In this document: positions 1-64,000 of the stretch, in pieces
Position numbering within the stretch: the stretch's first letter is position 1
Layout: every line of letters starts with the position of its first letter
Assembly: GCF_001724815.1 (NCBI RefSeq)
Contig: NZ_MEDO01000014.1
Span: 434,001 to 498,000, forward strand
Direction of reading: 5' to 3'
From: Arenimonas sp. SCN 70-307
GTDB taxonomy: Bacteria > Pseudomonadota > Gammaproteobacteria > Xanthomonadales > Xanthomonadaceae
Length of the DNA stretch: 64,000 nt
Position numbers and translations under genes: made by a program
The notes under the pieces: model-generated
Database searches by the model: none
Told to the model about the DNA's origin: nothing
Seen by the model: only the letters and a program-made list of their open reading frames with translations

Positions 1-363
1 ATCCTCTCCGGCGCCAACCTGCGCATGGACGTCGAGCTCGACGGCATCGAATACCCCGAGCTGCCCTGGCTGCTGGGTCTGCGCGGCGGCCTGCCGGAGT
101 CCGACACGCTGGGCAACACGCTGCCCGGCGCCCAGGGCGGCGGCGCACGCCTGTTCGCCTTCGGCCACGACGCCTGGCGCCTGGCGGCCTACCTCGACCG
201 CCTGGTGTCCGACCCGGGCGCACAGGTGCGCGGCGCCACCGGCGAACTCTCGCTCGATGCCAACGGCGTGGTGCAGCGCAAGCCGGCGTGGGCCGTGTTC
301 AGCGGCGGCCGCCCGCGCCCGGCGCCGGACGGCGCCCTGCTGCCCGATGCCGGCGCGCCCTGA
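1..363 (+). CDS. Penicillin-binding protein activator LpoA/LppC family, C-terminal fragment
   Basis: The reading frame is open from base 1 to the TGA at 361-363, so only the last 120 codons are in the window. The visible part matches the C-terminal end of the LppC/LpoA family, outer-membrane lipoproteins whose C-terminal periplasmic-binding-like domain stimulates PBP1A in peptidoglycan synthesis. Features seen are the strand G[12 protein letters not shown] followed by an alpha/beta stretch and the ending [16 protein letters not shown], typical of this domain. The next gene, yraN, overlaps its stop, which is the usual gamma-proteobacterial order (rsmI, lpoA, yraN) and supports the call. The signal peptide and lipobox lie outside the window. 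Confidence 0.8.
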
Positions 364-715
364 AAAACGCGCCACCGGCGACGCGGCCGAACAGGCCGCG
401 CGCCAGCTGCTCGAGGGCGAAGGCCTGCGCCTGCTGGCGCAGAACGTGAACTACCGCTTCGGCGAACTCGACCTGGTGATGCGCGAGGGCGAGTGGGTGG
501 TCTTCGTGGAAGTACGCTACCGCGCCGACGACCGCTACGGCGGCGGCCTAGCCTCGGTCGACCGCCGCAAATGCCGCCGCGTCGCCCTCGCCGCCCGCGC
601 CTGGCTCGCACGCCATCCGGAACTCGCCAACGCCCCCTGCCGCTTCGACATCGTCGCCGCCTCGCCCACCAGCCTCGACTGGCACCGCGCCGCCTTCACC
701 CTCGACGACCTTTGA
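347..715 (+). CDS. yraN: YraN, UPF0102 endonuclease-like protein
   Basis: A 122-residue protein of the UPF0102/YraN family, a restriction-endonuclease-like fold of unknown cellular role. The nuclease-type core is visible: the segment [10 protein letters not shown], then [10 protein letters not shown], which holds the acidic and E-x-K/R-type positions of the PD-(D/E)XK fold. The frame stays open further upstream to 257, but family members start just before the conserved G-D-x-A-E-x-x-A-A helix, so I place the start at the ATG at 347. This overlaps the end of the lpoA-like gene by 17 bases and implies translational coupling. Function is inferred from the family only. Confidence 0.85.
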
Positions 716-742
716 TCTGGGCTTCGTGAGGGCACGGGGATT

Positions 743-879
743 GAACGCGGATCAGAGCGAAAAAAGGCGGATAAGAGCAAGAAAGAGGAGGATTGGCTGC
801 GCCGCGATGCTTCATTTTTCCGCGCTGGACTCCAGATTCATCGGATCCTATCCGCCTTTTTTCGCTCTGATCCGCGTTC
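743..879. repeat. Inverted repeat, family A copy 1 (31-bp perfect arms)
   Basis: Arms 743-773 and 849-879 are perfect reverse complements (31 bp), separated by 75 bases. Each arm begins AACGCGGATCA (after one extra G) and ends GCGGATA, framing a 12-base variable centre. It fills the 189-base gap between yraN and the FAD oxidase gene. The right arm ends 25 bases before the oxidase ATG. There is no T-run after the arm, so it is not a simple terminator. It resembles the dispersed GCGGAT-type palindromes of Lysobacterales genomes. See copy 2 at 2324-2478. Confidence 0.85.
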
Positions 880-904
880 GAACCAGAACCCGTATCATCA
901 CGAA

Positions 905-2293
905 ATGGGCACCTTGCCAGCGGACCTGATTGACGAACTCGGCGCACTGCTCGGGCCGGGCGGGCTGCTGCTGGATGCGGCCGAGCGGCTGGCCTACGGG
1001 TATGACAACTCGCGGCGGCAGGGGCTGCCGCTGGCGGTGGCGCTGCCGACGAACGCTGCCCAGGTGCAGGCCATCGTGCGCCTGTGCCGCGCGCACCGCC
1101 TGCCGATCGTCGCGCGCGGCCGCGGCACCAACACCACCGGCGCCAGCGTGCCGGGCGAGGATGCGCTGGTGGTCTCGTTCGAGCGCATGAACCGCCTGCT
1201 CGACGTGCGCCCGGGCGACCGCGTCGCCGTGGTCGAGCCCGGCCTGCTCAACGGCGACCTGCAGGCGGCGCTGGCGCCGCACGGCCTGTTCTGGCCGCCC
1301 GACCCCACCAGCGCGGCCTTCAGCTCGATCGGCGGCAACCTGGCCTGCAACGCCGGCGGCCCGCGCGCGGTGAAGTACGGCGCCACCCGCGACAACGTGC
1401 TCGCGCTCAAGGCCGTCACCGGCACCGGCGAGCGGGTCGAGTTCGGCGCGGCCACCACCAAGGGCGCCAGCGGCTACGACCTCTCGCGCCTGCTGATCGG
1501 CTCCGAGGGCACGCTGGCACTGATCGTCGAGGCCACGCTGCGGCTCACGCCCACGCCCACGCACCGGCGCGCGCTGCGCGCGATCTACGCCGACGTCGAA
1601 AGCGCCGCGGCGGCCGTGGCGCGCCTGATGGCGCAGCCGGTCACGCCCTCGATGCTCGAGTTCATGGACGGCGACTGCGTGCGCCTGGCGCGCGAGGTCG
1701 GCGGCGCCGACCTGCCCGTCGGCGCCGGTGCGCTGCTGATGCTCGAGGCCGACGGCGAGGCCGCGGTGCTCGACGCCGCCGAGGCCGCGCTGCGCCGCGC
1801 CGCCGAAGGGCCCGGCTGCCTGTCGGTGGACGCCGCGGCCAGCGAGGCCGGGCGCGAGACGCTCTGGGCAGCGCGCAAGGCGCTTTCGCCGGCGCTGCGC
1901 ACGCTGGCGCCGGGCAAGATCAACGAGGACGTGGTGGTGCCGGTTTCGCGCATCCCGGACCTCGTCGCGGCGGTGCGCGCCGCGGCGACCGCGCAGTCGC
2001 TGGCCATCGTCTGCTTCGGGCACGCCGGCAACGGCAACCTGCACGTGAACATCCTCTACGATCCGGCCGATCCCGCGCAGGCCGCGCGCGCCAACGCCGC
2101 GCTCGAATCCGTGTTCGACGCCGTCATCGCGCTCGGCGGCCTGGTCTCGGGCGAACACGGCATCGGCCTGGCCAAGCGCGAGCTGCTCGCCCGCTCGCTT
2201 TCGCCAGCCACGCTGGCCCTGATGCGCGCGATCAAAGCGCAGTTCGACCCCGACGACCTGCTCAACCCCGGCAAGGTCCTCCCGCCGGTTTAA
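905..2293 (+). CDS. GlcD-type FAD-linked oxidase (glycolate/D-lactate dehydrogenase family)
   Basis: A 462-residue flavoprotein of the GlcD / D-lactate dehydrogenase family, which oxidises a 2-hydroxy acid to the 2-keto acid and passes electrons to an iron-sulfur partner or quinone. Domains: FAD-binding type 4 (PCMH) at about 40-180, with the pyrophosphate-binding motif G-R-G-T-N-T-T-G near residues 72-79 and I-G-G-N-L-A-C-N-A-G-G near 140, and a FAD-oxidase C-terminal domain at about 215-460 with the metal-site motif G-H-A-G-N-G-N-L-H and the G-E-H-G-I-G signature. No GlcE or GlcF gene is adjacent, though a GlcF-like gene lies at 46603. The start ATG at 905 is the first in frame. Substrate cannot be told from sequence; glycolate, D-lactate or a longer hydroxy acid are all possible. 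Confidence 0.85.
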   Translation: MGTLPADLIDELGALLGPGGLLLDAAERLAYGYDNSRRQGLPLAVALPTNAAQVQAIVRLCRAHRLPIVARGRGTNTTGASVPGEDALVVSFERMNRLLDVRPGDRVAVVEPGLLNGDLQAALAPHGLFWPPDPTSAAFSSIGGNLACNAGGPRAVKYGATRDNVLALKAVTGTGERVEFGAATTKGASGYDLSRLLIGSEGTLALIVEATLRLTPTPTHRRALRAIYADVESAAAAVARLMAQPVTPSMLEFMDGDCVRLAREVGGADLPVGAGALLMLEADGEAAVLDAAEAALRRAAEGPGCLSVDAAASEAGRETLWAARKALSPALRTLAPGKINEDVVVPVSRIPDLVAAVRAAATAQSLAIVCFGHAGNGNLHVNILYDPADPAQAARANAALESVFDAVIALGGLVSGEHGIGLAKRELLARSLSPATLALMRAIKAQFDPDDLLNPGKVLPPV

Positions 2294-2323
2294 GACTCTG
2301 TCGCGCCATCCGGGGCAGGTTTC

Positions 2324-2478
2324 AACGCGGATCAAATCGGATGCAAGCGGATAACAGCGAATCAATAAATGGGGTCAGAGAACATTAACGCTTCAAGCAG
2401 TCGATTGAATCGTTAATGTTCTCTGACCCCATTTTCTTTATCAGCGTTTATCCGCTTGCATCCGATTTGATCCGCGTT
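2324..2478. repeat. Nested inverted repeat, family A copy 2 with inner REP-like palindrome
   Basis: Outer arms 2324-2354 and 2448-2478 are perfect 31-bp reverse complements sharing the AACGCGGATCA and GCGGATAA ends of copy 1 but with a different 12-base centre. Inside lies a second perfect palindrome, 2368-2390 with 2411-2433 (23 bp), containing GGGGTCAGAGAACATTAA. I recognise this motif from REP-type repeats linked to RAYT (IS200-like) transposases in many gammaproteobacteria; that link is prior knowledge, not shown here. The right outer arm reaches the stop codon of pgpA at 2478. No transposase gene is in this window. Confidence 0.85.
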
Positions 2479-2966
2479 CAAAAAGGCCAGGCCAGCAGCT
2501 GCAGGCAGCCCAGGGCGTAGAGGCCGGCCAGGGCGTCGTCGAGCATGGCGCCGAAGCCACCGTGCAGCTGGCGGTCGGCCCAGCTGACGGGCCAGGGTTT
2601 GGCGATGTCGAAGACGCGGAAGAGCACCAGGCCGGCCAGCATCCAGGGCCAGCCGGCGGGCGCGGCGAAGAGCGCGATCCAGACGCCGATGTATTCGTCC
2701 CAGACCACCAGTCCCGGGTCCTCGATGCGGGTTTCGCGGATGACCCAGTGCGCCGCCCAGCAGCCGATGGCGAAGCCCGCCGCGACAACGGCCAAGTAGG
2801 CCAGCGGCGAAAGATCGCGCATCAGGAACCACCACGGCAGCAGCGCCGCGAGGCTGCCCACCGTACCGGGCGCCCGCGGCGAGAAACCGGCGCCGAAGCC
2901 GGCCGCGAGCCAGCCCAGCGGGTGTTTCATCAGGCGGCGGCGGGTGCCCTCGGGAAAGCGGCTCAT
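2478..2966 (-). CDS. pgpA: Phosphatidylglycerophosphatase A
   Basis: A 162-residue membrane enzyme that removes the phosphate from phosphatidylglycerophosphate to give phosphatidylglycerol. Family motifs seen: G-F-G-A-G-F-S-P-R-A-P-G-T-V-G-S near the N-terminus, V-W-D-E-Y-I-G-V-W-I in the middle, and F-R-V-F-D-I-A-K-P-W-P followed by G-x-G-x-M-L-D-D at the end. All match the PgpA catalytic pattern with its acidic metal ligands. There are several hydrophobic helices. The ATG at 2966 overlaps the stop of thiL (ATGA), as in the conserved nusB-thiL-pgpA order. The stop codon touches the outer arm of the repeat at 2324-2478. Confidence 0.92.
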   Translation of the reverse strand: MSRFPEGTRRRLMKHPLGWLAAGFGAGFSPRAPGTVGSLAALLPWWFLMRDLSPLAYLAVVAAGFAIGCWAAHWVIRETRIEDPGLVVWDEYIGVWIALFAAPAGWPWMLAGLVLFRVFDIAKPWPVSWADRQLHGGFGAMLDDALAGLYALGCLQLLAWPF

Positions 2967-3925
2967 GCATGGCCACCGCTGAAGTGCTGGTAGCCGTCGG
3001 CCGGCGGCGTCCAGGCGTCGCCGTCGGGCGTGCCGAAGCGCAGGCCGGCGCCGGCTTCCACCTGGCCCACCACGGTGACGGGAAGGTCGATGGCTGCCAT
3101 CGCCTGCTCGATCTCGAAGGCGCGGGCCGCCGGCGCGGTGAAGCACAGCTCGTAGTCATCGCCACCGGTGAGCTGCAGCGTCCAGCGCCGCGCCTCGTCG
3201 AAATGGTCGGCCAGCGTGCGCGAGGTGGGCAGGCGACCCAGTTCGAGGCGCGCGCCGACGCCGCTGGCCGCCAGCACGTGGCCGAGGTCGGCGGCCAGGC
3301 CGTCGCTGAGGTCGATGCCGGCCGTGGCCAGGCCGCGCAGCGCCAGGCCCGCCTGCACGCGCGGCGTCGGGCGATCGAGGCGATGGCGCAGCTTGGCCGA
3401 GGCCGGGCCGCGCGCGCGCCACTGCGCCAGGCCGCCGGCGGCGTCGCCGAGGGTGCCGGTGACCCAGATGTCGTCGCCCTCGCGCGCGCCGTCGCGGCGC
3501 AGCGCCTGGCCGGCCGGCACCAGCCCGTGCACGGTGATGCTCATCGACAGCGGGCCGCGCGTGGTGTCGCCGCCCACCAGCGACACGCCGTGTTCGTCGG
3601 CCAGGGCCAGGAAACCGTCGAGGAAGTCATCGAGCCAGGCGGCGTTGGCCTCGGGCAGGGTCAGCGCCAGCGTGCACCAGGCCGGCGTGGCGGCCATCGC
3701 GGCCAGGTCGCTGAGGTTCACCGCCAGCGCCTTGTGGCCGATGTCGGCCGGCGCGGTGTCGTCGGGGAAATGCACGCCGGCCACCAGCGTGTCGCAGCTC
3801 ACCACCAGCTCGTGGCCGGGCGGCACGGCCAACACCGCGGCGTCGTCGCCGATGCCCAGCACCACGTCGTCGCGGCGCCCGGCGCGGGCGCGGATGCGTT
3901 CGATCAGGGCGAACTCGCCCGGCAT
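2963..3925 (-). CDS. thiL: Thiamine-monophosphate kinase
   Basis: A 320-residue ThiL, an ATP-dependent kinase that converts thiamine monophosphate to thiamine pyrophosphate in the cytoplasm. It shows the PurM-like fold signatures: G-I-G-D-D-A-A-V-L near residue 25, the S-C-D-T-L-V-A-G-V-H-F metal/ATP site, the G-x-K-A-L-A-V-N-L-S-D-L-A-A-M segment, V-G-G-D-T-T-R-G, and the C-terminal G-I-D-L-S-D-G-L and G-G-D-D-Y-E-L motifs. It lies between nusB and pgpA with overlapping start and stop codons on both sides, so it is translated as part of the rib-nusB operon. Length and motifs are complete; no oddity seen. Confidence 0.95.
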   Translation of the reverse strand: MPGEFALIERIRARAGRRDDVVLGIGDDAAVLAVPPGHELVVSCDTLVAGVHFPDDTAPADIGHKALAVNLSDLAAMAATPAWCTLALTLPEANAAWLDDFLDGFLALADEHGVSLVGGDTTRGPLSMSITVHGLVPAGQALRRDGAREGDDIWVTGTLGDAAGGLAQWRARGPASAKLRHRLDRPTPRVQAGLALRGLATAGIDLSDGLAADLGHVLAASGVGARLELGRLPTSRTLADHFDEARRWTLQLTGGDDYELCFTAPAARAFEIEQAMAAIDLPVTVVGQVEAGAGLRFGTPDGDAWTPPADGYQHFSGGHA

Positions 3926-4386
3926 CAGGACCGGCGGGCGGCCTGCGCCTCGGCCGCGCGCCAGGCGGCGGCGGCGTGGTCGAGCACGCCGTTGACGTAG
4001 GTGTGGCCGTGTTCGGAACCAAAGCGCTTGGTGGTCTCGATGGCCTCGTTGATCACCACGCGGTAGGGCACGTCCGGGCGGTGGCGCAGCTCGTAGGCGG
4101 CGATGCGCAGCACCGCGCGCTCGATCGGGTCGACCTGGTCGATGCCGCGGTCGAGGAAAGCCGCCAGGGCTTCGTCCAGCGCCGCGAGGTTCTTCTCGAC
4201 GCCGCGCACCAGGTCCTCGAAGTACTCGAGGTCGGCCACTTCCATGTCCTGCTCGTTGCGGAACTGCTCGATCACCTTGGTGATGGCGGTGTTCGACAGC
4301 TGCCAGGCGTAAAGCGCCTGCAGCGCGCGGCGGCGGGCGCGCGAGCGCGCGTGCGGGTCGATGCCGTCGGGGCGGGTGTGCTTCAT
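3925..4386 (-). CDS. nusB: Transcription antitermination factor NusB
   Basis: A 153-residue all-helical RNA-binding protein that joins NusE(S10), NusA and NusG on boxA of rRNA leaders to prevent premature termination. The N-terminal pattern R-S-R-A-R-R[10 protein letters not shown] and the C-terminal [21 protein letters not shown]-x-x-K-R-F-G and Y-V-N-G-V-L-D are family hallmarks. I chose ATG 4386, which overlaps the ribH stop (ATGA). An upstream extension in the same frame is low-complexity arginine-rich shadow sequence. The gene order ribH-nusB-thiL-pgpA is conserved across gammaproteobacteria. Confidence 0.95.
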
Positions 4387-4850
4387 GCCAGTTTTCCGAT
4401 CAGGTTGGCCATTTCGATGACGACCAGCGCCGCCTCCTCGCCCTTGTTGCCGTGGCTGCCGCCGGCGCGGGCCTCGGCATCGGCGTAGTCGTCCACCGCC
4501 AGCACGCCGTTGGCCACCGGCACGCCGGTATCGAGCGCCACGCGCATCAGGCCGCGCGCGCACTCGTCGGCCACCTGCTCGAAGTGGCGGGTGTCGCCGC
4601 GCACCACGCAGCCCAGGGCCACCACGCCGGCGTAGCCGACCCGGTCGAGGACGTTGGCGGCGGCCACGGGCAGTTCCCAGGCGCCGGGCACGCGGATCAG
4701 GTCCACGGCCTCGTCGGCCACGCCGTTGGCGGCGAAGGCGCGGCGCGCGCCGTCCACCAGCGCATCGGTGATGCGCGGGTTCCAGCGGCTGGCGAGGATG
4801 GCGTAGCGGGCGCCGGCAGGGCTGCGGACGTCGCCTTCGAAGTGGGCCAT
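4383..4850 (-). CDS. ribH: 6,7-dimethyl-8-ribityllumazine synthase
   Basis: A 155-residue lumazine synthase, the penultimate step of riboflavin synthesis, condensing 5-amino-6-ribitylamino-uracil with dihydroxybutanone phosphate. Recognisable features are [11 protein letters not shown] near the N-terminus, [11 protein letters not shown] at the active site, [11 protein letters not shown] with the catalytic histidine, and G-N-K-G-E-E-A-A at the C-terminal phosphate-binding helix. The start ATG 4850 (M-A-H-F-E-G) fits the family start. It is followed directly by nusB with overlap and preceded by ribBA, 31 bases upstream. Confidence 0.95.
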
Positions 4851-4881
4851 GGCGGGGCGGGTCGGGGGAAAGGCCGCCAGT

Positions 4882-5979
4882 TTACCGCGCCGGGGGCTCC
4901 ACGTACTCCACGACCTCAAGGCCATAGCCGGCCAGGCCCACCTGGCGGCGCGGCGTGCCGAGCACGCGCAGCTTGCCCAGGCCCAGGTCGTGCAGGATCT
5001 GGGCGCCGGCGCCGTTGCGGCGCCACTCGCGGGCCCGCGGGGCCTCGGCCTGGCTGGTTTCCGTGATGCGCGCGAGCAGGTCGTCGGGCGACAGCGGCTC
5101 GCTGAGCACCACCACCACGCCCTCGCCCGCCGCGGCCACCGCGGCCAGGGCGTCGCCCGCGCTGACGCCGAAATCAGCGCGCCGCCAGTGCAGCACGTCC
5201 GAGAGCGGGTTCTTCACGTGCACGCGCACCAGGGTGGGCGTGTCGGCGCGCGGCTGGCCGTGCACCAGGGCGAAATGCAGGTCGCGGCTGAGCCGGTCGC
5301 GGTAGGTGACCAGGCGGAAGGCGCCGTGGGCCGTGTCCACCGCGCGCTCGTCCACGCGCTCGACGGTGTGCTCGGTCTCGAGGCGATAGCGGATCAGCTC
5401 CTCGATCGAGCCGATCTTCAGGCCGTGCTCGGCGGCGAACTTCTCGAGCTCCGGGCGCCGCGCCATCGAACCGTCGGGGTTGAGGATCTCCACCAGCACG
5501 CCGGCCGGCTCCAGGCCGGCCAGCAGCGACAGGTCGCTGGCCGCCTCGGTGTGGCCGCTGCGGGTGAGCACGCCACCGGGCTGGGCCATCAGCGGGAAGA
5601 TGTGGCCGGGCTGGGTCAGGTCCTCGGCCGCGGCGTCGGGGCGCACGGCGGTGCGGATGGTGTGGGCGCGGTCGTAGGCGCTGATGCCGGTGGTGACGCC
5701 CTCGGCGGCCTCGATCGAGACGGTGAAGTTGGTGTGGTAGGGCGAGTTGTTATCGCGCACCATCGGGCCCAGGCCCAGCTGGCGGCAGCGCTCGCGCGTC
5801 AGCGACAGGCACACCAGGCCGCGCGCATGCGTGACCATGAAATTGATGTCGGACGGCTTGACGAGCTCGGCGGCCATGATCAGGTCGCCCTCGTTCTCGC
5901 GGTCCTCGTCGTCGACGATGACGACCATGCGGCCCTGGCGGATTTCCTCGAGCAGTTCGGGAACGGTGGCAAAGCTCAT
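4882..5979 (-). CDS. ribBA: 3,4-dihydroxy-2-butanone 4-phosphate synthase with degenerate GTP cyclohydrolase II-like domain
   Basis: A 365-residue two-domain protein. Residues about 1-205 are RibB, making dihydroxybutanone phosphate from ribulose 5-phosphate: the acidic loop [11 protein letters not shown], the T-x-H-A-R-G-L-V-C motif and the H-T-E-A-A-S-D-L segment are intact. Residues about 210-365 align with the RibA fold but lack the zinc-binding cysteines (C-x10-C-x-C) and the catalytic surroundings of active GTP cyclohydrolase II; I find no cysteine in that half. Many proteobacteria carry such a RibB fusion with an inactive RibA-like half, and then need a separate ribA. So only the RibB activity is safe to assign. 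The start overlaps the ribE stop by four bases. Confidence 0.92.
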
Positions 5980-6581
5980 TTCGATTCCTCGCGGGTCGCC
6001 AGCAGGCGCTCGACGTAGCGGGCGACGGTGTCGACCTCCAGGTTGACCGGATCACCCGGCTTGGTTTCACCAAAAGCCGTGTGCGCCACGGTGTGCGGCA
6101 CGAGGTTCACCTCGAAGCCGGCGTCGTCGACGGCATTGACGGTAAGGCTGGTGCCATCGACCGCGATCGAGCCCTTCACCGCCACGTAGCGCAGCACCGA
6201 GGCCGGCGCGCTGAAGCGCCAGCGCTGGCTGCGGCCGTCCTCCCACACCTTGTCGACCGTGCCGACGGCGTCGACGTGGCCCGAGACCAGATGCCCGCCG
6301 AGGCGGTCGGTCGGCAACAGCGAACGCTCGAGGTTCACCGCGGCCCCGATATCGAGCGCGCCGAGCTTGGTCAGCGCCAGGGTCTCGTTCGAGACGTCGG
6401 CGTCCCAGCCGGCCTCGTCCCAGCCCACCACGGTGAGGCAGCAGCCGCTGACGGCGATCGACTCGCCCAGGGCGATGTCGTCGTGGGCCAGCGTGCCCCA
6501 GGAAAAGCGCAGGCGCTGGTCGCCGCCGCGCACTTCGCGGGCCAGCAGGCGGCCAACGGATTGGATCAGACCGGTGAACAT
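5976..6581 (-). CDS. ribE: Riboflavin synthase, alpha subunit
   Basis: A 201-residue enzyme of two tandem lumazine-binding barrels that dismutates two lumazines to riboflavin. It starts M-F-T-G-L-I-Q-S-V-G, nearly invariant in the family. The repeated signature G-E-S-I-A-V-S-G-C-C-L-T-V (first barrel, about 37-49) and K-G-S-I-A-V-D-G-T-S-L-T-V-N (second barrel, about 134-147) and the linker L-L-P-T-D-R-L-G-G-H-L-V-S-G-H-V-D are present. The stop overlaps the ribBA start by four bases, so ribE-ribBA-ribH are co-translated. Note the naming clash: this is ribE in the gene-order sense and ribC in some E. coli annotations. Confidence 0.94.
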   Translation of the reverse strand: MFTGLIQSVGRLLAREVRGGDQRLRFSWGTLAHDDIALGESIAVSGCCLTVVGWDEAGWDADVSNETLALTKLGALDIGAAVNLERSLLPTDRLGGHLVSGHVDAVGTVDKVWEDGRSQRWRFSAPASVLRYVAVKGSIAVDGTSLTVNAVDDAGFEVNLVPHTVAHTAFGETKPGDPVNLEVDTVARYVERLLATREESK

Positions 6582-6694
6582 GGACGGAAGAGCCTCGGGC
6601 CGGGGCGAAACGCCGGCGAAACCGCGATTCTACCGGGCCCGGCCGCCACGGGCCGATGAAACCGGCCGCCGCCCCGCAACACTGGGTCGCGTCG

Positions 6695-6724
6695 GCGGCC
6701 CGTCCGTTGCGCCGGACGGGCCGC
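6695..6724 (-). terminator. GC-rich 12-bp hairpin after the lipoprotein gene
   Basis: Arms 6695-6706 and 6713-6724 are perfect complements (12 bp, six-base loop). They lie 10 bases past the stop of the minus-strand lipoprotein gene and within the 152-base gap before ribE. There is no T-run on either strand, so it is not a textbook intrinsic terminator. It could partly uncouple the upstream ribD-lipoprotein transcript from ribE or protect a 3' end. Confidence 0.45.
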
Positions 6725-6733
6725 CTGGGACGC

Positions 6734-7531
6734 CTAGAGCCCGGCCAGCACGGCCGCCTGACGACCGTCGCGGACCGCGCCCGGCGCCGTTTCGCCCTCG
6801 AATACACCGTTGCCGAGGTTGAGCACGCCTTCGAAGTGCAGGCTTGGGCGCACCTCGCCCGGCTCGGCGTTGTCCTCCAGCGCCAGGCCGCGGGCGCGCA
6901 GCGTGCCGAAGTTGAGGATGCCGCCGGCCGCCGCCACCGCCTCGTAGGTGCCCAGCACCCGGTTGCCGTGCACCCGCGTGGCCTCGAGCACCATCTGGCC
7001 GTAGTTGAGCACCGTGCCGGCGTCGCGGCGGCCGGCAAACAGCAGGTTGTGGGCGATCTCGCTGTCGCGGGCCGTGATGAGGCCGTGGTTGAGCACGATC
7101 GCCGAGGCCTGGCGCACCGAGCTGTCGACGATGGAAACGTTGTGCAGGGTCAGTTCGCCGAAGTTGCGCACCGCGCCGTCGGTGCCCTCGGCCAGCACGA
7201 GGTCATACACCCGCAGCTGGGCGCCCTCGCCCACCTCGAGCAGGCTGGCCGGCCGCGCGCTGTAGCCGCGGACCTCGGCATGGTTGCCCTCGAGGGTCAG
7301 GCGGTCGGAAACGACAGGCAGCAGCAGTCCCTCGCGGGACTCCTGCGTCAGGACATACAGGCCGCGACGGGCCAGGCGGATGGTGGTGTGGCCAGGGCTG
7401 GCATTGGCCTGCTCGATGGCCCGTACCAGGCCCTCGACGTCGTTGTTGGCGATTTCCACGGTGGCCTGCCGGGTGCAGGCGCAAAGGCCGGTGATCAGGA
7501 CGAGCAGCAGCAAGGTGCGCGACGCGGGCAT
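6734..7531 (-). CDS. Predicted beta-helix lipoprotein inside the rib cluster
   Basis: A 265-residue protein, not assigned to a named family. The N-terminus has a hydrophobic signal segment (T-L-L-L-L-V-L-I-T-G-L-C-A-C) with a plausible lipobox L-C-A-C placing the lipidated cysteine at residue 19; a cysteine at the -2 position is unusual. The rest consists of short repeated strands with regular N-F-G, N-Y-G, N-H-G and N-L-G turns (for example A-V-R-N-F-G-E-L-T, V-L-N-Y-G-Q-M-V-L), the signature of a right-handed parallel beta-helix like those in pectate-lyase-like or autotransporter-type proteins. A ribosome binding site AGGAG lies eight bases before ATG 7531. It sits between ribD and ribE with 76- and 152-base gaps, unlike its tightly packed neighbours, which suggests a later insertion. 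Surface polysaccharide binding is a guess only. Confidence 0.7.
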   Translation of the reverse strand: MPASRTLLLLVLITGLCACTRQATVEIANNDVEGLVRAIEQANASPGHTTIRLARRGLYVLTQESREGLLLPVVSDRLTLEGNHAEVRGYSARPASLLEVGEGAQLRVYDLVLAEGTDGAVRNFGELTLHNVSIVDSSVRQASAIVLNHGLITARDSEIAHNLLFAGRRDAGTVLNYGQMVLEATRVHGNRVLGTYEAVAAAGGILNFGTLRARGLALEDNAEPGEVRPSLHFEGVLNLGNGVFEGETAPGAVRDGRQAAVLAGL

Positions 7532-7607
7532 GGGGCGTTCTCCTGAAGGGTGACCCGCATCCACCCTTCCATGCCCGGCATAGAGCAAGCGCTCGACCGG
7601 ACTCGCG

Positions 7608-8705
7608 TCAACTGGGCCGTCGCCTCAGGCTGAGCCTGAGGTCGGGGCCGACCTGGCGCGATTCGACCAGCTCGAGCGCCAGGCGCTCGGCCATCGACGC
7701 AGGCGTCACGCCCGCCAGCAGCGGGCGGCCGCTTTCGCCCAGCAGCACCGGGGCGATGTAGACCAGCAGCTCGTCGGCCAGGCCCGCCGACACCAGCGCG
7801 CCCGACAGCGTGGCACCGGCCTCCACCTGCAGTTCGTTGATGCCGCGCTGCCCGAGCTGGGCCAGCACCGCGCCCAAGTCCAGGCCGCCCTCGATGCGGC
7901 GCACGGCGAACGCATCCACCTCGTCGCCGTAGTCGGGAACGATGTCGTCGCCGTGCACGGCCAGGGTGGGCGCCGCGCCGTCGGTGAGCAGGCCGGCGCC
8001 GGCCGGCAGCCGGCCTCGCTCGTCGAGCACCACGCGCAGCGGCGGGATGAAGGCCTCGTCGTCCGGAAGGCGCACCGTCAGCTTCGGGTCGTCGGCCAGC
8101 ACCGTGCCGATGCCGGTGAGGATGGCGCCCGAGCGCGCACGCCAGCGCATCACGTCGGCGCGCGAGGCCTCGGAGGTGATCCACTTCGAGCTGCCGTCGG
8201 CCAGCGCCGTGCGTCCGTCCAGGCTCATGCCCAGCTTCACCCGCACCCAGGGCCGGCCTCGCTCGATGCGCGAGAAGAAGCCGCGGTTGAGGTGGCGCGC
8301 CGCCGCTTCCATCAACCCGAACTCCACCGTGACGCCGGCGGCCTCGAGCTTGGCGAAGCCCTGCCCCGCCACCTGGTGGAAGGGATCGCGGCAGGCCGCC
8401 ACCACGCGGGTGATGCCCGCCGCCACCAGCGCATCGGCGCAGGGCGGCGTGCGCCCGTGGTGGGCGCAGGGCTCGAGCGTGACGTAGGCGGTGGCCCCGG
8501 CGGCGCGGCCGCCGGCGGCGCGCAGCGCGTGCACTTCGGCATGCGGCTCGCCGGCGCGCGCGTGCCAGCCCTCGCCCAGCACGCGGCCACCGTCGGCGAT
8601 CACGCAGCCGACCATCGGGTTGGGCCGCGCGGTGAAGGCGCCGCGCGCGGCCAGCTGCAGGGCGCGCGCCATGTGGGCGTGGTCGTGGGCGGAGAACGCA
8701 CTCAT
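7608..8705 (-). CDS. ribD: Riboflavin biosynthesis bifunctional deaminase/reductase RibD
   Basis: A 365-residue bifunctional enzyme. Residues about 1-145 form the zinc cytidine-deaminase-like domain with H-A-E (in E-P-H-A-E-V-H-A-L) and P-C-A-H-H-G-R-T-P-P-C, removing the amino group from the pyrimidine intermediate. Residues about 150-360 form the NADPH-dependent reductase with K-L-G-M-S-L-D-G-R-T-A and G-I-G-T-V-L-A-D-D-P-x-L-T-V-R. The ATG at 8705 overlaps the stop of the preceding GNAT gene (ATGA). This is the first riboflavin enzyme of the cluster glyA-nrdR-(GNAT)-ribD. I saw no FMN riboswitch upstream, since the gene lies within an operon. Confidence 0.95.
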   Translation of the reverse strand: MSAFSAHDHAHMARALQLAARGAFTARPNPMVGCVIADGGRVLGEGWHARAGEPHAEVHALRAAGGRAAGATAYVTLEPCAHHGRTPPCADALVAAGITRVVAACRDPFHQVAGQGFAKLEAAGVTVEFGLMEAAARHLNRGFFSRIERGRPWVRVKLGMSLDGRTALADGSSKWITSEASRADVMRWRARSGAILTGIGTVLADDPKLTVRLPDDEAFIPPLRVVLDERGRLPAGAGLLTDGAAPTLAVHGDDIVPDYGDEVDAFAVRRIEGGLDLGAVLAQLGQRGINELQVEAGATLSGALVSAGLADELLVYIAPVLLGESGRPLLAGVTPASMAERLALELVESRQVGPDLRLSLRRRPS

Positions 8706-9181
8706 GCCGGCAGGATATCCATCAGGTGCACCGCGTGGCCACGCAGCGTGGCGGTGCCCAGGTCACGCCAGCCCAGGGCGGCGTAGAAGTCGACGTGTTC
8801 GGGCGTGAACAGCCACAGCCTGGGAACCCCCTCGCGCGCGGCCAGGGCCACGCATTCGCGCACCAGCGCCCGGCCGATGCCGCGGCCCCGGCATTCGGGC
8901 CGGACGAACAGGCTGGCCAGCCAGGCGTCGCCCACCGTCGTGAACTCGGGCGCGTCCTCGTCCACCAGGCTCACCGAACCCACCGGCGCGTCGCCCTCGA
9001 GCGCGACGAGCGTGGTGGGCCGGCCGCGGCGCGTGGCGTGGTCGCGCAGCTCCTCGGTGGCGGCCTGCAGGCTCCAGTCGGACGGGTCGTAGAAATGGCC
9101 CCAGTGGGCGTGGTGCCAGGCGGCCAGCGTCGCGGCAAGGCCGGGTACCTCGGCCAGGGGCCGGATGACCACGACGCTCAC
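8702..9181 (-). CDS. GNAT-family N-acetyltransferase
   Basis: A 159-residue acetyltransferase of the GNAT fold, substrate unknown. The acetyl-CoA binding motif is clear: [20 protein letters not shown], followed by [17 protein letters not shown], the usual motif B with the F-Y-x-x-x-G-W ending. I chose the GTG at 9181, which overlaps the nrdR stop as GTGA; longer forms run through an arginine-rich shadow frame. It lies between nrdR and ribD, coupled by overlap at both ends, so it is co-expressed with the riboflavin genes, but nothing in the sequence shows a shared function. Confidence 0.85.
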
Positions 9182-9693
9182 TTGCGGGCCTTGTCGGGCG
9201 CTCCGTCGAGCAGCGGCAGCTGCAGGCCCTCGAGGCCGGGCAGGTCGCGCTCGAGGCGCTCGATCTCCTCGCGGAAGGCCTGCACGTCCTCGAACTTGCG
9301 GTACACCGAGGCGAAGCGCACGTAGGCCACCTGGTCGAGCTTCTTGAGCTCGGCCATCACGAATTCGCCCACGCGCAGCGAGGGCAGCTCGCGCTCGCCG
9401 CTCAGGCGCAGGGCGTGGATGACGGCGCGCACGGCGCCGTCGATGTCCTCGGCCGAGACCGGGCGTTTTTGCAGGGCGCGCTCGAAGCTCACCCGCAGCT
9501 TGCGCTCGTCGAAGGCTTCGCGGCGGCCGTCGCTCTTGACGATGGCCGGAAGCTTGAGCTCGGCCGTCTCGAAAGTGTTGAAGCGCTCGCCGCAGTGCTC
9601 GCACTCGCGGCGGCGGCGGATGGTGCTGCCGTCCTCGGACACGCGCGAGTCGATCACGCGGGTGTCTTCGTGCTGGCAGAAGGGGCAGTGCAT
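9178..9693 (-). CDS. nrdR: Transcriptional repressor NrdR
   Basis: A 171-residue nucleotide-sensing repressor of ribonucleotide reductase genes. The N-terminal zinc ribbon is intact: C-P-F-C near residue 3 and C-E-H-C-G-E-R-F near residue 31, followed by the ATP-cone domain ([16 protein letters not shown]) that binds ATP/dATP. The usual length is about 150-170 residues. It lies 10 bases downstream of glyA, the standard order glyA-nrdR-ribD in gammaproteobacteria. The C-terminal 20 residues after the cone are variable in the family. Confidence 0.95.
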
Positions 9694-9703
9694 CCGCGCG
9701 CGG

Positions 9704-10954
9704 TCAGCCGTACACCGGGAAGGCGCGGCACTGCCTGGTCACGTTGTCGCGCACGCCTGCGATCACGTTCTCGTCGGTGGGCGCGTCGAGCACGTCGCAG
9801 ATCCAGTTCGCCAGGGCCACGCACTCGGGCTCCTTGTAGCCGCGGGTGGTGACCGCCGGCGTGCCGATGCGCAGGCCCGAGGTGACGAAGGGCGAGCGCG
9901 GGTCGCCCGGCACCGAGTTCTTGTTCACGGTGATGTGGGCGGCGCCCAGCGCGGCCTCGGCGTCCTTGCCGGTGACGTCGCGGCCGATCAGGTCGATCAG
10001 CATCAGGTGGTTGAGCGTGCCGCCGGAGACGATCTTGTAGCCGCGGTCCATGATCGTGTTGGCCATGGCCTGGGCGTTCTTGATGACCTGGGCCTGGTAG
10101 TCCTTGAAGGACGGTTCCAGCGCTTCCTTGAAGGCCACCGCCTTGGCGGCGATCACGTGCATCAGCGGGCCGCCCTGGGTGCCGGGGAACACGAGCGACT
10201 GGAACTTCTTCTCCAGCTCCTCGTTGGCCTTGGCCAGGATGATGCCGCCGCGCGGGCCGCGCAGGGTCTTGTGGGTGGTGGAGGTGACCACGTCGGCATG
10301 CGGCACCGGGTTCGGGTACAGGCCCGCGGCCACCAGGCCGGCCACGTGCGCCATGTCGACGAAGAAGTACGCGCCCACCGACTTGGCGATCTGCGCCATG
10401 CGCGCCCAGTCCACCACCTGCGAGTAGGCGCTGAAGCCGGCGATCAGCATCCTGGGCTTGTGCTCGTCGGCCAGGCGCTGGACCTCGTCGTAATCGATCA
10501 GGCCCTGCTCGTCCACGCCGTACTGCACGGCGTTGTAGGTCTTGCCGCTGAAGTTGACCTTGGCACCGTGGGTGAGGTGGCCGCCGTGGGCCAGGCTCAT
10601 GCCCAGCACGGTGTCGCCCGGCTGCAGCAGGGCCATGTAGACGGCGATGTTGGCCGACGAGCCCGAGTGCGGCTGCACGTTGGCGTAGTCGGCGCCGTAG
10701 AGCTGCCTGACGCGGGCGATGGCCAGCTTCTCGGCGATGTCCACGTACTCGCAGCCGCCGTAGTAGCGCTTGCCCGGATAACCCTCGGCGTACTTGTTGG
10801 TCAGCACGCTGCCCTGGGCCTCGAGCACGCGCGGGCTGGCGTAGTTCTCCGAGGCGATCAGCTCGACGTGGTCCTCCTGGCGGCGGGCCTCCTGGGCGAT
10901 GGCCCGGGCGAGCTCCTCGTCGTAACCAGCGATCTGCATGTCCTTGGCAAACAT
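9704..10954 (-). CDS. glyA: Serine hydroxymethyltransferase
   Basis: A 416-residue PLP enzyme that interconverts serine and glycine with tetrahydrofolate, the main one-carbon source. Motifs: I-A-S-E-N-Y-A-S-P near residue 34, the [14 protein letters not shown] segment, [12 protein letters not shown] with the PLP-binding histidine, and [12 protein letters not shown] containing the Schiff-base lysine. Length is identical or close to E. coli GlyA (417). It is the first gene of the minus-strand cluster. Its promoter must lie within about 10955-11040, next to the inverted repeat at 11037. Confidence 0.97.
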
Positions 10955-11036
10955 CGGGGCGCGCTTCCTGTGGGGCTTTCGAGGCGGAAATTGTAGCCCC
11001 GGCGGGGGTTTGCGGCCAGCGACGAACCACGGCCGC

Positions 11037-11115
11037 GAACCAGGTTCATTTTTCCCGCCCGCCGGGCCGGCCAGTCGCCGGTCGGCCCGGCGGGCGGGAA
11101 AAATGAACCTGGTTC
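11037..11115. repeat. Inverted repeat, family B copy 1 (32-bp perfect arms)
   Basis: Arms 11037-11068 and 11084-11115 are perfect reverse complements (32 bp) around a 15-base loop. The outer ends read GAACCAGGTT and the inner part is GC-rich. It is followed by the tail GGTTCGTTCGGTTCAGGC and then by a partial copy of the arm's inner half (GGGAAAAATGGACCT, about 11130-11142). The element occupies the divergent gap between glyA and ettA. A related hairpin with the same outer ends and a similar tail lies at 44307-44383. Confidence 0.85.
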
Positions 11116-11261
11116 GTTCGGTTCAGGCGGGAAAAATGGACCTTGTGCGGTCGCTTTTCGGCGATAATGGCCGATTCGAAGCAGACCAGACGGCCGCCCC
11201 GCCCCCGGGCCGGCCCCACCCCCGACCGCGCCCGCGCGCGGCGCCCAGGACGAAGAGCCCC

Positions 11262-12926
<1,665 letters not shown>

Positions 12927-12934
12927 GACCCCCT

Positions 12935-12963
12935 GCCCCCTCCCCGCGAGGGGGCCGTTTTTT
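12935..12963 (+). terminator. Intrinsic terminator of ettA
   Basis: Stem GCCCCCTC (12935-12942) pairs with GAGGGGGC (12948-12955) around a five-base loop and is followed by CG and six T residues. It begins nine bases after the ettA stop codon and lies just before the convergent glycosyltransferase stop at 12967. Confidence 0.85.
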
Positions 12964-12966
12964 GGG

Positions 12967-13887
12967 TCAGCCGCGCAGGCTCTGCCAGATCTGGCGGGTC
13001 AGTACGGCGGTGAAGTGGGCCCAGAGTGCGATGAAGAGCACCGGCTGCAGCAGGGCCGGCGTGCCGGCGGCCTCGAACTTGCGGAAGTAACGCCACAGGC
13101 CGCGGTGCTTCTGCAGCTCCACCCAGGCCGGGCGGCGGCGGCTGGACACGCCGCGCACGTGGGTGACCCAGAGCTGGTTGGCCACCACCACCTCGTAGCC
13201 GGCCTCGCGCACGCGGCGGCACAGGTCGAGGTCCTCCGCGTGCAGCCGGTAGCCCTCGTCGAAACCCTCCAGGCGCACGAACAGCACCGTCGGCAGCAGC
13301 ATCAGCGCGCCCGAGACCGCATCCACCGGCTGCACCGCCAGGGCCGGGTCCTTGCCCAGGAACAGGTGCTCGCGCTTGCCCAGGCTCAGCAGCTGCTCGC
13401 GCAGCGACGGGTCGGCGCGGCGCGAAGCCGGATCGGGCACGCCGCGCTCGTCGCGCTGCTCCACGCCCAGCAGGCCGGCACCGGGGCGCGCCATCGCGCA
13501 GTCCACCAGCCGGGCCAGGGTGTCGCGGTTGACGAAGGCGTCCGGGTTCACGAAGGCCACCCAGGGCTGGGCGATGGCCGTCGCGCCCTGGTTGCAGGCG
13601 GCGCCGAAGCCGCGGTTGTCCGGGTTGCGCACCAGCCCCAGGCGCGGGTCGCGGCGCGCCAGGCGCTCGACGATGGCCGCGGTGTCATCGGGCGAGGCGT
13701 TGTCGATCACCACCACCCGGGCGACATCGCGCGCCGCCAGCAGCGCCGCCAGGCAGCGCTCGATGGTGGCCGCGCTGGCGTACGTGACCACCACCACGCC
13801 GATGTCGCGCGTGCCGAAGTCCGGCACGCCCCCCGGGGCGGGCGTGGTGTGTTCGCCGGTGAGCGGCGGCAGCGGGTGCTCGTGCAT
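12967..13887 (-). CDS. Family 2 glycosyltransferase (rhamnosyltransferase-like)
   Basis: A 306-residue GT-A fold glycosyltransferase. The nucleotide-sugar site is seen in V-V-V-V-T-Y-A-S-A-A-T-I-E near residue 32, V-I-D-N-A-S-P-D-D-T, the N-x-G-F-G-A-A-C-N-Q-G motif and the metal-binding F-V-N-P-D-A (D-x-D variant N-P-D). The motif D-A-V-S-G-A-L-M-L-L and the catalytic-region H-A-E-D-L-D-L-C-R-R-V follow. This set resembles WbbL/dTDP-rhamnose transferases. A hydrophobic C-terminal helix may touch the membrane. It is the last gene of the minus-strand block that begins with gspE; nine bases separate it from the second glycosyltransferase. The acceptor is unknown. Confidence 0.85.
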   Translation of the reverse strand: MHEHPLPPLTGEHTTPAPGGVPDFGTRDIGVVVVTYASAATIERCLAALLAARDVARVVVIDNASPDDTAAIVERLARRDPRLGLVRNPDNRGFGAACNQGATAIAQPWVAFVNPDAFVNRDTLARLVDCAMARPGAGLLGVEQRDERGVPDPASRRADPSLREQLLSLGKREHLFLGKDPALAVQPVDAVSGALMLLPTVLFVRLEGFDEGYRLHAEDLDLCRRVREAGYEVVVANQLWVTHVRGVSSRRRPAWVELQKHRGLWRYFRKFEAAGTPALLQPVLFIALWAHFTAVLTRQIWQSLRG

Positions 13888-13896
13888 GCCGCGATG

Positions 13897-14781
13897 CTAG
13901 CCGAACAGGTCGCGCTGAGGGCCCGAGCGCTGCAGCGCCTCGAGGTTTTCCTGCAGCCGCGCGCGATGCGGGCGCAGCGGGTCGTCGAGCAGGAAACGCG
14001 CCACCTGCTCGTGGTAGCCGGGCCAGCGCGCCAGCAGGCGGCCCAGGTTGTCCCCGTCCGGCGGCAGGTCGAGTGCACCGAACGACGCGCCGCCCTGGTG
14101 CACGACGTAGGCGGTGTCGCACAGCACGTTGCGCCAGCCCATGGCGGCCGCGCGCAGGCTGAAGTCGTCCTGCTCGCCGCCGCCGATGCCGAAGGTGGCC
14201 GCGTCGAAGCCCCCCAGCTGGCGCAGCGCCGCGCGCCGCACGTACATGCAAAAACCCGCCGCGGCCGGGATGTCCGGCCAGGCCGGCGAGGACATCGCCG
14301 CGGCCTCGGCCAGGGTTTCGGGATGCCCGGGCGCCGGATTGGGCTCGCCCAGGCGCGGGAAGGAGCAGGTGTCGGCGTTGTTCGACCAGGGCGTGGCGGT
14401 GGCGATGCGCGGATCGCCGGCGGCGCAGCGGGCCAGCTGCTGCAGCCAGCCGGGCGTCACCACGGTGTCCGAGTCGAGCAGCACCACGTCGGCCTCGCCC
14501 GTCTCGGCGAAGGCGGCGTTGCAGTTGGCCGGATAGCCCATGTTGAGCTCGCGGCGCACGTAGCGCGCATCGAGCGCGCTGCGGTAGCACCAGCCGCGTG
14601 CCATGGGGTTGATTCGCGGGTCCGGCGAGGCGTCGTCGGCCAGCAGCACCTTCGCGCCCGCCGGCAGCGTGCGTTCCAGCGAAGCCAGGCAGGCGTCGAG
14701 CGCCTCGAGCGCGTTGTGGATGGTGACGACGACGACAGGCAAGGGGCCCGCGTCGCCCGGGCGGGGCACGGCGGCGACCAT
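13897..14781 (-). CDS. Family 2 glycosyltransferase
   Basis: A 294-residue GT-A glycosyltransferase. Features: P-V-V-V-V-T-I-H-N-A-L-E-A-L near residue 15, L-A-D-D-A-S-P-D, the N-M-G-Y-P-A-N-C-N segment, the D-x-D motif in V-L-L-D-S-D-T-V-V, and G-G-G-E-Q-D-D-F-S-L-R-A with the likely catalytic acidic residue. It begins one base after the gspD stop (14783), so it appears to be co-transcribed with the secretion genes. In Xanthomonas the xps operon ends at xpsD, so the two glycosyltransferases look like an addition. They may modify a secreted or surface polymer, but that is inference. Confidence 0.82.
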   Translation of the reverse strand: MVAAVPRPGDAGPLPVVVVTIHNALEALDACLASLERTLPAGAKVLLADDASPDPRINPMARGWCYRSALDARYVRRELNMGYPANCNAAFAETGEADVVLLDSDTVVTPGWLQQLARCAAGDPRIATATPWSNNADTCSFPRLGEPNPAPGHPETLAEAAAMSSPAWPDIPAAAGFCMYVRRAALRQLGGFDAATFGIGGGEQDDFSLRAAAMGWRNVLCDTAYVVHQGGASFGALDLPPDGDNLGRLLARWPGYHEQVARFLLDDPLRPHRARLQENLEALQRSGPQRDLFG

Positions 14782-14782
14782 G

Positions 14783-16951
14783 TCAGCGGCCGTCGTTGCC
14801 CCGGCGCAGCGGCTCGAGCGCGCGGAAGCGCTCGCCGTATTCGTCGGTCAGGCGCCGCGCCTCGTTCGGGTCGCGGACCACGCGCGGCGTCACGAGGATG
14901 ATGACTTCGGTGCGCAGCTTGTCCTGGGTCTTGCGGCCGAACAGCCCGCCGACCACCGGCAGCCGGCTCAGGCCGGGCAGGCCGTCGCTGCCGTCGAGCG
15001 TGCTGTCGGAGATCAGGCCGGCCAGCATCACCGTTTCGCCGCTCTGCACGGCGGCCTCGGTGGTGAGCTTTCGCTTGTTGATGGCGAGGTTGCCGTTCGC
15101 ATCGGGCGAGTCGCCCGGCGAACTCACTTCCTGCTCGATCTCCATGAACACCGTGCCGTCGCGGCTGATGCGCGGGGTGACGGTGAGGATGACGCCGGTG
15201 TCGAGGTACTGCACCTGGGTGAAGGTGCCGGTGCCGCCGCCGCCATCGATCGGGTTGAAGCTGGTGGAGTTGACCGGGATCTTGGTGCCCACGTCGAGCT
15301 TGGCCTCGGCGTTGTTGCGCACCACCACCGAGGGCGTGGACAGCACGCGCACGTCGGAATAACGATCGAGCGCCGAGATCACCGCGGCGGCATTGCGGCC
15401 CAGGAAGGTCCAGGACAGGCCGTCCTCGCCGACGCTGCCGGCCAGGTCGCCCCAGATGGTGCGGCCGGCCGCGGCGGGCAGGCCTTCGTCGGCCACCGCG
15501 TTTTCGAAGAACCAGTTCACGCCGTAGCTGAGCCGGCCGTTGAGCTGCACCTCGACCACCTGCGCCTCGATGTGCACCTGCAGCGGCATGGTGTCGAGCC
15601 GCTCGATGGTGCGGCGGATCGACTCCCACTGGCCGGGCGTGGCGCGCACCAGCAGTGCGTTGCTCTCTTCGACCGCGCTCACCGACACGCCTTCGGTGCT
15701 GCCCACGGACACGCCGGCCCCGGCGCTTGCGCCGGTGGCGGCCGAGGCACGGTCGACCGCGGCGGCGCGCGCCTTCGGGTCGGCGGCGTCCGTCGCCGGG
15801 GTGTTGATGGAGCGCAGCTGCACGGGCTCGAGCCCCGGCATCAGCGACGGCGGGCCACCCGTGGCGGTGGACGGGCCCACCGCGGCGGCGCCGCCGAAGA
15901 CCAGGTTGAGCTGCTCGGCCAGGTCCACGGCCTTCATGTAGAGCACTTCGTAGGTGTACAGGCGCGCGCCCTCGCCGCCGCCGGCGTCCAGGCGTTCGAT
16001 CCAGGCCTGCACCTCGCGCAGGTAGCGCGGCTGCGGCGTGATCACCAGCACGGCGTTCTGGCCGCGCAGCGGCATGAAGCGGAACATGCCCGCCACCGGC
16101 GTGTTGCCGTCGGCGCCGAACACGGCCTCGAGGTCGGACACCACCGCCTCGGCCTCGGACGACATCAGCGGGTAGACGCCCACCGACATGCCGGCCAGCC
16201 AGTCGACGTCGAAGATCTCCACCGTGCGCAGGTAGTTCTGCAGCTCTGCGCGGGTGCCGGCCAGCACGATCAGGTTGCGCGAGGCGTCGGTGCTGACCAC
16301 GGCGTTGGGGCGCGCGTAGGGCTCGAGCAGCTTCTTCATCTCGGAGGCCGAGATGTAGCGCAGCGGCACCGCGCGCACTTCGTAGCCGCGGGCATTGGCC
16401 ACGCCGCCGGTGCGCGGCGAGAGGTTGCCGGCCAGCGCCTGCTCGGTGGGCAGCACGTTGTAGCGGCCGTCGAGCCAGACCAGGCGCGCGTTGTTCCAGC
16501 CCAGCACCATCTCCAGCAGGCCCAGGGCCTGCGCGGCGTTCACCGGGCGCGGCGTGGCCAGCGTCACCTGGCCCTGCACGCCCGGCGCGATGACGTAGTT
16601 CTGCTGCAGCAGGTCGCCGAGGATGACCTTGACCACCGCGTGCACCGGCTCGCCCTCGAAGTTGAAGGTGGCCTCGCCCGGCATGTCCAGCGACGGCGGC
16701 GGCGTGGCCGCGACGCGCTCGTTGATGACGGTACCGGTGCCGGGCGTGAGCACGGCCGACACCGCCGGCGACGTGGTTTCGGCGGCGTCCGCGACCGGCG
16801 CGTCGGTGGTGGCCTCGCGGCTGATCACCGGCTGGCCGGCCAGCGGGTCGGCGCCGCGCTGCACCACCGGCGTCGGCACGCCGGCGCAGCCCGCGAGGAA
16901 GGCCAGCAGGGCCGGCAGGAGGACGGTGGTCGAACGGTGGCTGGACTTCAT
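14783..16951 (-). CDS. gspD: Type II secretion system secretin GspD (XpsD-like)
   Basis: A 722-residue outer-membrane secretin, the channel through which folded exoproteins leave the cell. The N-terminus carries a lipoprotein signal with lipobox L-A-G-C (cysteine 22). Periplasmic N0-N3 domains occupy about 100-480, and the secretin domain follows from about 500 (V-H-I-E-A-Q-V-V-E-V and V-L-S-T-P-S-V-V-V-R-N-N-x-E-A), ending in I-S-D-S-T-L-D-G-S-D-G-L-P-G-L-S-R-L-P-V-V-G-G-L-F-G, which is the classic secretin signature. A long linker rich in S, A, T and G lies near 390-425. It is the last structural gene of the order E-F-G-H-I-J-K-L-M-N-D. No pilotin gene is present; the lipid anchor may make one unnecessary. 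Confidence 0.95.
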   Translation of the reverse strand: MKSSHRSTTVLLPALLAFLAGCAGVPTPVVQRGADPLAGQPVISREATTDAPVADAAETTSPAVSAVLTPGTGTVINERVAATPPPSLDMPGEATFNFEGEPVHAVVKVILGDLLQQNYVIAPGVQGQVTLATPRPVNAAQALGLLEMVLGWNNARLVWLDGRYNVLPTEQALAGNLSPRTGGVANARGYEVRAVPLRYISASEMKKLLEPYARPNAVVSTDASRNLIVLAGTRAELQNYLRTVEIFDVDWLAGMSVGVYPLMSSEAEAVVSDLEAVFGADGNTPVAGMFRFMPLRGQNAVLVITPQPRYLREVQAWIERLDAGGGEGARLYTYEVLYMKAVDLAEQLNLVFGGAAAVGPSTATGGPPSLMPGLEPVQLRSINTPATDAADPKARAAAVDRASAATGASAGAGVSVGSTEGVSVSAVEESNALLVRATPGQWESIRRTIERLDTMPLQVHIEAQVVEVQLNGRLSYGVNWFFENAVADEGLPAAAGRTIWGDLAGSVGEDGLSWTFLGRNAAAVISALDRYSDVRVLSTPSVVVRNNAEAKLDVGTKIPVNSTSFNPIDGGGGTGTFTQVQYLDTGVILTVTPRISRDGTVFMEIEQEVSSPGDSPDANGNLAINKRKLTTEAAVQSGETVMLAGLISDSTLDGSDGLPGLSRLPVVGGLFGRKTQDKLRTEVIILVTPRVVRDPNEARRLTDEYGERFRALEPLRRGNDGR

Positions 16952-16955
16952 GCGG

Positions 16956-17666
16956 CTACTCTACCTTCTGGCCGTTGCGGCGCGCGGCTTCCTCGCGCAG
17001 CTGCGCGCGGCGGGCTTCGATGCGGCGGCGGATGGCCTGGACCTGGTCCTCGGCTTCCGCGGGTTCGTTGGTGCTGGTGTTGGCGCCGGGCGGCGGATTG
17101 GCCGGCGCAGCGGCCGGGCCCGCGGCTACCGGCGGCGCGGCGGCGCCGTCGGCAGGCGCGGCCGAAGTCGCGCCATCGGCGCGGCCGTCGTAAAGGCGCA
17201 GCTCCAGCGTGTGCCGGCCCTGCGGGCTTTCGAACTCGGCGCTGCGCGGCGCCAGCGACAGCAGGCGCCAGCTGGTGCCCGGCACCGGGTCGCCGACGCG
17301 CACGCGTTCGCTGCGCTGGCCGTCGCGCGACTGCAGCATCGCCGCCTGGAACCCGCCGGCCATCAGCACCCCGGTGAGCTCGAGGTCCATCGGCTGCTCG
17401 GCATCGCCGGCCTCGCCCGACATCGAGGGGCGCCGGTCGGCATTGAGCAGCGGCCGGCGGCCGAGCTCGTCGTAGTTGGAAAGCGGACCCAGGCGTGCGC
17501 CGACTTCCGACAGCACCACCTGCGGCACCGGCGGCGCCAGCGCGGCGTTGTCGGGCTGCGGGCCGAAGTTGGCGCCCAGCCCCAGCACGGCCAGGACCAG
17601 CAGGCCCAGGGCCCAGGCCGCCAGCGCGGCCAGCAACACGTTGCCGTGGCGCAGCGACTCAAGCAC
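16956..17666 (-). CDS. Type II secretion protein GspC-like (XpsN)
   Basis: A 236-residue inner-membrane protein. One transmembrane helix (about 9-32) follows a short cytoplasmic tail. A homology region (about 60-165) has the GspC/XpsN pattern with Y-D-E-L-G-R-R-P-L-L-N-A-D-R-R-P and L-T-G-V-L-M-A-G-G-F-Q-A-A-M-L-Q, which binds the secretin N0 domain. It then has a Pro/Ala-rich linker and a charged coiled-coil-like C-terminus (about 205-236). Its position between gspM and gspD matches xpsN of Xanthomonas, which replaces GspC. It overlaps the gspM stop by eight bases and ends four bases before gspD. No PDZ domain is seen. Confidence 0.85.
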   Translation of the reverse strand: MLESLRHGNVLLAALAAWALGLLVLAVLGLGANFGPQPDNAALAPPVPQVVLSEVGARLGPLSNYDELGRRPLLNADRRPSMSGEAGDAEQPMDLELTGVLMAGGFQAAMLQSRDGQRSERVRVGDPVPGTSWRLLSLAPRSAEFESPQGRHTLELRLYDGRADGATSAAPADGAAAPPVAAGPAAAPANPPPGANTSTNEPAEAEDQVQAIRRRIEARRAQLREEAARRNGQKVE

Positions 17667-18252
17667 CGGGCACCCCCGCGGGCGTGGCCAGGTAGCCGTA
17701 GAGGTCGAAGCTGACGTCCATCATGCCGCCCTCGCGGTCGGTCCCGAGGTAGGCGGCGCGCGAGAGCAGGTCGAGGTTGTCGATGAACAGCTGCGGGCTG
17801 CCGCTTTCGAGCGCATGCAGCACCGCGCCCAGCTCGGCCATGCCGCAGCGCAGGCGGATCTGCACCGAGGCGCGCACGAAGGGTTCCTCGGTGCGCGCAT
17901 CGGAGGGCGTGCGGGCGGTGATTTCGCAGCGGCCGCGCTGCGGGCTGGCCGACTCGACCACCGATTCGAGACGCTGCACCAGCGCCGCGGTGGCGAGCTG
18001 GCGGTTGGCTTCGGGCAGGAAGCCGGCGTTGCCGGCCTCGAACTCCCGCACCCGCGCCAGCTCCTGCTCGAGCACCGGGCGCTGGGCGATTTCCATGCGC
18101 AGGGCGAGCTGTTCGTCGCGCAGGCGCTGCACCTCGTCGCCCATGGCCAGCATCGGCGCGGTGAACCACCAGTGCACCAGCACCAGGTAGGCCAGGGCCA
18201 GCGCGGCCAGGCCCAGCAGCAGCCAGCGGGCGCGCTCGAGGACCGGGCTCAC
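17659..18252 (-). CDS. gspM: Type II secretion protein GspM (XpsM)
   Basis: A 197-residue bitopic inner-membrane protein of the GspM type, which forms the inner-membrane platform with GspL and GspF. A single transmembrane helix spans about residues 9-27 (W-L-L-L-G-L-A-A-L-A-L-A-Y-L-V-L), followed by a coiled-coil-prone stretch (V-Q-R-L-R-D-E-Q-L-A-L-R-M-E-I-A-Q-R) and a ferredoxin-like periplasmic domain. Sequence conservation of this family is low, so the call rests on topology, size and position between gspL and gspC. It overlaps gspL by four bases. Confidence 0.82.
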   Translation of the reverse strand: MSPVLERARWLLLGLAALALAYLVLVHWWFTAPMLAMGDEVQRLRDEQLALRMEIAQRPVLEQELARVREFEAGNAGFLPEANRQLATAALVQRLESVVESASPQRGRCEITARTPSDARTEEPFVRASVQIRLRCGMAELGAVLHALESGSPQLFIDNLDLLSRAAYLGTDREGGMMDVSFDLYGYLATPAGVPGA

Positions 18253-19361
18253 TGCGAAGCCCCGGGCTTGGCGGCGACCACGCGGGCCACCAGGGTGAAG
18301 CGGTCGCGACCGGTGCGCGGGTCGGCCTGCACGGCGCCCGACAGCGCCGGTTCCTCGAGCAGCGTCGAAGCCTGCAGCATGCCCACCAGCGCGGGCGCGC
18401 CGCGGCTCTGGCCGACCAGCGAAACCTGGCCGTTGAAGATCTGGAGCTTGTCGATGGCGGTGTCGTCGGGGATGCGACGGGTGAGGTCGTCGAGCACCTC
18501 GAGCATGGTCGGGCTGGCGGCGCGGCGCGTGGCGATGAAGTTGGCCGCGGCGGTGCGAGCCACCAGCTCGTTGCGGGCCAGCCGCGCCTCGCGCACTTCG
18601 GCGTTGGCGGCGGCGACGTCGGCGCGCAGGTCCTCGAGCGCGCTGGCGCGGTTGCCCAGCACCAGGAGCATGGCCAGCAGCAGCGCGCCGCCCGCGACCG
18701 CGGCGAGCATGGCGTTGAGGCGACGCACCGGATCGCGCCGGCGCGGACGCCGCGCGGGCGGCAGCAGGTTCAGGCCGAGCGGACGGCCCTGGGCATCGAG
18801 CGCGTCCACGCCGGCGAGCAGGCCGGCGAGCGGGCCGATGGCCTGCAGCTCCTGGTCCAGGCGCGTACGCGGCAGCACCACCAGCTCCACCGGCACCGGC
18901 TGGCCGGCGGGCGCGTGCGCGAGCACGCGGCCCTCGTAGCTCACCTGGTCGGCGGGGAACGGCGTCTGCCGGTCGATCTCGTGGGCGAGCACGTCGCGCA
19001 GGCGCGGCAGCGCGGCCGCAGGCAGGGACAGCGTGCGGCGCAGCACGGCGCCGGCGGGCAGCACCAGCCAGGCGCGCGAGGCGCCCCCGGACAGGCGCGC
19101 CGCCAGGGCCTCGGCCGCCGACAGCGGCAGTTCGCCCAACGAATGCTCGCCGTCGGGACCCTGCACGGAAACCTGCAGCGTCTCGCCCTCGCGGCGCAGG
19201 CGCAGCTGGCCGGCATCGGCCTGGAACAGCGGCCGCAGCGACGCGGGCAACAGCGCGCGCCAGGCCTCGGCGACCTTGCGCGCCCAGCCGGGCACGGGCG
19301 TGCGCGCCAGGTGCATGCGCAGGGCGTCGAAGGTGGTGGTCAGTTGTTCGGCTGCAGGCAT
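18249..19361 (-). CDS. gspL: Type II secretion protein GspL (XpsL), PilN-like
   Basis: A 370-residue protein that recruits the ATPase GspE to the inner membrane. The N-terminal cytoplasmic part (about 1-235) has an actin-like fold pattern with A-R-L-S-G-G-A-S-R-A-W-L-V-L-P and L-P-R-L-R-D-V-L-A-H-E-I-D-R-Q-T-P-F as seen in PilM/GspL. A transmembrane helix at about 237-257 (A-V-A-G-G-A-L-L-L-A-M-L-L-V-L) is followed by a PilN-type periplasmic domain. The start ATG 19361 lies directly against the gspK stop at 19362. Together with GspM it matches the xps gene order. Confidence 0.87.
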   Translation of the reverse strand: MPAAEQLTTTFDALRMHLARTPVPGWARKVAEAWRALLPASLRPLFQADAGQLRLRREGETLQVSVQGPDGEHSLGELPLSAAEALAARLSGGASRAWLVLPAGAVLRRTLSLPAAALPRLRDVLAHEIDRQTPFPADQVSYEGRVLAHAPAGQPVPVELVVLPRTRLDQELQAIGPLAGLLAGVDALDAQGRPLGLNLLPPARRPRRRDPVRRLNAMLAAVAGGALLLAMLLVLGNRASALEDLRADVAAANAEVREARLARNELVARTAAANFIATRRAASPTMLEVLDDLTRRIPDDTAIDKLQIFNGQVSLVGQSRGAPALVGMLQASTLLEEPALSGAVQADPRTGRDRFTLVARVVAAKPGASQ

Positions 19362-20243
19362 CTAGTCGGGTTCCCCTACCCGCCAGGCCAGCGGTGCGTA
19401 GAGCTGGCCGAAGCCCGCCGGCGCGCCGATGCGCACCACCGCGGTGACCTCGACCGCCAGCCCATCGTCCCGGACAGCCCGGCTCGCCACACTATACGTG
19501 CCGGACCCGGCAACGGCGAGCGGCTCGCCGTCGGGTCCGGGCGGCAGCGGCAGGCCCGGCTGCCAGGCGCCGCGGGCGGCCACCCACGCGGCCGCGTCGG
19601 CCGGCGAAAGACCGAGGGCCTGCAGCACCGACTGGCGGGCGAAATCGGCGCGCGGACGCGGGAAGCCGGTGTACACGGTGACGTGCGGCACCAGCGCGCG
19701 ATAGACCTCCTCGTCCATGCCCAGCACCTGCTGCAGCTCGGAGACGGTGACGAAGGGGGCGTCCTTGGCGCCGTAGTCCAGGCCCGCGGCGGCATAGTCG
19801 CGGTCCTCGGCGCCGCCGCCGATGGCCTGCAGGCCGTCGGGGTCGCGCCAGTCCTGGATCGCGCCCGACAGGCGCGCGGCGCGGTCCTCCGGGAAGCCCA
19901 GCGCCTTGACCAGCTGCGCCAGCAGCGCGGCATCGGCGGCATTGATGTCGATCTTCGCGCCCTCGTCCACCACCCGCACCTCGACCCGGAAGCCGTCGAA
20001 GGCGTAGCCATAGAGGCGGCCATCGGGGAACCAGCGCCGCTGCGGGTCGGCCTCGTTCAGTCGCAGGGCCGCCACCTCGATGCCGCCTTCGGCGGCCAGC
20101 TGCGCCGCCAGCCGCGTGCGCAGCGCGCTGCCCTGCAGGCCCTCGATGCGGCTGGTGAAGGCGAACACCGCCACCAGGCCGGAAAGCAGCAACAGCAACC
20201 ACAGCACCAGCAGCAGGGCCGCACCGCGTTCCGGACGCTTCAT
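19362..20243 (-). CDS. gspK: Type II secretion minor pseudopilin GspK (XpsK)
   Basis: A 293-residue minor pseudopilin, larger than the other pseudopilins as usual for GspK, which caps the pseudopilus tip. The N-terminal R-G-A-A-L-L-L-V-L-W-L-L-L-L-L-S-G-L is the type IV prepilin-like motif; GspK proteins typically lack Glu+5, as here. A helix-hairpin-helix-like region (K-I-D-I-N-A-A-D, then V-S-E-L-Q-Q-V-L-G-M) occupies the middle. I chose ATG 20243, overlapping the gspJ stop as ATGA; the longer frame upstream is a shadow of gspJ. Confidence 0.87.
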   Translation of the reverse strand: MKRPERGAALLLVLWLLLLLSGLVAVFAFTSRIEGLQGSALRTRLAAQLAAEGGIEVAALRLNEADPQRRWFPDGRLYGYAFDGFRVEVRVVDEGAKIDINAADAALLAQLVKALGFPEDRAARLSGAIQDWRDPDGLQAIGGGAEDRDYAAAGLDYGAKDAPFVTVSELQQVLGMDEEVYRALVPHVTVYTGFPRPRADFARQSVLQALGLSPADAAAWVAARGAWQPGLPLPPGPDGEPLAVAGSGTYSVASRAVRDDGLAVEVTAVVRIGAPAGFGQLYAPLAWRVGEPD

Positions 20244-20887
20244 TCCAGCCCCTCCTGCCCGGCCTGGCCGGGCGGCGGCGCCAGGCCCAGGCGCGGCGCG
20301 GCCACGAACTCGGGCCAGCGCGCGCGCGGCTCGGCGAAGCGAAGCTGCAGGCGCACCAGCGCCGGCACCTGGTCGGTGGTTTGCCACTGGCTGCGCCAGT
20401 CGCCGGCCTCGTCGATCTCGTCCAGGCCGCGCACGGCGAAGCTGGCCTCGGCGATGCCGTCGAGCAGGACCTCGGGCTCGCGCTCGTCCTCGATCGGGCC
20501 TTCGGGGCCGAGCAGCTGGTGTTCGAATTCCAGGCGCAGGCCGTTGGGGCCGCGCACCAGGCGGAAGGTCTGTACGTGCGGGCCGCCGCGCGAGAGGTAA
20601 CCCGGCATCGGCGCCACCAGCCGCAGGCGGTCGGCCGAAGCCTCGAACACCCGCGGCGCGTCGCCGGGCGACTGCGGCTCGATGGGAATGGCGAGCGCGC
20701 CTTCCACCTGCCGGCGCAGGAAACCCTGCACCGCGCGCAGGCGCTCGCTGCGCGAGGCCTCGGCCTCGGCGTTGGCGGTGACGCGCGAGGCGTTGGAAAT
20801 GGCGGCGAAAGCCAGCGCCATGCCGGCCGCCAGCAGCGTGGTGGCCACCAGCACTTCAAGCAGGCTGAAGCCGCGCGCGCGCCTCAT
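20240..20887 (-). CDS. gspJ: Type II secretion minor pseudopilin GspJ (XpsJ)
   Basis: A 215-residue minor pseudopilin. It has the prepilin cleavage motif R-A-R-G / F-S-L-L-E-V-L-V-A with Phe +1 and Glu +5, and a hydrophobic helix (about 7-30). The globular C-terminal domain is compatible with GspJ, which forms the tip complex with GspI and GspK. Its start overlaps the gspI stop by four bases, and its own stop overlaps the gspK start. Length is normal for the family (about 200). Confidence 0.87.
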   Translation of the reverse strand: MRRARGFSLLEVLVATTLLAAGMALAFAAISNASRVTANAEAEASRSERLRAVQGFLRRQVEGALAIPIEPQSPGDAPRVFEASADRLRLVAPMPGYLSRGGPHVQTFRLVRGPNGLRLEFEHQLLGPEGPIEDEREPEVLLDGIAEASFAVRGLDEIDEAGDWRSQWQTTDQVPALVRLQLRFAEPRARWPEFVAAPRLGLAPPPGQAGQEGLE

Positions 20888-21330
20888 GGCAACGCCGCCT
20901 GCGGATAACGCGCGCGCAGGCTGGCCAGGCGCAGGCTGCGCGCCGCCTCGCCCTCGCCCCAGGCCACGTCGAGCTGCAGTCGATAGAGCACCGGCGCATT
21001 GGGCTGCTGCAGGCCCACCGACTCCACGAGATCGAGTCCGGCGATGGCTTCGGTCGGCGGCAGCGGGTCGTCAATCTCGGTGATCTCCAGCGTCCAGCGA
21101 TAACGCCCGCGGTCGATGACGCCGCTGCTGCGCCCCGGCGCGATCGGCTCGAGCACGCCGACGCGGGCCAGCAGCGACTGCGCGTGCAGCGCCGCCTCGC
21201 TGGCCTCGCCCGAGCGGCGCACCTGCGCCAGCCCGCCGCCCAGCACCGCCAGCAGCACGCCCATCGCCACGGCCAGCAGCACGAAGGCAACGATCACCTC
21301 GAGCAGGCTGAAGCCGCGCTGGTGCTTCAT
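20884..21330 (-). CDS. gspI: Type II secretion minor pseudopilin GspI (XpsI)
   Basis: A 148-residue minor pseudopilin with the cleavage motif Q-R-G / F-S-L-L-E-V-I-V-A-F (Phe +1, Glu +5) and a hydrophobic N-terminal helix. It nucleates the pseudopilus tip with GspJ and GspK. It overlaps gspH at its start and gspJ at its stop, each by four bases. Size matches GspI (about 120-150 residues). Confidence 0.87.
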   Translation of the reverse strand: MKHQRGFSLLEVIVAFVLLAVAMGVLLAVLGGGLAQVRRSGEASEAALHAQSLLARVGVLEPIAPGRSSGVIDRGRYRWTLEITEIDDPLPPTEAIAGLDLVESVGLQQPNAPVLYRLQLDVAWGEGEAARSLRLASLRARYPQAALP

Positions 21331-21779
21331 GGCCGACCCTCGCCGCGGCTGAGCGTGACTTCGCCGGTGAGCCAGGCCACGTCCACGCGCCAGGCCGCGC
21401 CGTCGCGGCGCAGCACGAAGCGGCCGCCGGTGGCGGCGCCCTCGGGGAAGAAGCGCACGGTGGCTTCGCGCGCCACCGGTTGGCCGTCGCGCGCGGTGGT
21501 GGCCACCAGTTCGATGTTCGCCGGCAGTGCGCCCTCGCGCTTGCCGGCTGCGTTCCAGCGCCGGCTGTCGACGTCGAGGCGGAAGACCTGCTCGGCGCCG
21601 GTGGCGATGGCCTGGGCGCGGGTGTAGCGCAGCTCCGCGGCAAGCTCGCGCGCGGCGGCGCGCAGCTCCTGGCCGGGCATGGCGCGGCCGATCACCATCG
21701 CGCCGATGCCGGCGAGGGTGGCGATCAGCGCCACCACCACCAGCAGCTCGAGCAGCGACAGGCCCCGCGCGCGGTTCAT
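21327..21779 (-). CDS. gspH: Type II secretion minor pseudopilin GspH (XpsH)
   Basis: A 150-residue minor pseudopilin. The cleavage site reads R-A-R-G / L-S-L-L-E-L-L-V-V-V: Glu +5 is kept but position +1 is leucine rather than phenylalanine, a tolerated variant. The globular part has the GspH pattern A-A-A-R-E-L-A-A-E-L-R-Y-T-R-A-Q-A-I-A-T-G near residues 40-60, typical of GspH/FimT. It lies 19 bases after gspG and overlaps gspI. It links the tip complex to the major pseudopilin GspG. Confidence 0.87.
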   Translation of the reverse strand: MNRARGLSLLELLVVVALIATLAGIGAMVIGRAMPGQELRAAARELAAELRYTRAQAIATGAEQVFRLDVDSRRWNAAGKREGALPANIELVATTARDGQPVAREATVRFFPEGAATGGRFVLRRDGAAWRVDVAWLTGEVTLSRGEGRP

Positions 21780-21798
21780 GGCGGCGCCGCCGGCCCGG

Positions 21799-22215
21799 TC
21801 AGGGTTTGCGGATGTCGGCGTTGACGCTTTCGCCGCCCGGCTGGCCGTCGGCGCCCAGGCTCACCAGCTCGTAGGGGCCAGCGGCGCCCGGGCGACGGTA
21901 GAGGATGGCGTTGCCCCAGGGGTCGCGCAGCTCCTCGGCCTTGGCATAAGGACCGAGCCAGTTGGGCAGGCCGCTGGCGCTGACCAGCTGCTCGAGCGAT
22001 TCGGGCAGGCGGCCGGTGTCCATCTGGAACTGGTCGACCTTGCCGGCCAGGGTGAGCAGCTGGGTGTTGGTCAGGCCGACGTTGGCGCGGTCGCGGCCGC
22101 CGAGCACGCGATTGCCGACGATGGCCAGCACGCCGCCGATCAGCACGATGACGATGATGATCTCGATCAGGCTCATGCCGCGCGCGCGGCGGGGGGAAGC
22201 AGGGATTCGACGCAT
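21799..22215 (-). CDS. gspG: Type II secretion major pseudopilin GspG (XpsG)
   Basis: A 138-residue major pseudopilin, the main subunit of the pseudopilus piston. The cleavage motif is R-R-A-R-G / M-S-L-I-E-I-I-I-V-I-V, with Met at +1 and Glu +5. The family's C-terminal features follow: L-P-N-W-L-G-P-Y, the D-P-W-G-N motif (calcium loop region) and Y-E-L-V-S-L-G-A-D-G-Q-P-G-G. The leader is rather long (13 residues) and basic. It lies three bases after gspF. Confidence 0.93.
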   Translation of the reverse strand: MRRIPASPRRARGMSLIEIIIVIVLIGGVLAIVGNRVLGGRDRANVGLTNTQLLTLAGKVDQFQMDTGRLPESLEQLVSASGLPNWLGPYAKAEELRDPWGNAILYRRPGAAGPYELVSLGADGQPGGESVNADIRKP

Positions 22216-22218
22216 GGG

Positions 22219-23436
22219 TCAGCCTATGGAGTTGGTCAGGTCGTAGATCGGCAGCAGCACCGAGAGGATGATGATGGCGACCACCGCGGTCATCAGCACC
22301 GTGAGCGCCGGCACCAGCGCCGCCATCAGGCGGTCGAGCGCGTTGCCGGTTTCGAGGTCGAAGGTGTCGGCCACCTTCAGCAGCATGGTATCGAGTTCAC
22401 CCGACTCCTCGCCCACCTGCACCATCTGCACGGCCAGGCGCGGGAATACCTTGCGCCGGCCGAGCGCATGCCCGAGGCCCGAGCCGGTCTTGACCTCCTC
22501 GGCGGCCTCGTCGAGCGCCTCGGCCAGCACGCGGTTGCCCAGCACCGGGCGCGAGAGCGCCAGCGCGTTGAGCAGGGGCACGCCGTTGCGCACCAGGGTG
22601 CCGAGCGTGCGCGCCAGGCGCGCGGTGTCGAGCCGGGCCACCAGGTCGCCGACGAAGCGCAGGCGCAGCAGGCGCGCATCGAGCGCGCGGCGGGTTTCGT
22701 GGCTGCGCAGCCGCGACGCCAGCCACAGGCCGGCCGCCGCCACCGCCAGCACCAGCGCCCACCACCAGTCGCGCACGAACAGGCTGGTGGCCAGCACGGC
22801 CTGCGAGTACCAGGGCAGCTCGGCGTTGAGGCTCTCGAACAGCACCTGGAACTGCGGCACCACCACCGCCATCAGGAAACCCACCGAGACGACGATGAGC
22901 ACGGCGAGGATGACCGGGTAGATCAGCGCATTGACCACCCGCCCGCGCAGTTTCGCGCTGCGCTCGAGGTAGTCGGCCAGGCGGCGCAGGGATTCGTGCA
23001 CGCTGCCGCCGGCCTCGCCGGCGCGCACCAGGTTCACGTACAGGCGCGGGAACAGGCCGTGCTGCTGCTCGAGCGCCGTGGACAGCGGCGCGCCGCCGCG
23101 CACGGCCTCGCGGATGCGCTCGATCACGCGCCGGGCCTGCACGGTGTCGGGCAGCTCGAGCAGGATGCCGAGCGCGCGATCCAGCGGCTGGCCGGCGCCG
23201 AGCAGCGTGGCCAGCTGCTGGGTGAACTGCAGCACCTGGGCGTCGTCGAGTTCGCGCCGGCGCAGCAGGCCCGACAGGCCGGCGCCGCCGCCGGCCTCGT
23301 CGGCGCGACGCGCCTCCACCGGCAGGTGGCCCTGCTCCTGCAGGCGCGCCACCACGTCGTCGGCGCTGGCCGCTTCCATCTGGCCTTCGAGCGTTTCGCC
23401 GGCGGTGGAGAGCGCCTTGTAGCGGAACAGCGCCAT
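22219..23436 (-). CDS. gspF: Type II secretion inner-membrane platform protein GspF (XpsF)
   Basis: A 405-residue polytopic membrane protein that couples GspE ATP hydrolysis to pseudopilus growth. It starts M-A-L-F-R-Y-K-A-L, the family N-terminus. Two T2SSF domains are present, each with a conserved core: the first (about 70-195) includes L-R-G-R-V-V-N-A-L-I-Y-P-V-I-L and the second (about 270-400) includes R-T-L-G-T-L-V-R-N-G-V-P-L-L-N-A-L and Q-M-V-Q-V-G-E-E-S-G-E-L-D. Three transmembrane helices are seen (about 170-190, 220-240, 370-395). It follows gspE by four bases. Confidence 0.94.
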   Translation of the reverse strand: MALFRYKALSTAGETLEGQMEAASADDVVARLQEQGHLPVEARRADEAGGGAGLSGLLRRRELDDAQVLQFTQQLATLLGAGQPLDRALGILLELPDTVQARRVIERIREAVRGGAPLSTALEQQHGLFPRLYVNLVRAGEAGGSVHESLRRLADYLERSAKLRGRVVNALIYPVILAVLIVVSVGFLMAVVVPQFQVLFESLNAELPWYSQAVLATSLFVRDWWWALVLAVAAAGLWLASRLRSHETRRALDARLLRLRFVGDLVARLDTARLARTLGTLVRNGVPLLNALALSRPVLGNRVLAEALDEAAEEVKTGSGLGHALGRRKVFPRLAVQMVQVGEESGELDTMLLKVADTFDLETGNALDRLMAALVPALTVLMTAVVAIIILSVLLPIYDLTNSIG

Positions 23437-23440
23437 CGGC

Positions 23441-25153
23441 TCAGGCTTCCTGGGTCACGCGCAGCACTTCCTCGAGCGTGGTCAGGCCCTGCAGGGCCTT
23501 GGCCAGGCCGTCCTCGTACATGGTGCGCATGCCGCGCGCGCGCGCGGCCTCCTCGATCTCGCCCATGCCGGCGTGCTGCATCACCAGCCGGCGCAGCTCG
23601 TCGTCCATCACCAGGAATTCCATGATGGTGGTGCGGCCGAGGTAGCCGGTGGGCGTGAGCGCCGAAGGCTTCGGGCGATACAGGTAGATCGGGCCTTCGG
23701 GCTGGAAGCGCCGCAGGCCGAATTCCTCCACCACTTCCGGCAGCGCTTCGTAGCGCTCGGCGTGGGTGGGCTCGAGTCGTCGCACCAGGCGCTGGGCCAG
23801 GATGCCGTTCACCGTCGAGGTGAGCAGGTAGTCCTCCACGCCCATGTCGAGCAGGCGGGTGATGCCACCGGCGGCGTTGTTGGTGTGCAGGGTGCTCAGC
23901 ACCAGGTGGCCGGTGAGCGCCGACTGGATGGCGATGCGCGCGGTCTCGAGGTCGCGCATCTCGCCGATCATGATGATGTCCGGGTCCTGGCGCACGATGC
24001 TGCGCAGGGCCTGGGCGAAATCCAGGCCGATCTGCGGCTTGGCCTGGATCTGGTTGATGCCTTCGATCTGGTATTCGACCGGGTCCTCGACGGTGATGAT
24101 CTTCACGTCGGAGGTGTTGAGCTGGCTCAGCGCCGCATAGAGCGTGGTGGTCTTGCCCGAGCCGGTGGGACCGGTGACCAGCAGGATGCCGTGCGGCTGC
24201 TCGAGCACCCTGGTGAAGCGGCCCAGGAACTCGTCGGTGAAGCCCAGGGCCTTGAAGTCGAGCACGACCGACTCGCGGTCGAGCAGGCGCATCACCACGC
24301 TCTCGCCATGGGCGGTGGGCACGGTGCTCACGCGCAGGTCGAGCTCCTTGCCCTGCACGCGCACCATGATGCGGCCGTCCTGCGGCAGCCGGCGCTCGGC
24401 GATGTTGAGCTTGGCCATGATCTTGATGCGCGAGATCACCGCCGCCGTGAGGTTGGCCGGCGGCGACTCGGCTTCCTCGAGCACGCCGTCGACGCGGTAG
24501 CGCACCTTCAGGCGGTTTTCGAAGGGCTCGATGTGGATGTCGGAGGCGCGCAGCTCGACCGCGCGCTGGATAACGAGGTTCACCAGGCGGATGACCGGCG
24601 CTTCGCTGGCCAGGTCGCGCAGCTGCTCGACATCGGCCTCGTCGCCGGCCGAGTCGTCGCCCAGGTTCTCGACGATGGTGCCCATGGCCGAGCGGCCAGA
24701 GCCGTAATAGCGCTCGATCAGGTCGGCGATCTCGGCGCGCAGGCCCACCTTCACCCGCACCGCGCGGCCGGTGGCCAGGGCCACGGCCTCGGCGGCGTAG
24801 GGATCCTGCGGGTCGGCCACGAGCAGGTCGACGTGGCCGGCGTCCTCGCCCACCGGGCAGGCCGAGACCTGCTTGAGGAAACGCAGCGAGAGCTGCACGC
24901 CCGCGGGCGGCGCCTCGGGGCAGTCGCGGGCGGCCAGCAGCGGCAGGCCCATGGCCTCGGCGGCGGCTTCGGCCATGTCGCGCTCGGACACCATGCCCAG
25001 GCGCACCAGCAGCGACGCCAGCGAGCCACCGGCCTCGGCGTGCAGGCGCTGGGCCCGCGCCAGGTCGGCGTCCTTCAGGCGCCCGCGCGCGGCCAGCGCC
25101 GCGGCGATGCGGGCGTCGGCCGATTCCATGCTGTCGTTCAACACCGCGGCCAC
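23441..25153 (-). CDS. gspE: Type II secretion ATPase GspE (XpsE) without the zinc tetracysteine motif
   Basis: A 570-residue cytoplasmic secretion ATPase and first gene of the operon. N1/N2 domains (about 1-160) contact GspL; the core has I-H-I-E-P-F-E, Walker A G-P-T-G-S-G-K-T-T-T, the Asp box, Walker B I-I-M-I-G-E-M-R-D and the His box L-S-T-L-H-T-N-N. Most GspE proteins then carry a zinc-binding C-x-x-C pair twice; here the equivalent stretch reads R-R-L-E-P-T-H-A-E and later P-K-P-S-A-L-T-P-T-G-Y-L-G-R, with no cysteine. The GTG start at 25153 is preceded by GGGAGAG at good spacing; a later ATG (25129) is the alternative. Its promoter must lie in the 119-base divergent gap with the dehydrogenase gene. 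Confidence 0.93.
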   Translation of the reverse strand: MAAVLNDSMESADARIAAALAARGRLKDADLARAQRLHAEAGGSLASLLVRLGMVSERDMAEAAAEAMGLPLLAARDCPEAPPAGVQLSLRFLKQVSACPVGEDAGHVDLLVADPQDPYAAEAVALATGRAVRVKVGLRAEIADLIERYYGSGRSAMGTIVENLGDDSAGDEADVEQLRDLASEAPVIRLVNLVIQRAVELRASDIHIEPFENRLKVRYRVDGVLEEAESPPANLTAAVISRIKIMAKLNIAERRLPQDGRIMVRVQGKELDLRVSTVPTAHGESVVMRLLDRESVVLDFKALGFTDEFLGRFTRVLEQPHGILLVTGPTGSGKTTTLYAALSQLNTSDVKIITVEDPVEYQIEGINQIQAKPQIGLDFAQALRSIVRQDPDIIMIGEMRDLETARIAIQSALTGHLVLSTLHTNNAAGGITRLLDMGVEDYLLTSTVNGILAQRLVRRLEPTHAERYEALPEVVEEFGLRRFQPEGPIYLYRPKPSALTPTGYLGRTTIMEFLVMDDELRRLVMQHAGMGEIEEAARARGMRTMYEDGLAKALQGLTTLEEVLRVTQEA

Positions 25154-25272
25154 GCAGGCACTCTCCCGGTTGGACGCCCGGAATTTAGCAGGTCTGGGCC
25201 GACGGGCGCGCCCTTCACGGCCGGGGGCGTATCGTCTAGCCGTTCACTTACGCAGCAAGGGGAGGATTCCTG

Positions 25273-26289
25273 ATGAGCCGCATCCGCGCCTGGGCCGCAC
25301 CGAAAGCCGGTGCCCCGCTGGAAAGCTTCGAGTTCGACCCCGGCCCGCTGGGCGCCGAAGAGGTCGAGATCGCCGTAGAGCACTGCGGCATCTGCCATTC
25401 CGACCTGTCGATGCTCGACAACGAGTGGGGCTTCACCGCCTATCCGTTCGTGCCCGGCCACGAGGCCATCGGCCGGGTGGTGGCGATGGGACCGCAGGCC
25501 AAGGGCGTGGCCATCGGCCAGCGCGTGGGCCTGGGCTGGAACGCCGGCAGCTGCCTGCACTGCGCCCCCTGCCTGGGCGGCAACCATCACCTGTGCCAGC
25601 GCCTGCAGCCCACCCTCGCCGGCCGCCACGGCGCCTTCGCCGAGCGCGTGCGCGCGCACTGGGTCTGGGCCATGCCCCTGCCCGAGGGCCTGGACCCGCG
25701 CGAGGCCGGCCCGCTGCTGTGCGGCGGCATCACGGTGTTCGCGCCGCTGCGCGAGTTCGACGTCAGGCCCACGGCGCGCGTGGCGGTCGTGGGCATCGGC
25801 GGCCTGGGCCACATGGCGCTGAAGTTCTGCAAGGCCTGGGGCTGCGAGGTCACCGCCTTCACCACCAGCCTGTCCAAGGCCGAGGAGGCGCGCGCCTTCG
25901 GCGCCCACCACGTGGTGTCCACCGGCGACGCCAAGGCGCTGGCGGCGCTGGCCGGGCGCTTCGACCTGATCATCGACACGGTCAACGTGTCGCTCGACTG
26001 GGACGGCCTGCTCGCCGCGCTGGCGCCCGGCGGCCGGCTGCACGTGGTCGGCGCGGTGCTCGAGCCGGTGAAGTTCAGCGCCTTCTCGCTGATCATGGGC
26101 CAGAAGTCGGTCTCGGGTTCGCCCACCGGCTCGCGCGGCGCCATCGACACGATGCTGGGCTTCGCCGCGCGGCACCAGGTGCTTCCCAAGACCGAGCACT
26201 TCCCGATGTCGAAGGCGAACGAAGCCATGGACCACCTGCGCGCCGGCAAGGCCCGCTACCGCATCGTGCTCGACGCCGACTTCGGCTGA
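25273..26289 (+). CDS. Zinc-dependent alcohol dehydrogenase, CAD/YahK-like
   Basis: A 338-residue medium-chain dehydrogenase/reductase. The catalytic zinc ligands appear in C-G-I-C-H-S-D near residue 37 and G-H-E near residue 60; the structural zinc loop is present as C-L-H-C-A-P-C-L-G-G-N-H-H-L-C. The Rossmann motif G-I-G-G-L-G-H-M-A-L (about 175-184) binds NADP(H) in this subfamily. The closest known relatives are cinnamyl-alcohol/aldehyde reductases such as YahK, which reduce broad aldehydes. A strong ribosome binding site, GGGGAGG, lies upstream of ATG 25273. It is transcribed away from gspE. Physiological substrate is unknown. Confidence 0.9.
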   Translation: MSRIRAWAAPKAGAPLESFEFDPGPLGAEEVEIAVEHCGICHSDLSMLDNEWGFTAYPFVPGHEAIGRVVAMGPQAKGVAIGQRVGLGWNAGSCLHCAPCLGGNHHLCQRLQPTLAGRHGAFAERVRAHWVWAMPLPEGLDPREAGPLLCGGITVFAPLREFDVRPTARVAVVGIGGLGHMALKFCKAWGCEVTAFTTSLSKAEEARAFGAHHVVSTGDAKALAALAGRFDLIIDTVNVSLDWDGLLAALAPGGRLHVVGAVLEPVKFSAFSLIMGQKSVSGSPTGSRGAIDTMLGFAARHQVLPKTEHFPMSKANEAMDHLRAGKARYRIVLDADFG

Positions 26290-26332
26290 GGCTGGAGAGC
26301 CTTTCACGCCTCAGGGTGTGGCGCCGTCGTCA

Positions 26333-26403
26333 CCGGGAAAGCGAGGGTCGATTCCTCCTCCGTGAAGCCTTTATGTCGGAGGAATCGACCCTCGCTTTCC
26401 CGG
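26333..26403. repeat. Family C hairpin, copy 1
   Basis: Arms 26333-26358 and 26378-26403 are perfect 26-bp reverse complements around the 19-base loop TCCGTGAAGCCTTTATGTC. The loop is nearly identical (one change) to that of copy 2 read on the opposite strand, while the stem differs at seven positions, all compensated. No T-run follows. Confidence 0.9.
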
Positions 26404-26997
26404 CGCCGCCGGTGCGTACCGGCTTGGGCGCCCAACGGAAGGCGCGCGGCCACGCGCTCCGATGCTTGCGCGTGCCGATCAGGACCAAGGCGGTCCATCT
26501 TTCTCGCTGACCTCGTTTGGCTAACCCGTTCAAGGCCTGAATGCCGCTGTGGCCCATCGGCACGCGTCCCTCCGGACGCGAGATGCCGGGTCCTGGCCAG
26601 CGTGGAAGGTGGCCAGAGTGGGAGTCCTATCCGCCCGGCGGCGGGTGTTTGACCTTGGCGATGGTGGTCGGCACATGCTTTTCCGACCGCTCCGTATCGA
26701 TCGCCGAGGCGTCGTCGGAAAAGAATGGACCCAGGCTCCAGGCCTCGCCCTCACACCCGCCGCCGGGCGGATAGGTCCATCAATCTGGCCGTCTTCCGGG
26801 CTCGCGGTGGGGCCACCCCCAGTGTCCGAAGGGACACGTCGCGATGGGCCGCAGCGGTATTCAGGCCTTGAACGGGTTAGCCAAACCTGTTCGGCAGGAA
26901 AGATGACTGGCCTTGGTCCTGATCGGCACGCGCAAGCATCGGAGCCCGCGGCCACGGGCCTTCCGTTGGGAATCCGAGACGACACGCACCGGCGCCG

Positions 26998-27068
26998 CCG
27001 CGGAAGTGAAGGTCACTTCCTTCGACATAAAGGCCTCACGGAGAAGGAAGTGACCTTCACTTCCGCGG
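26998..27068. repeat. Family C hairpin, copy 2 (inverted)
   Basis: Arms 26998-27023 and 27043-27068 are perfect 26-bp reverse complements with a 19-base loop. Outside the arms, GGCGCC on both sides extends the pairing after one G-T step, giving a stem of about 33 bp. On the minus strand the loop reads TCCGTGAGGCCTTTATGTC. It lies 47 bases beyond the purL stop codon and would form at the 3' end of a purL read-through transcript. Confidence 0.9.
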
Positions 27069-27115
27069 TGGCGCCGGCGCCATCTGTGGCGACGGCGACG
27101 GCGCCAGGGCCGGCT

Positions 27116-30100
27116 TCAGCCGACCCAGGCGCGGGCGTTGCGGAACATGCGCATCCAGGGCGAATCCTCGCCCCAGCCCGGGTGCCAGCTCATCTGCAGG
27201 CTGCGGAACACGCGCTCGGGGTGCGGCATCATCAGCGTGGCGCGGCCGTCGCGGCTGGTCAGGCCGGTGATGCCCTCGGGCGAGCCGTTCGGGTTGGCCG
27301 GGTAGGCCTCCGTGACGGCGCCGGTGTTGTCGACGAAGCGCAGCGCGACCGCGGCCTGCCCGGCGTGGCCGGGCTGGTCGAAGCGGGCCTGGCCCTCGCC
27401 ATGCGCCACCACCACCGGGATGCGCGAGCCGGCCATGCCGGCCAGCAGGATCGAGGGCGAGTCCTGCACCTCCACCAGCGCCAGGCGGGCTTCGTACTGC
27501 TCGCTGCGGTTGCGCAGGAAGCGCGGCCAGTGCTCGGCGCCGGGCACCAGGCCCTTGAGCTGGGCGAACATCTGGCAGCCGTTGCACACGCCGAGGCTGA
27601 AGCTGTCGGCGCGCCCGAAGAAGCGCGCGAACTGCTCGCGCAGCGCCGGCCGCTCGAGGATGGACGTGGCCCAGCCGCGGCCAGCACCCAGCACGTCGCC
27701 GTAGCTGAAGCCGCCGCAGGCGGCCAGGCCCTTGAAGTCGTCCAGGCGATGCCGGCCTTCGATGAGGTCGGTCATGTGCACGTCGACAGCGGTGAAGCCG
27801 GCGCGGTCGAAGGCCGCCGCCATCTCCACCTGGCCGTTGACGCCCTGCTCGCGCAGGATCGCCACCCTCGGGCGCACGCCCGTGACGATGTACGGCGCGG
27901 CGATGTCCTCGGCCGGCTCGAACGTGAGCCTGGGCGACAGGCCCGGGTCGGCGAAGTCCAGGCGCGCGGCGCGCTCGGCGTCGGCGCCGGCCGGATCGTC
28001 GCGGCGGGCCTGGATGGCGTGGGTCACCGACCACCAGGCTTCGAACAGTTCCTGCCAGCTCCACTCGGCCAGCAGCTCGCGGCCCTCGGACACGCGCACC
28101 ACCGGGGCGGTGGTGGGCCTGCCGATGCGCTGCGCACAGTGCGTCAGGTCGTGGCGGTTGACCAGGTCGGCGAAGGCCGCGCGGTCTTCGGTGGCGATCT
28201 GCACCACGGCGCCGAGCTCTTCGTTGAACAGCGCGGCGAAGGCGTCGTCGCCCCAGCCCTCGAGGTTGAGCTCGAGGCCGCAGTGGCCGGCGAAGGCCAT
28301 CTCGCACAGCGCGGCGAAGGCGCCGCCGTCGGAGCGGTCGTGGTAGGCCAGCAGCAGGTCGTTGGCGCGCGCGGCCTGGATGAGGTCGAAGAAGGCGCGC
28401 AGGCGGCCCGGCTCGTCCAGGTCCGGGCAGGCGCCGCCGAAGGCGCCGTGCACCTGGGCCAGGATCGAGCCGCCCATGCGGCGCTGGCCGGCCCCCAGGC
28501 CGATCAGCCAGATTTCCGAGTCGATGTTGCGGTCGAGCACCGGCAGCAGCTGGCGGCGCGCGTCGGCGACGCGGGCGAAGGCGCTGACGACCAGCGACAC
28601 CGGCGAGACCACCTTCTGCGGGCCCTCCGGCGCGGTCCACTGCGCCTGCATCGACAGCGAGTCCTTGCCCACCGGGATCGACAGGTCGAGCTCGGGGCAC
28701 AGTTCCATGCCCACGGCCTTGACCGCGTCGAACAGCGCGGCGTCCTCGCCAGGATGCGAGGCGGCGGCCATCCAGTTGGCCGAGAGCTTCACTTCCTCGA
28801 GCGAGGCCACCGGCGCGGCGGCGAGGTTGGTGATGGCCTCGCCCACGGCCATGCGCGCCGAGGCGGCGGCGTCGAGCAGGGCCAGCGGCGTGCGCTCGCC
28901 CACGGCCATGGCTTCGCCGGCCACGCCGTTGAAGTCGGTGAGCGTGATGGCCACGTCCGACAGCGGCAGCTGCCAGGGGCCGACCATCTGGTCGCGCGCG
29001 CACAGGCCGCCGACGCTGCGGTCGCCGATGGTGACCAGGAAGTTCTTCGAGGCCACGGTCGGGTGCGCCAGCACGCGCAGGCCGGCCTCGCGCAGGTCGA
29101 GCGCGGCGGCGTCCAGGCGCGGCCAGCGCGGGGCCGGCAGGCGCTGGGTGTCGCGGTGCATCCTGGGCGAATTGCCGAACAGCACGTCCATCGGCAGGTC
29201 GATCGGCTTGCTGCCGTCGGGCGCGACCAGCACCAGCCGCTCTTCCGCGGTGGCGTGGCCGACCACGGCGAACACGGCGCGCTCGCGGCGGCAGATGGCC
29301 TCGAAGTCGGCCACGCGGTCGGCGGCAATGCCGAGCACGTAGCGCTCCTGGGCCTCGTTCGACCACAGCTGCATCGGCGAGAGCGAGGGGTCGTCGCTGG
29401 GGATCTTCGCCATCTCTATGACGCCGCCGACGTTCGAATCGTGCAGCAGCTCGGGGATGGCGTTGGACAGGCCGCCGGCGCCGACGTCGTGCGCGGTGAG
29501 GATGGGATTGCGCTCGCCCTGGGCGAAGCAGCGGTCGATCACTTCCTGGCAGCGGCGCTGCATCTCGGGGTTGTCGCGCTGCACCGAGGCGAAGTCGAGG
29601 TCTTCCGAACTCTGGCCCGAGGCCACCGACGAGGCGGCGCCGCCGCCCAGGCCGATCAGCATCGCCGGGCCGCCCAGCACCACCACGGCGTCGCCGGGAC
29701 GCAGGTTGAGCTTGGTGACCTGGCCCGGGTCGATCGCGCCCAGGCCGCCGGCCAGCATGATCGGCTTGTCGTAGCCGCGCACCAGGCCCGGCTCGCCGCC
29801 GGGCAGCTCGAAGCTGCGGAAATAGCCGGCCAGCGCGGGGCGGCCGAACTCGTTGTTGAAGGCCGCGGCGCCGATCGGGCCCTCGGTCATGATTTCCAGC
29901 GCGCTGGCCATGCGCGGGTTGAGCGGGCGCTCGCCCTCCCAGGGCCGCGGCAGCGAGGGAATGCGCAGGTGCGAGACGGTGAAGCCGGTCAGGCCGGCCT
30001 TGGGCTTGCCGCCGCGGCCGGTGGCGCCCTCGTCGCGGATTTCGCCGCCGGCGCCGGTGGCCGCGCCCGGGAAGGGCGAGATGGCGGTCGGGTGGTTGTG

Positions 30101-30967
30101 CGTTTCGACCTTGATGCAGAAGGCCGAATCGAGCGGCGCGCCGTGGCCGTATTCACCCGTGCCCGGCTCGGGCCGGAAGCGCGCGCCCGGATGGCCCTCG
30201 ACCACGGCCGCGTTGTCCTTGTAGGCGCTGAGCGTGAACTGCGGCGACCGGGCGTGGGTGTTCTTGATCATCCGGAACAGCGACAGCGGCTGCTGCTCGC
30301 CGTCGATGGTCCAGTCGGCGTTGAAGATCTTGTGCCGGCAGTGCTCGGAGTTGGCCTGCGCGAACATCATCAGCTCGGCGTCGGACGGGTCGCGGCCGAG
30401 CTCGGTGTAACGGCGGCGCAGGTAGTCGACCTCGTCGTCCGACAGGGCCAGGCCCAGGCGCTGGTTGGCCTCCTCGAGGCCGGCCAGCGGGATGCGGCCG
30501 AGCGGTCCGGGCGCGCCGGCGCGGAACAGCGCGGCGGCCTGGCCGCGGTCGGCGAGCAGGGACTGGGTCATGGGGTCGTGCAGGACGGCGGCCAGCTTCG
30601 GCCAGCGCGGGTCGCTTTCCGGCGGCAGGCCGGCGAGGTCGAGGCGGGTGCCGCGCTCGACGCGTTTCACGGACAGGCCGGCGCCGCGCAGGATCTCGGT
30701 GGCCTTGCTGGCCCAGGGCGACTGGGTACCCAGGCGCGGCACCACGAAACGGGTGGCGGCGCCCGCGGCCGCGGCCTCGAAGGACACGCAGCCCTCGAGC
30801 AGCCGGCCCAGGGCGGCGGTATCGGGCGACGCGCCGGCCTCGGGCTCGATGAAGTAGGCGAACCAGGCGCCCGTGAGGCGGACCCCGGGGACGACCTGCT
30901 GGAGGCGGGACTGGAGGCGTTCGAGCCGGAAAGGCGACAGGGCCGGCAGGCCCTCGAGGACGATCAT
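27116..30967 (-). CDS. purL: Phosphoribosylformylglycinamidine synthase
   Basis: A 1283-residue single-chain FGAM synthase, fourth step of purine synthesis: ATP- and glutamine-dependent amidation of FGAR. Domain order: N-terminal domain (1-150), linker, two PurM-like halves (about 220-970; motifs [37 protein letters not shown]) and a C-terminal class-I glutaminase (about 1030-1283) with G-V-C-N-G-C-Q-M holding the nucleophile and M-P-H-P-E-R-V-F-R. Length is close to E. coli PurL (1295). I chose ATG 30967 ([14 protein letters not shown]), matching the family; the frame is open slightly further. A very long open frame on the opposite strand is its shadow. Confidence 0.96.
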
Positions 30968-31040
30968 GTCCGCATGGTTCCCAGGGGAATCGAGCCGCCA
31001 ATTGTAAACCAAGGCCGGGCCCGGGGCCCGGCCGGGGGCC

Positions 31041-31868
31041 TCAGCGGGCCGGCTTGCCCTCGATTTCCTCGAGCCGCGCCAGCATTTCCGCCGGCGGCAC
31101 GTAGCCGCCGAGCTGGGTACCGTTGGCCGAGTAGATGGCCGGGGTGCCGTCCAGGCCGATGCGCCGGCCCAGGTCGTAGTCGCGGGTGACCGGGCTGGTG
31201 CAGCTGGCCTGCGGCAGGTCGATGCCGGCCTTGGCGTCGGTCAGGGCCTTGCGGCGGTCCGGGGCGCACCAGACGTTGACGGCCTTCTGGTAGGAGTCCG
31301 AGCCGATGCCGGCGCGCGGGTAGAACAGGTAGTTCACCGTGATGCCCAGGCGGTTGTACTCGTCGATCTCGGCGTGCATGCGGCGGCAGTAGCCGCAGTC
31401 GATGTCGGTGAACACGGTGATTTCGTAGCGCGGGCTGGCCGCGGCGAAGGTGATGCGGCTGTCGTCGCCGACGCCGGCCAGCATGCCCACGCGCAGCGCG
31501 GCCTCGGCCTGGCCGGTGACGCTTTCGCGGGTGGCCAGGTCGATCAGGGTGCCCTGCAGCAGCAGCTTGGCGTCCTGCGAGACATAGACCACGCGCGCGC
31601 CCAGCGCGACCTGGCGGTAGCCGGGGATGGGCGAGTCGGAAATGGTGCCGATCTCCAGGCCCGGGGCCAGCGACTGCAGCGCGGCGCGGATGGCCTCGTC
31701 GCCGACGGCGGCGCCGGGCGCGGAGGCCACGGCCGATGCCGGCTGCGCGGGCGCGCCGGGCTTGGCGGGCGACGCGGGCGCGGCGGCGGTCGGGCCGGCC
31801 GGGGCCTCGGCGGCGCAGGCGGTCATGGTGGCCAGCAGGGCCAGGGACAGCAGGGAACGACGGATCAT
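31041..31868 (-). CDS. dsbC: Thiol:disulfide interchange protein DsbC, probable lipoprotein
   Basis: A 275-residue periplasmic disulfide isomerase. The signal segment [14 protein letters not shown] looks like a lipobox (T-A-C), so it may be membrane-anchored. An A/P-rich linker (about 20-55) precedes the dimerisation domain and the thioredoxin fold with the active site [17 protein letters not shown] is the usual DsbC active site. The second cysteine pair (W-C-A-P-D, S-C-T-S-P) and the cis-proline segment G-T-P-A-I-Y are present. ATG 31868 is chosen because the upstream frame overlaps xerD. It lies 83 bases after xerD; xerD-dsbC is a known neighbour pair in this group. Confidence 0.93.
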
Positions 31869-31951
31869 CGGGCGGGTTTCCTCGTGCGATGCGGCTCCGA
31901 CCCGGCGCGGGGCGGAAAGTTCTTCGATTCTCGCACAGTCCGCGGCCGCGC

Positions 31952-32902
31952 TCAGGCCCGCGGGTGGTGCTGCTGGTGAAGGCGCTTGAGGCCCTCGCGC
32001 GCCACCAGGGTGTAGATCTGGGTGGTCGAGAGCGAGCTGTGCCCGAGCAGCATCTGCAGCGTGCGCAGGTCGGCGCCGTGGTTGAGCAGGTGGGTGGCGA
32101 AACTGTGCCGCAGGCCGTGCGGGCTGACCCGGGCCGGGTCGATGCCGGCGGCCAGGGCCAGCTTCTTGACCACGTTCCAGAACTGCTGGCGGCTCAGCGG
32201 CGCGGCGCCGCGGCCCAGGAACAGCCCGGCCGCCGCCCGCCCGCCGGCCAGCGCCGGGCGCGCCTCGGCCAGGTAGCGCTCGAGCCAGTGCTGGGCCTCC
32301 TCGCCCATCGGCACCAGCCGCTCCTTGTTGCCCTTGCCGGTGACGCGCAGCACGCCCTGGCGCAGGTTCACCGCCGCGGCCGGCAGGTTCACCAGCTCGC
32401 TCACGCGCAGGCCGGTGGCGTACATCAGCTCGACCATGGCGCGGTCGCGCAGACCGGCCGGCGTGGCCACGTCGGGCGCCTGGATCAGCGCCTCGACCTC
32501 GCTCTCGGACAGGGCCTTGGGCAGCGAGCGGCGCAGCTTGGGCGGGTCGAGCCGGGCGGTGGGGTCGTCCTCGCGCAGGCCCAGCCGCGCCTGCTGGCCG
32601 AAGTAGGCGCGCAGCGCCGACAGCAGCCGCGCATTGCTGCGCGCGGCATAACCCTGGGCGGTGCGGTCGGCGAGGTAGTCGAACAGCTGGCGGCGGTCGA
32701 CGCCGGCCAGGCCGCCGCCACGCGCGGCCAGCCACCGGGCCAGGCCCTCGAGATCGCGCCGGTAGCTGTCGAGGGTGAGCCGCGAGAGGCCCGACTCGGC
32801 CCAGGCGCGGTCGAGGAAACCGGTGATGGCGCGCTGGTCGGCGTCCGGGACCGGCGGCAGGGACTGGGCGCGGGCGCGGCGGTCGGCGGGGCGTGCGGGC
32901 AT
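31952..32902 (-). CDS. xerD: Site-specific tyrosine recombinase XerD
   Basis: A 316-residue XerC/D-type tyrosine recombinase that resolves chromosome dimers at dif with XerC. The N-terminal SAM-like core-binding domain spans about 20-105. Catalytic residues are seen in A-T-G-L-R-V-S-E-L (Arg I), [10 protein letters not shown] (Lys), H-G-L-R-H-S-F-A-T (His/Arg II), [13 protein letters not shown] (His III and the nucleophilic Tyr). XerD rather than XerC is inferred from the adjacent dsbC, as in other gammaproteobacteria, and from the [10 protein letters not shown] ending. The N-terminal 20 residues are a loose extension; a later start is possible. Confidence 0.92.
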
Positions 32903-32947
32903 GGCCGCAGCTTAGCGACGGCCGCGGGCGCCGGCTATGCTGTGCCG

Positions 32948-33394
32948 ATGTCCGAAGCCTCCCCTGCCCTGGCCGCGCGCCCGGCCCACCTCGGCTGGCG
33001 CCTGCTGGCCCTGGTCTACGACTTCTTTCCGGTGCTGGCGCTGTGGTTCGCCACCGCCGGCCTGATGCTGCTGGTGAACGGCGGCGAACCGGTGCCGCCG
33101 GGCAGCCTGATGGCCTGGGCCGAATTCCTGCTGCTGTGGGCGGTGACGGGCGGCTACGCGCTGCTTTCGTGGAAGCGCGGCGGGCAGACCCTGGGCATGC
33201 GCCCCTGGCGGCTGAAGGTGCTGGCGACCGATGGCCGCCTCGCCACGCCGCGCGCGCTGGCCCTGCGCTACGCGGTGGCGACGCTGTCGCTGGCCGCGCT
33301 GGGCCTGGGCTTCCTGTGGAGTTTCGTCGACCGCGAGCGCCGCACCTGGCACGACCTCGCCAGCCGCACCGTGCTGGTGCGGCTCGAGCCCTAG
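32948..33394 (+). CDS. RDD family membrane protein
   Basis: A 148-residue polytopic membrane protein with the RDD domain: the first helix contains L-V-Y-D-F-F-P (Arg-Asp variant, R-x-x-A-L-V-Y-D), followed by three to four transmembrane segments and the conserved G-Q-T-L-G-M-R-P-W-R-L-K-V cytoplasmic loop and D-R-E-R-R-T-W-H-D-L-A-S-R-T-V-L-V. The function of this family is not established; some members act in ion homeostasis. ATG 32948 was chosen because it begins the family-like N-terminus. Its stop overlaps the convergent lptG stop within the four bases CTAG (33391-33394). Confidence 0.85.
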   Translation: MSEASPALAARPAHLGWRLLALVYDFFPVLALWFATAGLMLLVNGGEPVPPGSLMAWAEFLLLWAVTGGYALLSWKRGGQTLGMRPWRLKVLATDGRLATPRALALRYAVATLSLAALGLGFLWSFVDRERRTWHDLASRTVLVRLEP

Positions 33395-34488
33395 CTGCGC
33401 CGGCCGAACAGGCCCCAGCACACCGCCATCAGCACCGCCGGCGGCAGCAGGTAGGCCAGGCGCGCGTCGAAGCGGTACACGTCCGACAGGCTCACCACCA
33501 GCCGCTGCGCCAGCAGGTAGGCCACGCCGATGACCACGGCGATGAAAAGGCGCTTGCCGAAGCCGCCCGAGCGCAGCGAGCCGAAGGCGAAGGGCAGCGC
33601 GGCCAGGCACAGCACGACCACGTTGAGCGGATAGAACCAGCGCGCCCAGTAGGCGTTCTCGAAGGCCTTGGCGTCCAGGCCGTTGCGCTCGAGGTAGTCG
33701 ATGTTGCGGCGAAGTTCGCGGCTCGAGAGGTAGCGCGGGCGCGTGACCGCGGCCGAGACCACCTGCTCGCCCAGCGTGGTTTCCCAGCGCTCGGTCTCGG
33801 CTTCCTCGACGGTGGCCTCGCGTTCGCCGAAACGCGTGCGGCGCACCTCGTGCAGGGTCCAGAAGCCATCACGATGCTCGGCCGAGCGGGCCACCGCCAG
33901 CGAGGCCAGCCGCCCGGCCTGGTCGAACTCGAACAGGCGCACGCCCTGAAGTTCGGTCCAGGCGCGCCCGCCCTCTTCGCGGCGCTGGCCGTCGCGGGCG
34001 TTGAGGAAGGTGCCACCGTCGCGCGCCCACAGGCCCGAGACGCGAGCCATCACCACGTCGCCCGACTTGGCCGAGGTGGCCACCGCCTGCGCACCCTGCT
34101 CGCCCTGCGGCGCCAGGGTCTCGGCGTTCACCATCATCAGGCCGGCCACCAGGCCCAGCGAGGCCAGCGCGCCCAGGCCGATGCGCAGGCGTGAGACGCC
34201 GACGGCGCGCATCGCGGTCAGTTCGGAGCGCGCGGCCAGGCCGCCCAGGCCCAGCACGGTGCCGATCAGCGCCGAGGTGGGGAAGAGTTCGTAGGCACGG
34301 CGCGGCAGCGTGTAGAGCGTGTACAGCAGCGCGTGGCCCAGCGTGTAGCCGCCCTCGCCCACCTCGTCGAGCTCGCCGACCAGGGCGCTGATGAGGTCGA
34401 AGGCCAGCAGCACCGCCCAGGTGCCCAGCGCCGCCACCAGCACCGCGCGGGCGACGTAGAGGTCGAGCCGGCCGGGACGCAGGGTCAT
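33391..34488 (-). CDS. lptG: Lipopolysaccharide export permease LptG
   Basis: A 365-residue inner-membrane permease (YjgP/YjgQ family) that with LptF and the ATPase LptB2 extracts lipopolysaccharide and feeds it to LptC/LptA. There are three transmembrane helices at each end (about 12-30, 60-80, 98-120; 270-290, 305-325, 335-355) around a beta-jellyroll periplasmic domain. Family motifs include the R-S-E-L-T-A-M-R-A-V-G-V-S coupling segment after helix two. ATG 34488 overlaps the lptF stop (ATGA), so the two are coupled. The upstream in-frame extension is a shadow of lptF. No ATPase gene is adjacent. Confidence 0.9.
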   Translation of the reverse strand: MTLRPGRLDLYVARAVLVAALGTWAVLLAFDLISALVGELDEVGEGGYTLGHALLYTLYTLPRRAYELFPTSALIGTVLGLGGLAARSELTAMRAVGVSRLRIGLGALASLGLVAGLMMVNAETLAPQGEQGAQAVATSAKSGDVVMARVSGLWARDGGTFLNARDGQRREEGGRAWTELQGVRLFEFDQAGRLASLAVARSAEHRDGFWTLHEVRRTRFGEREATVEEAETERWETTLGEQVVSAAVTRPRYLSSRELRRNIDYLERNGLDAKAFENAYWARWFYPLNVVVLCLAALPFAFGSLRSGGFGKRLFIAVVIGVAYLLAQRLVVSLSDVYRFDARLAYLLPPAVLMAVCWGLFGRRS

Positions 34489-35567
34489 GCGGCGGCTCCG
34501 CGCGGGCGGCGCAGGCGCCCGTCCACCACGAACAGCCAGACGGCCACCAGCGCCAGAGGCAGCAGCAGCCACCACAGGCCGGCCCAGCCCGGCAGCACGC
34601 CAGTGGCCAGCCAGCCCTTGCCCAGCAGCATCAGCATCATGGCGTTGATGTAGATCAGCAGCGCCGCCAGCAGGCGACCGTAGCGCGCCTGGCGCGGTTC
34701 GCCGCGGCCCAATGGCAGCGCCATCAGGCCCAGCACCAGCGCCACCAGCGGCGCGCCGATGCGCCAGTGCAGCTCGGCGGAGGCCTGCGGCGTGTCCGGC
34801 GGCAGCAGCGCCATCGTGGGCACGGCCTCGAGTTTGTCGGCGTCGGTTTCAGGCTCGCGGTCGGGCACGCGCAGCTCGTTCTCGGCGTAGCGCATCAGGC
34901 GGAAATCGGCGCGGCCCGGGTCGCCCTCGACGCGGAAGCCGTCGCGCAGCAGCAGGTAGCGGCCGCTGTCGCCTTCGAGCAGCAGCTCGCCTTCGCGGGC
35001 GGTGACCACGTCGAGCCGGCCGTCGCGCTCGGACTGCACGAACATCCGCCCGAAACGCGAGCCCTCGATGTCGATGCTCTCGACGTAAAGCACGCCGGCG
35101 CGGCCGGGCAGTTCGATGAAGCGCCCGGCCTCGAGGCCCGCCACCAGGAAGCTCCGGTTGGCGTCCTCGACCATCTGGCGGGCCAGGCGCGCGCCGGCCG
35201 GCGCCGCCCACAGGGAGGCGATGGCGATGATGGCCGCCACGGGAAGCACCACGGCGGCCAGCGGCCGCCAGAGCTGGCGCGGCCCCAGGCCCACCGAGGA
35301 AAGCACGGCCATCTCGCTCTCGCCGTAGAGCCGGCCGATGGCCATCAGCAAACCGATGAAGAGCGCCAGCGGCAGCAGGATGGGCAGCACCTGGATCGAA
35401 CGCAGGCCCAGCTGCGAGACCAGCAGCCCCGCCGGCACCTTGCCGCGCGCGATCTCGCTCATCAGGTCAACCAGCAGTCCGCCGAGGCCAACCAGCAGCA
35501 GCACCACGGCAACGGCCGCAACGCTCTGGGCGAACTGGCGCAACAGGTAACGCTCGATGAGCAGCAT
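34485..35567 (-). CDS. lptF: Lipopolysaccharide export permease LptF
   Basis: A 360-residue YjgP/YjgQ permease, partner of LptG. The N-terminus [12 protein letters not shown] and the coupling segment [14 protein letters not shown] are characteristic. Six transmembrane helices flank a beta-rich periplasmic domain (about 130-265). It is transcribed divergently from pepA, the classical lptF-pepA arrangement of gammaproteobacteria; 74 bases lie between the two start codons and must hold both promoters. Confidence 0.92.
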
Positions 35568-35641
35568 TCGGGGGCGCCGGGGGTCCGTGGAGGGTGGGCT
35601 TGCTAGAATCGGGGTTTGTGAATTGTAACGGTGACCCGACC

Positions 35642-37114
35642 ATGAGCCTCGAATTTCGCCTGAACCGCCCCGACTCCGCCACTGCCGACCATGATTGCGT
35701 CATCGTCGGCCTGTTCGCCGACGGCAGCTTCACGCCCGCCGGCCAGGCCATCGACGCCGCCAGCGGCGGCAAGCTGGCGGCCCTCGCGGCGCGCGGCGAT
35801 CTGTCGGGCAAGGCCGGCCGCACCGCGCTGCTGCACGACCTGCCGGGCGTGAAGGCGCCGCGCGTGCTCGTGGCCGGCCTGGGCGAAACGGGCAAGTTCG
35901 GCGCCCCGGCCTATCTCAAGGCCATCGGTGACGCCGTGCGCGCGCTGCGCAGCGGCCCGGTGCGCCGCGCCCTGCTCACCCTGGCCGAAGTGCCGGTGGC
36001 CGGCCGCGACGCGGCCTGGAACCTGCGCCAGGCGGTGGTCGCCGCCGACCACGCGGCCTATGCCTACACGCACACCCGCAGCACCAAGGACCCCGAGGGC
36101 CTGAAGTCCGTGGACGTGGCCGCCGACGCGGGCCTGGCGAACGAACTGGCGCGCGGCGTCGCCATCGCCGCCGGCGTCGAGCTGGCGCGCGAGCTGGGCA
36201 ACCTGCCGCCGAACATCTGCAACCCGGGCTACCTGGCCGACACCGCCCGCCGCATCGCCGCCGAGAACGAGGGCGTCACGGTGGAAGTGCTCGAACGCGC
36301 CGACATGGAGAAGCTCGGCATGGGCTCGCTGCTGGCCGTCGGCCGCGGCTCGGCCAACGCGCCCAAGCTGGTGGTGCTGCGCTACAACGGCGCCGGCGAT
36401 GCCAAGCCCTACGCGCTGGTGGGCAAGGGCATCACCTTCGACACCGGCGGCATCAACCTCAAGGTGCAGGGCGGCATCGAGGAAATGAAGTTCGACATGT
36501 GCGGCGCGGCCGGCGTGTTCGGCGCCTTCCTGGCCGCCGCGCGCATGAAGCTGCCGCTGAACGTGGTGATGGTGGTGCCGGCCGTCGAGAACATGCCCGA
36601 CGCCGATGCCTATCGCCCGAGCGACATCCTGACCTCGATGTCGGGCAAGACCATCGAGGTCGGCAACACCGACGCCGAGGGTCGCCTGATCCTGTGCGAC
36701 GCGCTCACCTACGTGCAGCGCTACGAGCCGCAGGCCACGGTGGACGTGGCCACGCTGACCGGCGCCTGCGTCATCGCGCTGGGCAAGCACGCCGCCGGCC
36801 TGATGAGCAAGCACGACGACCTGGCCGGCGAGCTGCTGGCGGCCGGCGAGCACGTCCATGACCGCGCCTGGCGCCTGCCGCTGTGGGACGAGTACCAGAG
36901 CCAGCTCGAGTCGGGTTTCGCCGACGTCTACAACATCGGTGGCAAGTCGGCCGGCGCCATCACCGCCGGCTGCTTCCTGGCGCGCTTCACCGAGGGCCAG
37001 CGCTGGGCGCACCTGGACATCGCCGGCGTGTCCAACGCCGAAGGCCGCAAGGGCCTGGCCACGGGCCGCCCGGTGGGCCTGCTGGCGCAGTGGCTGATCG
37101 ACCAGGCGGGCTGA
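35642..37114 (+). CDS. pepA: Leucyl aminopeptidase PepA
   Basis: A 490-residue M17 leucine aminopeptidase, a hexameric dizinc/manganese enzyme; E. coli PepA also binds DNA in Xer recombination at cer. Catalytic motifs: [14 protein letters not shown] with metal ligands, [13 protein letters not shown], and the family signature [12 protein letters not shown] with the active-site arginine. I chose ATG 35642 (M-S-L-E-F-R-L); the frame is open upstream. A possible -10 hexamer TAGAAT lies at 35604-35609. It is followed one base later by holC, the conserved pepA-holC order. Confidence 0.95.
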
Positions 37115-37115
37115 C

Positions 37116-37541
37116 GTGGCGCGCGCCGATTTCTACCTGATCGGCAAGCCCCGCTTCCGCGAGCAGCCGCTGCTGCTGGTGTGCGAGCTGGCCCGCAAGG
37201 CCGTGCACGCCGGCCAGCCGCTGCTGGTGCTGGCGTCCTCGGCCGCCCAGGCCGAGGAACTCGACGACCTGCTGTGGTCCTTCGATCCGGACGAATTCCT
37301 GCCGCACCAGATCGCCGGCGCGGAAGAGGACGAGGACGAGGTGGAGGTGCTGATCGCGCCGCCGGAACAGTCGCCGCCGATGCGCGCGCTGGTGCTCAAC
37401 CTGCGCGACGAACCGGTGCCCGCCGGCTTCGAGCGCGTGCTCGAGGTCGTCCCCGCCGACGAATCCGCCCGCGGCCCCCTGCGCGCGCGCTGGAAGCACT
37501 ACCAGTCGCTCGGCCTCGAAGTAAAAAAGCACGACATGTAA
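37116..37541 (+). CDS. holC: DNA polymerase III chi subunit
   Basis: A 141-residue chi subunit of the clamp loader, which with psi binds SSB on the lagging strand. The family pattern M-A-R-A-D-F-Y-L-I and the later D-L-L-W-S-F-D-P-D-E-F-L-P-H and Y-x-S-L-G-L-E-V-K-K positions are present. It begins with GTG at 37116, one base after the pepA stop, and is co-transcribed with it. The order lptF (divergent), pepA, holC is conserved in gammaproteobacteria. An acidic run (E-E-D-E-D-E-V-E) near residue 71 is unusual but within a loop. Confidence 0.9.
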   Translation: MARADFYLIGKPRFREQPLLLVCELARKAVHAGQPLLVLASSAAQAEELDDLLWSFDPDEFLPHQIAGAEEDEDEVEVLIAPPEQSPPMRALVLNLRDEPVPAGFERVLEVVPADESARGPLRARWKHYQSLGLEVKKHDM

Positions 37542-37549
37542 CCCCGCGC

Positions 37550-38860
37550 TCAGCGGGTGGCGAGGACCGCTTCGATGGCGTCGGTGTCGCGGGGGACGGC
37601 GCCGGTCAGCACTTCGTGGCCGTCCTTGGTGATGGCGACGTCGTCTTCGATGCGGATGCCGATGCCCTGCCACCTGGCGGGCACGCCCTTGCTGCCCGGG
37701 GCGATGTAGAGACCGGGTTCGATGGTGAAGACCATGCCCGGCTCGAGCTCGCGGTAGTCGCCGGCGACCTTGTATTCGCCGACGTCGTGCACGTCCAGGC
37801 CCAGCCAGTGGCCGGTCTTGTGCATGTAGAACTTCTTGTAGGCGCCCGACGACAGCGCCGACTTGAGCGAGCCCTTGAGCAGGCCCAGCGACAGCAGGCC
37901 CTCGGTGAGCACCTCCACCGCCGCCTCGTGGCCCAGGATCCAGGGCCGGCCCGGCCGCGCCTGTTCCATCGCCGCCGCCTGCGCCGCCAGCACCACCTCG
38001 TGCAGCGCGCGCTGCTCCTTCGAATAGCGCCCGTTCACCGGCCAGGTGCGGGTGATGTCGGAGGCGTAGCCCGCGTACTCGGCGCCGGCGTCGCAAAGCA
38101 GCAGCTCGCCGTCGTTGAGCGGCGCATTGTTGGCGCGGTAGTGCAGCACGCAGCCATTGGCGCCGGCACCGACGATGGGCTCATAGGCCGCCACCGCGTT
38201 GTGGCGGCGGTAGGTGTACTGCAGCGCCGCCTCGACCTCGTACTCGCGGCCGCCGACGCGGGTGGCGCGCATGGCCGCCAGCTGGGCCTCGGCGGCGATG
38301 TTGGCCGAATGCCGCATGAGCTTGAGCTCGGCCGGGCTCTTGAACAGGCGCAGCTCGTGCAGCAGGTGGCCCAGCTCCAGGAATTCGTGCGGCGGCTGCG
38401 CGCCATGGCGCACCTGCGAACGCACCCGGTTCACCCAGCCGATGAGCTTGAGGTCGAATTCGGTGTCGCGGCCGAAGTGGTAGTACACCCGCGAACGGCC
38501 CTCGAGCAGGCCGGGCAGGATCTCGTCGAGGTCGGTGATCGGGTAGGCGTCGTCGACGCCATGGGCCTCCACCGCGCCCTCGGGCCCGGCGCGCGGGCCG
38601 TCCCAGGCCTCGCGCTCGGGGTCCCGGTCGCGACAGAACAGCAGCACTTCGCCGTGCTTGCGGCCGGGCACCAGCACCAGCACCGCCTCGGGCTCGGGAA
38701 AGCCGCTGAGGTACCAGAAATCGCTGTCCTGGCGGTACGGGTAGTGGGTGTCGTGGCTGCGCACGCGCTCGGGCGCGCTGGGCAGGATGAGGATGGCGTC
38801 CTCGTCGGCCATGCGCATCAGCTGCTTGCGGCGGCGGGCGAACTCGGCCGGCTTGATCAT
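37550..38860 (-). CDS. pepP: Xaa-Pro aminopeptidase PepP
   Basis: A 436-residue M24B metallopeptidase that removes an N-terminal residue next to proline. The creatinase-like N-terminal domain (about 1-170) starts with F-A-R-R-R-K-Q-L-M. The pita-bread domain has the metal ligands D-A-G-A-E and D-I-T-R-T-W, the H-K-T-G-H-W-L-G-L-D-V-H-D motif, and F-T-I-E-P-G-L-Y-I plus R-I-E-D-D. Length matches E. coli PepP (441). It follows the UPF0149 gene by seven bases; ygfB-pepP is a conserved pair (in E. coli ygfB-pepP-ubiH). No ubiH follows here. Confidence 0.95.
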   Translation of the reverse strand: MIKPAEFARRRKQLMRMADEDAILILPSAPERVRSHDTHYPYRQDSDFWYLSGFPEPEAVLVLVPGRKHGEVLLFCRDRDPEREAWDGPRAGPEGAVEAHGVDDAYPITDLDEILPGLLEGRSRVYYHFGRDTEFDLKLIGWVNRVRSQVRHGAQPPHEFLELGHLLHELRLFKSPAELKLMRHSANIAAEAQLAAMRATRVGGREYEVEAALQYTYRRHNAVAAYEPIVGAGANGCVLHYRANNAPLNDGELLLCDAGAEYAGYASDITRTWPVNGRYSKEQRALHEVVLAAQAAAMEQARPGRPWILGHEAAVEVLTEGLLSLGLLKGSLKSALSSGAYKKFYMHKTGHWLGLDVHDVGEYKVAGDYRELEPGMVFTIEPGLYIAPGSKGVPARWQGIGIRIEDDVAITKDGHEVLTGAVPRDTDAIEAVLATR

Positions 38861-38867
38861 GCGTGCC

Positions 38868-39419
38868 TCAGTTGAGCTTGCGGCGGTGCCGGGGCCCGAG
38901 CACGCAGTCGCTGTGCAGCAGCATCACCGCCACGCGCACGAACTCGGACACTTCCTCCAGGGCTTCGGCGTCGGCCTCGGGCTCGTCGTAGCTCAGGTCG
39001 CTGCCGGCGATGCGGGCCATGTCGGCCAGGGCCTCGCTCGAGTCCTCCGACAGCGGCGGGCTGGCGCCGGCGGCCAGGCCGAAGCCGCCGAGGAAGCCGC
39101 GGCACCAGGCCAGCAGGGCGTCGCCGCGCTCGGCCACCGGGGCCTCTTCGGACGGCAGCAGCAGCTCGAAGCCGAAATCGGGGCTCTCGAGCTGGGCGGT
39201 GCTGGCCTGGTAGAGCTGGTCCAGGGCGCCCTCGGCGGCCGGCGGGGCCAGCAGGGGGTCGGACATGACCGCGGCGAACCAGCCCACCCGGTCGTGCTTG
39301 CCGCCGCCGGAAACGTAGCCGCACAGGGAGCCATGCAGCTCCGAGGGCTCGAGCGAGGCCTCGAGGGCCTGGAGTTCGGCGGCCACCTGGGCGTGCTCGG
39401 GCAGCGGGACTGGGGTCAT
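38868..39419 (-). CDS. UPF0149 (YgfB-like) protein
   Basis: A 183-residue helical protein of the UPF0149/YecA-YgfB family. Features: the conserved P-S-E-L-H-G-S-L-C-G-Y-V-S-G near residues 25-38, W-C-R-G-F-L-G-G-F-G-L and the acidic S-Y-D-E-P-E-A-D-A-E-A-L-E-E region. In Pseudomonas the homologue YgfB tunes AmpDh3 expression and beta-lactam tolerance; no such role can be read here. It is immediately upstream of pepP and probably shares its transcript. Start ATG 39419 is the first clear one. Confidence 0.9.
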   Translation of the reverse strand: MTPVPLPEHAQVAAELQALEASLEPSELHGSLCGYVSGGGKHDRVGWFAAVMSDPLLAPPAAEGALDQLYQASTAQLESPDFGFELLLPSEEAPVAERGDALLAWCRGFLGGFGLAAGASPPLSEDSSEALADMARIAGSDLSYDEPEADAEALEEVSEFVRVAVMLLHSDCVLGPRHRRKLN

Positions 39420-39471
39420 CGGAAAGGCCGGGCTGGGGGTCCGGATAGTCTAGCAAGCGCAAGCACAGCGC

Positions 39472-39500
39472 TTGTGGCGATGTTAGCGCCACCCTACACT
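39472..39500 (+). promoter_or_regulatory. Predicted sigma-70 promoter for the GGDEF-EAL gene
   Basis: A -35-like TTGTGG (39472-39477) and a -10-like TACACT (39495-39500) are separated by 17 bases and lie about 40 bases before the ATG at 39540. Just upstream is a short palindrome, CAAGCGC with GCGCTTG, at about 39454-39474, overlapping the -35 element and possibly an operator. Confidence 0.45.
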
Positions 39501-39539
39501 CGTGGTGTTCAGGGGAATCAAAGGGAACCACCGGGGCCA

Positions 39540-41846
39540 ATGACGCTGTCGGCACATCGCGCTGGCCTCCCCGGCCCCGGCTGGATCCTCCCCGTCCTCG
39601 GGGCCCCGGGCCTTTGCGCGGCGCAGTCCCCCGGCGGCATGGGCATCGGCAGCAGCGGCATCGTGCAGCTGGTGCTGCTGGCCATCGCGCTGTTCCTGTG
39701 CTGGCTTCTGTGGCGGGTCTGGACCCACCGGCGGCAGCAGGAAACCTCCCTGCTGGCCGAGATCCACGAGCGCGAGGAGCGCCTGAACCTGGCGCTCTGG
39801 GGCTCGGGCGACGAGTTCTGGGACTGGAACATCCCCGCCAACAGCCTCTACCGCCTGGGCGCCAACCAGCTGCTGGGCCAGGGCAGCCGCGAGCAGCTCA
39901 GCACCGACGACTGGCGCACCCAGTCCATCCACCCCGAAGACCTGCCGCGGGTGCAGAAGCTCCTGCAGGAGCACATCGTCGGCCACACCGACACCTTCGA
40001 GTCCGAACACCGCATCCGCAACGCCCGCGGCGAGTGGGTGTGGGTGCGATCGCGCGGCAAGGTGGTCGAGCGCGACGAAACCGGCAACCCGCTGCGCATG
40101 GCCGGCACCGCCCGCGACATCACCGCCATCCGCCGTGCCGAGCGCGAGCGCCGCGTCGCGCTCGAGGTGCTGCGCTCGATGAGCGAAGCGGTGGCGGTGA
40201 TCGACCTCGACTTCCGCTTCATCTCGGTCAACCCGGCCTTCTCGCGCATCACCGGCTACAGCGAGGAAGAGGTGATCGGCCAGAACAGCCGCCTGCTCGA
40301 TTCGAGCCAGCACAGCGCCGAGTTCTACCGGCGCGTGCGCGACGTGCTCGAGCGCACCGGCCACTGGGCCGGCGAGATGTGGCAAAAGCGCAAGGACGGC
40401 GAGGAGTTCCTCGGCTGGATCGAGATGAGCGAAGTGCGCGACGCCCTGGGCCTGCGCAGCCACTTCGTGGCGGTGGTCAACGACATCACCGACAAGAAGC
40501 GCGCCGAGCAGGAACTGCGCTACCTGGCCAACTACGACACGCTCACCGGCCTGCCCAACCGCGCCTTGCTGTCTGAGCGCCTGGGCCGCGCCATCGTGCG
40601 CGCGCGCCGGCAGGACACCCGCGTGGCGGTGCTGTTCCTCGACCTCGACCGCTTCAAGGACATCAACGACTCGCTCGGCCACGCCGCCGGCGACCGCCTG
40701 CTCAAGGCCGCGGCCACGCGCCTGCAGGCCACGGTGGGCGCGTCCGACACGGTCGCGCGCCTGGGCGGCGACGAGTTCACGGTGGTGCTCGAGGACGTCG
40801 AGTCGCTGCCGGCGGTCGAGCGCATGGCGCGCGAGATCCTCACCGCCTTCACCATGCCGCTGGAGGTGGACGAGCGGCACGACGTGTCGATCACGCCCTC
40901 GCTGGGCATCAGCCTCTACCCCGACCACGCGCTGGTGCCGACCGACCTGCTCAAGTTCGCCGACACGGCCATGTACCAGGCCAAGGCCGAGGGCCGGAAC
41001 ACCTACCAGATCTACAACGAGACCATGGACGCCGAGTCGCGCCGGCGCGCGACGGTGCTGGCCTCGCTGCGCAAGGCGCTCGACCGCGGCGAATTCCGCC
41101 TGGTCTACCAGCCGCGCATGGCCCTGGCCGACGGCCGCATCACCGGCGTCGAGTCGCTGCTGCGCTGGAACAGCGCCGAGCTGGGCGAAATCCCGCCGCA
41201 GGTGTTCGTGCCGCTGGCCGAGGAGTCGGGCCTGATCCTGCAGATCGGCGACTGGGTGCTGTCGGAGGCGCTGCAGACCCTCAAGCGCTGGCGCGCCCAC
41301 GGCCTGAACGACATCTCGATCGGCATCAACGTCTCGGTGCTGCAGCTGCTGCGCGGCAACGTGCCCGAGCAGCTGCGCCGGCTGATCGCCGAGCTGGGCG
41401 TGCCGGCCAATCGCATCGACCTGGAGGTGACCGAGTCGATGGTGATGCAGAACGCCGAGCAGACCACGCACGTGCTCAACGAGCTGCGCAAGATCGGCGT
41501 CACCCTGGCCATCGACGACTTCGGCACCGGTTATTCCTCGCTGGTCTACCTCAAGCGGCTGCCGATCGACACGCTAAAGATCGACAAGGAATTCATCGGC
41601 GACCTGACCAAGGACCCGGACGACGAGGCGATCACCGCCACGGTCATCACCATGGGCCACTCGCTGGGCCTGAACGTGATCGCCGAGGGCGTGGAGAGCG
41701 AGCAGCAGCTGAGCTACCTGCGCGAGCAGGGCTGCGACGAGATCCAGGGCTTCTGGCTGTCGCCGCCGCTGGACGCGCACCGCTGCCTGGCCTTCATCCG
41801 CAGCTGGCAGCCCGGCACGGTGGCGGCCATCCCGGCGCCGTATTGA
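39540..41846 (+). CDS. PAS-GGDEF-EAL cyclic-di-GMP signalling protein
   Basis: A 768-residue signalling protein. A transmembrane helix (about 40-58, G-I-V-Q-L-V-L-L-A-I-A-L-F-L-C-W) is followed by two PAS domains (about 78-200 and 205-325), a GGDEF domain (about 330-500) with R-L-G-G-D-E-F, and an EAL domain (about 510-765). The EAL signature reads E-S-L-L-R, a functional variant; the other catalytic positions I can see (N in I-N-V-S-V, E in V-T-E-S-M, D-D-F-G-T-G-Y-S-S, K in L-K-I-D-K, E in A-E-G-V-E-S) are kept. The product-inhibition I-site is G-A-S-D instead of R-x-x-D, so that control is probably lost. Either cyclase or phosphodiesterase could dominate. The chosen ATG 39540 gives a signal-like N-terminus; the frame is open far upstream. 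Confidence 0.92.
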   Translation: MTLSAHRAGLPGPGWILPVLGAPGLCAAQSPGGMGIGSSGIVQLVLLAIALFLCWLLWRVWTHRRQQETSLLAEIHEREERLNLALWGSGDEFWDWNIPANSLYRLGANQLLGQGSREQLSTDDWRTQSIHPEDLPRVQKLLQEHIVGHTDTFESEHRIRNARGEWVWVRSRGKVVERDETGNPLRMAGTARDITAIRRAERERRVALEVLRSMSEAVAVIDLDFRFISVNPAFSRITGYSEEEVIGQNSRLLDSSQHSAEFYRRVRDVLERTGHWAGEMWQKRKDGEEFLGWIEMSEVRDALGLRSHFVAVVNDITDKKRAEQELRYLANYDTLTGLPNRALLSERLGRAIVRARRQDTRVAVLFLDLDRFKDINDSLGHAAGDRLLKAAATRLQATVGASDTVARLGGDEFTVVLEDVESLPAVERMAREILTAFTMPLEVDERHDVSITPSLGISLYPDHALVPTDLLKFADTAMYQAKAEGRNTYQIYNETMDAESRRRATVLASLRKALDRGEFRLVYQPRMALADGRITGVESLLRWNSAELGEIPPQVFVPLAEESGLILQIGDWVLSEALQTLKRWRAHGLNDISIGINVSVLQLLRGNVPEQLRRLIAELGVPANRIDLEVTESMVMQNAEQTTHVLNELRKIGVTLAIDDFGTGYSSLVYLKRLPIDTLKIDKEFIGDLTKDPDDEAITATVITMGHSLGLNVIAEGVESEQQLSYLREQGCDEIQGFWLSPPLDAHRCLAFIRSWQPGTVAAIPAPY

Positions 41847-41878
41847 CCCCCCGACCCGCCCCGCCTAAGGTGGCCGCG

Positions 41879-42100
41879 ATGAGCCCGAACGACCCCATTG
41901 CCCAGCTCCAGGCCCTGGCCGAGCGCTTCGAGCGCCTGGCCGACCAGCACCGCCGCCTGCTGGAGGAAAACCGCAGCCTGCGCCAGGGCCAGGAGCAGCT
42001 GGTGGCCGAGCGTGCGCAATTGCTGAACAAGAACGAGCAGGCCCGCTCGCGCGTCGAGGCGATGATCGCCCGCCTCAAGTCCCTGGAGCACAACGCGTGA
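41879..42100 (+). CDS. Small coiled-coil protein upstream of zapA (TIGR02449 type)
   Basis: A 73-residue protein, nearly all one coiled coil: L-Q-A-L-A-E-R-F-E-R-L-A-D-Q-H-R-R-L-L-E-E-N-R through N-K-N-E-Q-A-R-S-R-V-E-A-M-I-A-R-L-K-S-L. The family (TIGR02449, ZapB-like) almost always precedes zapA in gammaproteobacteria and is presumed to act in Z-ring assembly, but its role is not established. AAGG lies eight bases before ATG 41879. The stop overlaps the zapA GTG by four bases. The chosen start excludes a proline-rich upstream extension. Confidence 0.88.
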   Translation: MSPNDPIAQLQALAERFERLADQHRRLLEENRSLRQGQEQLVAERAQLLNKNEQARSRVEAMIARLKSLEHNA

Positions 42101-42390
42101 GCGAGCCGGTCAACGTCAAGATCCTCGACCGCGAATACACCGTCGGCGTCGGGCCGGGCGAACGCGAGGGCCTCACCGCCGCCGCGCACCTCGTGGACGC
42201 GCGCATGCGCGAAATCCGCGGCGGCAACCGCATGGCCGCCATCGACCGCGTGGCCGTGCTGGCCGCGCTCAACCTCGCGCACGAGCTGCTGCAGCTCAAG
42301 GCGCAGGCCGACCAGCGCGACCAGGCACTGGGCCAGGTGCTGGGCGAACTCAACCGCAAGCTCGACGGGCTGTTCGACGCGCCGCGCTGA
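42097..42390 (+). CDS. zapA: Cell division protein ZapA
   Basis: A 97-residue FtsZ-binding protein that bundles protofilaments at mid-cell. It begins with GTG overlapping the previous stop (GTGA). Family features: V-N-V-K-I-L-D-R-E-Y-T-V-G-V near the N-terminus, A-A-H-L-V-D-A-R-M-R-E-I-R, and the C-terminal coiled coil with A-V-L-A-A-L-N-L-A-H-E-L-L-Q. The gene is followed by 6S RNA and fau, exactly the zapA-ssrS-fau order of E. coli, which supports both neighbours. Confidence 0.93.
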   Translation: MSEPVNVKILDREYTVGVGPGEREGLTAAAHLVDARMREIRGGNRMAAIDRVAVLAALNLAHELLQLKAQADQRDQALGQVLGELNRKLDGLFDAPR

Positions 42391-42418
42391 GGTTCACGTT
42401 TTCCTACGCGGCCGGGCC

Positions 42419-42424
42419 TATAAT
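42419..42424 (+). promoter_or_regulatory. -10 element of the 6S RNA promoter
   Basis: A perfect TATAAT at 42419-42424 lies seven bases before the predicted 6S RNA start, in a gap of 40 bases after zapA. The -35 region is not convincing: TTCACG at 42393-42398 is 20 bases upstream. Confidence 0.6.
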
Positions 42425-42430
42425 CCGCAG

Positions 42431-42620
42431 CAGTCCTCTGCCGTGTCCGACAGCGTGCCTAACATTCGCCTTGTCCCATAAACACGACACGGGAATCCGC
42501 TGCCAAAGTGGTGTGCATGTCCGCCCTGTCGCGGAAAGCCTGAAGCGATGGCACGGGTACCCACTTGATCCCAGGGATCAAGGTCGTTTCGCACGCATCG
42601 GCATGGTGGAGGCTCTTCCT
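42431..42620 (+). ncRNA. ssrS: 6S RNA
   Basis: A non-coding stretch of about 190 bases between zapA and fau, the conserved locus of 6S RNA, which mimics an open promoter and sequesters sigma-70 RNA polymerase. The 5' strand CCTCTGCCGTGTC (from about 42435) pairs with the 3' strand GGCATGGTGGAGG (to about 42612), making the closing stem. An internal hairpin near the 3' side, ACTTGATCCCAGGGATCAAG (about 42562-42583), corresponds to the E. coli 6S hairpin just before its terminal stem. The promoter has a perfect -10 box. Ends are approximate. The 3' stem includes the ribosome binding site of fau. Confidence 0.85.
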
Positions 42621-43201
42621 TGAACGCGACGCGCCCCGAACTGCGCAGCCAGCTGCGGGCACGCCGCGCCGCGCTCGCCCCCGGCGAACGCCTGGCCGCC
42701 GCCGACGCGGTGGCCCGTCGCCTGGCCGACCGCCCGGAACTTCGCCAACCCGGCTACGTCGGCGGCTATTGGGCCGTCGGCGGCGAGTTGCCCCTGCATT
42801 CGGTGCAGCTGCGGCTGGCGCCCGGCCAGGTCTGGTGCCTGCCGGTGCTGCAGCCGGGCAAACAGCTGCGCTTCGCGCCCTGGCGGCCCGGCGATCCGCT
42901 GGTGAACAACCGCTACGGCATCCCCGAGCCCGAGGTGGCGCCGTCCTCGACCCTCGATCCGTCGCAGCTGGTGCTCGCGCTGGTGCCGCTGCTCGGCTTC
43001 GATCGCGCCGGCAACCGCCTCGGCATGGGCGGCGGCTATTACGACCGCAGTTTCGCCTTCCGCCGCGAACGGCCCGGCCCGCCCTGGCTGGTTGGCGTGG
43101 CCTACGGCTGCCAGGAAGTGCCGGCGCTGGCCGCCGAAGCCTGGGACGTGGGCCTGGACGCGCTGGCCACCGAGCGCGAGTGGCTGTCGTTCGGGCGATA
43201 A
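42620..43201 (+). CDS. fau: 5-formyltetrahydrofolate cyclo-ligase
   Basis: A 193-residue enzyme (YgfA family) that recycles 5-formyltetrahydrofolate to methenyl-THF with ATP. Motifs: [11 protein letters not shown] near the N-terminus, Y-G-I-P-E-P at the substrate site, and the ATP-binding [23 protein letters not shown]. The start is TTG at 42620, with GGAGG seven bases upstream. That GGAGG is in the 3' arm of 6S RNA, so translation needs unfolded or processed RNA. In E. coli the same gene is co-transcribed with ssrS. Stop overlaps an ATG of the next gene at 43201. Confidence 0.92.
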
Positions 43202-43209
43202 TGCCGGCC

Positions 43210-43665
43210 ATGAAACACTGGCTGATGAAATCCGAACCCGACGAGTTCTCGATCGACGCGCTCGAGCGCGTGGTCACCGAGCCCTGGACCGGCGTGCGCA
43301 ACTACCAGGCACGCAATTACATGCTCAAGGACATGAAGGTCGGCGACCCGATCCTGTTCTACCACTCCAATTGCGCCGTGCCCGGCGTGGTCGGCCTGGC
43401 CGAAGTGGCCTCGGCGCCCTACCCGGACCCGACCCAGTTCGACCGCAAGTCCGACTACCACGACCCCAAGAGTTCGCGCGAAGAACCGCGCTGGTGGCTG
43501 GTGGACGTGCGCTTCGTGCGCAAGTTCAGGCGCACCGTGTCGCTGGAGGACCTGAAGGCGCGCGCCGACGAGTTCGGCGACTTCGCCCTGCTCCGCCGCG
43601 GCAACCGCCTCTCGGTGCTGCCGGTGGGCGCCAGCCAGTTCAAACGCATCCTTTCGATGGAGTAA
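43210..43665 (+). CDS. EVE domain protein (UPF0310)
   Basis: A 151-residue protein made of a single EVE domain, a PUA-like fold that binds modified bases in RNA or DNA. It begins [15 protein letters not shown], the family N-terminus, and continues with W[12 protein letters not shown], the conserved aromatic-pocket strand, F-Y-H-S-N-C and P-R-W-W-L-V-D-V. Its place after fau and before rpiA is conserved in many gammaproteobacteria. Another ATG at 43201 overlaps the fau stop; I prefer 43210 because of the family start. Substrate unknown. Confidence 0.88.
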
Positions 43666-43670
43666 GCGCC

Positions 43671-44336
43671 GTGTCCCGCGACGAACAGAAGAAACTGGCC
43701 GCCGAGAAGGCCCTGGAATACGTCGAGGACGGCACCGTCGTCGGCGTCGGCACCGGCTCCACCGTGGCTTTCTTCATCGATGGCCTGGCCCGCATGAAGG
43801 GCCGCATCGAGGGTGCGGTGTCGAGCTCGGAGCAGAGCACGCGCCAGCTGCAGTCGCACGGCATCGCGGTGCTCGACCTCAACGCGGTCGGGCCGCTGAA
43901 GCTCTACGTGGACGGCGCCGACGAGTGCGACCCGCACAACCGCCTGATCAAGGGCGGCGGCGCGGCGCTCACGCGCGAGAAGATCATCGCCCAGGCCTCC
44001 GAGCGCTTCGTCTGCATCATCGACGAAGCCAAGCAGGTCGAGCTGCTGGGCGCCTTCCCGGTGCCGGTGGAAGTGATCCCGATGGCGCGCAGCCTGGTCG
44101 GCCGGGCGCTGGTGGCCCTGGGCGGGCAGCCGGTGTGGCGCGAGGGCGTGGTCACCGACAACGGCAACTGGATCCTGGACGTGCACCACTGGCGCATCGC
44201 CGACCCGGTGGCGCTGGAAGCGAAGATCAACCAGATCCCGGGCGTGGTCACCTGCGGCCTGTTCGCGGCGCGCCCGGCGGACGAGGTCATCATCGGCGGC
44301 AAGGTCAGGAACCGGGTTGGTTTTACGCCCGACTGA
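43671..44336 (+). CDS. rpiA: Ribose-5-phosphate isomerase A
   Basis: A 221-residue RpiA that interconverts ribose 5-phosphate and ribulose 5-phosphate in the pentose phosphate pathway. Seen are [11 protein letters not shown] near residue 25 (phosphate loop), D-G-A-D-E near residue 84 with catalytic aspartates, [11 protein letters not shown], and the D-N-G-N-x-I-L-D segment. The start is GTG 43671, five bases after the previous stop. The last codons, [11 protein letters not shown], lie inside the left arm of the family B hairpin at 44307-44328, so repeat and coding sequence are superimposed. Confidence 0.95.
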
Positions 44337-44383
44337 CGCTGGATCGGCCCGCCATCTCCACGCGTAAAACCAACCTGGTTCCT
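44307..44383. repeat. Inverted repeat, family B copy 2, overlapping the rpiA 3' end
   Basis: Arms 44307-44328 and 44362-44383 pair over 22 bases with one G-T step; the outer ends read AGGAACC and GGTTCCT. The loop is 33 bases and contains the rpiA stop. The right arm is followed by TTCGATTCAGGC, close to the tail after copy 1 (GTTCGGTTCAGGC). In this copy the tail contains the stop codon of the convergent minus-strand gene at 44389. Confidence 0.8.
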
Positions 44384-44388
44384 TCGAT

Positions 44389-45447
44389 TCAGGCCGGGGC
44401 CTGGGCCGCCAGCAGGCGCAACATCGCGCCCAGGCCACCGTGCAGCGCGCTCACCTCGTAGCCCAGGCGCTTGAGCACGAAGGCCGCGGCGGCCGAACGC
44501 TCGCCGGTGTTGCAGTACACGACCACCCGGCTGCCGGGCTCGAGCACGCTGCCCACGTCCTCGCGCAGCCGGTAGAGCGGCACGTTCACCGAGCCGTCGA
44601 TGGCGCGCTGGGCGTGTTCCTCGGGCATTCGCACGTCGAGCAGGGCCGCGCCCTGCTGCACCAGCCTGGCCGCGTCGGCCGGCAGCACCCACGACAGCAT
44701 GGGCGGCTTGAGCACCGCCTCGAAGGCCTCGCGCGACAGGCGCATCAGCTGGCCGCCCTGCATCATGCGCACGGTGGCGTTGCGCGGCAGGTTCGACAGC
44801 AGCGCGTCCTCGCCGAAGGTGTCGCCCTCGCGCAGGTAGGCCACCACCTGCGGCGCCCCGTCGAGGTACTTCGACACCGAGGCCGTGCCCGAGCGCACCA
44901 CGTAGAAATAGTCGGCCGGGTCGCCCTCGCGCATCACGATCTCGCTGGGCTTTACCGCCACCGGCTCGAAGAGCTGGAACATCTTCTCGATGTTGCCCGT
45001 GGGCAGGCGGGCGAAGGCCGGCGCGCGCAACAGGCGGAACACCCAGTCGTTGCCGCCGGCGGCGCTGCCGAAGTGGCGGTAGTTCTCGTCGCGGCTGAGC
45101 TGGTCCCAGGTGATCAGCTTCTCCAGGTAGCGGCGGTCGATGCGCATCACCTTGGCGCGCGAGGACACCACCTTGGCGGTGAACCGGCGCGGCACGGCAT
45201 CGTTGAGCGAATAGCGGCCATGCGGGGCGGTGGCGATGTGGGCCACGTTGCGGCCGTCGGGATAGGCGCAGCGCAGCTCGCCATCGAGCAGGTAGATCGT
45301 GTCCTCGTCGAGGTCGCCGGCCTCGAACACATTTTCATTACGGCCGTACTCCGCCAGCACGGCCTCGCGGGCCAGCTGCTCGCGGGTCTCCTGGCGCAGC
45401 GACTCGAGCGGGAACAGGCGGGCGAGTTCGGTGACGGGAACGGGCAT
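44389..45447 (-). CDS. Cyclic nucleotide-binding domain protein with C-terminal rhodanese domain
   Basis: A 352-residue fusion. Two cNMP-binding-like modules occupy about 15-130 and 148-255; the second has F-Y-V-V-R-S-G-T-A-S-V and R-E-G-D-T-F-G-E-D-A-L-L-S-N-L-P-R-N-A-T-V, with the phosphate-binding G-E-D-A and Arg of the pocket. The rhodanese domain (about 262-345) carries V-V-Y-C-N-T-G-E-R-S, with the catalytic cysteine in the loop. Such proteins may couple nucleotide sensing to sulfur transfer or thiol stress, but no function is established. ATG 45447 is chosen; an upstream proline-rich extension is not credible. There is no DNA-binding domain. Confidence 0.85.
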   Translation of the reverse strand: MPVPVTELARLFPLESLRQETREQLAREAVLAEYGRNENVFEAGDLDEDTIYLLDGELRCAYPDGRNVAHIATAPHGRYSLNDAVPRRFTAKVVSSRAKVMRIDRRYLEKLITWDQLSRDENYRHFGSAAGGNDWVFRLLRAPAFARLPTGNIEKMFQLFEPVAVKPSEIVMREGDPADYFYVVRSGTASVSKYLDGAPQVVAYLREGDTFGEDALLSNLPRNATVRMMQGGQLMRLSREAFEAVLKPPMLSWVLPADAARLVQQGAALLDVRMPEEHAQRAIDGSVNVPLYRLREDVGSVLEPGSRVVVYCNTGERSAAAAFVLKRLGYEVSALHGGLGAMLRLLAAQAPA

Positions 45448-45523
45448 GGGCGGCTCCGGCGGTGGATGGCCCGAGTCTATCGCCGCCGGCCGGGAAACTG
45501 TAGGAGGGCCCCCGGCCAAAAAC

Positions 45524-45545
45524 AAAAAAGCCCCCTTTCGGGGGC
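45524..45545 (-). terminator. Intrinsic terminator after tRNA-Gln
   Basis: On the minus strand GCCCCC-GAAA-GGGGGC (45545-45530) is followed by TTTTTTG. It starts 12 bases past the tRNA CCA end. Flanking CCAAAAACA and TGTTTTTGG form an outer stem. On the plus strand only three T residues follow, so the main direction is minus. Confidence 0.85.
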
Positions 45546-45556
45546 CTTTCTGTTTT

Positions 45557-45630
45557 TGGCTGGGGGACTAGGATTCGAACCTAGATAGGCAGAGTCAGAG
45601 TCTGCAGTCCTACCATTAGACGATCCCCCA
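45557..45630 (-). tRNA. tRNA-Gln (anticodon CUG)
   Basis: A 74-base cloverleaf on the minus strand with an encoded CCA end. The acceptor stem TGGGGGA pairs with TCCCCCA, starting with U1-A72 as in glutamine tRNAs. The anticodon stem GCAGA/TCTGC encloses the loop CTCTGAC, giving anticodon CTG (codon CAG). The T-loop is TTCGAAT. It lies 30 bases after rpsI, so it may be cut from the rplM-rpsI transcript. Confidence 0.95.
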
Positions 45631-45660
45631 ATTCCGGGACCGCGCCAGTTTACGAAACGA

Positions 45661-46053
45661 TTAGCGCTTCGAGAACTGGGTGGCGCGGCGGGCCTTGTGC
45701 AGGCCGACCTTCTTGCGCTCGACTTCGCGGGCGTCGCGGGTCATCAGGCCGGCCTTGCGCAGCTCCGGCTTGAGCGACTCGTTGTACTCGACCAGCGCGC
45801 GGGCGATGCCCAGGCGGATGGCGCCGGCCTGGCCGGTGATGCCACCGCCCTCGACCGTGACGTTGATGTCGAACTTCTCGACCATCTGGGTCAGTTCCAG
45901 CGGCTGGCGCACGATCATGCGCGAGGTCTCGCGGCCAAAGAACTCGTCCACCGGACGGCCATTGACGACGATGTTGCCGCTGCCCGAGCGCAGGAACACG
46001 CGGGCGGTGGAGGACTTGCGACGGCCGGTGCCGTAGTTCTGCTGGGTAGCCAT
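45661..46053 (-). CDS. rpsI: 30S ribosomal protein S9
   Basis: A 130-residue S9, whose C-terminal tail reaches the P-site tRNA. Seen are [13 protein letters not shown] at the N-terminus and the invariant C-terminal [25 protein letters not shown] is also present. It follows rplM by nine bases, the universal rplM-rpsI operon. Confidence 0.98.
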
Positions 46054-46062
46054 GGGATTACC

Positions 46063-46503
46063 TTAAGCCTTGAAGTCCAGCGCCTGCGGCTGCTGGGCGG
46101 TGTGCGGATGCTCGGAGCCCTTGTACACCTTGAGCTTCTTGAACATGGCGCGGCCGAGCGGATTCTTGGGCAGCATGCCCTTGACGCCGGTCTCGATCAC
46201 GCGCTCCGGATGGGCGTCGAGGGCCTGGCCGAGGGTCTCGGTCTTCAGGTTGCCGACGTAGCCGGTGAAGCGGTGGTACTTCTTGTCCTGGAGCTTGTTG
46301 CCGGTGACGGCAATCTTCTCCGCGTTGATAACGACGATGTAGTCGCCGGTATCGACGTGCGGGGTGTACTCCGGCTTGTGCTTGCCGCGGAGGCGGCGAG
46401 CGAGCTCCGAGCACAGGCGACCAAGCGTCTTGCCGCTGGCGTCGACGACGTACCAGTCCTGCTTGACGGTCTCCGGCTTGGCGCTGACGGTCATGGACTT
46501 CAT
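46063..46503 (-). CDS. rplM: 50S ribosomal protein L13
   Basis: A 146-residue L13, an early-assembly 23S rRNA binding protein. It has [14 protein letters not shown] near residue 17, [13 protein letters not shown], the Y-H-R-F-T-G-Y segment, and M-L-P-K-N-P-L-G-R near residue 110. GGAG lies six bases before ATG 46503. A good promoter lies at 46542-46570. Confidence 0.98.
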
Positions 46504-46541
46504 GACGGCTCCAAATAGAAATCGGGGTGGAAAGAGGCGGA

Positions 46542-46570
46542 ATGATAGCGGCCCTTCCCGGCTCGCGCAA
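46542..46570 (-). promoter_or_regulatory. Predicted sigma-70 promoter of rplM-rpsI
   Basis: On the minus strand TTGCGC (46570-46565) and TATCAT (46547-46542) are separated by exactly 17 bases. The start of transcription would be near 46535, giving a leader of about 32 bases before rplM. Confidence 0.7.
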
Positions 46571-46602
46571 GCCCGGTTTTAACCCCGTGTTAGCATCCGG
46601 CC

Positions 46603-47766
46603 ATGCCCGCCCCGTCGCCCCCGGCCCGCCCCGAGTCCGCCCGGACGCCCGCCGCGACGCCCCTCGCGGCCCTGGCCGACCGCTGCGTGCAGTGCGGTCT
46701 GTGCCTGCCGCATTGTCCCACCTACCGGCTTGACCGCAACGAGGCCGAATCGCCCCGGGGCCGCATCGCCTACGTGCGTGCCGTGGCCTCGGGCCAGCTG
46801 GCGGCCAGCGCGGCGGGCGACGCCCACCTCGACCACTGCCTGGGCTGCCGCCGCTGCGAATCGGCCTGCCCGGCCGGCGTGCGCTACGGCGAACTGCTCG
46901 TGGGCGCACGCACCGAACAGGCCCGCCGCCGTCCCCTGCCTGCCCGGACCCGGGCCGCGCTGGCCCTGCTGGCCCGGCCGCGGCTGCTGGGCGGGTTGGT
47001 GCGCCTGCAGCGCCTCCTGGGCCGCTGGCTGCCGGCCGGCTGGCAGCCGGTGCCGCCGCCCGCCGCGCCCGGCATCGGCCCCGGACCGGCCCTGCCGGCC
47101 GCCGCCGAAACGCTGGCGGTATTCACCGGCTGCATCGCCCGCCCGCACGAGGCCGGCAGCCGCGCCGCGCTCGCCCGGCTGCTTGCCTCGGCCGGCATCG
47201 CCACCACCGAGCCCGCCGGCCAGGGCTGCTGCGGTGCCGCCGCGGCCCATGCCGGCGACGCCGCGGGCGCCCGGGCGCTGGCCGGGGCCAACCAGACGGC
47301 CTTCGCCGGCCAGGCCCGGGTGCTGTGCCTGGCCAGCGGCTGCCAGGACACGCTGGCCCGCTCGCTGGCGGGCGTGACCCCGGTCGAGGACGCCCTGCTG
47401 GCGCTGGAGCGGGTCGCCGACCGCCTGGCCTTCCGCCCGGCCAGCCACCGCGTCGCCCTGCACCTGCCCTGCACCCAGCGCAGCGTGGTGCGCAGCGACG
47501 GCGCGCTGCGGCGCCTGCTGGCCCGCGTGCCGGGCCTGGACCTGGTGGAGCTCCCGGACACCGGCTGCTGCGGGGCCGCGGGCCTGCACCAGCTGGCGGA
47601 ACCAGTACGCGCGGCCGCGCTGCGCGCGCCGCTGATCGAGGCCCTCGAGGCCAGCGGGGCCCGCGAACTGCTGTCGGCCAACATCGGTTGCCGCCTTCAT
47701 CTCGCCGGCGGAACTACAATCCGCATCCGGCACCCCCTCGACTTCCTCGCCGAGCACCTGGCATGA
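46603..47766 (+). CDS. GlcF-like iron-sulfur oxidoreductase subunit
   Basis: A 387-residue iron-sulfur protein of the GlcF/heterodisulfide-reductase-D family. The N-terminus has two 4Fe-4S sets: C-V-Q-C-G-L-C-L-P-H-C-P and C-L-G-C-R-R-C-E-S-A-C-P-A-G. Two CCG-type cysteine domains follow, with G-Q-G-C-C-G-A-A-A-A-H near 205 and T-G-C-C-G-A-A-G near 320. Such subunits pass electrons from a FAD subunit (GlcD type) to the quinone pool. No GlcD is adjacent; one lies at 905-2293, about 44 kb away. The stop overlaps the coq7 start (ATGA). The partner and substrate are inference. Confidence 0.88.
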   Translation: MPAPSPPARPESARTPAATPLAALADRCVQCGLCLPHCPTYRLDRNEAESPRGRIAYVRAVASGQLAASAAGDAHLDHCLGCRRCESACPAGVRYGELLVGARTEQARRRPLPARTRAALALLARPRLLGGLVRLQRLLGRWLPAGWQPVPPPAAPGIGPGPALPAAAETLAVFTGCIARPHEAGSRAALARLLASAGIATTEPAGQGCCGAAAAHAGDAAGARALAGANQTAFAGQARVLCLASGCQDTLARSLAGVTPVEDALLALERVADRLAFRPASHRVALHLPCTQRSVVRSDGALRRLLARVPGLDLVELPDTGCCGAAGLHQLAEPVRAAALRAPLIEALEASGARELLSANIGCRLHLAGGTTIRIRHPLDFLAEHLA

Positions 47767-48407
47767 ACGCGACCCGCCATTTCAGCCCCCTCGACCGCCT
47801 GATCATCGAGGCCCAGCACGCCCTCGGCACCAGCCTGGGCCGGGCCCGCGCCGAGCGGCCCAACCCGGCCGGCACGCTGCGCGACCCGGCGCTCGACGAC
47901 GCCCAGCGCCGCCACGCCGCCGGCCTGATGCGCATCAACCACACCGGCGAGGTCTGCGCGCAGGCGCTATACCTGGGCCAGGCGGCGGTGGCGCGCGACG
48001 ACGCCACGCGCGAGCACCTGCACCACGCGGCGCAGGAAGAGAACGACCACCTGGCCTGGTGCGCCGACCGGCTGGAGGAACTCGACAGCCGCCCCAGCCT
48101 GTTCAACCCGCTCTGGTACGCCGGCAGCTATGCCATCGGCCTGGCCGCGGGCCTGCGCGGCGACGGCTGGAACCTGGGCTTCGTGGTCGAGACCGAACGC
48201 CAGGTCGAGGCCCACCTCGAGGAACACCTCGAAACCCTGCCGCCGGGCGACGAGCGCAGCCGCGCCATCCTGCGCACCATGAAGGAAGACGAGGCCCGCC
48301 ACGCCGACAACGCCCTCGACGCCGGCGCCCGCACCCTGCCCCCGCCCATCCCGCGCCTGATGGCCCTCACCTCGAAGCTCATGAAGGCCATCGCCTACCG
48401 GGCCTGA
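47763..48407 (+). CDS. coq7: Demethoxyubiquinone hydroxylase Coq7
   Basis: A 214-residue diiron hydroxylase that makes the last ring hydroxylation in ubiquinone synthesis. The carboxylate-bridged site is complete: H-T-G-E-V-C-A-Q-A-L-Y, E-E-N-D-H-L-A-W-C, E-T-E-R-Q-V-E-A-H-L and E-D-E-A-R-H-A-D-N. Lysobacterales use Coq7 in place of the flavoprotein UbiF. ATG 47763 overlaps the preceding stop by four bases, so it is coupled with the GlcF-like gene. The N-terminal extension of the frame is a shadow. Confidence 0.95.
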   Translation: MNATRHFSPLDRLIIEAQHALGTSLGRARAERPNPAGTLRDPALDDAQRRHAAGLMRINHTGEVCAQALYLGQAAVARDDATREHLHHAAQEENDHLAWCADRLEELDSRPSLFNPLWYAGSYAIGLAAGLRGDGWNLGFVVETERQVEAHLEEHLETLPPGDERSRAILRTMKEDEARHADNALDAGARTLPPPIPRLMALTSKLMKAIAYRA

Positions 48408-48415
48408 AAACAAAA

Positions 48416-48437
48416 AGCCCCCTTGTCAGGGGGCTTT
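48416..48437. terminator. Bidirectional intrinsic terminator between coq7 and speD
   Basis: AGCCCCC (48416-48422) pairs with GGGGGCT (48429-48435) around TTGTCA. The plus strand ends CTTTCG; the minus strand ends CTTTTTG. It lies nine bases after the coq7 stop and 22 before the speD stop, so it serves both convergent genes. Confidence 0.85.
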
Positions 48438-48458
48438 CGCAGGCGCCTCGAGCCCCTA

Positions 48459-49253
48459 TCAGTCGGCCAGGTTGTGGCCGTTGAAGAGCTCGACGATCTC
48501 GCGCTTGAGCTGGTTCTCGATGCGCATGCGGTCCTTGAAGCCGAGGTTCTTGGCCTTCTCCTCGAACAGGTAGGTGTCGAGGTCGAACTCCTTGAGGTGC
48601 ATCTTCGTGTGGAACAGGTTTTCCTGGTACACGTTGACGTCGATCATCTCGTAGCGCTGCTTGGTCGGCTTGGACAGGAAGTCCTGGATCGAATTGATCT
48701 TGTGGTCGATGTAGTGCTTCTTGCCCTTCACGTCGCGGGTGAAGCCGCGCACGCGGTAGTCCATCACCACGATGTCCGACTCGAAGGACTCGATCAGGTA
48801 GTTCAGGGCCTTGAGCGGCGAGATGACGCCGCAGGTCGCCACGTCGATGTCGGCACGGAAGGTGGCGATGCCGTTGTGCGGGTGGGTTTCCGGATAGGTG
48901 TGCACGGTGATGTGCGACTTGTCCAGGTGGGCCACCACGGCGTCGGAGATCAGCTCCTTGCCGGCCGCCTTCTTGTCGATGACCGGCTCCTCGGAAATGA
49001 GGATCGTCACCGAGGCACCCTGCGGGTCGTAGTCCTGGCGGGCCACGTTGAGGATGTTGGCGCCGATGATCTCGGCCACGTCGGTCAGGATCTGGGTCAG
49101 GCGCTCGGCGTTGTACGCCTCGTCGATGTATTCGATGTAGCGCTGTCGCTGCTCCTCGCTCACCGCGTAGCAGACGTCGTAGATGTTGAAGCTCAGGGCC
49201 TTGGTCAGGTTGTTGAAACCCTGGAGCCTGAGGCGCGGAAGCGGCTTGACCAC
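48459..49253 (-). CDS. speD: S-adenosylmethionine decarboxylase proenzyme
   Basis: A 264-residue pyruvoyl enzyme that decarboxylates AdoMet for spermidine synthesis. The self-cleavage site is [13 protein letters not shown]; the serine after the lysine becomes the pyruvoyl group of the alpha chain. [11 protein letters not shown] with the catalytic cysteine and [10 protein letters not shown] are present. Length fits the long E. coli type (264). The start is GTG 49253, without a strong ribosome binding site. It is divergent from the clp gene with a 158-base gap, the same arrangement as in Xanthomonas. Confidence 0.95.
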
Positions 49254-49411
49254 GATGGCGTTCCCGTGTGAGGAGGGGGGTGCAGCGGAGGGGGCGCATT
49301 ATGGGGCATCCGTCCCCCCGGGGAAACCTTGGCCGCCCCGGGGGCCCCGAGCATTGCCCCGCCGGCCCTGCCGGCCTAAGCTGAACGCTTCAAGGACAAC
49401 CGAGGCCCGAC

Positions 49412-50107
49412 ATGGCGCAGGACAGCAACTCGCCCTTCGCGATCCAGCCGCCGAAACCGGTCAACAGCCCGCTGGCGCCCGACGCCGCGACCATGAACCG
49501 GTTCCTCGACCACTGCCACCGCCGGCGCTACTCCTCCCGCACCGACGTGTTCCGGCCCGGCTCCCCGGCCAGCTCCCTGTACTACGTGGTCAGCGGCTCG
49601 CTGAGCGTCATCAGCGAGGAAGCCGACGGCCGCGAACTGGTGCTGGGCTACGTCAACGCCGGCGAATTCATCGGCGAAATGGGCCTGTTCTTCGCCGCCG
49701 ACGCCCGCGCCGTCGTGGTGCGCACCCGCGCCGCCTGCGAACTGGCCGAAATCAACTACGACCGCCTGCTGCAGCTCTTCGCCGGCCCGCTGCAGGCCGA
49801 GTGCCCGCGCATCCTCTACGCCATCGGGCTGCAGCTGTCCAAGCGCCTGCTCGACACCAGCCGCAAGGCCAGCCGCCTGGCCTTCATGGACGTGACCGGC
49901 CGCATCGTGCGCACGCTGCACGACCTGTGCCAGGAACCCGACGCGCTCTCGCACCCGCAGGGCACCCAGATCCGCGTCTCGCGCCAGGAGCTGGCCCGCA
50001 TCGTCGGCTGCAGCCGCGAGATGGCCGGCCGCGTGCTCAAGCAGCTGCAGGAGCAGGGCGTGCTGCACGCCCGCGGCAAGACCGTCGTCGTCTACGGCAC
50101 GCGCTGA
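49412..50107 (+). CDS. clp: CRP-family regulator Clp (c-di-GMP-responsive type)
   Basis: A 231-residue transcription factor very like Clp of Xanthomonas. An N-terminal cNMP-binding domain (about 30-140: R-R-R-Y-S-S-R-T-D-V-F-R-P-G, V-L-G-Y-V-N-A-G-E-F-I-G-E-M-G-L-F) is joined by a long helix (about 145-170, L-S-K-R-L-L-D-T-S-R-K-A-S-R) to a winged helix with R-V-S-R-Q-E-L-A-R-I-V-G-C-S-R-E-M-A-G-R-V-L-K. In Xanthomonas Clp, c-di-GMP prevents DNA binding and the protein drives extracellular enzyme and exopolysaccharide genes. GAGG lies six bases before ATG 49412. This links the two GGDEF proteins and the T2SS of this window, by inference. Confidence 0.92.
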   Translation: MAQDSNSPFAIQPPKPVNSPLAPDAATMNRFLDHCHRRRYSSRTDVFRPGSPASSLYYVVSGSLSVISEEADGRELVLGYVNAGEFIGEMGLFFAADARAVVVRTRAACELAEINYDRLLQLFAGPLQAECPRILYAIGLQLSKRLLDTSRKASRLAFMDVTGRIVRTLHDLCQEPDALSHPQGTQIRVSRQELARIVGCSREMAGRVLKQLQEQGVLHARGKTVVVYGTR

Positions 50108-50110
50108 GCC

Positions 50111-50569
50111 GTGGGCAGCCTGGCGTCCGGCCGCGACACCTTGCTGGTGCGTCCGGCGGCCGCGCAGGACGCCACCGGCGTCGCCAGCCTGCTGACCCTG
50201 CTGGGTTATCCCTGCGACCGCGACGAGGCCGCCGCGCGCCTGCGCGCCGTGGCCGAGGAGGCCGGCCAGCAGGTGCTGGTCGCCGACCGCCACGGCTGCC
50301 TGGTCGGCCTGCTGGCGCTCGACATCCGCTACTACCTGCCGCTGGGCGGCCCCACCTGCCGCATCACGGCCCTGGCCGTGGCCGGCGGCGAGCAGCGCCG
50401 CGGCATCGGCCGGCGCCTGCTGCGCGAGGCCGAGCAGCGCGCCCGCCAGGCCGGCGCGGCGCGCGTGGAGCTCACCTCGGGCGTGCAGCGCGGCGAAGCC
50501 CACGCCTTCTACCGCGCCTGCGGCTACGAGGAAGGCGCGCTGCGCTTCCTGCGCCGCCTGGGCGATTAG
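50111..50569 (+). CDS. GNAT-family N-acetyltransferase
   Basis: A 152-residue GNAT acetyltransferase. The acetyl-CoA site is V-A-G-G-E-Q-R-R-G-I-G-R-R-L-L-R-E-A-E (Q/R-x-x-G-x-G/A pattern), then E-L-T-S-G-V-Q-R-G-E-A-H-A-F-Y-R-A-C-G-Y-E. The ending F-Y-x-x-x-G-Y resembles aminoglycoside/spermine-type and general GNATs. It starts with GTG 50111, three bases after clp. Its stop overlaps the convergent HAD gene stop (50566-50569). Substrate unknown. Confidence 0.85.
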   Translation: MGSLASGRDTLLVRPAAAQDATGVASLLTLLGYPCDRDEAAARLRAVAEEAGQQVLVADRHGCLVGLLALDIRYYLPLGGPTCRITALAVAGGEQRRGIGRRLLREAEQRARQAGAARVELTSGVQRGEAHAFYRACGYEEGALRFLRRLGD

Positions 50570-51228
50570 AGAAGGGTTTCGAAGGCGCCGCGCAGGCGCT
50601 TGTGGACCGCGGCCAGGCTGCGGGCATCCGGGCGCACCAGCACGGGGCGGGCCGTCTCGCACAGCAGCGGCAGGTCGATGGCGCTGTCGGAATAGACCGC
50701 CGCGAAGGGCGGCCGGATGCCCTGGCGCTCCAGCGCCACCAGCTTGCGCGGGCCCACGGTGTGCTCGGCGCCGATGTAGCCGCCCAGGGCCGGGCGCACG
50801 CTCGAGCCCACCACCGGCACGTCCGGCTGGCCCAGCGCCCGCCAGAGCGCCCGCGCCAGGCCGGCTTCGGCGCCCGTGACGATGACCACCTCGTCGCCGG
50901 CGGCCAGGTGGGCATGCAGGCGCAGCACCGCCGGGGTGATCAGCAGCTGTTCGCGCCGGGCGGCGCAACCGCGCAGGAAATCCTCGCGGGCTTCGGCCAG
51001 GGCCTCGTCGGTGCGGCCCACCGTGGCCAGCCAGGTGTAGAAGCTGGCCGGCAGCCAGGCCACGCGCCACCAGCCGAAGGCCGGCTTGAGCACGGGAAAG
51101 CTGACGCCGGCGGCCAGGCGACGCAGCGGGTGGCTGAGCAGCAGTTCGCGCAGCCAGGCGGCCGCGCAGTCGCCGCGCACCAGCGTTCCGTCGAAGTCGA
51201 ACAGGACGGTGGCGGCGCGGCCGGGCAT
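50566..51228 (-). CDS. HAD-family phosphatase (SerB/HAD-IB-like)
   Basis: A 220-residue haloacid-dehalogenase-fold hydrolase. Motif I is F-D-F-D-G-T-L (nucleophile and acid aspartates) near residue 10, motif II V-I-V-T-G-A-E near 117, motif III a lysine around G-P-R-K-L, and motif IV Y-S-D-S-A-I-D-L-P-L-L. The cap is helical and the overall pattern is that of HAD-IB (phosphoserine phosphatase-like, YfhB/CicA). It begins two bases after trpC and so is the last gene of the trp block. An unknown phosphate ester is the substrate. Confidence 0.85.
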   Translation of the reverse strand: MPGRAATVLFDFDGTLVRGDCAAAWLRELLLSHPLRRLAAGVSFPVLKPAFGWWRVAWLPASFYTWLATVGRTDEALAEAREDFLRGCAARREQLLITPAVLRLHAHLAAGDEVVIVTGAEAGLARALWRALGQPDVPVVGSSVRPALGGYIGAEHTVGPRKLVALERQGIRPPFAAVYSDSAIDLPLLCETARPVLVRPDARSLAAVHKRLRGAFETLL

Positions 51229-51230
51229 GC

Positions 51231-52019
51231 TCAGCCGAACAGCCGCGCCAGCTCGGCGCCCGGGTCCGGGGCGCGCATGAAGCTCTCGCCCACGAGGAAG
51301 GCGTGCACGTCGTTGCCGCGCATGCGGGCGACGTCCTCGCGGGTCGCGATGCCGCTTTCGGTCACCAGCAGCCGGTCGGCCGGCACCGCCGGCTTGAGCG
51401 CCAGCGTGGTGTCGAGCGAGACCTCGAAGGTGCGCAGGCTGCGGTTGTTGATGCCCAGCAGCGGCGCGCCGACCTGCAGCGCGCGCTCGAGCTCGTCCAT
51501 GTCGTGCACTTCCACCAGCACGTCCATGCCCAGCTCCAGGGCCAGGTTTGACAGCCGCGCCAGCTGCCCGTCATCGAGCGCGGCGACGATCAGCAGCACG
51601 CAGTCGGCGCCGAGCACGCGGGCTTCGTGCACCTGGTACGGATCGATGGTGAAGTCCTTGCGCAGCACCGGCAGCGAGCAGGCCGCACGGGCCTGCTGCA
51701 GGTAGGCGTCGGCACCCTGGAAGAAGTCCACGTCGGTGAGCACCGACAGGCAGGCGGCGCCGCCGCGCTCGTAGCTGGCGGCGATCTCGGCCGGGTGGAA
51801 ATCCGGGCGGATGACGCCCTTGCTGGGGCTGGCCTTCTTGACCTCGGCGATGACCGCCGGCAGGCCGGCGGCGACCTTCGCCTGCAGCGCGGCGGCGAAG
51901 CCGCGCACCGCCGGTGCCTCGGCCTGGCGGGCGACGAGCTCGGCCAGCGGCACGCGCGCCGAGCGCTCGGCCACTTCCCCGACCTTGCGGGCGATGATCT
52001 TCTGCAGCACGTCGCTCAC
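51231..52019 (-). CDS. trpC: Indole-3-glycerol phosphate synthase
   Basis: A 262-residue TIM-barrel enzyme that closes the indole ring of tryptophan. Seen are [11 protein letters not shown] (catalytic Lys, phosphate site), [23 protein letters not shown] with the catalytic lysine, [11 protein letters not shown], and the C-terminal T-E-S-G-I and F-L-V-G-E-S-F-M-R. The monofunctional form, not fused to TrpF. The start is GTG 52019, overlapping the previous stop as GTGA; the upstream extension is a shadow frame. Confidence 0.95.
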
Positions 52020-52378
52020 GCGCCCTCCCCCGCCATGGCCGGTCCGCCGTAAGCGCGCTCGACTTTCGCCACGCGCAGTTCGAAGTGTTCGTACCAGCGC
52101 TCGCGGCCCTGGCGGCGGGCATCGCTGTGTTCGGCATGGGCGCGCCAGGCCGCAATGGCGGCCTCGCTCTCCCAGTAGCTGACGGTGATGCCGAAGCCGC
52201 CGGCGTCGCGGGTGCTTTCGATGCCCAGGAAGCCCGGCTGGGTGGCGGCCAGCTCGACCATGCGGTCGGCGGCGCGGCCGTAGCCGTCCGGGTCGGCCGG
52301 AGTGCGCTGGTTGGCGAAGATCACCGCGTAGTACGGCGGCTTCGGGGTGCTGGCGAAACGATCGGCGTTCATGCTCAC
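52016..52378 (-). CDS. Antibiotic-biosynthesis-monooxygenase-like (ABM) small protein
   Basis: A 120-residue ferredoxin-like ABM fold protein. Core: Y-A-V-I-F-A-N-Q-R near residue 17, [36 protein letters not shown], and [11 protein letters not shown]. The family contains monooxygenases and heme-degrading enzymes, but most bacterial members of this size are uncharacterised. It is wedged between trpD and trpC with four-base overlaps on both sides, so it is made in step with tryptophan enzymes. Start GTG 52378, or ATG 52372. A role in tryptophan or quinone chemistry is speculation. Confidence 0.8.
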
Positions 52379-53409
52379 TGGCCCGCCAGGCGGCGCGTGG
52401 CCGCGACGAATTGATCGAGCTTGGCGCGCGCCTTGCCGCCCTCGAGCGCCTTGCGGGCCTGGGCGATGCCATCGGCGATGGAGACCGCGCGGCCGGCGGC
52501 GTACAGCGCCGCGCCGGCATTGAGCGCGACGATTTCCCTGGGCAGGCCGTCCTTGCCTTCCAGCGCCTCGAGCAGCATGGCGCGCGACTGCTCCGGATCC
52601 TCGACGCGCAGGTTGCGGCTGGCGGCCATCGGGATACCGAAGTCCTCGGGGTGGATTTCGTATTCGACCACCTCGTTGCCGCGCAGCTCGCCCACCAGGG
52701 TGGCGCCGCCGAGGGAGATCTCGTCCATGCCGTCGCGGCCCCAGACCACCATCGCCCGGCGCGCGCCCAGGCGCTGCAGCACGCGCACCTGGATGCCGAC
52801 CAGGTCGGGGTGGAAGACGCCCATCAGGATGTTGGGCGCGTCGGCCGGGTTGGTGAGCGGGCCGAGGATGTTGAACAGCGTGCGCACGCCCATCTCGCGC
52901 CGCACCGGCGCCACGTTCTTCATGGCCGGGTGGTGGATGGGCGCGTACATGAAGCCCATGCCGGTTTCGGCGATGCAGGCCGAGACCTGGTCGGGCTGCA
53001 GCTCGATCACCGCGCCCAGGGCCTCGAGCACGTCGGCGCTGCCCGACTTGGAGCTGACGCTGCGGTTGCCGTGCTTGGCCACCTTGGCGCCGGCCGCCGC
53101 CACCACGAACATGCTGGCGGTGGAGATGTTGAAGGTGTGGGCGCCATCGCCGCCGGTACCGACGATGTCGACGAAGTTCTGCGCATCGGGCACCACCACC
53201 TTGGCCGAGAACTCGCGCATCACCTTGGCGGCGCCGGCGATCTCGCCGATGGTTTCCTTCTTCACGCGCAGGCCGGCCAGGATGCCGGCGGTGAGCACGG
53301 GCGAAACCTCGCCGCGCATCACCTGGCGCATCAGGTCGACCATCTCGTCGTGGAAGATCTCGCGGTTCTCAATCACGCGCTGCAGCGCGTCCTGCGGCTT
53401 GATCGGCAT
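52375..53409 (-). CDS. trpD: Anthranilate phosphoribosyltransferase
   Basis: A 344-residue enzyme that adds PRPP to anthranilate in the tryptophan pathway. Motifs: [14 protein letters not shown] near residue 86 (PRPP loop), [15 protein letters not shown] near 114, M-Y-A-P-x-H-H-P-A-M, [13 protein letters not shown], and [11 protein letters not shown]. Start ATG 53409 lies 23 bases after trpG. All conserved blocks are complete. Confidence 0.96.
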
Positions 53410-53432
53410 TTCTCGTCCTTGTTGGAGGGCCT

Positions 53433-54020
53433 TCAGGCCCGACCACCCTCCAGGAAATTACGCAGCATGTCGTGCCCATGCTGCGTGAGTATCGACTCGG
53501 GATGGAACTGCACGCCCTCGACCGGCAGGGTCTTGTGGCGCAGGCCCATGATCTCGTCCATCGAGCCGTCGGCGTTTTCGGTCCAGGCGGTGATCTCGAG
53601 GCAATCGGGCAGCGAGTCCTTCTCCACCACCAGCGAGTGGTAGCGCGTGGCCTCGAAGGGGTCGGGCAGGCCGGCGAACACGCCCACGCCCTTGTGCCGG
53701 ATCGGCGAGGTCTTGCCGTGCATGATCGTGCGCGCCCGCACCACCTTGCCGCCGAAGGCCTGGCCCAGGCTCTGGTGGCCCAGGCACACGCCCAGGATCG
53801 GAACCTTGCCGGCGAGCTTCTCCAGCACCTCCAGCGACACCCCCGCCTCGTTGGGCGTGCACGGCCCCGGCGAGATGACGATGCGCTCGGGCGCCAGGGC
53901 CGCGATCTCCGCCACCGTGAGCGCGTCGTTGCGCACCACCCTCACGTCCTGCCCCAGCTCCCCCAGGTACTGCACGAGGTTGTAGGTGAAGCTGTCGTAG
54001 TTATCGATCATGAGGACCAT
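53433..54020 (-). CDS. trpG: Anthranilate synthase glutaminase component, start rebuilt by an integrated element
   Basis: A 195-residue TrpG/PabA glutaminase that feeds ammonia to TrpE. It has [11 protein letters not shown] near residue 56, the catalytic I-L-G-V-C-L-G-H-Q near 81, and V-Q-F-H-P-E-S-I near 170. The first codons are ATG GTC CTC ATG ATC GAT (M-V-L-M-I-D-N-Y-D). Close homologues begin M-L-L-M-I-D-N-Y-D, and a stranded ATG CTG TTG ATG ATC GAT stands at 61539-61556, beyond the integrated element. So the first three codons and the ribosome binding site AGGG (54027-54030, six bases before ATG) belong to the element. An in-frame TTG at 54026 would add two residues. Promoter now unknown. 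Confidence 0.95.
54003..54011. repeat. Left attachment core (trpG side)
   Basis: The nine bases ATCGATCAT are codons 4-6 (Met-Ile-Asp) of trpG read on the minus strand. The identical core is at 61539-61547. The crossover lies within or beside it, because sequence before it on the left is trpG coding DNA and sequence after it is element DNA. Confidence 0.8.
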
Positions 54021-54072
54021 AAGCAACCCTAAGAAGTTGATTAGCTTGGGTTTTCATCCCTCGCTATCGAGT

Positions 54073-54095
54073 CCGTATACCGATTCATATACCGG
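54073..54095. promoter_or_regulatory. Candidate integrase/excisionase arm site, left
   Basis: The 23 bases hold CCGTATAC and ATATACCGG around CGATTC, a partial palindrome. A related 20-base motif in opposite orientation lies at 61399-61418, and a half copy (GATATACGAC) at 61439-61448. Placement just inside both ends suggests arm-type recombinase sites, as in other P4-type elements. Confidence 0.5.
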
Positions 54096-54224
54096 TCAGG
54101 TTCGGACCACTTGGGCCTTTCCGGTCTAGGCATTCATTTTGCCCTAGCGGGACCGCGCCCGGACGGTTGTTGCATCGGAAAGAGAGTCATTCGCTGATTC
54201 CGGCTCGGACTAAGGGACGAAGCT

Positions 54225-54244
54225 CCATGCAATCCGTTGCATGG
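54225..54244. promoter_or_regulatory. Palindrome upstream of the cargo operon, possible operator
   Basis: CCATGCAA and TTGCATGG form a perfect 8-base inverted repeat with a four-base centre, 96 bases before the ATG of the first cargo gene, in an otherwise empty 320-base region. The surroundings also repeat GACCGG/CCGGTC words. An operator or RNA hairpin is possible; no -10/-35 pair is convincing. Confidence 0.4.
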
Positions 54245-54340
54245 ACCGGTCACCAATTTCGGTCGAAATGATCCCCAAGACCGGCCATTCAGAAACGTTA
54301 AGATCGGCCGTGAACCATTGAGGACAACTAAGGGGGAGCC

Positions 54341-54778
54341 ATGGGATTGGTCAATTGCCCGACTTGCGGCCATAGCGTAGCCACGTCTGCCACCAGCTGC
54401 CCAAGCTGCGGTGCAAAGCTTAAGCCGACACTGGACCCAGCGGAACGGCAAGCCACAAATACCGGCTGCCTAGGACTGGTGGCCACCGCAGTCGTGTTAT
54501 TTGTCGCCATCCCTTGGGGATGCAGCAAGCTCAATCCGCCGCCCAGGTCACCGGAAGAGGCTTTGGCTCGCGCTGGGTACACCGAAGTAGAACGCGCACT
54601 CAGCCAAATGGACTGCCGTGATGGCGAGTGGAAGGCACTGCCATTCTCTGCCTTCCGATCAGGGCAATACGTCATGGGCGTAGTGTGCAAGAGTAAGAGT
54701 GGCGGTTATCGCATTCAATCCAGAGCATGGAATGAAGACGCTGATGGTGAGTGGTCACTGAGAAAGCCAAAACGCTAG
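54341..54778 (+). CDS. Zinc-ribbon membrane protein of unknown function (cargo gene 1)
   Basis: A 145-residue protein, not recognised. The N-terminus is a zinc ribbon with C-P-T-C-G (residues 6-10) and C-P-S-C-G (20-24). A hydrophobic segment at about 43-60 (C-L-G-L-V-A-T-A-V-V-L-F-V-A-I-P-W-G) should span the membrane, followed by an R-S-P-E-E-A-L-A-R-A-G-Y stretch and a soluble C-terminus with two cysteines. AAGGGGGA just before ATG 54341 is a strong ribosome binding site. It opens a three-gene plus-strand operon. Moderate GC marks it as acquired DNA. Confidence 0.7.
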   Translation: MGLVNCPTCGHSVATSATSCPSCGAKLKPTLDPAERQATNTGCLGLVATAVVLFVAIPWGCSKLNPPPRSPEEALARAGYTEVERALSQMDCRDGEWKALPFSAFRSGQYVMGVVCKSKSGGYRIQSRAWNEDADGEWSLRKPKR

Positions 54779-54825
54779 GGCCACTGGCTTCAGCATTGGG
54801 AATGTCAGGCGTAGGAGCCTTTGCT

Positions 54826-55467
54826 ATGACTCTCGAACAAGAGCGCAAAAAGCTCGATGCCCTGCTCGACGAGATTCCCGCTGTGGGTATGCACGCTCTG
54901 GGCGGGAGCGGCGCACCTCTCTTCATCCTCGACTTCATCATCTCCGCCGCAATCAAGCGGACCCTTAACCTCGGACATGGGCTGCTTTCGATGATCGAAG
55001 CACGGAACATGACATGCAGCCGCGCACTGGTCCGGATGCAAATTGACACCGTGAGCCGCCTTCTGGCCTACACCTATGTCTCAAATCCAGAAGAGGTGGC
55101 TAAGGCGGTCATCGGGGGAACCCCTCTCAAGAAGTTCAAGAGCCGGGAAGGAAAGACACTTAGGGATGACTACCTAATCGACCGTATGACGGAAACGCAT
55201 GATTGGGTCCGGACTGTCTACAACTCTACATCTGGTGACGTGCATTTCTCAGAAAAACAGTTTTTTGCCTCGGTCACCTCTATGAAGGACGATGAGGGCG
55301 GCCGAAGCATTAGCATGATGCTGAGCCAGTTCGACACGAACTATCCTGAATTTAGCTGGGCCGAAGTAGTCGCCTGCTTTTCTGAGCTTTGCGAAATTCT
55401 TATCTCGATTCTTACCCAGTACGGGGATCACAAGAAACAACCCAGCCACGCACCTCCGCCAGCATGA
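54826..55467 (+). CDS. Helical protein with HEPN-like features (cargo gene 2)
   Basis: A 213-residue, mainly helical protein, not securely placed in a family. The middle holds R-N-M-T-C-S-R-A-L-V-R-M-Q-I-D-T-V-S-R-L-L-A-Y, then D-R-M-T-E-T-H-D-W (an R-x4-H motif) and Y-N-S-T-S-G-D-V-H-F-S, which recalls the Y-x-x-x-S-x-x-V-H-x-S pattern common in HEPN-like and DUF5677-type proteins, some of which are ribonucleases in toxin or phage-defence systems. This is a resemblance by eye only. AGGAG lies eight bases before ATG 54826. Its stop overlaps the next gene (ATGA). Confidence 0.65.
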   Translation: MTLEQERKKLDALLDEIPAVGMHALGGSGAPLFILDFIISAAIKRTLNLGHGLLSMIEARNMTCSRALVRMQIDTVSRLLAYTYVSNPEEVAKAVIGGTPLKKFKSREGKTLRDDYLIDRMTETHDWVRTVYNSTSGDVHFSEKQFFASVTSMKDDEGGRSISMMLSQFDTNYPEFSWAEVVACFSELCEILISILTQYGDHKKQPSHAPPPA

Positions 55468-56447
55468 CCACGGGAAAACCTAAATTCGCAGTGGACCTTA
55501 CTAAAGGCGCGCAATCTTCACTCGCTGCCCACGCGCTCCTGCATTTAGTCGATGCCTCCAAAACCTATCACGTCCAAGAAAACTTGCGCCCCGCGCTTGG
55601 CATTTACAACATCTCAATCGCCCGGGTTTGCACAAAGACTCAACGATTCTGTTCTGCATTAGAGCAGCGCATCACAGGCGGCGTCGGCATTGAATCCCGG
55701 AAGGAGTCCGAACTCCCAACCGATGACCTTGTCGATTACATCGAATTAGCACTGTATGCAGCCGCAGAGCACGTGGACGATCTGAAGCTAATCGCAGAAA
55801 ACTTCTACGAGAGCGATCACTCCAGGAATCGATGCCCAGCATTTAAAGTTTTCGCCAAGGCGATCAAAGATCATAAAACGTTTGTCGCCACCTTCGCCAA
55901 CCTAATCAAGCATTCGCAGTCTCGGGTGCGGCTATTTACGCTCGATTACAACCATGCTGGCGAGGTAGGCAGGCTGCACGGCTATTTCGTGGAGGGCGTG
56001 GACAAAGGAACCATCTGCCCCCATCCAGTCTTTCACGACAGCAATAAGAATGTTTTCTCGATCACTACTTTGGCTTGGGAGGTCATCTGTTTCCTCCTCC
56101 GCTGCTCGGAATCTCTCAGAGTCTTTCTAAGCAACCAACCCCTCTTGCATGGCCCCGCGTCGGCAACGGCAACTCCATTTCAAGATGCGGTGATTGCTGC
56201 GGCACGCCTACCGCTCTATACCTTCGATGAAGACCACCCATTCTCCCAAAGCACTCTGAACCTAACTTGGGACGATCAATCATGGGAACGGGTGTCATCC
56301 GGCATATACGGGTCAATCCACAATCGCTGGAGTCACAGCCAAAATATGCAACTCGGCAACCCGTCCCTTGCCTATGCCGGAGATGGCGTCAGCAGGACTT
56401 TTAAGATCACAGGGCCGAGTCGCGTGGGGCTTCAGCGCTGGGAGTAA
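55464..56447 (+). CDS. Unknown protein, possible HEPN-like (cargo gene 3)
   Basis: A 327-residue protein with no family I can name. An N-terminal helical half contains Y-I-E-L-A-L-Y-A-A-A-E-H-V-D-D-L and F-A-N-L-I-K-H-S-Q-S-R-V-R; the N-x-I-K-H motif is frequent in uncharacterised HEPN-like proteins. The second half is more mixed, with a hydrophobic helix (T-T-L-A-W-E-V-I-C-F-L-L-R-C) and a C-terminal tail. ATG 55464 overlaps the previous stop by four bases, which implies tight coupling and a joint role with gene 2. It ends one base before the convergent minus-strand gene. Confidence 0.65.
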   Translation: MTTGKPKFAVDLTKGAQSSLAAHALLHLVDASKTYHVQENLRPALGIYNISIARVCTKTQRFCSALEQRITGGVGIESRKESELPTDDLVDYIELALYAAAEHVDDLKLIAENFYESDHSRNRCPAFKVFAKAIKDHKTFVATFANLIKHSQSRVRLFTLDYNHAGEVGRLHGYFVEGVDKGTICPHPVFHDSNKNVFSITTLAWEVICFLLRCSESLRVFLSNQPLLHGPASATATPFQDAVIAAARLPLYTFDEDHPFSQSTLNLTWDDQSWERVSSGIYGSIHNRWSHSQNMQLGNPSLAYAGDGVSRTFKITGPSRVGLQRWE

Positions 56448-56448
56448 C

Positions 56449-56973
56449 TTAGACGGCACAACTGTCCATAGCCTCCCGCGCTCGCGCTATCACTTCATCG
56501 TCGGAATAATCGCGGGCAGGCTCGGCCCCGTGGAAGGCTAGCGTTTCGGCGGGCAGTACCGCTTGCACCGTGGGCAGTCCCAAGATCGCAGACAACGCAA
56601 ACATGCCCGCTTGTTCGGTACCACTGCCGGTTGCCGAATCGACAAGCTCTAGGAAAGTTTCGCCGGTTGGCAGGTGATCGGCGTTGAAGAGCGCTCCCAC
56701 TGCCAGCGCGAACCGTTCGCCGAATGATAGCAGTGGGAGCGGAAGGTCAGTCAGTCGGATGGCCTTGCAATTAATTGCCCCTTTGAAGGCCTGCCATAAC
56801 TGGTCAAGCTCAGGGCGTGGCATGGTCTCTATGGGGCGCATAATCGCCTTCGCAACTGCCCACAGCATGACGGCCTGCACCACCGGGCTACCGCTGCACC
56901 CAAGCTCCCTCAACCGCCACACTTCGCGGCAGGCTTGCATATCAATGGGGTCTTGTTGGCTCTTCAGCTTCAT
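56449..56973 (-). CDS. Unknown island protein
   Basis: A 174-residue mainly helical protein, not recognised. It begins M-K-L-K-S-Q-Q-D-P-I-D and contains the repeated hydrophobic helices V-V-Q-A-V-M-L-W-A-V-A-K-A-I and L-S-F-G-E-R-F-A-L-A-V-G-A-L-F. It overlaps the end of the HTH gene by about 30 bases, so the two are co-translated. A P4-type element often has small accessory proteins at this position. AAGGA lies nine bases before the ATG at 56973; a TTG six codons earlier is an alternative start. Confidence 0.6.
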   Translation of the reverse strand: MKLKSQQDPIDMQACREVWRLRELGCSGSPVVQAVMLWAVAKAIMRPIETMPRPELDQLWQAFKGAINCKAIRLTDLPLPLLSFGERFALAVGALFNADHLPTGETFLELVDSATGSGTEQAGMFALSAILGLPTVQAVLPAETLAFHGAEPARDYSDDEVIARAREAMDSCAV

Positions 56974-57337
56974 AGGCGGTGATCCTTGCAATGATCGCGT
57001 TCCACTCCGGAGCGGCGGACGGGGCAGGCGGTGCGATCCTCGTGGCAGTCAGACTCAGCGCCGCGTCAATCGCTCGCAGGGCGATTCCTGGGCTTTGGTG
57101 CTCTAGCAGTTCGCCTAGCTTTTCAACCGCTCGCAGACGCAGCCCCGTAAGAGCCTGCGCGGTCTCTTGCTCAGCGGCAGACAGCAGCGAATCCACGTAG
57201 GCGCGGAAGTCCCGACGGCCTGCCCATTCGCTCACCGTCTGCGGCGTCACCTTCACAGCTGCGGCGGCCTGCCGGTGCGTGTGGCCTGCGGCAATGAATT
57301 GCGCTGCCTGCCGCTGCTTTGGCGTGAGAGTGTTCAC
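56942..57337 (-). CDS. Helix-turn-helix protein, terminase-small-subunit-like
   Basis: A 131-residue protein with an N-terminal helix-turn-helix: L-T-P-K-Q-R-Q-A-A-Q-F-I-A-A-G-H-T-H-R-Q-A-A-A-A-V followed by V-T-P-Q-T-V-S-E-W. This is the phBC6A51/terminase-small-subunit type HTH that recognises phage DNA ends. The rest is helical (A-L-T-G-L-R-L-R-A-V-E-K-L-G-E-L-L). No large terminase gene is nearby. A satellite that redirects helper packaging would fit, but a simple regulator is equally possible. The start is GTG 57337 with AAGGAAG upstream. Confidence 0.7.
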   Translation of the reverse strand: MNTLTPKQRQAAQFIAAGHTHRQAAAAVKVTPQTVSEWAGRRDFRAYVDSLLSAAEQETAQALTGLRLRAVEKLGELLEHQSPGIALRAIDAALSLTATRIAPPAPSAAPEWNAIIARITAYEAEEPTRPH

Positions 57338-57364
57338 CTTCGGCTTCCTTCGGGTCGCTTCGGG

Positions 57365-58009
57365 TTACTTCCGCCCAAGTCGCGCCATATAGCTATCGTT
57401 AAACCATGCCTTACGTTCTTCCGCCTTCCGGGCCGTCATGGGAGCCGGTGCGGATTTGTTGCCCTGCATGCGCACCGTATGGGCAGACTTCCCAAGGCTC
57501 ACAGTGGAATTGTCGCCTTTCGCGGCGTGATAGGTGAAGCCTTGGCGCTGGGCTGCGCTACGGCTTGCGTTCCATGCTTCCGCGTCATCTTCTGCACGGC
57601 TGGCACGTAGCACTGCGTCCATGTTTGCGGTGCTTGCCTTGGGACTGGCCGCAATGGTGACAGCAGCGGCAAGGGTATTGATCGCTGCAAAGACTGCATC
57701 GATTCCAGACGGCTCTTCCTTCGCTGCCGGTGCGCCGCTCAAGTTGCTGGTAGCGTTCGGGTGTCCATTGTTACCAATCGTGCTAACGGGCAGGCTATCC
57801 GGAGTCTTTCGCAGAGCCTTGGACATATCGGCCTTTCGTGCGGACTGCTTGGGCTTATTGGCCACTGACTTACGTACCTGCATGGACTTCTGCACTTTCG
57901 TGCGCGGCTGCATCGGCACCACATGAAGGATGCTGGCGTATCCGGGGGAAATGGACTTCTGCACGCGATTCTTGCCGGTGACGTGCAAGGTATCAAGATC
58001 GATGGACAT
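57365..58009 (-). CDS. Unknown island protein
   Basis: A 214-residue, low-complexity, basic protein, not recognised. The N-terminus is rich in K, S and V (V-Q-K-S-M-Q-V-R-K-S-V-A), the middle has a short hydrophobic helix (A-V-F-A-A-I-N-T-L-A-A-A-V-T-I-A-A), and the C-terminus R-K-A-E-E-R-K-A-W-F-N-D-S-Y-M-A-R-L-G-R-K is charged. I chose ATG 58009, which has GGAG seven bases upstream; a GTG at 58054 overlapping the previous stop is weaker. It could be a nucleic-acid-binding or scaffold-like accessory protein. Confidence 0.55.
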   Translation of the reverse strand: MSIDLDTLHVTGKNRVQKSISPGYASILHVVPMQPRTKVQKSMQVRKSVANKPKQSARKADMSKALRKTPDSLPVSTIGNNGHPNATSNLSGAPAAKEEPSGIDAVFAAINTLAAAVTIAASPKASTANMDAVLRASRAEDDAEAWNASRSAAQRQGFTYHAAKGDNSTVSLGKSAHTVRMQGNKSAPAPMTARKAEERKAWFNDSYMARLGRK

Positions 58010-58053
58010 TGAAGCACTCCACTCTGTTTCGCTCAGTTTAAAACAGGCGACCA

Positions 58054-59316
58054 CTACCTAACGCATCTTGTAAGACGCTTAATCAGCAGCTGCACGTCAC
58101 CGCCACACTCGTTAAATCGCTGGCGATGCGGATTCGGATCAATTGGCGCAGGTTTCGGCTGCTCAGATAATTGCGATGCCTGAAACTCAGCGGATGCCAC
58201 TCGCGAGGCATCCATAACGGACATGCCGCCTTTCATGAGTTCAGCAACCCTTGGCCGCATAAAGGCATTGAATGCGTCTGCGTTTTCCTTGTCCTTCGCC
58301 TTCGCAGCACGCATGACCTGCACCGTAGTTGGCTCGTGCAATTGATTGCAAACTGCCTCTTCCTCGCCCTTTAAAGCATTCGCGGGAGCCTGCGGGGGAA
58401 GACTTGGGAGCGGGTTGAACATCGGATAAGCCGGAGCGACCTGTTCTAGTAGTTCATCCTGCTTAGCTGCCTGCAATGCATCGCGTTCGGCATATCGCCG
58501 CTGACGCTCCCCCTCTGCATCCTTCGCCAGTGCCCGGAATTTCTCTCGCACGCCTGGCCGCTTGGCGGTGTTGGCATGGTCTTCATAGAACCGGGAAAGC
58601 CAATCAAGGCGATTGAGCGTGAAGTACTTGTCCGGGCGACTCCAGTACTCCCGCTCCAATGCCGGAGTGCTGAAGCGGAAGTCTTCCACCGGATCAATAG
58701 CCTTCCCCGCCGCTGCCACGATTTCAGACAAAGACCATTTCCCCCGTTCAATTTGCTTGTCCAGCCTCTTGCGCGGGATGCCAAGAAACTTGGCGAATCC
58801 CTTTCGGGTGTAGCGGATGCCTAACCATTCAATGCGGTGGTTGCTCTTCCGGTTATCCGCCTGCTCTTGCTTGGTAGCCCACCGCAGGTTCCCCGGCTCG
58901 TAGCCCTTCAGGAAATTGATTCGGTCGGCGGTGTACTCACGCGATGGGCGAAGCCCAAGATGCACAAGCCAATTCCGGAAGTCGCCGAAGGTCACGTAAT
59001 CAAACGGCACTCCCGATTGCCGGGTCTTAGGGTTGTGGGCACGTCGCCATGAGTTGTATTCGAGCCGGTATTTCAAGTACAGATCAGTGTCCTTGGGGAA
59101 CCGGCGCACATCTTGTTGCAGTTCCGCGTATCGTTTCGCGTAGGTGTCGCCCTTCAATTTCTCTTTGACCTGCTCCGATTCCTGGGCCTTTGGCGTGAAT
59201 TGACGTGAACGTTTCCCGCTCTCTTGTTTCTTTTTCCCCCATAGATCGGCGACTGTCGCACTAGCGTGCAAATTAGCGACATCACCCGATGTTCCATCGT
59301 TATTGTTTGCGTCCAT
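58054..59316 (-). CDS. HNH-like phage protein with long basic N-terminus
   Basis: A 420-residue protein. Residues about 80-170 carry the pattern Y-L-K-Y-R-L-E-Y-N-S-W-R-R-A-H-N, F-R-N-W-L-V-H-L-G-L-R-P-S and Y-T-A-D-R-I-N-F-L-K-G-Y-E-P-G-N-L-R-W-A-T-K-Q-E-Q-A-D-N, familiar from phage HNH/AP2-type DNA-binding proteins (D-R-I-D-x-G-Y-x-P-G-N-C-R-W-A-T). Here the D-R-I-N-F form lacks the usual aspartate/glycine turn, so nuclease activity is uncertain. The C-terminal half is helical and rich in A, Q and E. It is the largest phage-like gene of the element. Confidence 0.65.
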   Translation of the reverse strand: MDANNNDGTSGDVANLHASATVADLWGKKKQESGKRSRQFTPKAQESEQVKEKLKGDTYAKRYAELQQDVRRFPKDTDLYLKYRLEYNSWRRAHNPKTRQSGVPFDYVTFGDFRNWLVHLGLRPSREYTADRINFLKGYEPGNLRWATKQEQADNRKSNHRIEWLGIRYTRKGFAKFLGIPRKRLDKQIERGKWSLSEIVAAAGKAIDPVEDFRFSTPALEREYWSRPDKYFTLNRLDWLSRFYEDHANTAKRPGVREKFRALAKDAEGERQRRYAERDALQAAKQDELLEQVAPAYPMFNPLPSLPPQAPANALKGEEEAVCNQLHEPTTVQVMRAAKAKDKENADAFNAFMRPRVAELMKGGMSVMDASRVASAEFQASQLSEQPKPAPIDPNPHRQRFNECGGDVQLLIKRLTRCVR

Positions 59317-59449
59317 TTTGATGCTTTCCTGCCATGTTTCGCGGAAGAGCTAGCGCGATAGTTTCTCTCTGCACCTTGTCTCCATGTCGTCATTCCGGAG
59401 ACAGGCGTGTCGCACGCTGGTGCAAATTTTCTCTGGCGTGTTGCTCAGT

Positions 59450-59571
59450 AGTTCGGCAGGATTCAAACTTCATATGTCAACGGACTCCTGCCAAGGTCAC
59501 CGCTGACCTCCTTGATGCGGATCAGGCGAGACGGGAAGCCGGAAGGTCTAAACAGCCTTCCGGTTTTTTTA
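59450..59571 (+). ncRNA. Candidate structured small RNA ending in an intrinsic terminator
   Basis: On the plus strand three stem-loops follow each other: 59455-59461 with 59486-59492 (GGCAGGA/TCCTGCC), 59494-59499 with 59504-59509 (AGGTCA/TGACCT), and 59539-59546 with 59556-59563 (CCGGAAGG/CCTTCCGG), the last followed by seven T residues. Both flanking genes lie on the minus strand, so a plus-strand terminator has no protein gene to serve. A short transcript between 59317 and 59571 is the simplest explanation. No promoter is clear; the 5' end is a guess. This fills the 252-base gap. Confidence 0.4.
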
Positions 59572-59916
59572 TTGCGCTGAGTCCGCACCCTTTGCCTTCA
59601 TCGATTCCAGATGAAAGAGGATCGTTTCAGAGTGCCAATATGGCCTGCCACGCGATCCCTTTTCCCCCATCGAAATGTCATAGCCATCCGGCTTCGGCAG
59701 CAGCCCGTGCTTGAAGCGGGTTCGGATCGTGGCGTGTGAAACGCCATAGATGGCCTGAAGATTCTTGATCCGTAGCAGCTGCGGCACGGTAAGCGGCGCA
59801 CATGGAGGAACGGCCCTGAAGGCGTCGGGGTTGTACTTCCTGACCCGCTTAAGTGCTGCCTGCTTGTCAGGCGAATTCTTGGCTACCGCGCTCTCTACTT
59901 TGAAAATGATCGCCAT
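59569..59916 (-). CDS. AlpA/MerR-type small regulator of the element
   Basis: A 115-residue DNA-binding protein. After a basic N-terminus it has L-L-R-I-K-N-L-Q-A-I-Y-G-V-S-H-A-T-I-R-T-R-F-K-H-G-L-L-P-K-P, the winged-helix pattern of AlpA and related P4-type excisionase/regulators, then R-G-R-P-Y-W-H-S-E-T-I. AlpA controls integrase and excision in P4-like elements. Its stop TAA at 59569-59571 lies inside the T-run of the candidate RNA terminator on the opposite strand. It is separated from the integrase by the integrase terminator, so it needs its own promoter. Confidence 0.72.
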   Translation of the reverse strand: MAIIFKVESAVAKNSPDKQAALKRVRKYNPDAFRAVPPCAPLTVPQLLRIKNLQAIYGVSHATIRTRFKHGLLPKPDGYDISMGEKGSRGRPYWHSETILFHLESMKAKGADSAQ

Positions 59917-59936
59917 CTTTCCTCACTCCAGAAACG

Positions 59937-59993
59937 AAAAAAGCCGCAATGCAGTGGCCGTGATTCTTCACCGGCTCCACTCCATTGCGGCTT
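59937..59993 (-). terminator. Intrinsic terminator of the integrase gene
   Basis: AAGCCGCAATG (59941-59951) pairs with CATTGCGGCTT (59983-59993), with partial inner pairing, and on the minus strand is followed by TTTTTT. It begins 68 bases after the integrase stop and before the AlpA-like gene. Confidence 0.85.
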
Positions 59994-60061
59994 AGTTGTC
60001 GACGGCTCAGTGGCCGCTATGAAAGGGAATGCTATTGGCTGAAAGACTACCTAGCAAGCGG

Positions 60062-61363
60062 TCATGCAACTTTCTTTGCTTTGCCGATTGGCACAACATT
60101 GGAACCGCCAGAAAGCAGCAGGTTTTGCCAGTAATTCATAAGTTCCTTGCGATCTTCCCAATACTCCGAATGGTTGTAGCTGGCCGCGACCTTGTTCCGC
60201 TCCGCGTGAGCCAACTGCTTTTCAATCACGGCGTGATTGAAATTCGCTTCATGCAGGACCGTGCTAGCGGTTCCTCTGAATCCGTGGCCGCTCAGTCGGT
60301 CACCCCAACCCATCCGCTCTAGTGCGCGATTGATCGTCGTGGCAGACATGACCTTGCCCGCCGTGCGCTGATTGGGGAAAAGGTGCGTGGAATTGCCCGA
60401 AAGCGCCATTTGCCGCGCAATCAATTGCACCGCACGCTCAGGGAGTGGCACGTAATGGGCCTGCCCCATCTTCATCTTGTGACCCGGAATCTTCCACACC
60501 GGACCAAGGCCACCCGCGCCCTCCAAATCAAACTCCGACTTTTCCGCGTTCCGGAGTTCGGCCGTGCGAACCCATAGCAGCGCCAACAACTCCACTGCGA
60601 TCTTTACCGACTCGGTTAGCTTCGGGTCTTCCGGATCATTCAATGCCCGAAGGTCCGCTATGAATTGCGGCAAGTCCGCACGTGTCAGGTGCTTGTGATG
60701 CTCCACCTTGGGCCGCTTGATTAGTCCCTTCAGCACGGCGGCAGGGTTGCGGTCTTCGTCTACTTTCCCCTCCGCTGCCGCATAGTTGAAGATCGCTCCG
60801 CACCACTGGCGAATGAGGATCGCCACGGTTGCCGCGCCCCGCTCCCGCACTCGCTTGATTCCCGGCACGCTCTTGCGAGTAGCAACCCGCTTCAGAATGG
60901 GCCGCAGGTGCGCGGCTCTCACGTCCCGGATAGGCATAGCTCCGACTTCCGGGAACACGTCTCGCTTTAGCGTGGTCTCCACCTGCCCGTAGTAGTAGGC
61001 GGACCAATGCGGCTTGTTCGCTGCCATCCAATCTCGGGCGGTGGTTTCAAAGGTGTTGGCCGCTGCCTCTTTCTTGGCTGCCTTCGCGGCCTTCGTTTGC
61101 TCCACCGGATTGACGCCCTTCAGCACAAGAGCGCGGGCGTCCGCGTGGGCCTTTCGGGCATCGGCCAATGACACGTCCGGATAGACCCCTAAGCCCATTA
61201 GGGTCTGTTTGGAGTTCAGCACAAACCGGTATCGCCAGTACTTCTTTCCGTCCGGGTAGACCCAGAGGAAAAGGCCGTTTCCAAGGCCCCGCGTGTAGGG
61301 CTTCTCTCCGGGCTTCAGAGCCTTGATGGCCTTGTCTGTCAGCGGGGTATTGGCTTGGGTCAC
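60062..61363 (-). CDS. int: P4-type tyrosine integrase
   Basis: A 433-residue tyrosine recombinase. The N-terminal DUF4102 arm-binding domain (about 1-90) has G-L-G-N-G-L-F-L-W-V and L-G-V-Y-P-D-V-S-L-A-D-A-R; the core-binding domain follows (about 100-205). Catalytic residues: Arg in L-L-W-V-R-T-A-E-L (266), His and Arg in H-G-F-R-G-T-A-S (360, 363), His in L-A-H-A-E-R-N (386) and Tyr in A-S-Y-N-H-S-E-Y (396). The start is GTG 61363 with AGAGG six bases upstream. Arm sites lie just upstream at 61399-61418. It integrates into trpG rather than a tRNA gene, which is uncommon. Confidence 0.93.
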   Translation of the reverse strand: MTQANTPLTDKAIKALKPGEKPYTRGLGNGLFLWVYPDGKKYWRYRFVLNSKQTLMGLGVYPDVSLADARKAHADARALVLKGVNPVEQTKAAKAAKKEAAANTFETTARDWMAANKPHWSAYYYGQVETTLKRDVFPEVGAMPIRDVRAAHLRPILKRVATRKSVPGIKRVRERGAATVAILIRQWCGAIFNYAAAEGKVDEDRNPAAVLKGLIKRPKVEHHKHLTRADLPQFIADLRALNDPEDPKLTESVKIAVELLALLWVRTAELRNAEKSEFDLEGAGGLGPVWKIPGHKMKMGQAHYVPLPERAVQLIARQMALSGNSTHLFPNQRTAGKVMSATTINRALERMGWGDRLSGHGFRGTASTVLHEANFNHAVIEKQLAHAERNKVAASYNHSEYWEDRKELMNYWQNLLLSGGSNVVPIGKAKKVA

Positions 61364-61398
61364 GGCGGGCCTCTGAACGCGATCTAGAGGACTTCACG

Positions 61399-61418
61399 AT
61401 ATACCGACTCGTATACGG
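61399..61418. promoter_or_regulatory. Candidate integrase arm site, right
   Basis: ATATACC-GACTC-GTATACGG, inverted relative to the left motif at 54073-54095. A further half-site GATATACGAC lies at 61439-61448. All are in the 176-base stretch between the integrase start and the right attachment core, which otherwise has no gene. Confidence 0.5.
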
Positions 61419-61538
61419 CTGCACCTCGCGCTAGCCCTGATATACGACACCACTCCCTTTCAATCCATCTGCATAAAACGCCTTGTTTTTCAGGCTTTCA
61501 TGCGAATTCACGGCGCTCCGTTTCGACACATGTTGATG

Positions 61539-61556
61539 ATCGATCATCAACAGCAT
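61539..61556 (-). pseudogene. trpG: Stranded native start of trpG at the right attachment site
   Basis: On the minus strand the bases read ATG CTG TTG ATG ATC GAT, the expected trpG start (M-L-L-M-I-D), and then change to element sequence. The reading frame continues for about 40 meaningless codons into the element and stops near 61433. Bases 61531-61552 form a perfect 22-base palindrome across the core. The 51 bases between this ATG and the cyclase gene stop are host DNA. Confidence 0.85.
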
Positions 61557-61606
61557 GGGCCGGCCGGACGAAGCGGGAAAGGACCCGGAGTATAAAGCCT
61601 GCCGGC

Positions 61607-63346
<1,740 letters not shown>

Positions 63347-63350
63347 GGAC

Positions 63351-64000
63351 TCAGAGCCCGCTGGCCGCCTGGGCGACGGCGCGGAACAGCGCGCGGCCCT
63401 TGTTCATCGTTTCCTCCCACTCTTTCACGGGGTCGGAGTCGTAGACGATGCCCGCGCCGGCCTGCACGTGCAGGCGGCCGTCCTGGATGACGGCGGTGCG
63501 GATGGCGATGGCGGTGTCGGCGTCGCCCCACCAGTTCACGTAGCCCACCGCGCCCGAATAGATGTTGCGCCTGACCGGCTCGAGCTCGCGGATGACCTCG
63601 AGCGCGCGGATCTTCGGCGCGCCGCTGACGGTGCCGGCCGGGAACGTGGCCTTGAGCACCTCGGAGAACCCCACGCCCCCGCGCACCTGGCCGCGCACCT
63701 CGCTGACGATGTGCATCACGTGCGAGTAACGCTCGATGATGAAGCGGTCGGGCACGGTGACGCTGCCCGGCTCGGCCACGCGGCCGACGTCGTTGCGGCC
63801 CAGGTCGATCAGCATCAGGTGCTCGGCGCGCTCCTTCGGATCGGCCAGCAGCTCGGCCTCGAGCGCGGCGTCGGCCTCGGGCGTGGCGCCGCGCGGGCGC
63901 GTGCCGGCGATGGGCCTCACCGTCACCTCGCCGCCCTGCAGGCGCACCAGGATCTCGGGCGAGCTGCCCACCACCTGGGTGCCGCCGAGGTCGAGGAAAT
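63351..64000 (-). CDS. trpE: Anthranilate synthase component I, C-terminal part
   Basis: The minus-strand frame runs off the window end; about 216 C-terminal codons are visible. Chorismate-binding signatures: [25 protein letters not shown], the [11 protein letters not shown] segment, [14 protein letters not shown] and G-A-V-G-Y. The A[13 protein letters not shown] block is also present. It uses glutamine-derived ammonia from TrpG to make anthranilate. The N-terminal tryptophan-binding part and any leader lie outside the window. Confidence 0.96.

What the first reader, a model, noticed from the sequence alone, without database searches (positions are those of the whole stretch)
53990..61560. 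An integrative element sits inside the first codons of trpG and rebuilds the gene with its own start
Direct reading: trpG starts ATG GTC CTC ATG ATC GAT at 54020, with AGGG six bases upstream. Beyond the element, 61539-61556 (minus) reads ATG CTG TTG ATG ATC GAT, the start expected for this family. Both share ATCGATCAT on the plus strand. So integration happened in codons 4-6 of trpG, and the element carries Met-Val-Leu plus a ribosome binding site that keep TrpG at the same length with one conservative change. Elements using the 3' end of tRNA genes are common; use of the 5' end of a biosynthetic gene with start replacement is rarely reported.
Basis: partly seen in the sequence, partly recalled or inferred. 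Interest (0 to 1): 0.85.

Follow-up and report, generated by a model that had tools for sequence, protein, structure and literature searches.

The report
Mobile elements rebuilding trpG's gene start
A 7.5-kb mobile element has inserted into the first codons of the tryptophan/folate gene trpG and brought a replacement start for it; relatives of its integrase sit at the same place in many other proteobacteria and in viral sequences, which makes trpG a recurrent landing site of a known general kind.

Summary
The element (54003-61538, 56% G+C against 71-73% around it) entered trpG codons 4-6 at the 9-bp core ATGATCGAT. It left the native start (ATG CTG TTG) at 61556 and supplies ATG GTC CTC and an AGGG ribosome site at 54020. 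All 24 readable same-genus relatives start M-L-L, and the genome has one trpG. Beyond the finding: this is a recurrent class. Of 78 assessable integrase relatives kept from named genomes, 58 lie 154-203 bp behind a trpG-type start on the same strand (44 with trpE in the same locus), in Xanthomonas kin, Rhodanobacter, Pseudomonas, Oceanimonas, Alcanivorax, Burkholderiales and Rhodocyclaceae. Of 41 trpG-proximal ends, 41 keep an in-frame start 3-5 codons ahead of the core and 31 have an IHF-like motif there. Viral contigs, one with tailed-phage genes, carry the same start-plus-core as an apparent attP. Islands at dusA and prfC are precedents, so the principle is not new; seven searches of one open library showed me no paper naming trpG as an attachment gene. 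Inferred only: which promoter reads trpG now, and that the displaced trpG promoter reads the integrase.

The parts
54003..61538 (.). integrative element, 7536 bp counting one copy of the core
   Evidence: core copies at both ends; G+C 56.4% against 70.7% and 72.6% in the flanks
53433..54020 (-). trpG (TrpG/PabA type) with element-borne start Met-Val-Leu
   Evidence: GATase Pfam 3e-64; TIGR00566 above its cut-off; only full-length copy in the genome
54003..54011 (-). attachment core copy inside rebuilt trpG (codons 4-6)
54027..54030 (-). element-borne Shine-Dalgarno-like AGGG
   Evidence: family comparison
54030..54042 (-). IHF-like site AATCAACTTCTTA (WATCAANNNNTTR, consensus recalled), the only exact match found between 53991 and 61600
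54075..54092 (.). pair of GTATAY/RTATAC words, 12 bp apart: putative integrase arm sites at the trpG end
61399..61445 (.). three GTATAY/RTATAC words (first two 12 bp apart): putative arm sites at the integrase end
   Evidence: 5 of 6 such words of the element lie in its two 150-bp ends, 0 of 2000 shuffles of the ends have as many
61539..61547 (-). second core copy, inside a perfect 22-bp palindrome 61531-61552
61548..61556 (-). displaced native start of trpG, ATG CTG TTG
61589..61594 (-). candidate displaced native trpG -10 box TATACT, now pointing at the integrase
   Evidence: -10-like boxes before trpG in 14 of 24 genus relatives (no chance estimate made)
60062..61363 (-). P4-type tyrosine integrase
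   Evidence: PF13356, PF22022, PF00589; phrog_1
59569..59916 (-). small integrase-side protein, AlpA-like by eye; candidate excision factor
   Evidence: no family hit; 50% and 38% identical stretches beside integrases of G359 and G126
58054..59316 (-). HNH-like protein
   Evidence: phrog_3377 6.7e-17; relative beside the trpG-site integrase of G126
56942..57337 (-). terminase-small-subunit-like protein (weak match)
   Evidence: phrog_7344 2.4e-5
54341..56447 (+). zinc-ribbon protein and two proteins without family, transcribed away from trpG

Best explanation
A P4-type tyrosine integrase recombines an element-borne attP with an attB formed by trpG codons 4-6 (MID of the [11 protein letters not shown] motif), crossing over within ATGATCGAT. 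Shown by comparison: after integration the element end next to trpG supplies a start codon and the first codons (here Met-Val-Leu, elsewhere 3-5 codons), in the window with AGGG, so a TrpG of the same length can still be made; the native start and leader are left at the far end, upstream of and in line with the integrase gene. Inferred: the trpG-proximal end is an attL with core, IHF site and arm repeats; trpG is now read from a promoter within 54027-54340; the element excises precisely and restores the original gene.
For: Native starts in 24 of 24 readable genus relatives, cyclase-trpG adjacency in L008 and L014, single trpG. In the family, 10 of the 11 closest integrases sit beside a displaced trpG start, and in 7 of 11 genomes trpG is on the same contig and strand, 13-109 kb downstream. 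In named genomes 58 of 78 assessable loci have the trpG-type start 154-203 bp upstream of the integrase match on the same strand; within 400 nt the opposite strand and the two strands of the far side give 3, 2 and 2 of 78; random 160-nt windows of the same loci give 147 of 7900. TrpE lies upstream in 44 of the 58 and in none of the 20 others. 41 of 41 trpG-proximal ends have an in-frame ATG or GTG at -9, -12 or -15; the IHF consensus with at most one mismatch is in 31 of 41 against 2 of 29 sites counted as empty and 230 of 6200 shuffles. L208 (apparent attP) and L209 (behind trpE) are 386/389 identical from the start codon on.
Against: No sigma-70 promoter was found at the element end, and 31 element ends score no better than shuffles (7.77 against 7.74). 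A Shine-Dalgarno-like tetramer is present in only 24 of 41 ends, and the element's ribosome site pairs more weakly than the displaced one in 20 of 29 pairs, more strongly in 8. The in-frame start alone does not tell element from native DNA, since empty sites have one too. 20 of 78 relatives lack the trpG-type start, and a strict single clade is rejected (p-AU 0.0003). In 4 of the 58 the start is preceded by an element-type leader, so it is a tandem or circle junction rather than a displaced native start. No circle is seen in the assembly. Translation from the internal ATG is not excluded.
Confidence: 0.93

Rival explanations
1. TrpG is made from the internal ATG of the core (Met4) in both states, so the element's Met-Val-Leu and ribosome site are incidental.
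For: The core itself keeps ATG ATC GAT, and a Shine-Dalgarno-like tetramer is missing in 17 of 41 element ends.
Against: 41 of 41 element ends keep an in-frame start 3-5 codons further up; in 31 different ends the second bases of both codons before the core are always T (hydrophobic residues) while third bases vary; in the window AGGG is 6 nt from the outer ATG but 15 nt from the inner one. In one end (L178) the inner codon is TTG, not ATG.
Confidence: 0.12
2. The element is a remnant: once mobile, now fixed, with trpG kept alive by selection rather than by an active integration system.
For: Of its genes the HNH-like one was sought in 395 family genomes and found in 2, its own included; no conjugation or phage structural family among the nine element proteins scanned.
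Against: The integrase has all three domains in one open frame, and core and arm-like repeats are preserved.
Confidence: 0.3
3. The 9-bp identity is chance and the two trpG-like starts reflect a duplication or local rearrangement.
For: Nine bases is a short match.
Against: The same core and geometry recur in 58 of 78 loci and in 13 of 18 assessable viral contigs.
Confidence: 0.01

Closest known systems
dusA-associated genomic islands and prophages (PMC4482086; passages and section 18 read)
   [quoted passage not shown] the island supplies a new 5' end including a replacement beta strand; the original 5' end rejoins the gene on excision
   Different: target is trpG/pabA, core ATGATCGA instead of the 21-bp dusA site; only the first 3-5 codons ahead of the core are replaced; excision was shown there, not here
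SXT/R391 ICEs in the 5' end of prfC (PMC4344509, passages)
   Same: site-specific integration into the 5' end of a protein gene
   Different: different target and element; SXT int expression needs SetCD
ICEKp1 promoter switching (PMC13023037, abstract)
   Same: integrase read from the host target gene's promoter when integrated and from a 3'-end promoter when excised: the geometry seen here would allow the same
   Different: tRNA-asn target; shown by experiment there, only inferred here
Nearest named phages by integrase (S1, AchV4, YeP5, phiAH14b)
   Same: integrases of the same type, at most 53% identical to the four queries tried
   Different: no ATGATCGA in the 330 nt upstream of the integrase match (226 nt for phiAH14b)

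Membership tests
P4-type (arm-binding) tyrosine integrases | N-terminal arm-binding, central and catalytic domains | tested here: met
   PF13356 3.5e-23, PF22022 2.8e-20, PF00589 8e-17, all above cut-off
5'-end-targeting islands with start replacement (as at dusA, prfC) | displaced native 5' end at one side, island-derived start on the functional gene | tested here: met
5'-end-targeting islands with start replacement (as at dusA, prfC) | island supplies a promoter for the gene | tested here: inconclusive
   no consensus promoter; the nearest element gene points away from trpG
dusA-associated integrase family | insertion in dusA | tested here: not met
   insertion is in trpG
Integrative and conjugative elements | relaxase and type IV secretion genes | tested here: not met
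   none among the nine element proteins scanned
Phage satellites (PICI-like) | integrase, regulator, packaging-related gene, no structural genes | tested here: inconclusive
   weak terminase-small-subunit match (2.4e-5); no structural family; helper not testable
Active mobile element | excision to a circle and empty site | not testable with these tools
   assembly only; neither junction present

The most novel reading that the evidence does not exclude
trpG-targeting elements exchange promoters with their host: when integrated, the host's displaced trpG promoter reads the integrase and an outward promoter at the element's other end reads trpG; in the excised circle that same outward promoter, with the trpG start carried in attP, reads the integrase. 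The translation start of a core biosynthetic gene lies on or beside the IHF site of attL, so Int/IHF occupancy could tune trpG.
Probability: 0.35. Interest if true: 0.72.

Novelty: new variant of a known kind. Interest (0 to 1): 0.56.

Why it matters
trpG (here the only TrpG/PabA found, so serving tryptophan and probably folate synthesis) would join tRNA genes, dusA and prfC as a recurrent landing site for phages and islands across Beta- and Gammaproteobacteria. It gives a simple rule for finding and exactly delimiting such elements, supplies an integrase group with a predictable target, and offers a clean system to test how elements take over the start of a biosynthetic gene without losing its function.

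Tried and rejected
Rejected: native GTC CTC polymorphism (24 of 24 readable genus relatives have M-L-L; M-V-L does occur natively further away, in L074 and in the G151 displaced start, so it is a tolerated variant); a second trpG; membership in the dusA group (wrong target); a known RNA leader (no Rfam match above gathering score in 53900-64000); defence cargo (no PADLOC match for eight element proteins).

Led nowhere: consensus promoter scans; a stronger element ribosome site as advantage (means -4.8 against -3.6 kcal/mol over 31 and 27 sites, one-sided p 0.033, but paired with the displaced one it is weaker in 20 of 29); kin of the HNH-like gene (2 of 395 genomes, one its own); the other element genes were only compared with loci already fetched. 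Pfam on seven proteins just inside the island of L096 gave regulators and metabolic enzymes, no conjugation gene. Three stretches fetched were not used.

Literature: searches with trpG or anthranilate synthase terms were. None listed a paper that by title or passage describes trpG as attachment gene. Searches list only 25 of 233, 15 of 72 and 12 of 49 papers, mostly without trpG; of the 25 I opened passages of four (PMC12456005, PMC11577772, PMC6722718, PMC4686621), and of PMC7344871; the rest were seen as listings. The TIGER paper gkaa156 is not held, supplements could not be read, and island tables may list trpG.

Weak points of the counts: the 79 named loci are the best 80 of 551 matches. 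The 41 ends are the window, 10 family genomes chosen because their integrase had the displaced start (7 other trpG loci left out for lack of it, though L065 has an element-like leader), and the 30 loci returned for 38 places, whose 38 handles I picked from the 79 loci; one of the 30 (L178) belongs to a genome whose integrase lacks the start motif. Not each was checked to be on the integrase's contig. The set counted as empty sites (29) includes L006 and L060, whose leaders look element-like. Integrases L042-L059 and L035 were labelled as lacking the start from the reading. In the first tree two rows, L036 and L052, were mistranslated by my script; one search repeats it with them corrected.
Full report
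What is there. On the minus strand, trpG begins at 54020 as ATG GTC CTC ATG ATC GAT, six bases after AGGG; 7.5 kb upstream, at 61556, lies an orphan start ATG CTG TTG ATG ATC GAT that then runs into unrelated sequence. The stretch between is foreign by composition: 56.4% G+C against 70.7% and 72.6%. It holds a P4-type tyrosine integrase at 60062-61363 (three Pfam domains), a small integrase-side protein, an HNH-like protein, a weak terminase-small-subunit match, and a divergent group with a zinc-ribbon protein. Beyond it lie a GGDEF gene and the end of a chorismate-binding enzyme (trpE); trpD follows trpG.

Empty sites. Of 27 genomes of the genus searched, 26 gave a TrpG at E <= 1e-60. Leaving out the window's own, 24 of 25 starts can be read (L028 is cut) and all are M-L-L-M-(I/L)-D. 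In L008 and L014 a homologue of the GGDEF gene ends just before trpG, with a TATACT box between, like the one now stranded at 61589-61594. The genome has one TrpG and no separate PabA of comparable score.

Recurrence in the family. The integrase's 11 closest relatives in 395 family genomes stand apart (E below 1e-90, next 3e-81). Ten of the 11 have a displaced trpG start beside them (all but G359), and in 7 of 11 genomes the intact trpG is on the same contig and strand, 13, 23, 27, 65, 71, 96 and 109 kb downstream. Matching contig lengths suggest that G304 is Pseudoxanthomonas sp. Root630 and G126 Lysobacter lactosilyticus, so the window's family is probably Xanthomonadaceae/Lysobacteraceae.

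Recurrence beyond. A scan of named genomes with ten of these integrases kept 79 loci, the best of 551 matches. With the motif allowed one mismatch, 58 of 78 assessable loci have a trpG-type start 154-203 bp before the integrase match on the same strand; within 400 nt, the opposite strand has 3 and the far side 2 and 2. Control windows gave 147 of 7900. The TrpE C-terminus lies in 44 of these 58 loci and in none of the 20 without the start; TrpG itself is in 5 of 79. In 4 of the 58 (L077, L081, L082, L106) the start has an element-type leader, which suggests a tandem or circle junction rather than a displaced native start. Eight records from Zoogloea, Hydrogenophaga, Achromobacter, Brachymonas, Pseudomonas putida and three unnamed proteobacteria carry identical integrase rows, which suggests recent spread. 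The label is strongly clustered on the integrase tree (7 changes against 30.4 in shuffles), but one strict clade is rejected (p-AU 0.0003). 20 of 78 relatives lack the motif, and so do the four nearest named phages looked at; they presumably use other sites.

What the elements bring. Of 41 trpG-proximal ends (31 different at 80%), 41 have an in-frame ATG or GTG 3-5 codons before the core: M-L-L, M-V-L, M-I-L, M-R-L-L, M-(S/H/P)-K-(I/L)-L and M-A-R-I-L. The middle bases of the last two codons are T in all 31, while third bases vary, as expected of selected hydrophobic codons; empty sites keep the same kind of start, so this shows restoration, not origin. Element origin shows in the leader: between -31 and -18 lies AAATCAANNNNTTA. 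With the IHF consensus WATCAANNNNTTR (recalled), 15 of 41 match exactly and 31 of 41 with one mismatch, against 1 and 2 of 29 sites counted as empty and 7 and 230 of 6200 shuffles. A Shine-Dalgarno-like tetramer is in 24 of 41, and in 18 of these it lies wholly inside the IHF-like match. In the window the consensus is exact (54030-54042) and AGGG follows at its edge. Five of six GTATAY/RTATAC words of the element lie in its two 150-bp ends, in pairs 12 bp apart; 0 of 2000 shuffles of the ends have as many: likely arm sites, though the word was chosen after seeing it.

Viral copies. Of 29 viral-contig loci, 18 have enough upstream sequence and 13 of these have the core. Seven by my reading (six distinct, as L189 and L214 share one integrase) show the element-type leader, start and core: apparent attP. 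TrpE was found only in L188 and L209, but L201 and L214 hold too little sequence to judge. L189 has tail-fibre, baseplate and endolysin matches. L208, apparent attP, and L209, preceded by the TrpE end, are 386/389 identical from the start codon on, with integrases 99.5% identical. So the start of trpG appears to travel in the phage.

Mechanism. The parts fit integrase-mediated recombination at a core in the MID codons, with an attL of core, IHF site and arms. That this end also offers a translation start for trpG is shown by sequence; that it is used is inferred. In the window the next element gene points away from trpG, so a promoter between 54027 and 54340 is likely, but scans found none. 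In the 58 loci the trpG-type start points at the integrase. ICEKp1 reads its integrase from the host tRNA promoter when integrated and from its far-end promoter when excised (abstract of PMC13023037); the same exchange is my most novel reading here and is untested.

Novelty. Replacement of a gene's 5' end by an island is documented for dusA, including a replacement beta strand (PMC4482086, section 18), and SXT enters the 5' end of prfC (PMC4344509, passages). Seven searches of the open library with trpG or anthranilate synthase terms showed no description of trpG as attachment gene, within the limits told under Tried and rejected. I class it as a new variant of a known kind.

Noticed in passing
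window 56942-57337 (-) and 58054-59316 (-): Weak terminase-small-subunit-like and HNH-like genes without structural or conjugation families: the element may be a phage satellite. A relative of the HNH-like gene sits beside the trpG-site integrase of G126.
   Followed up: partly
window 61531-61552: Perfect 22-bp palindrome TGTTGATGATCGATCATCAACA spanning the right core.
   Followed up: no
L006 (G014), leader of trpG: Element-like leader (AAATTCAAGAAGATA before ATGCTGTTG) with ordinary-looking genes and no integrase in the 4 kb upstream: possible scar of a lost element, or chance.
   Followed up: partly
L077, L078, L080-L082: In Oceanimonas-like genomes no TrpE was found beside the start; L077, L081 and L082 have an element-type leader there, and the four such genomes searched hold a second, 45-48% identical TrpG homologue. 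The target may be pabA, or the junction a tandem or circle.
   Followed up: partly
L094-L098, L101-L103, L037: Identical integrase rows in eight records of several genera at the trpG site, and the same in G270 (L037), where trpG is 96 kb away: probably recent wide transfer of a large island.
   Followed up: no
literature: Pyocin clusters of Pseudomonas aeruginosa lie between trpE and trpG (passages of PMC7344871, PMC11577772), and the hrp island of Xanthomonas arboricola abuts trpG (passage of PMC4686621); whether these began as trpG insertions was not tested.
   Followed up: no
window 61607-63346 (-): A GGDEF gene lies between trpE and trpG; within the 1.5-kb flanks held, 64-88% identical homologues are beside trpG in 3 of 25 genus loci (L007, L008, L014) and a 41% one in L027.
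   Followed up: partly
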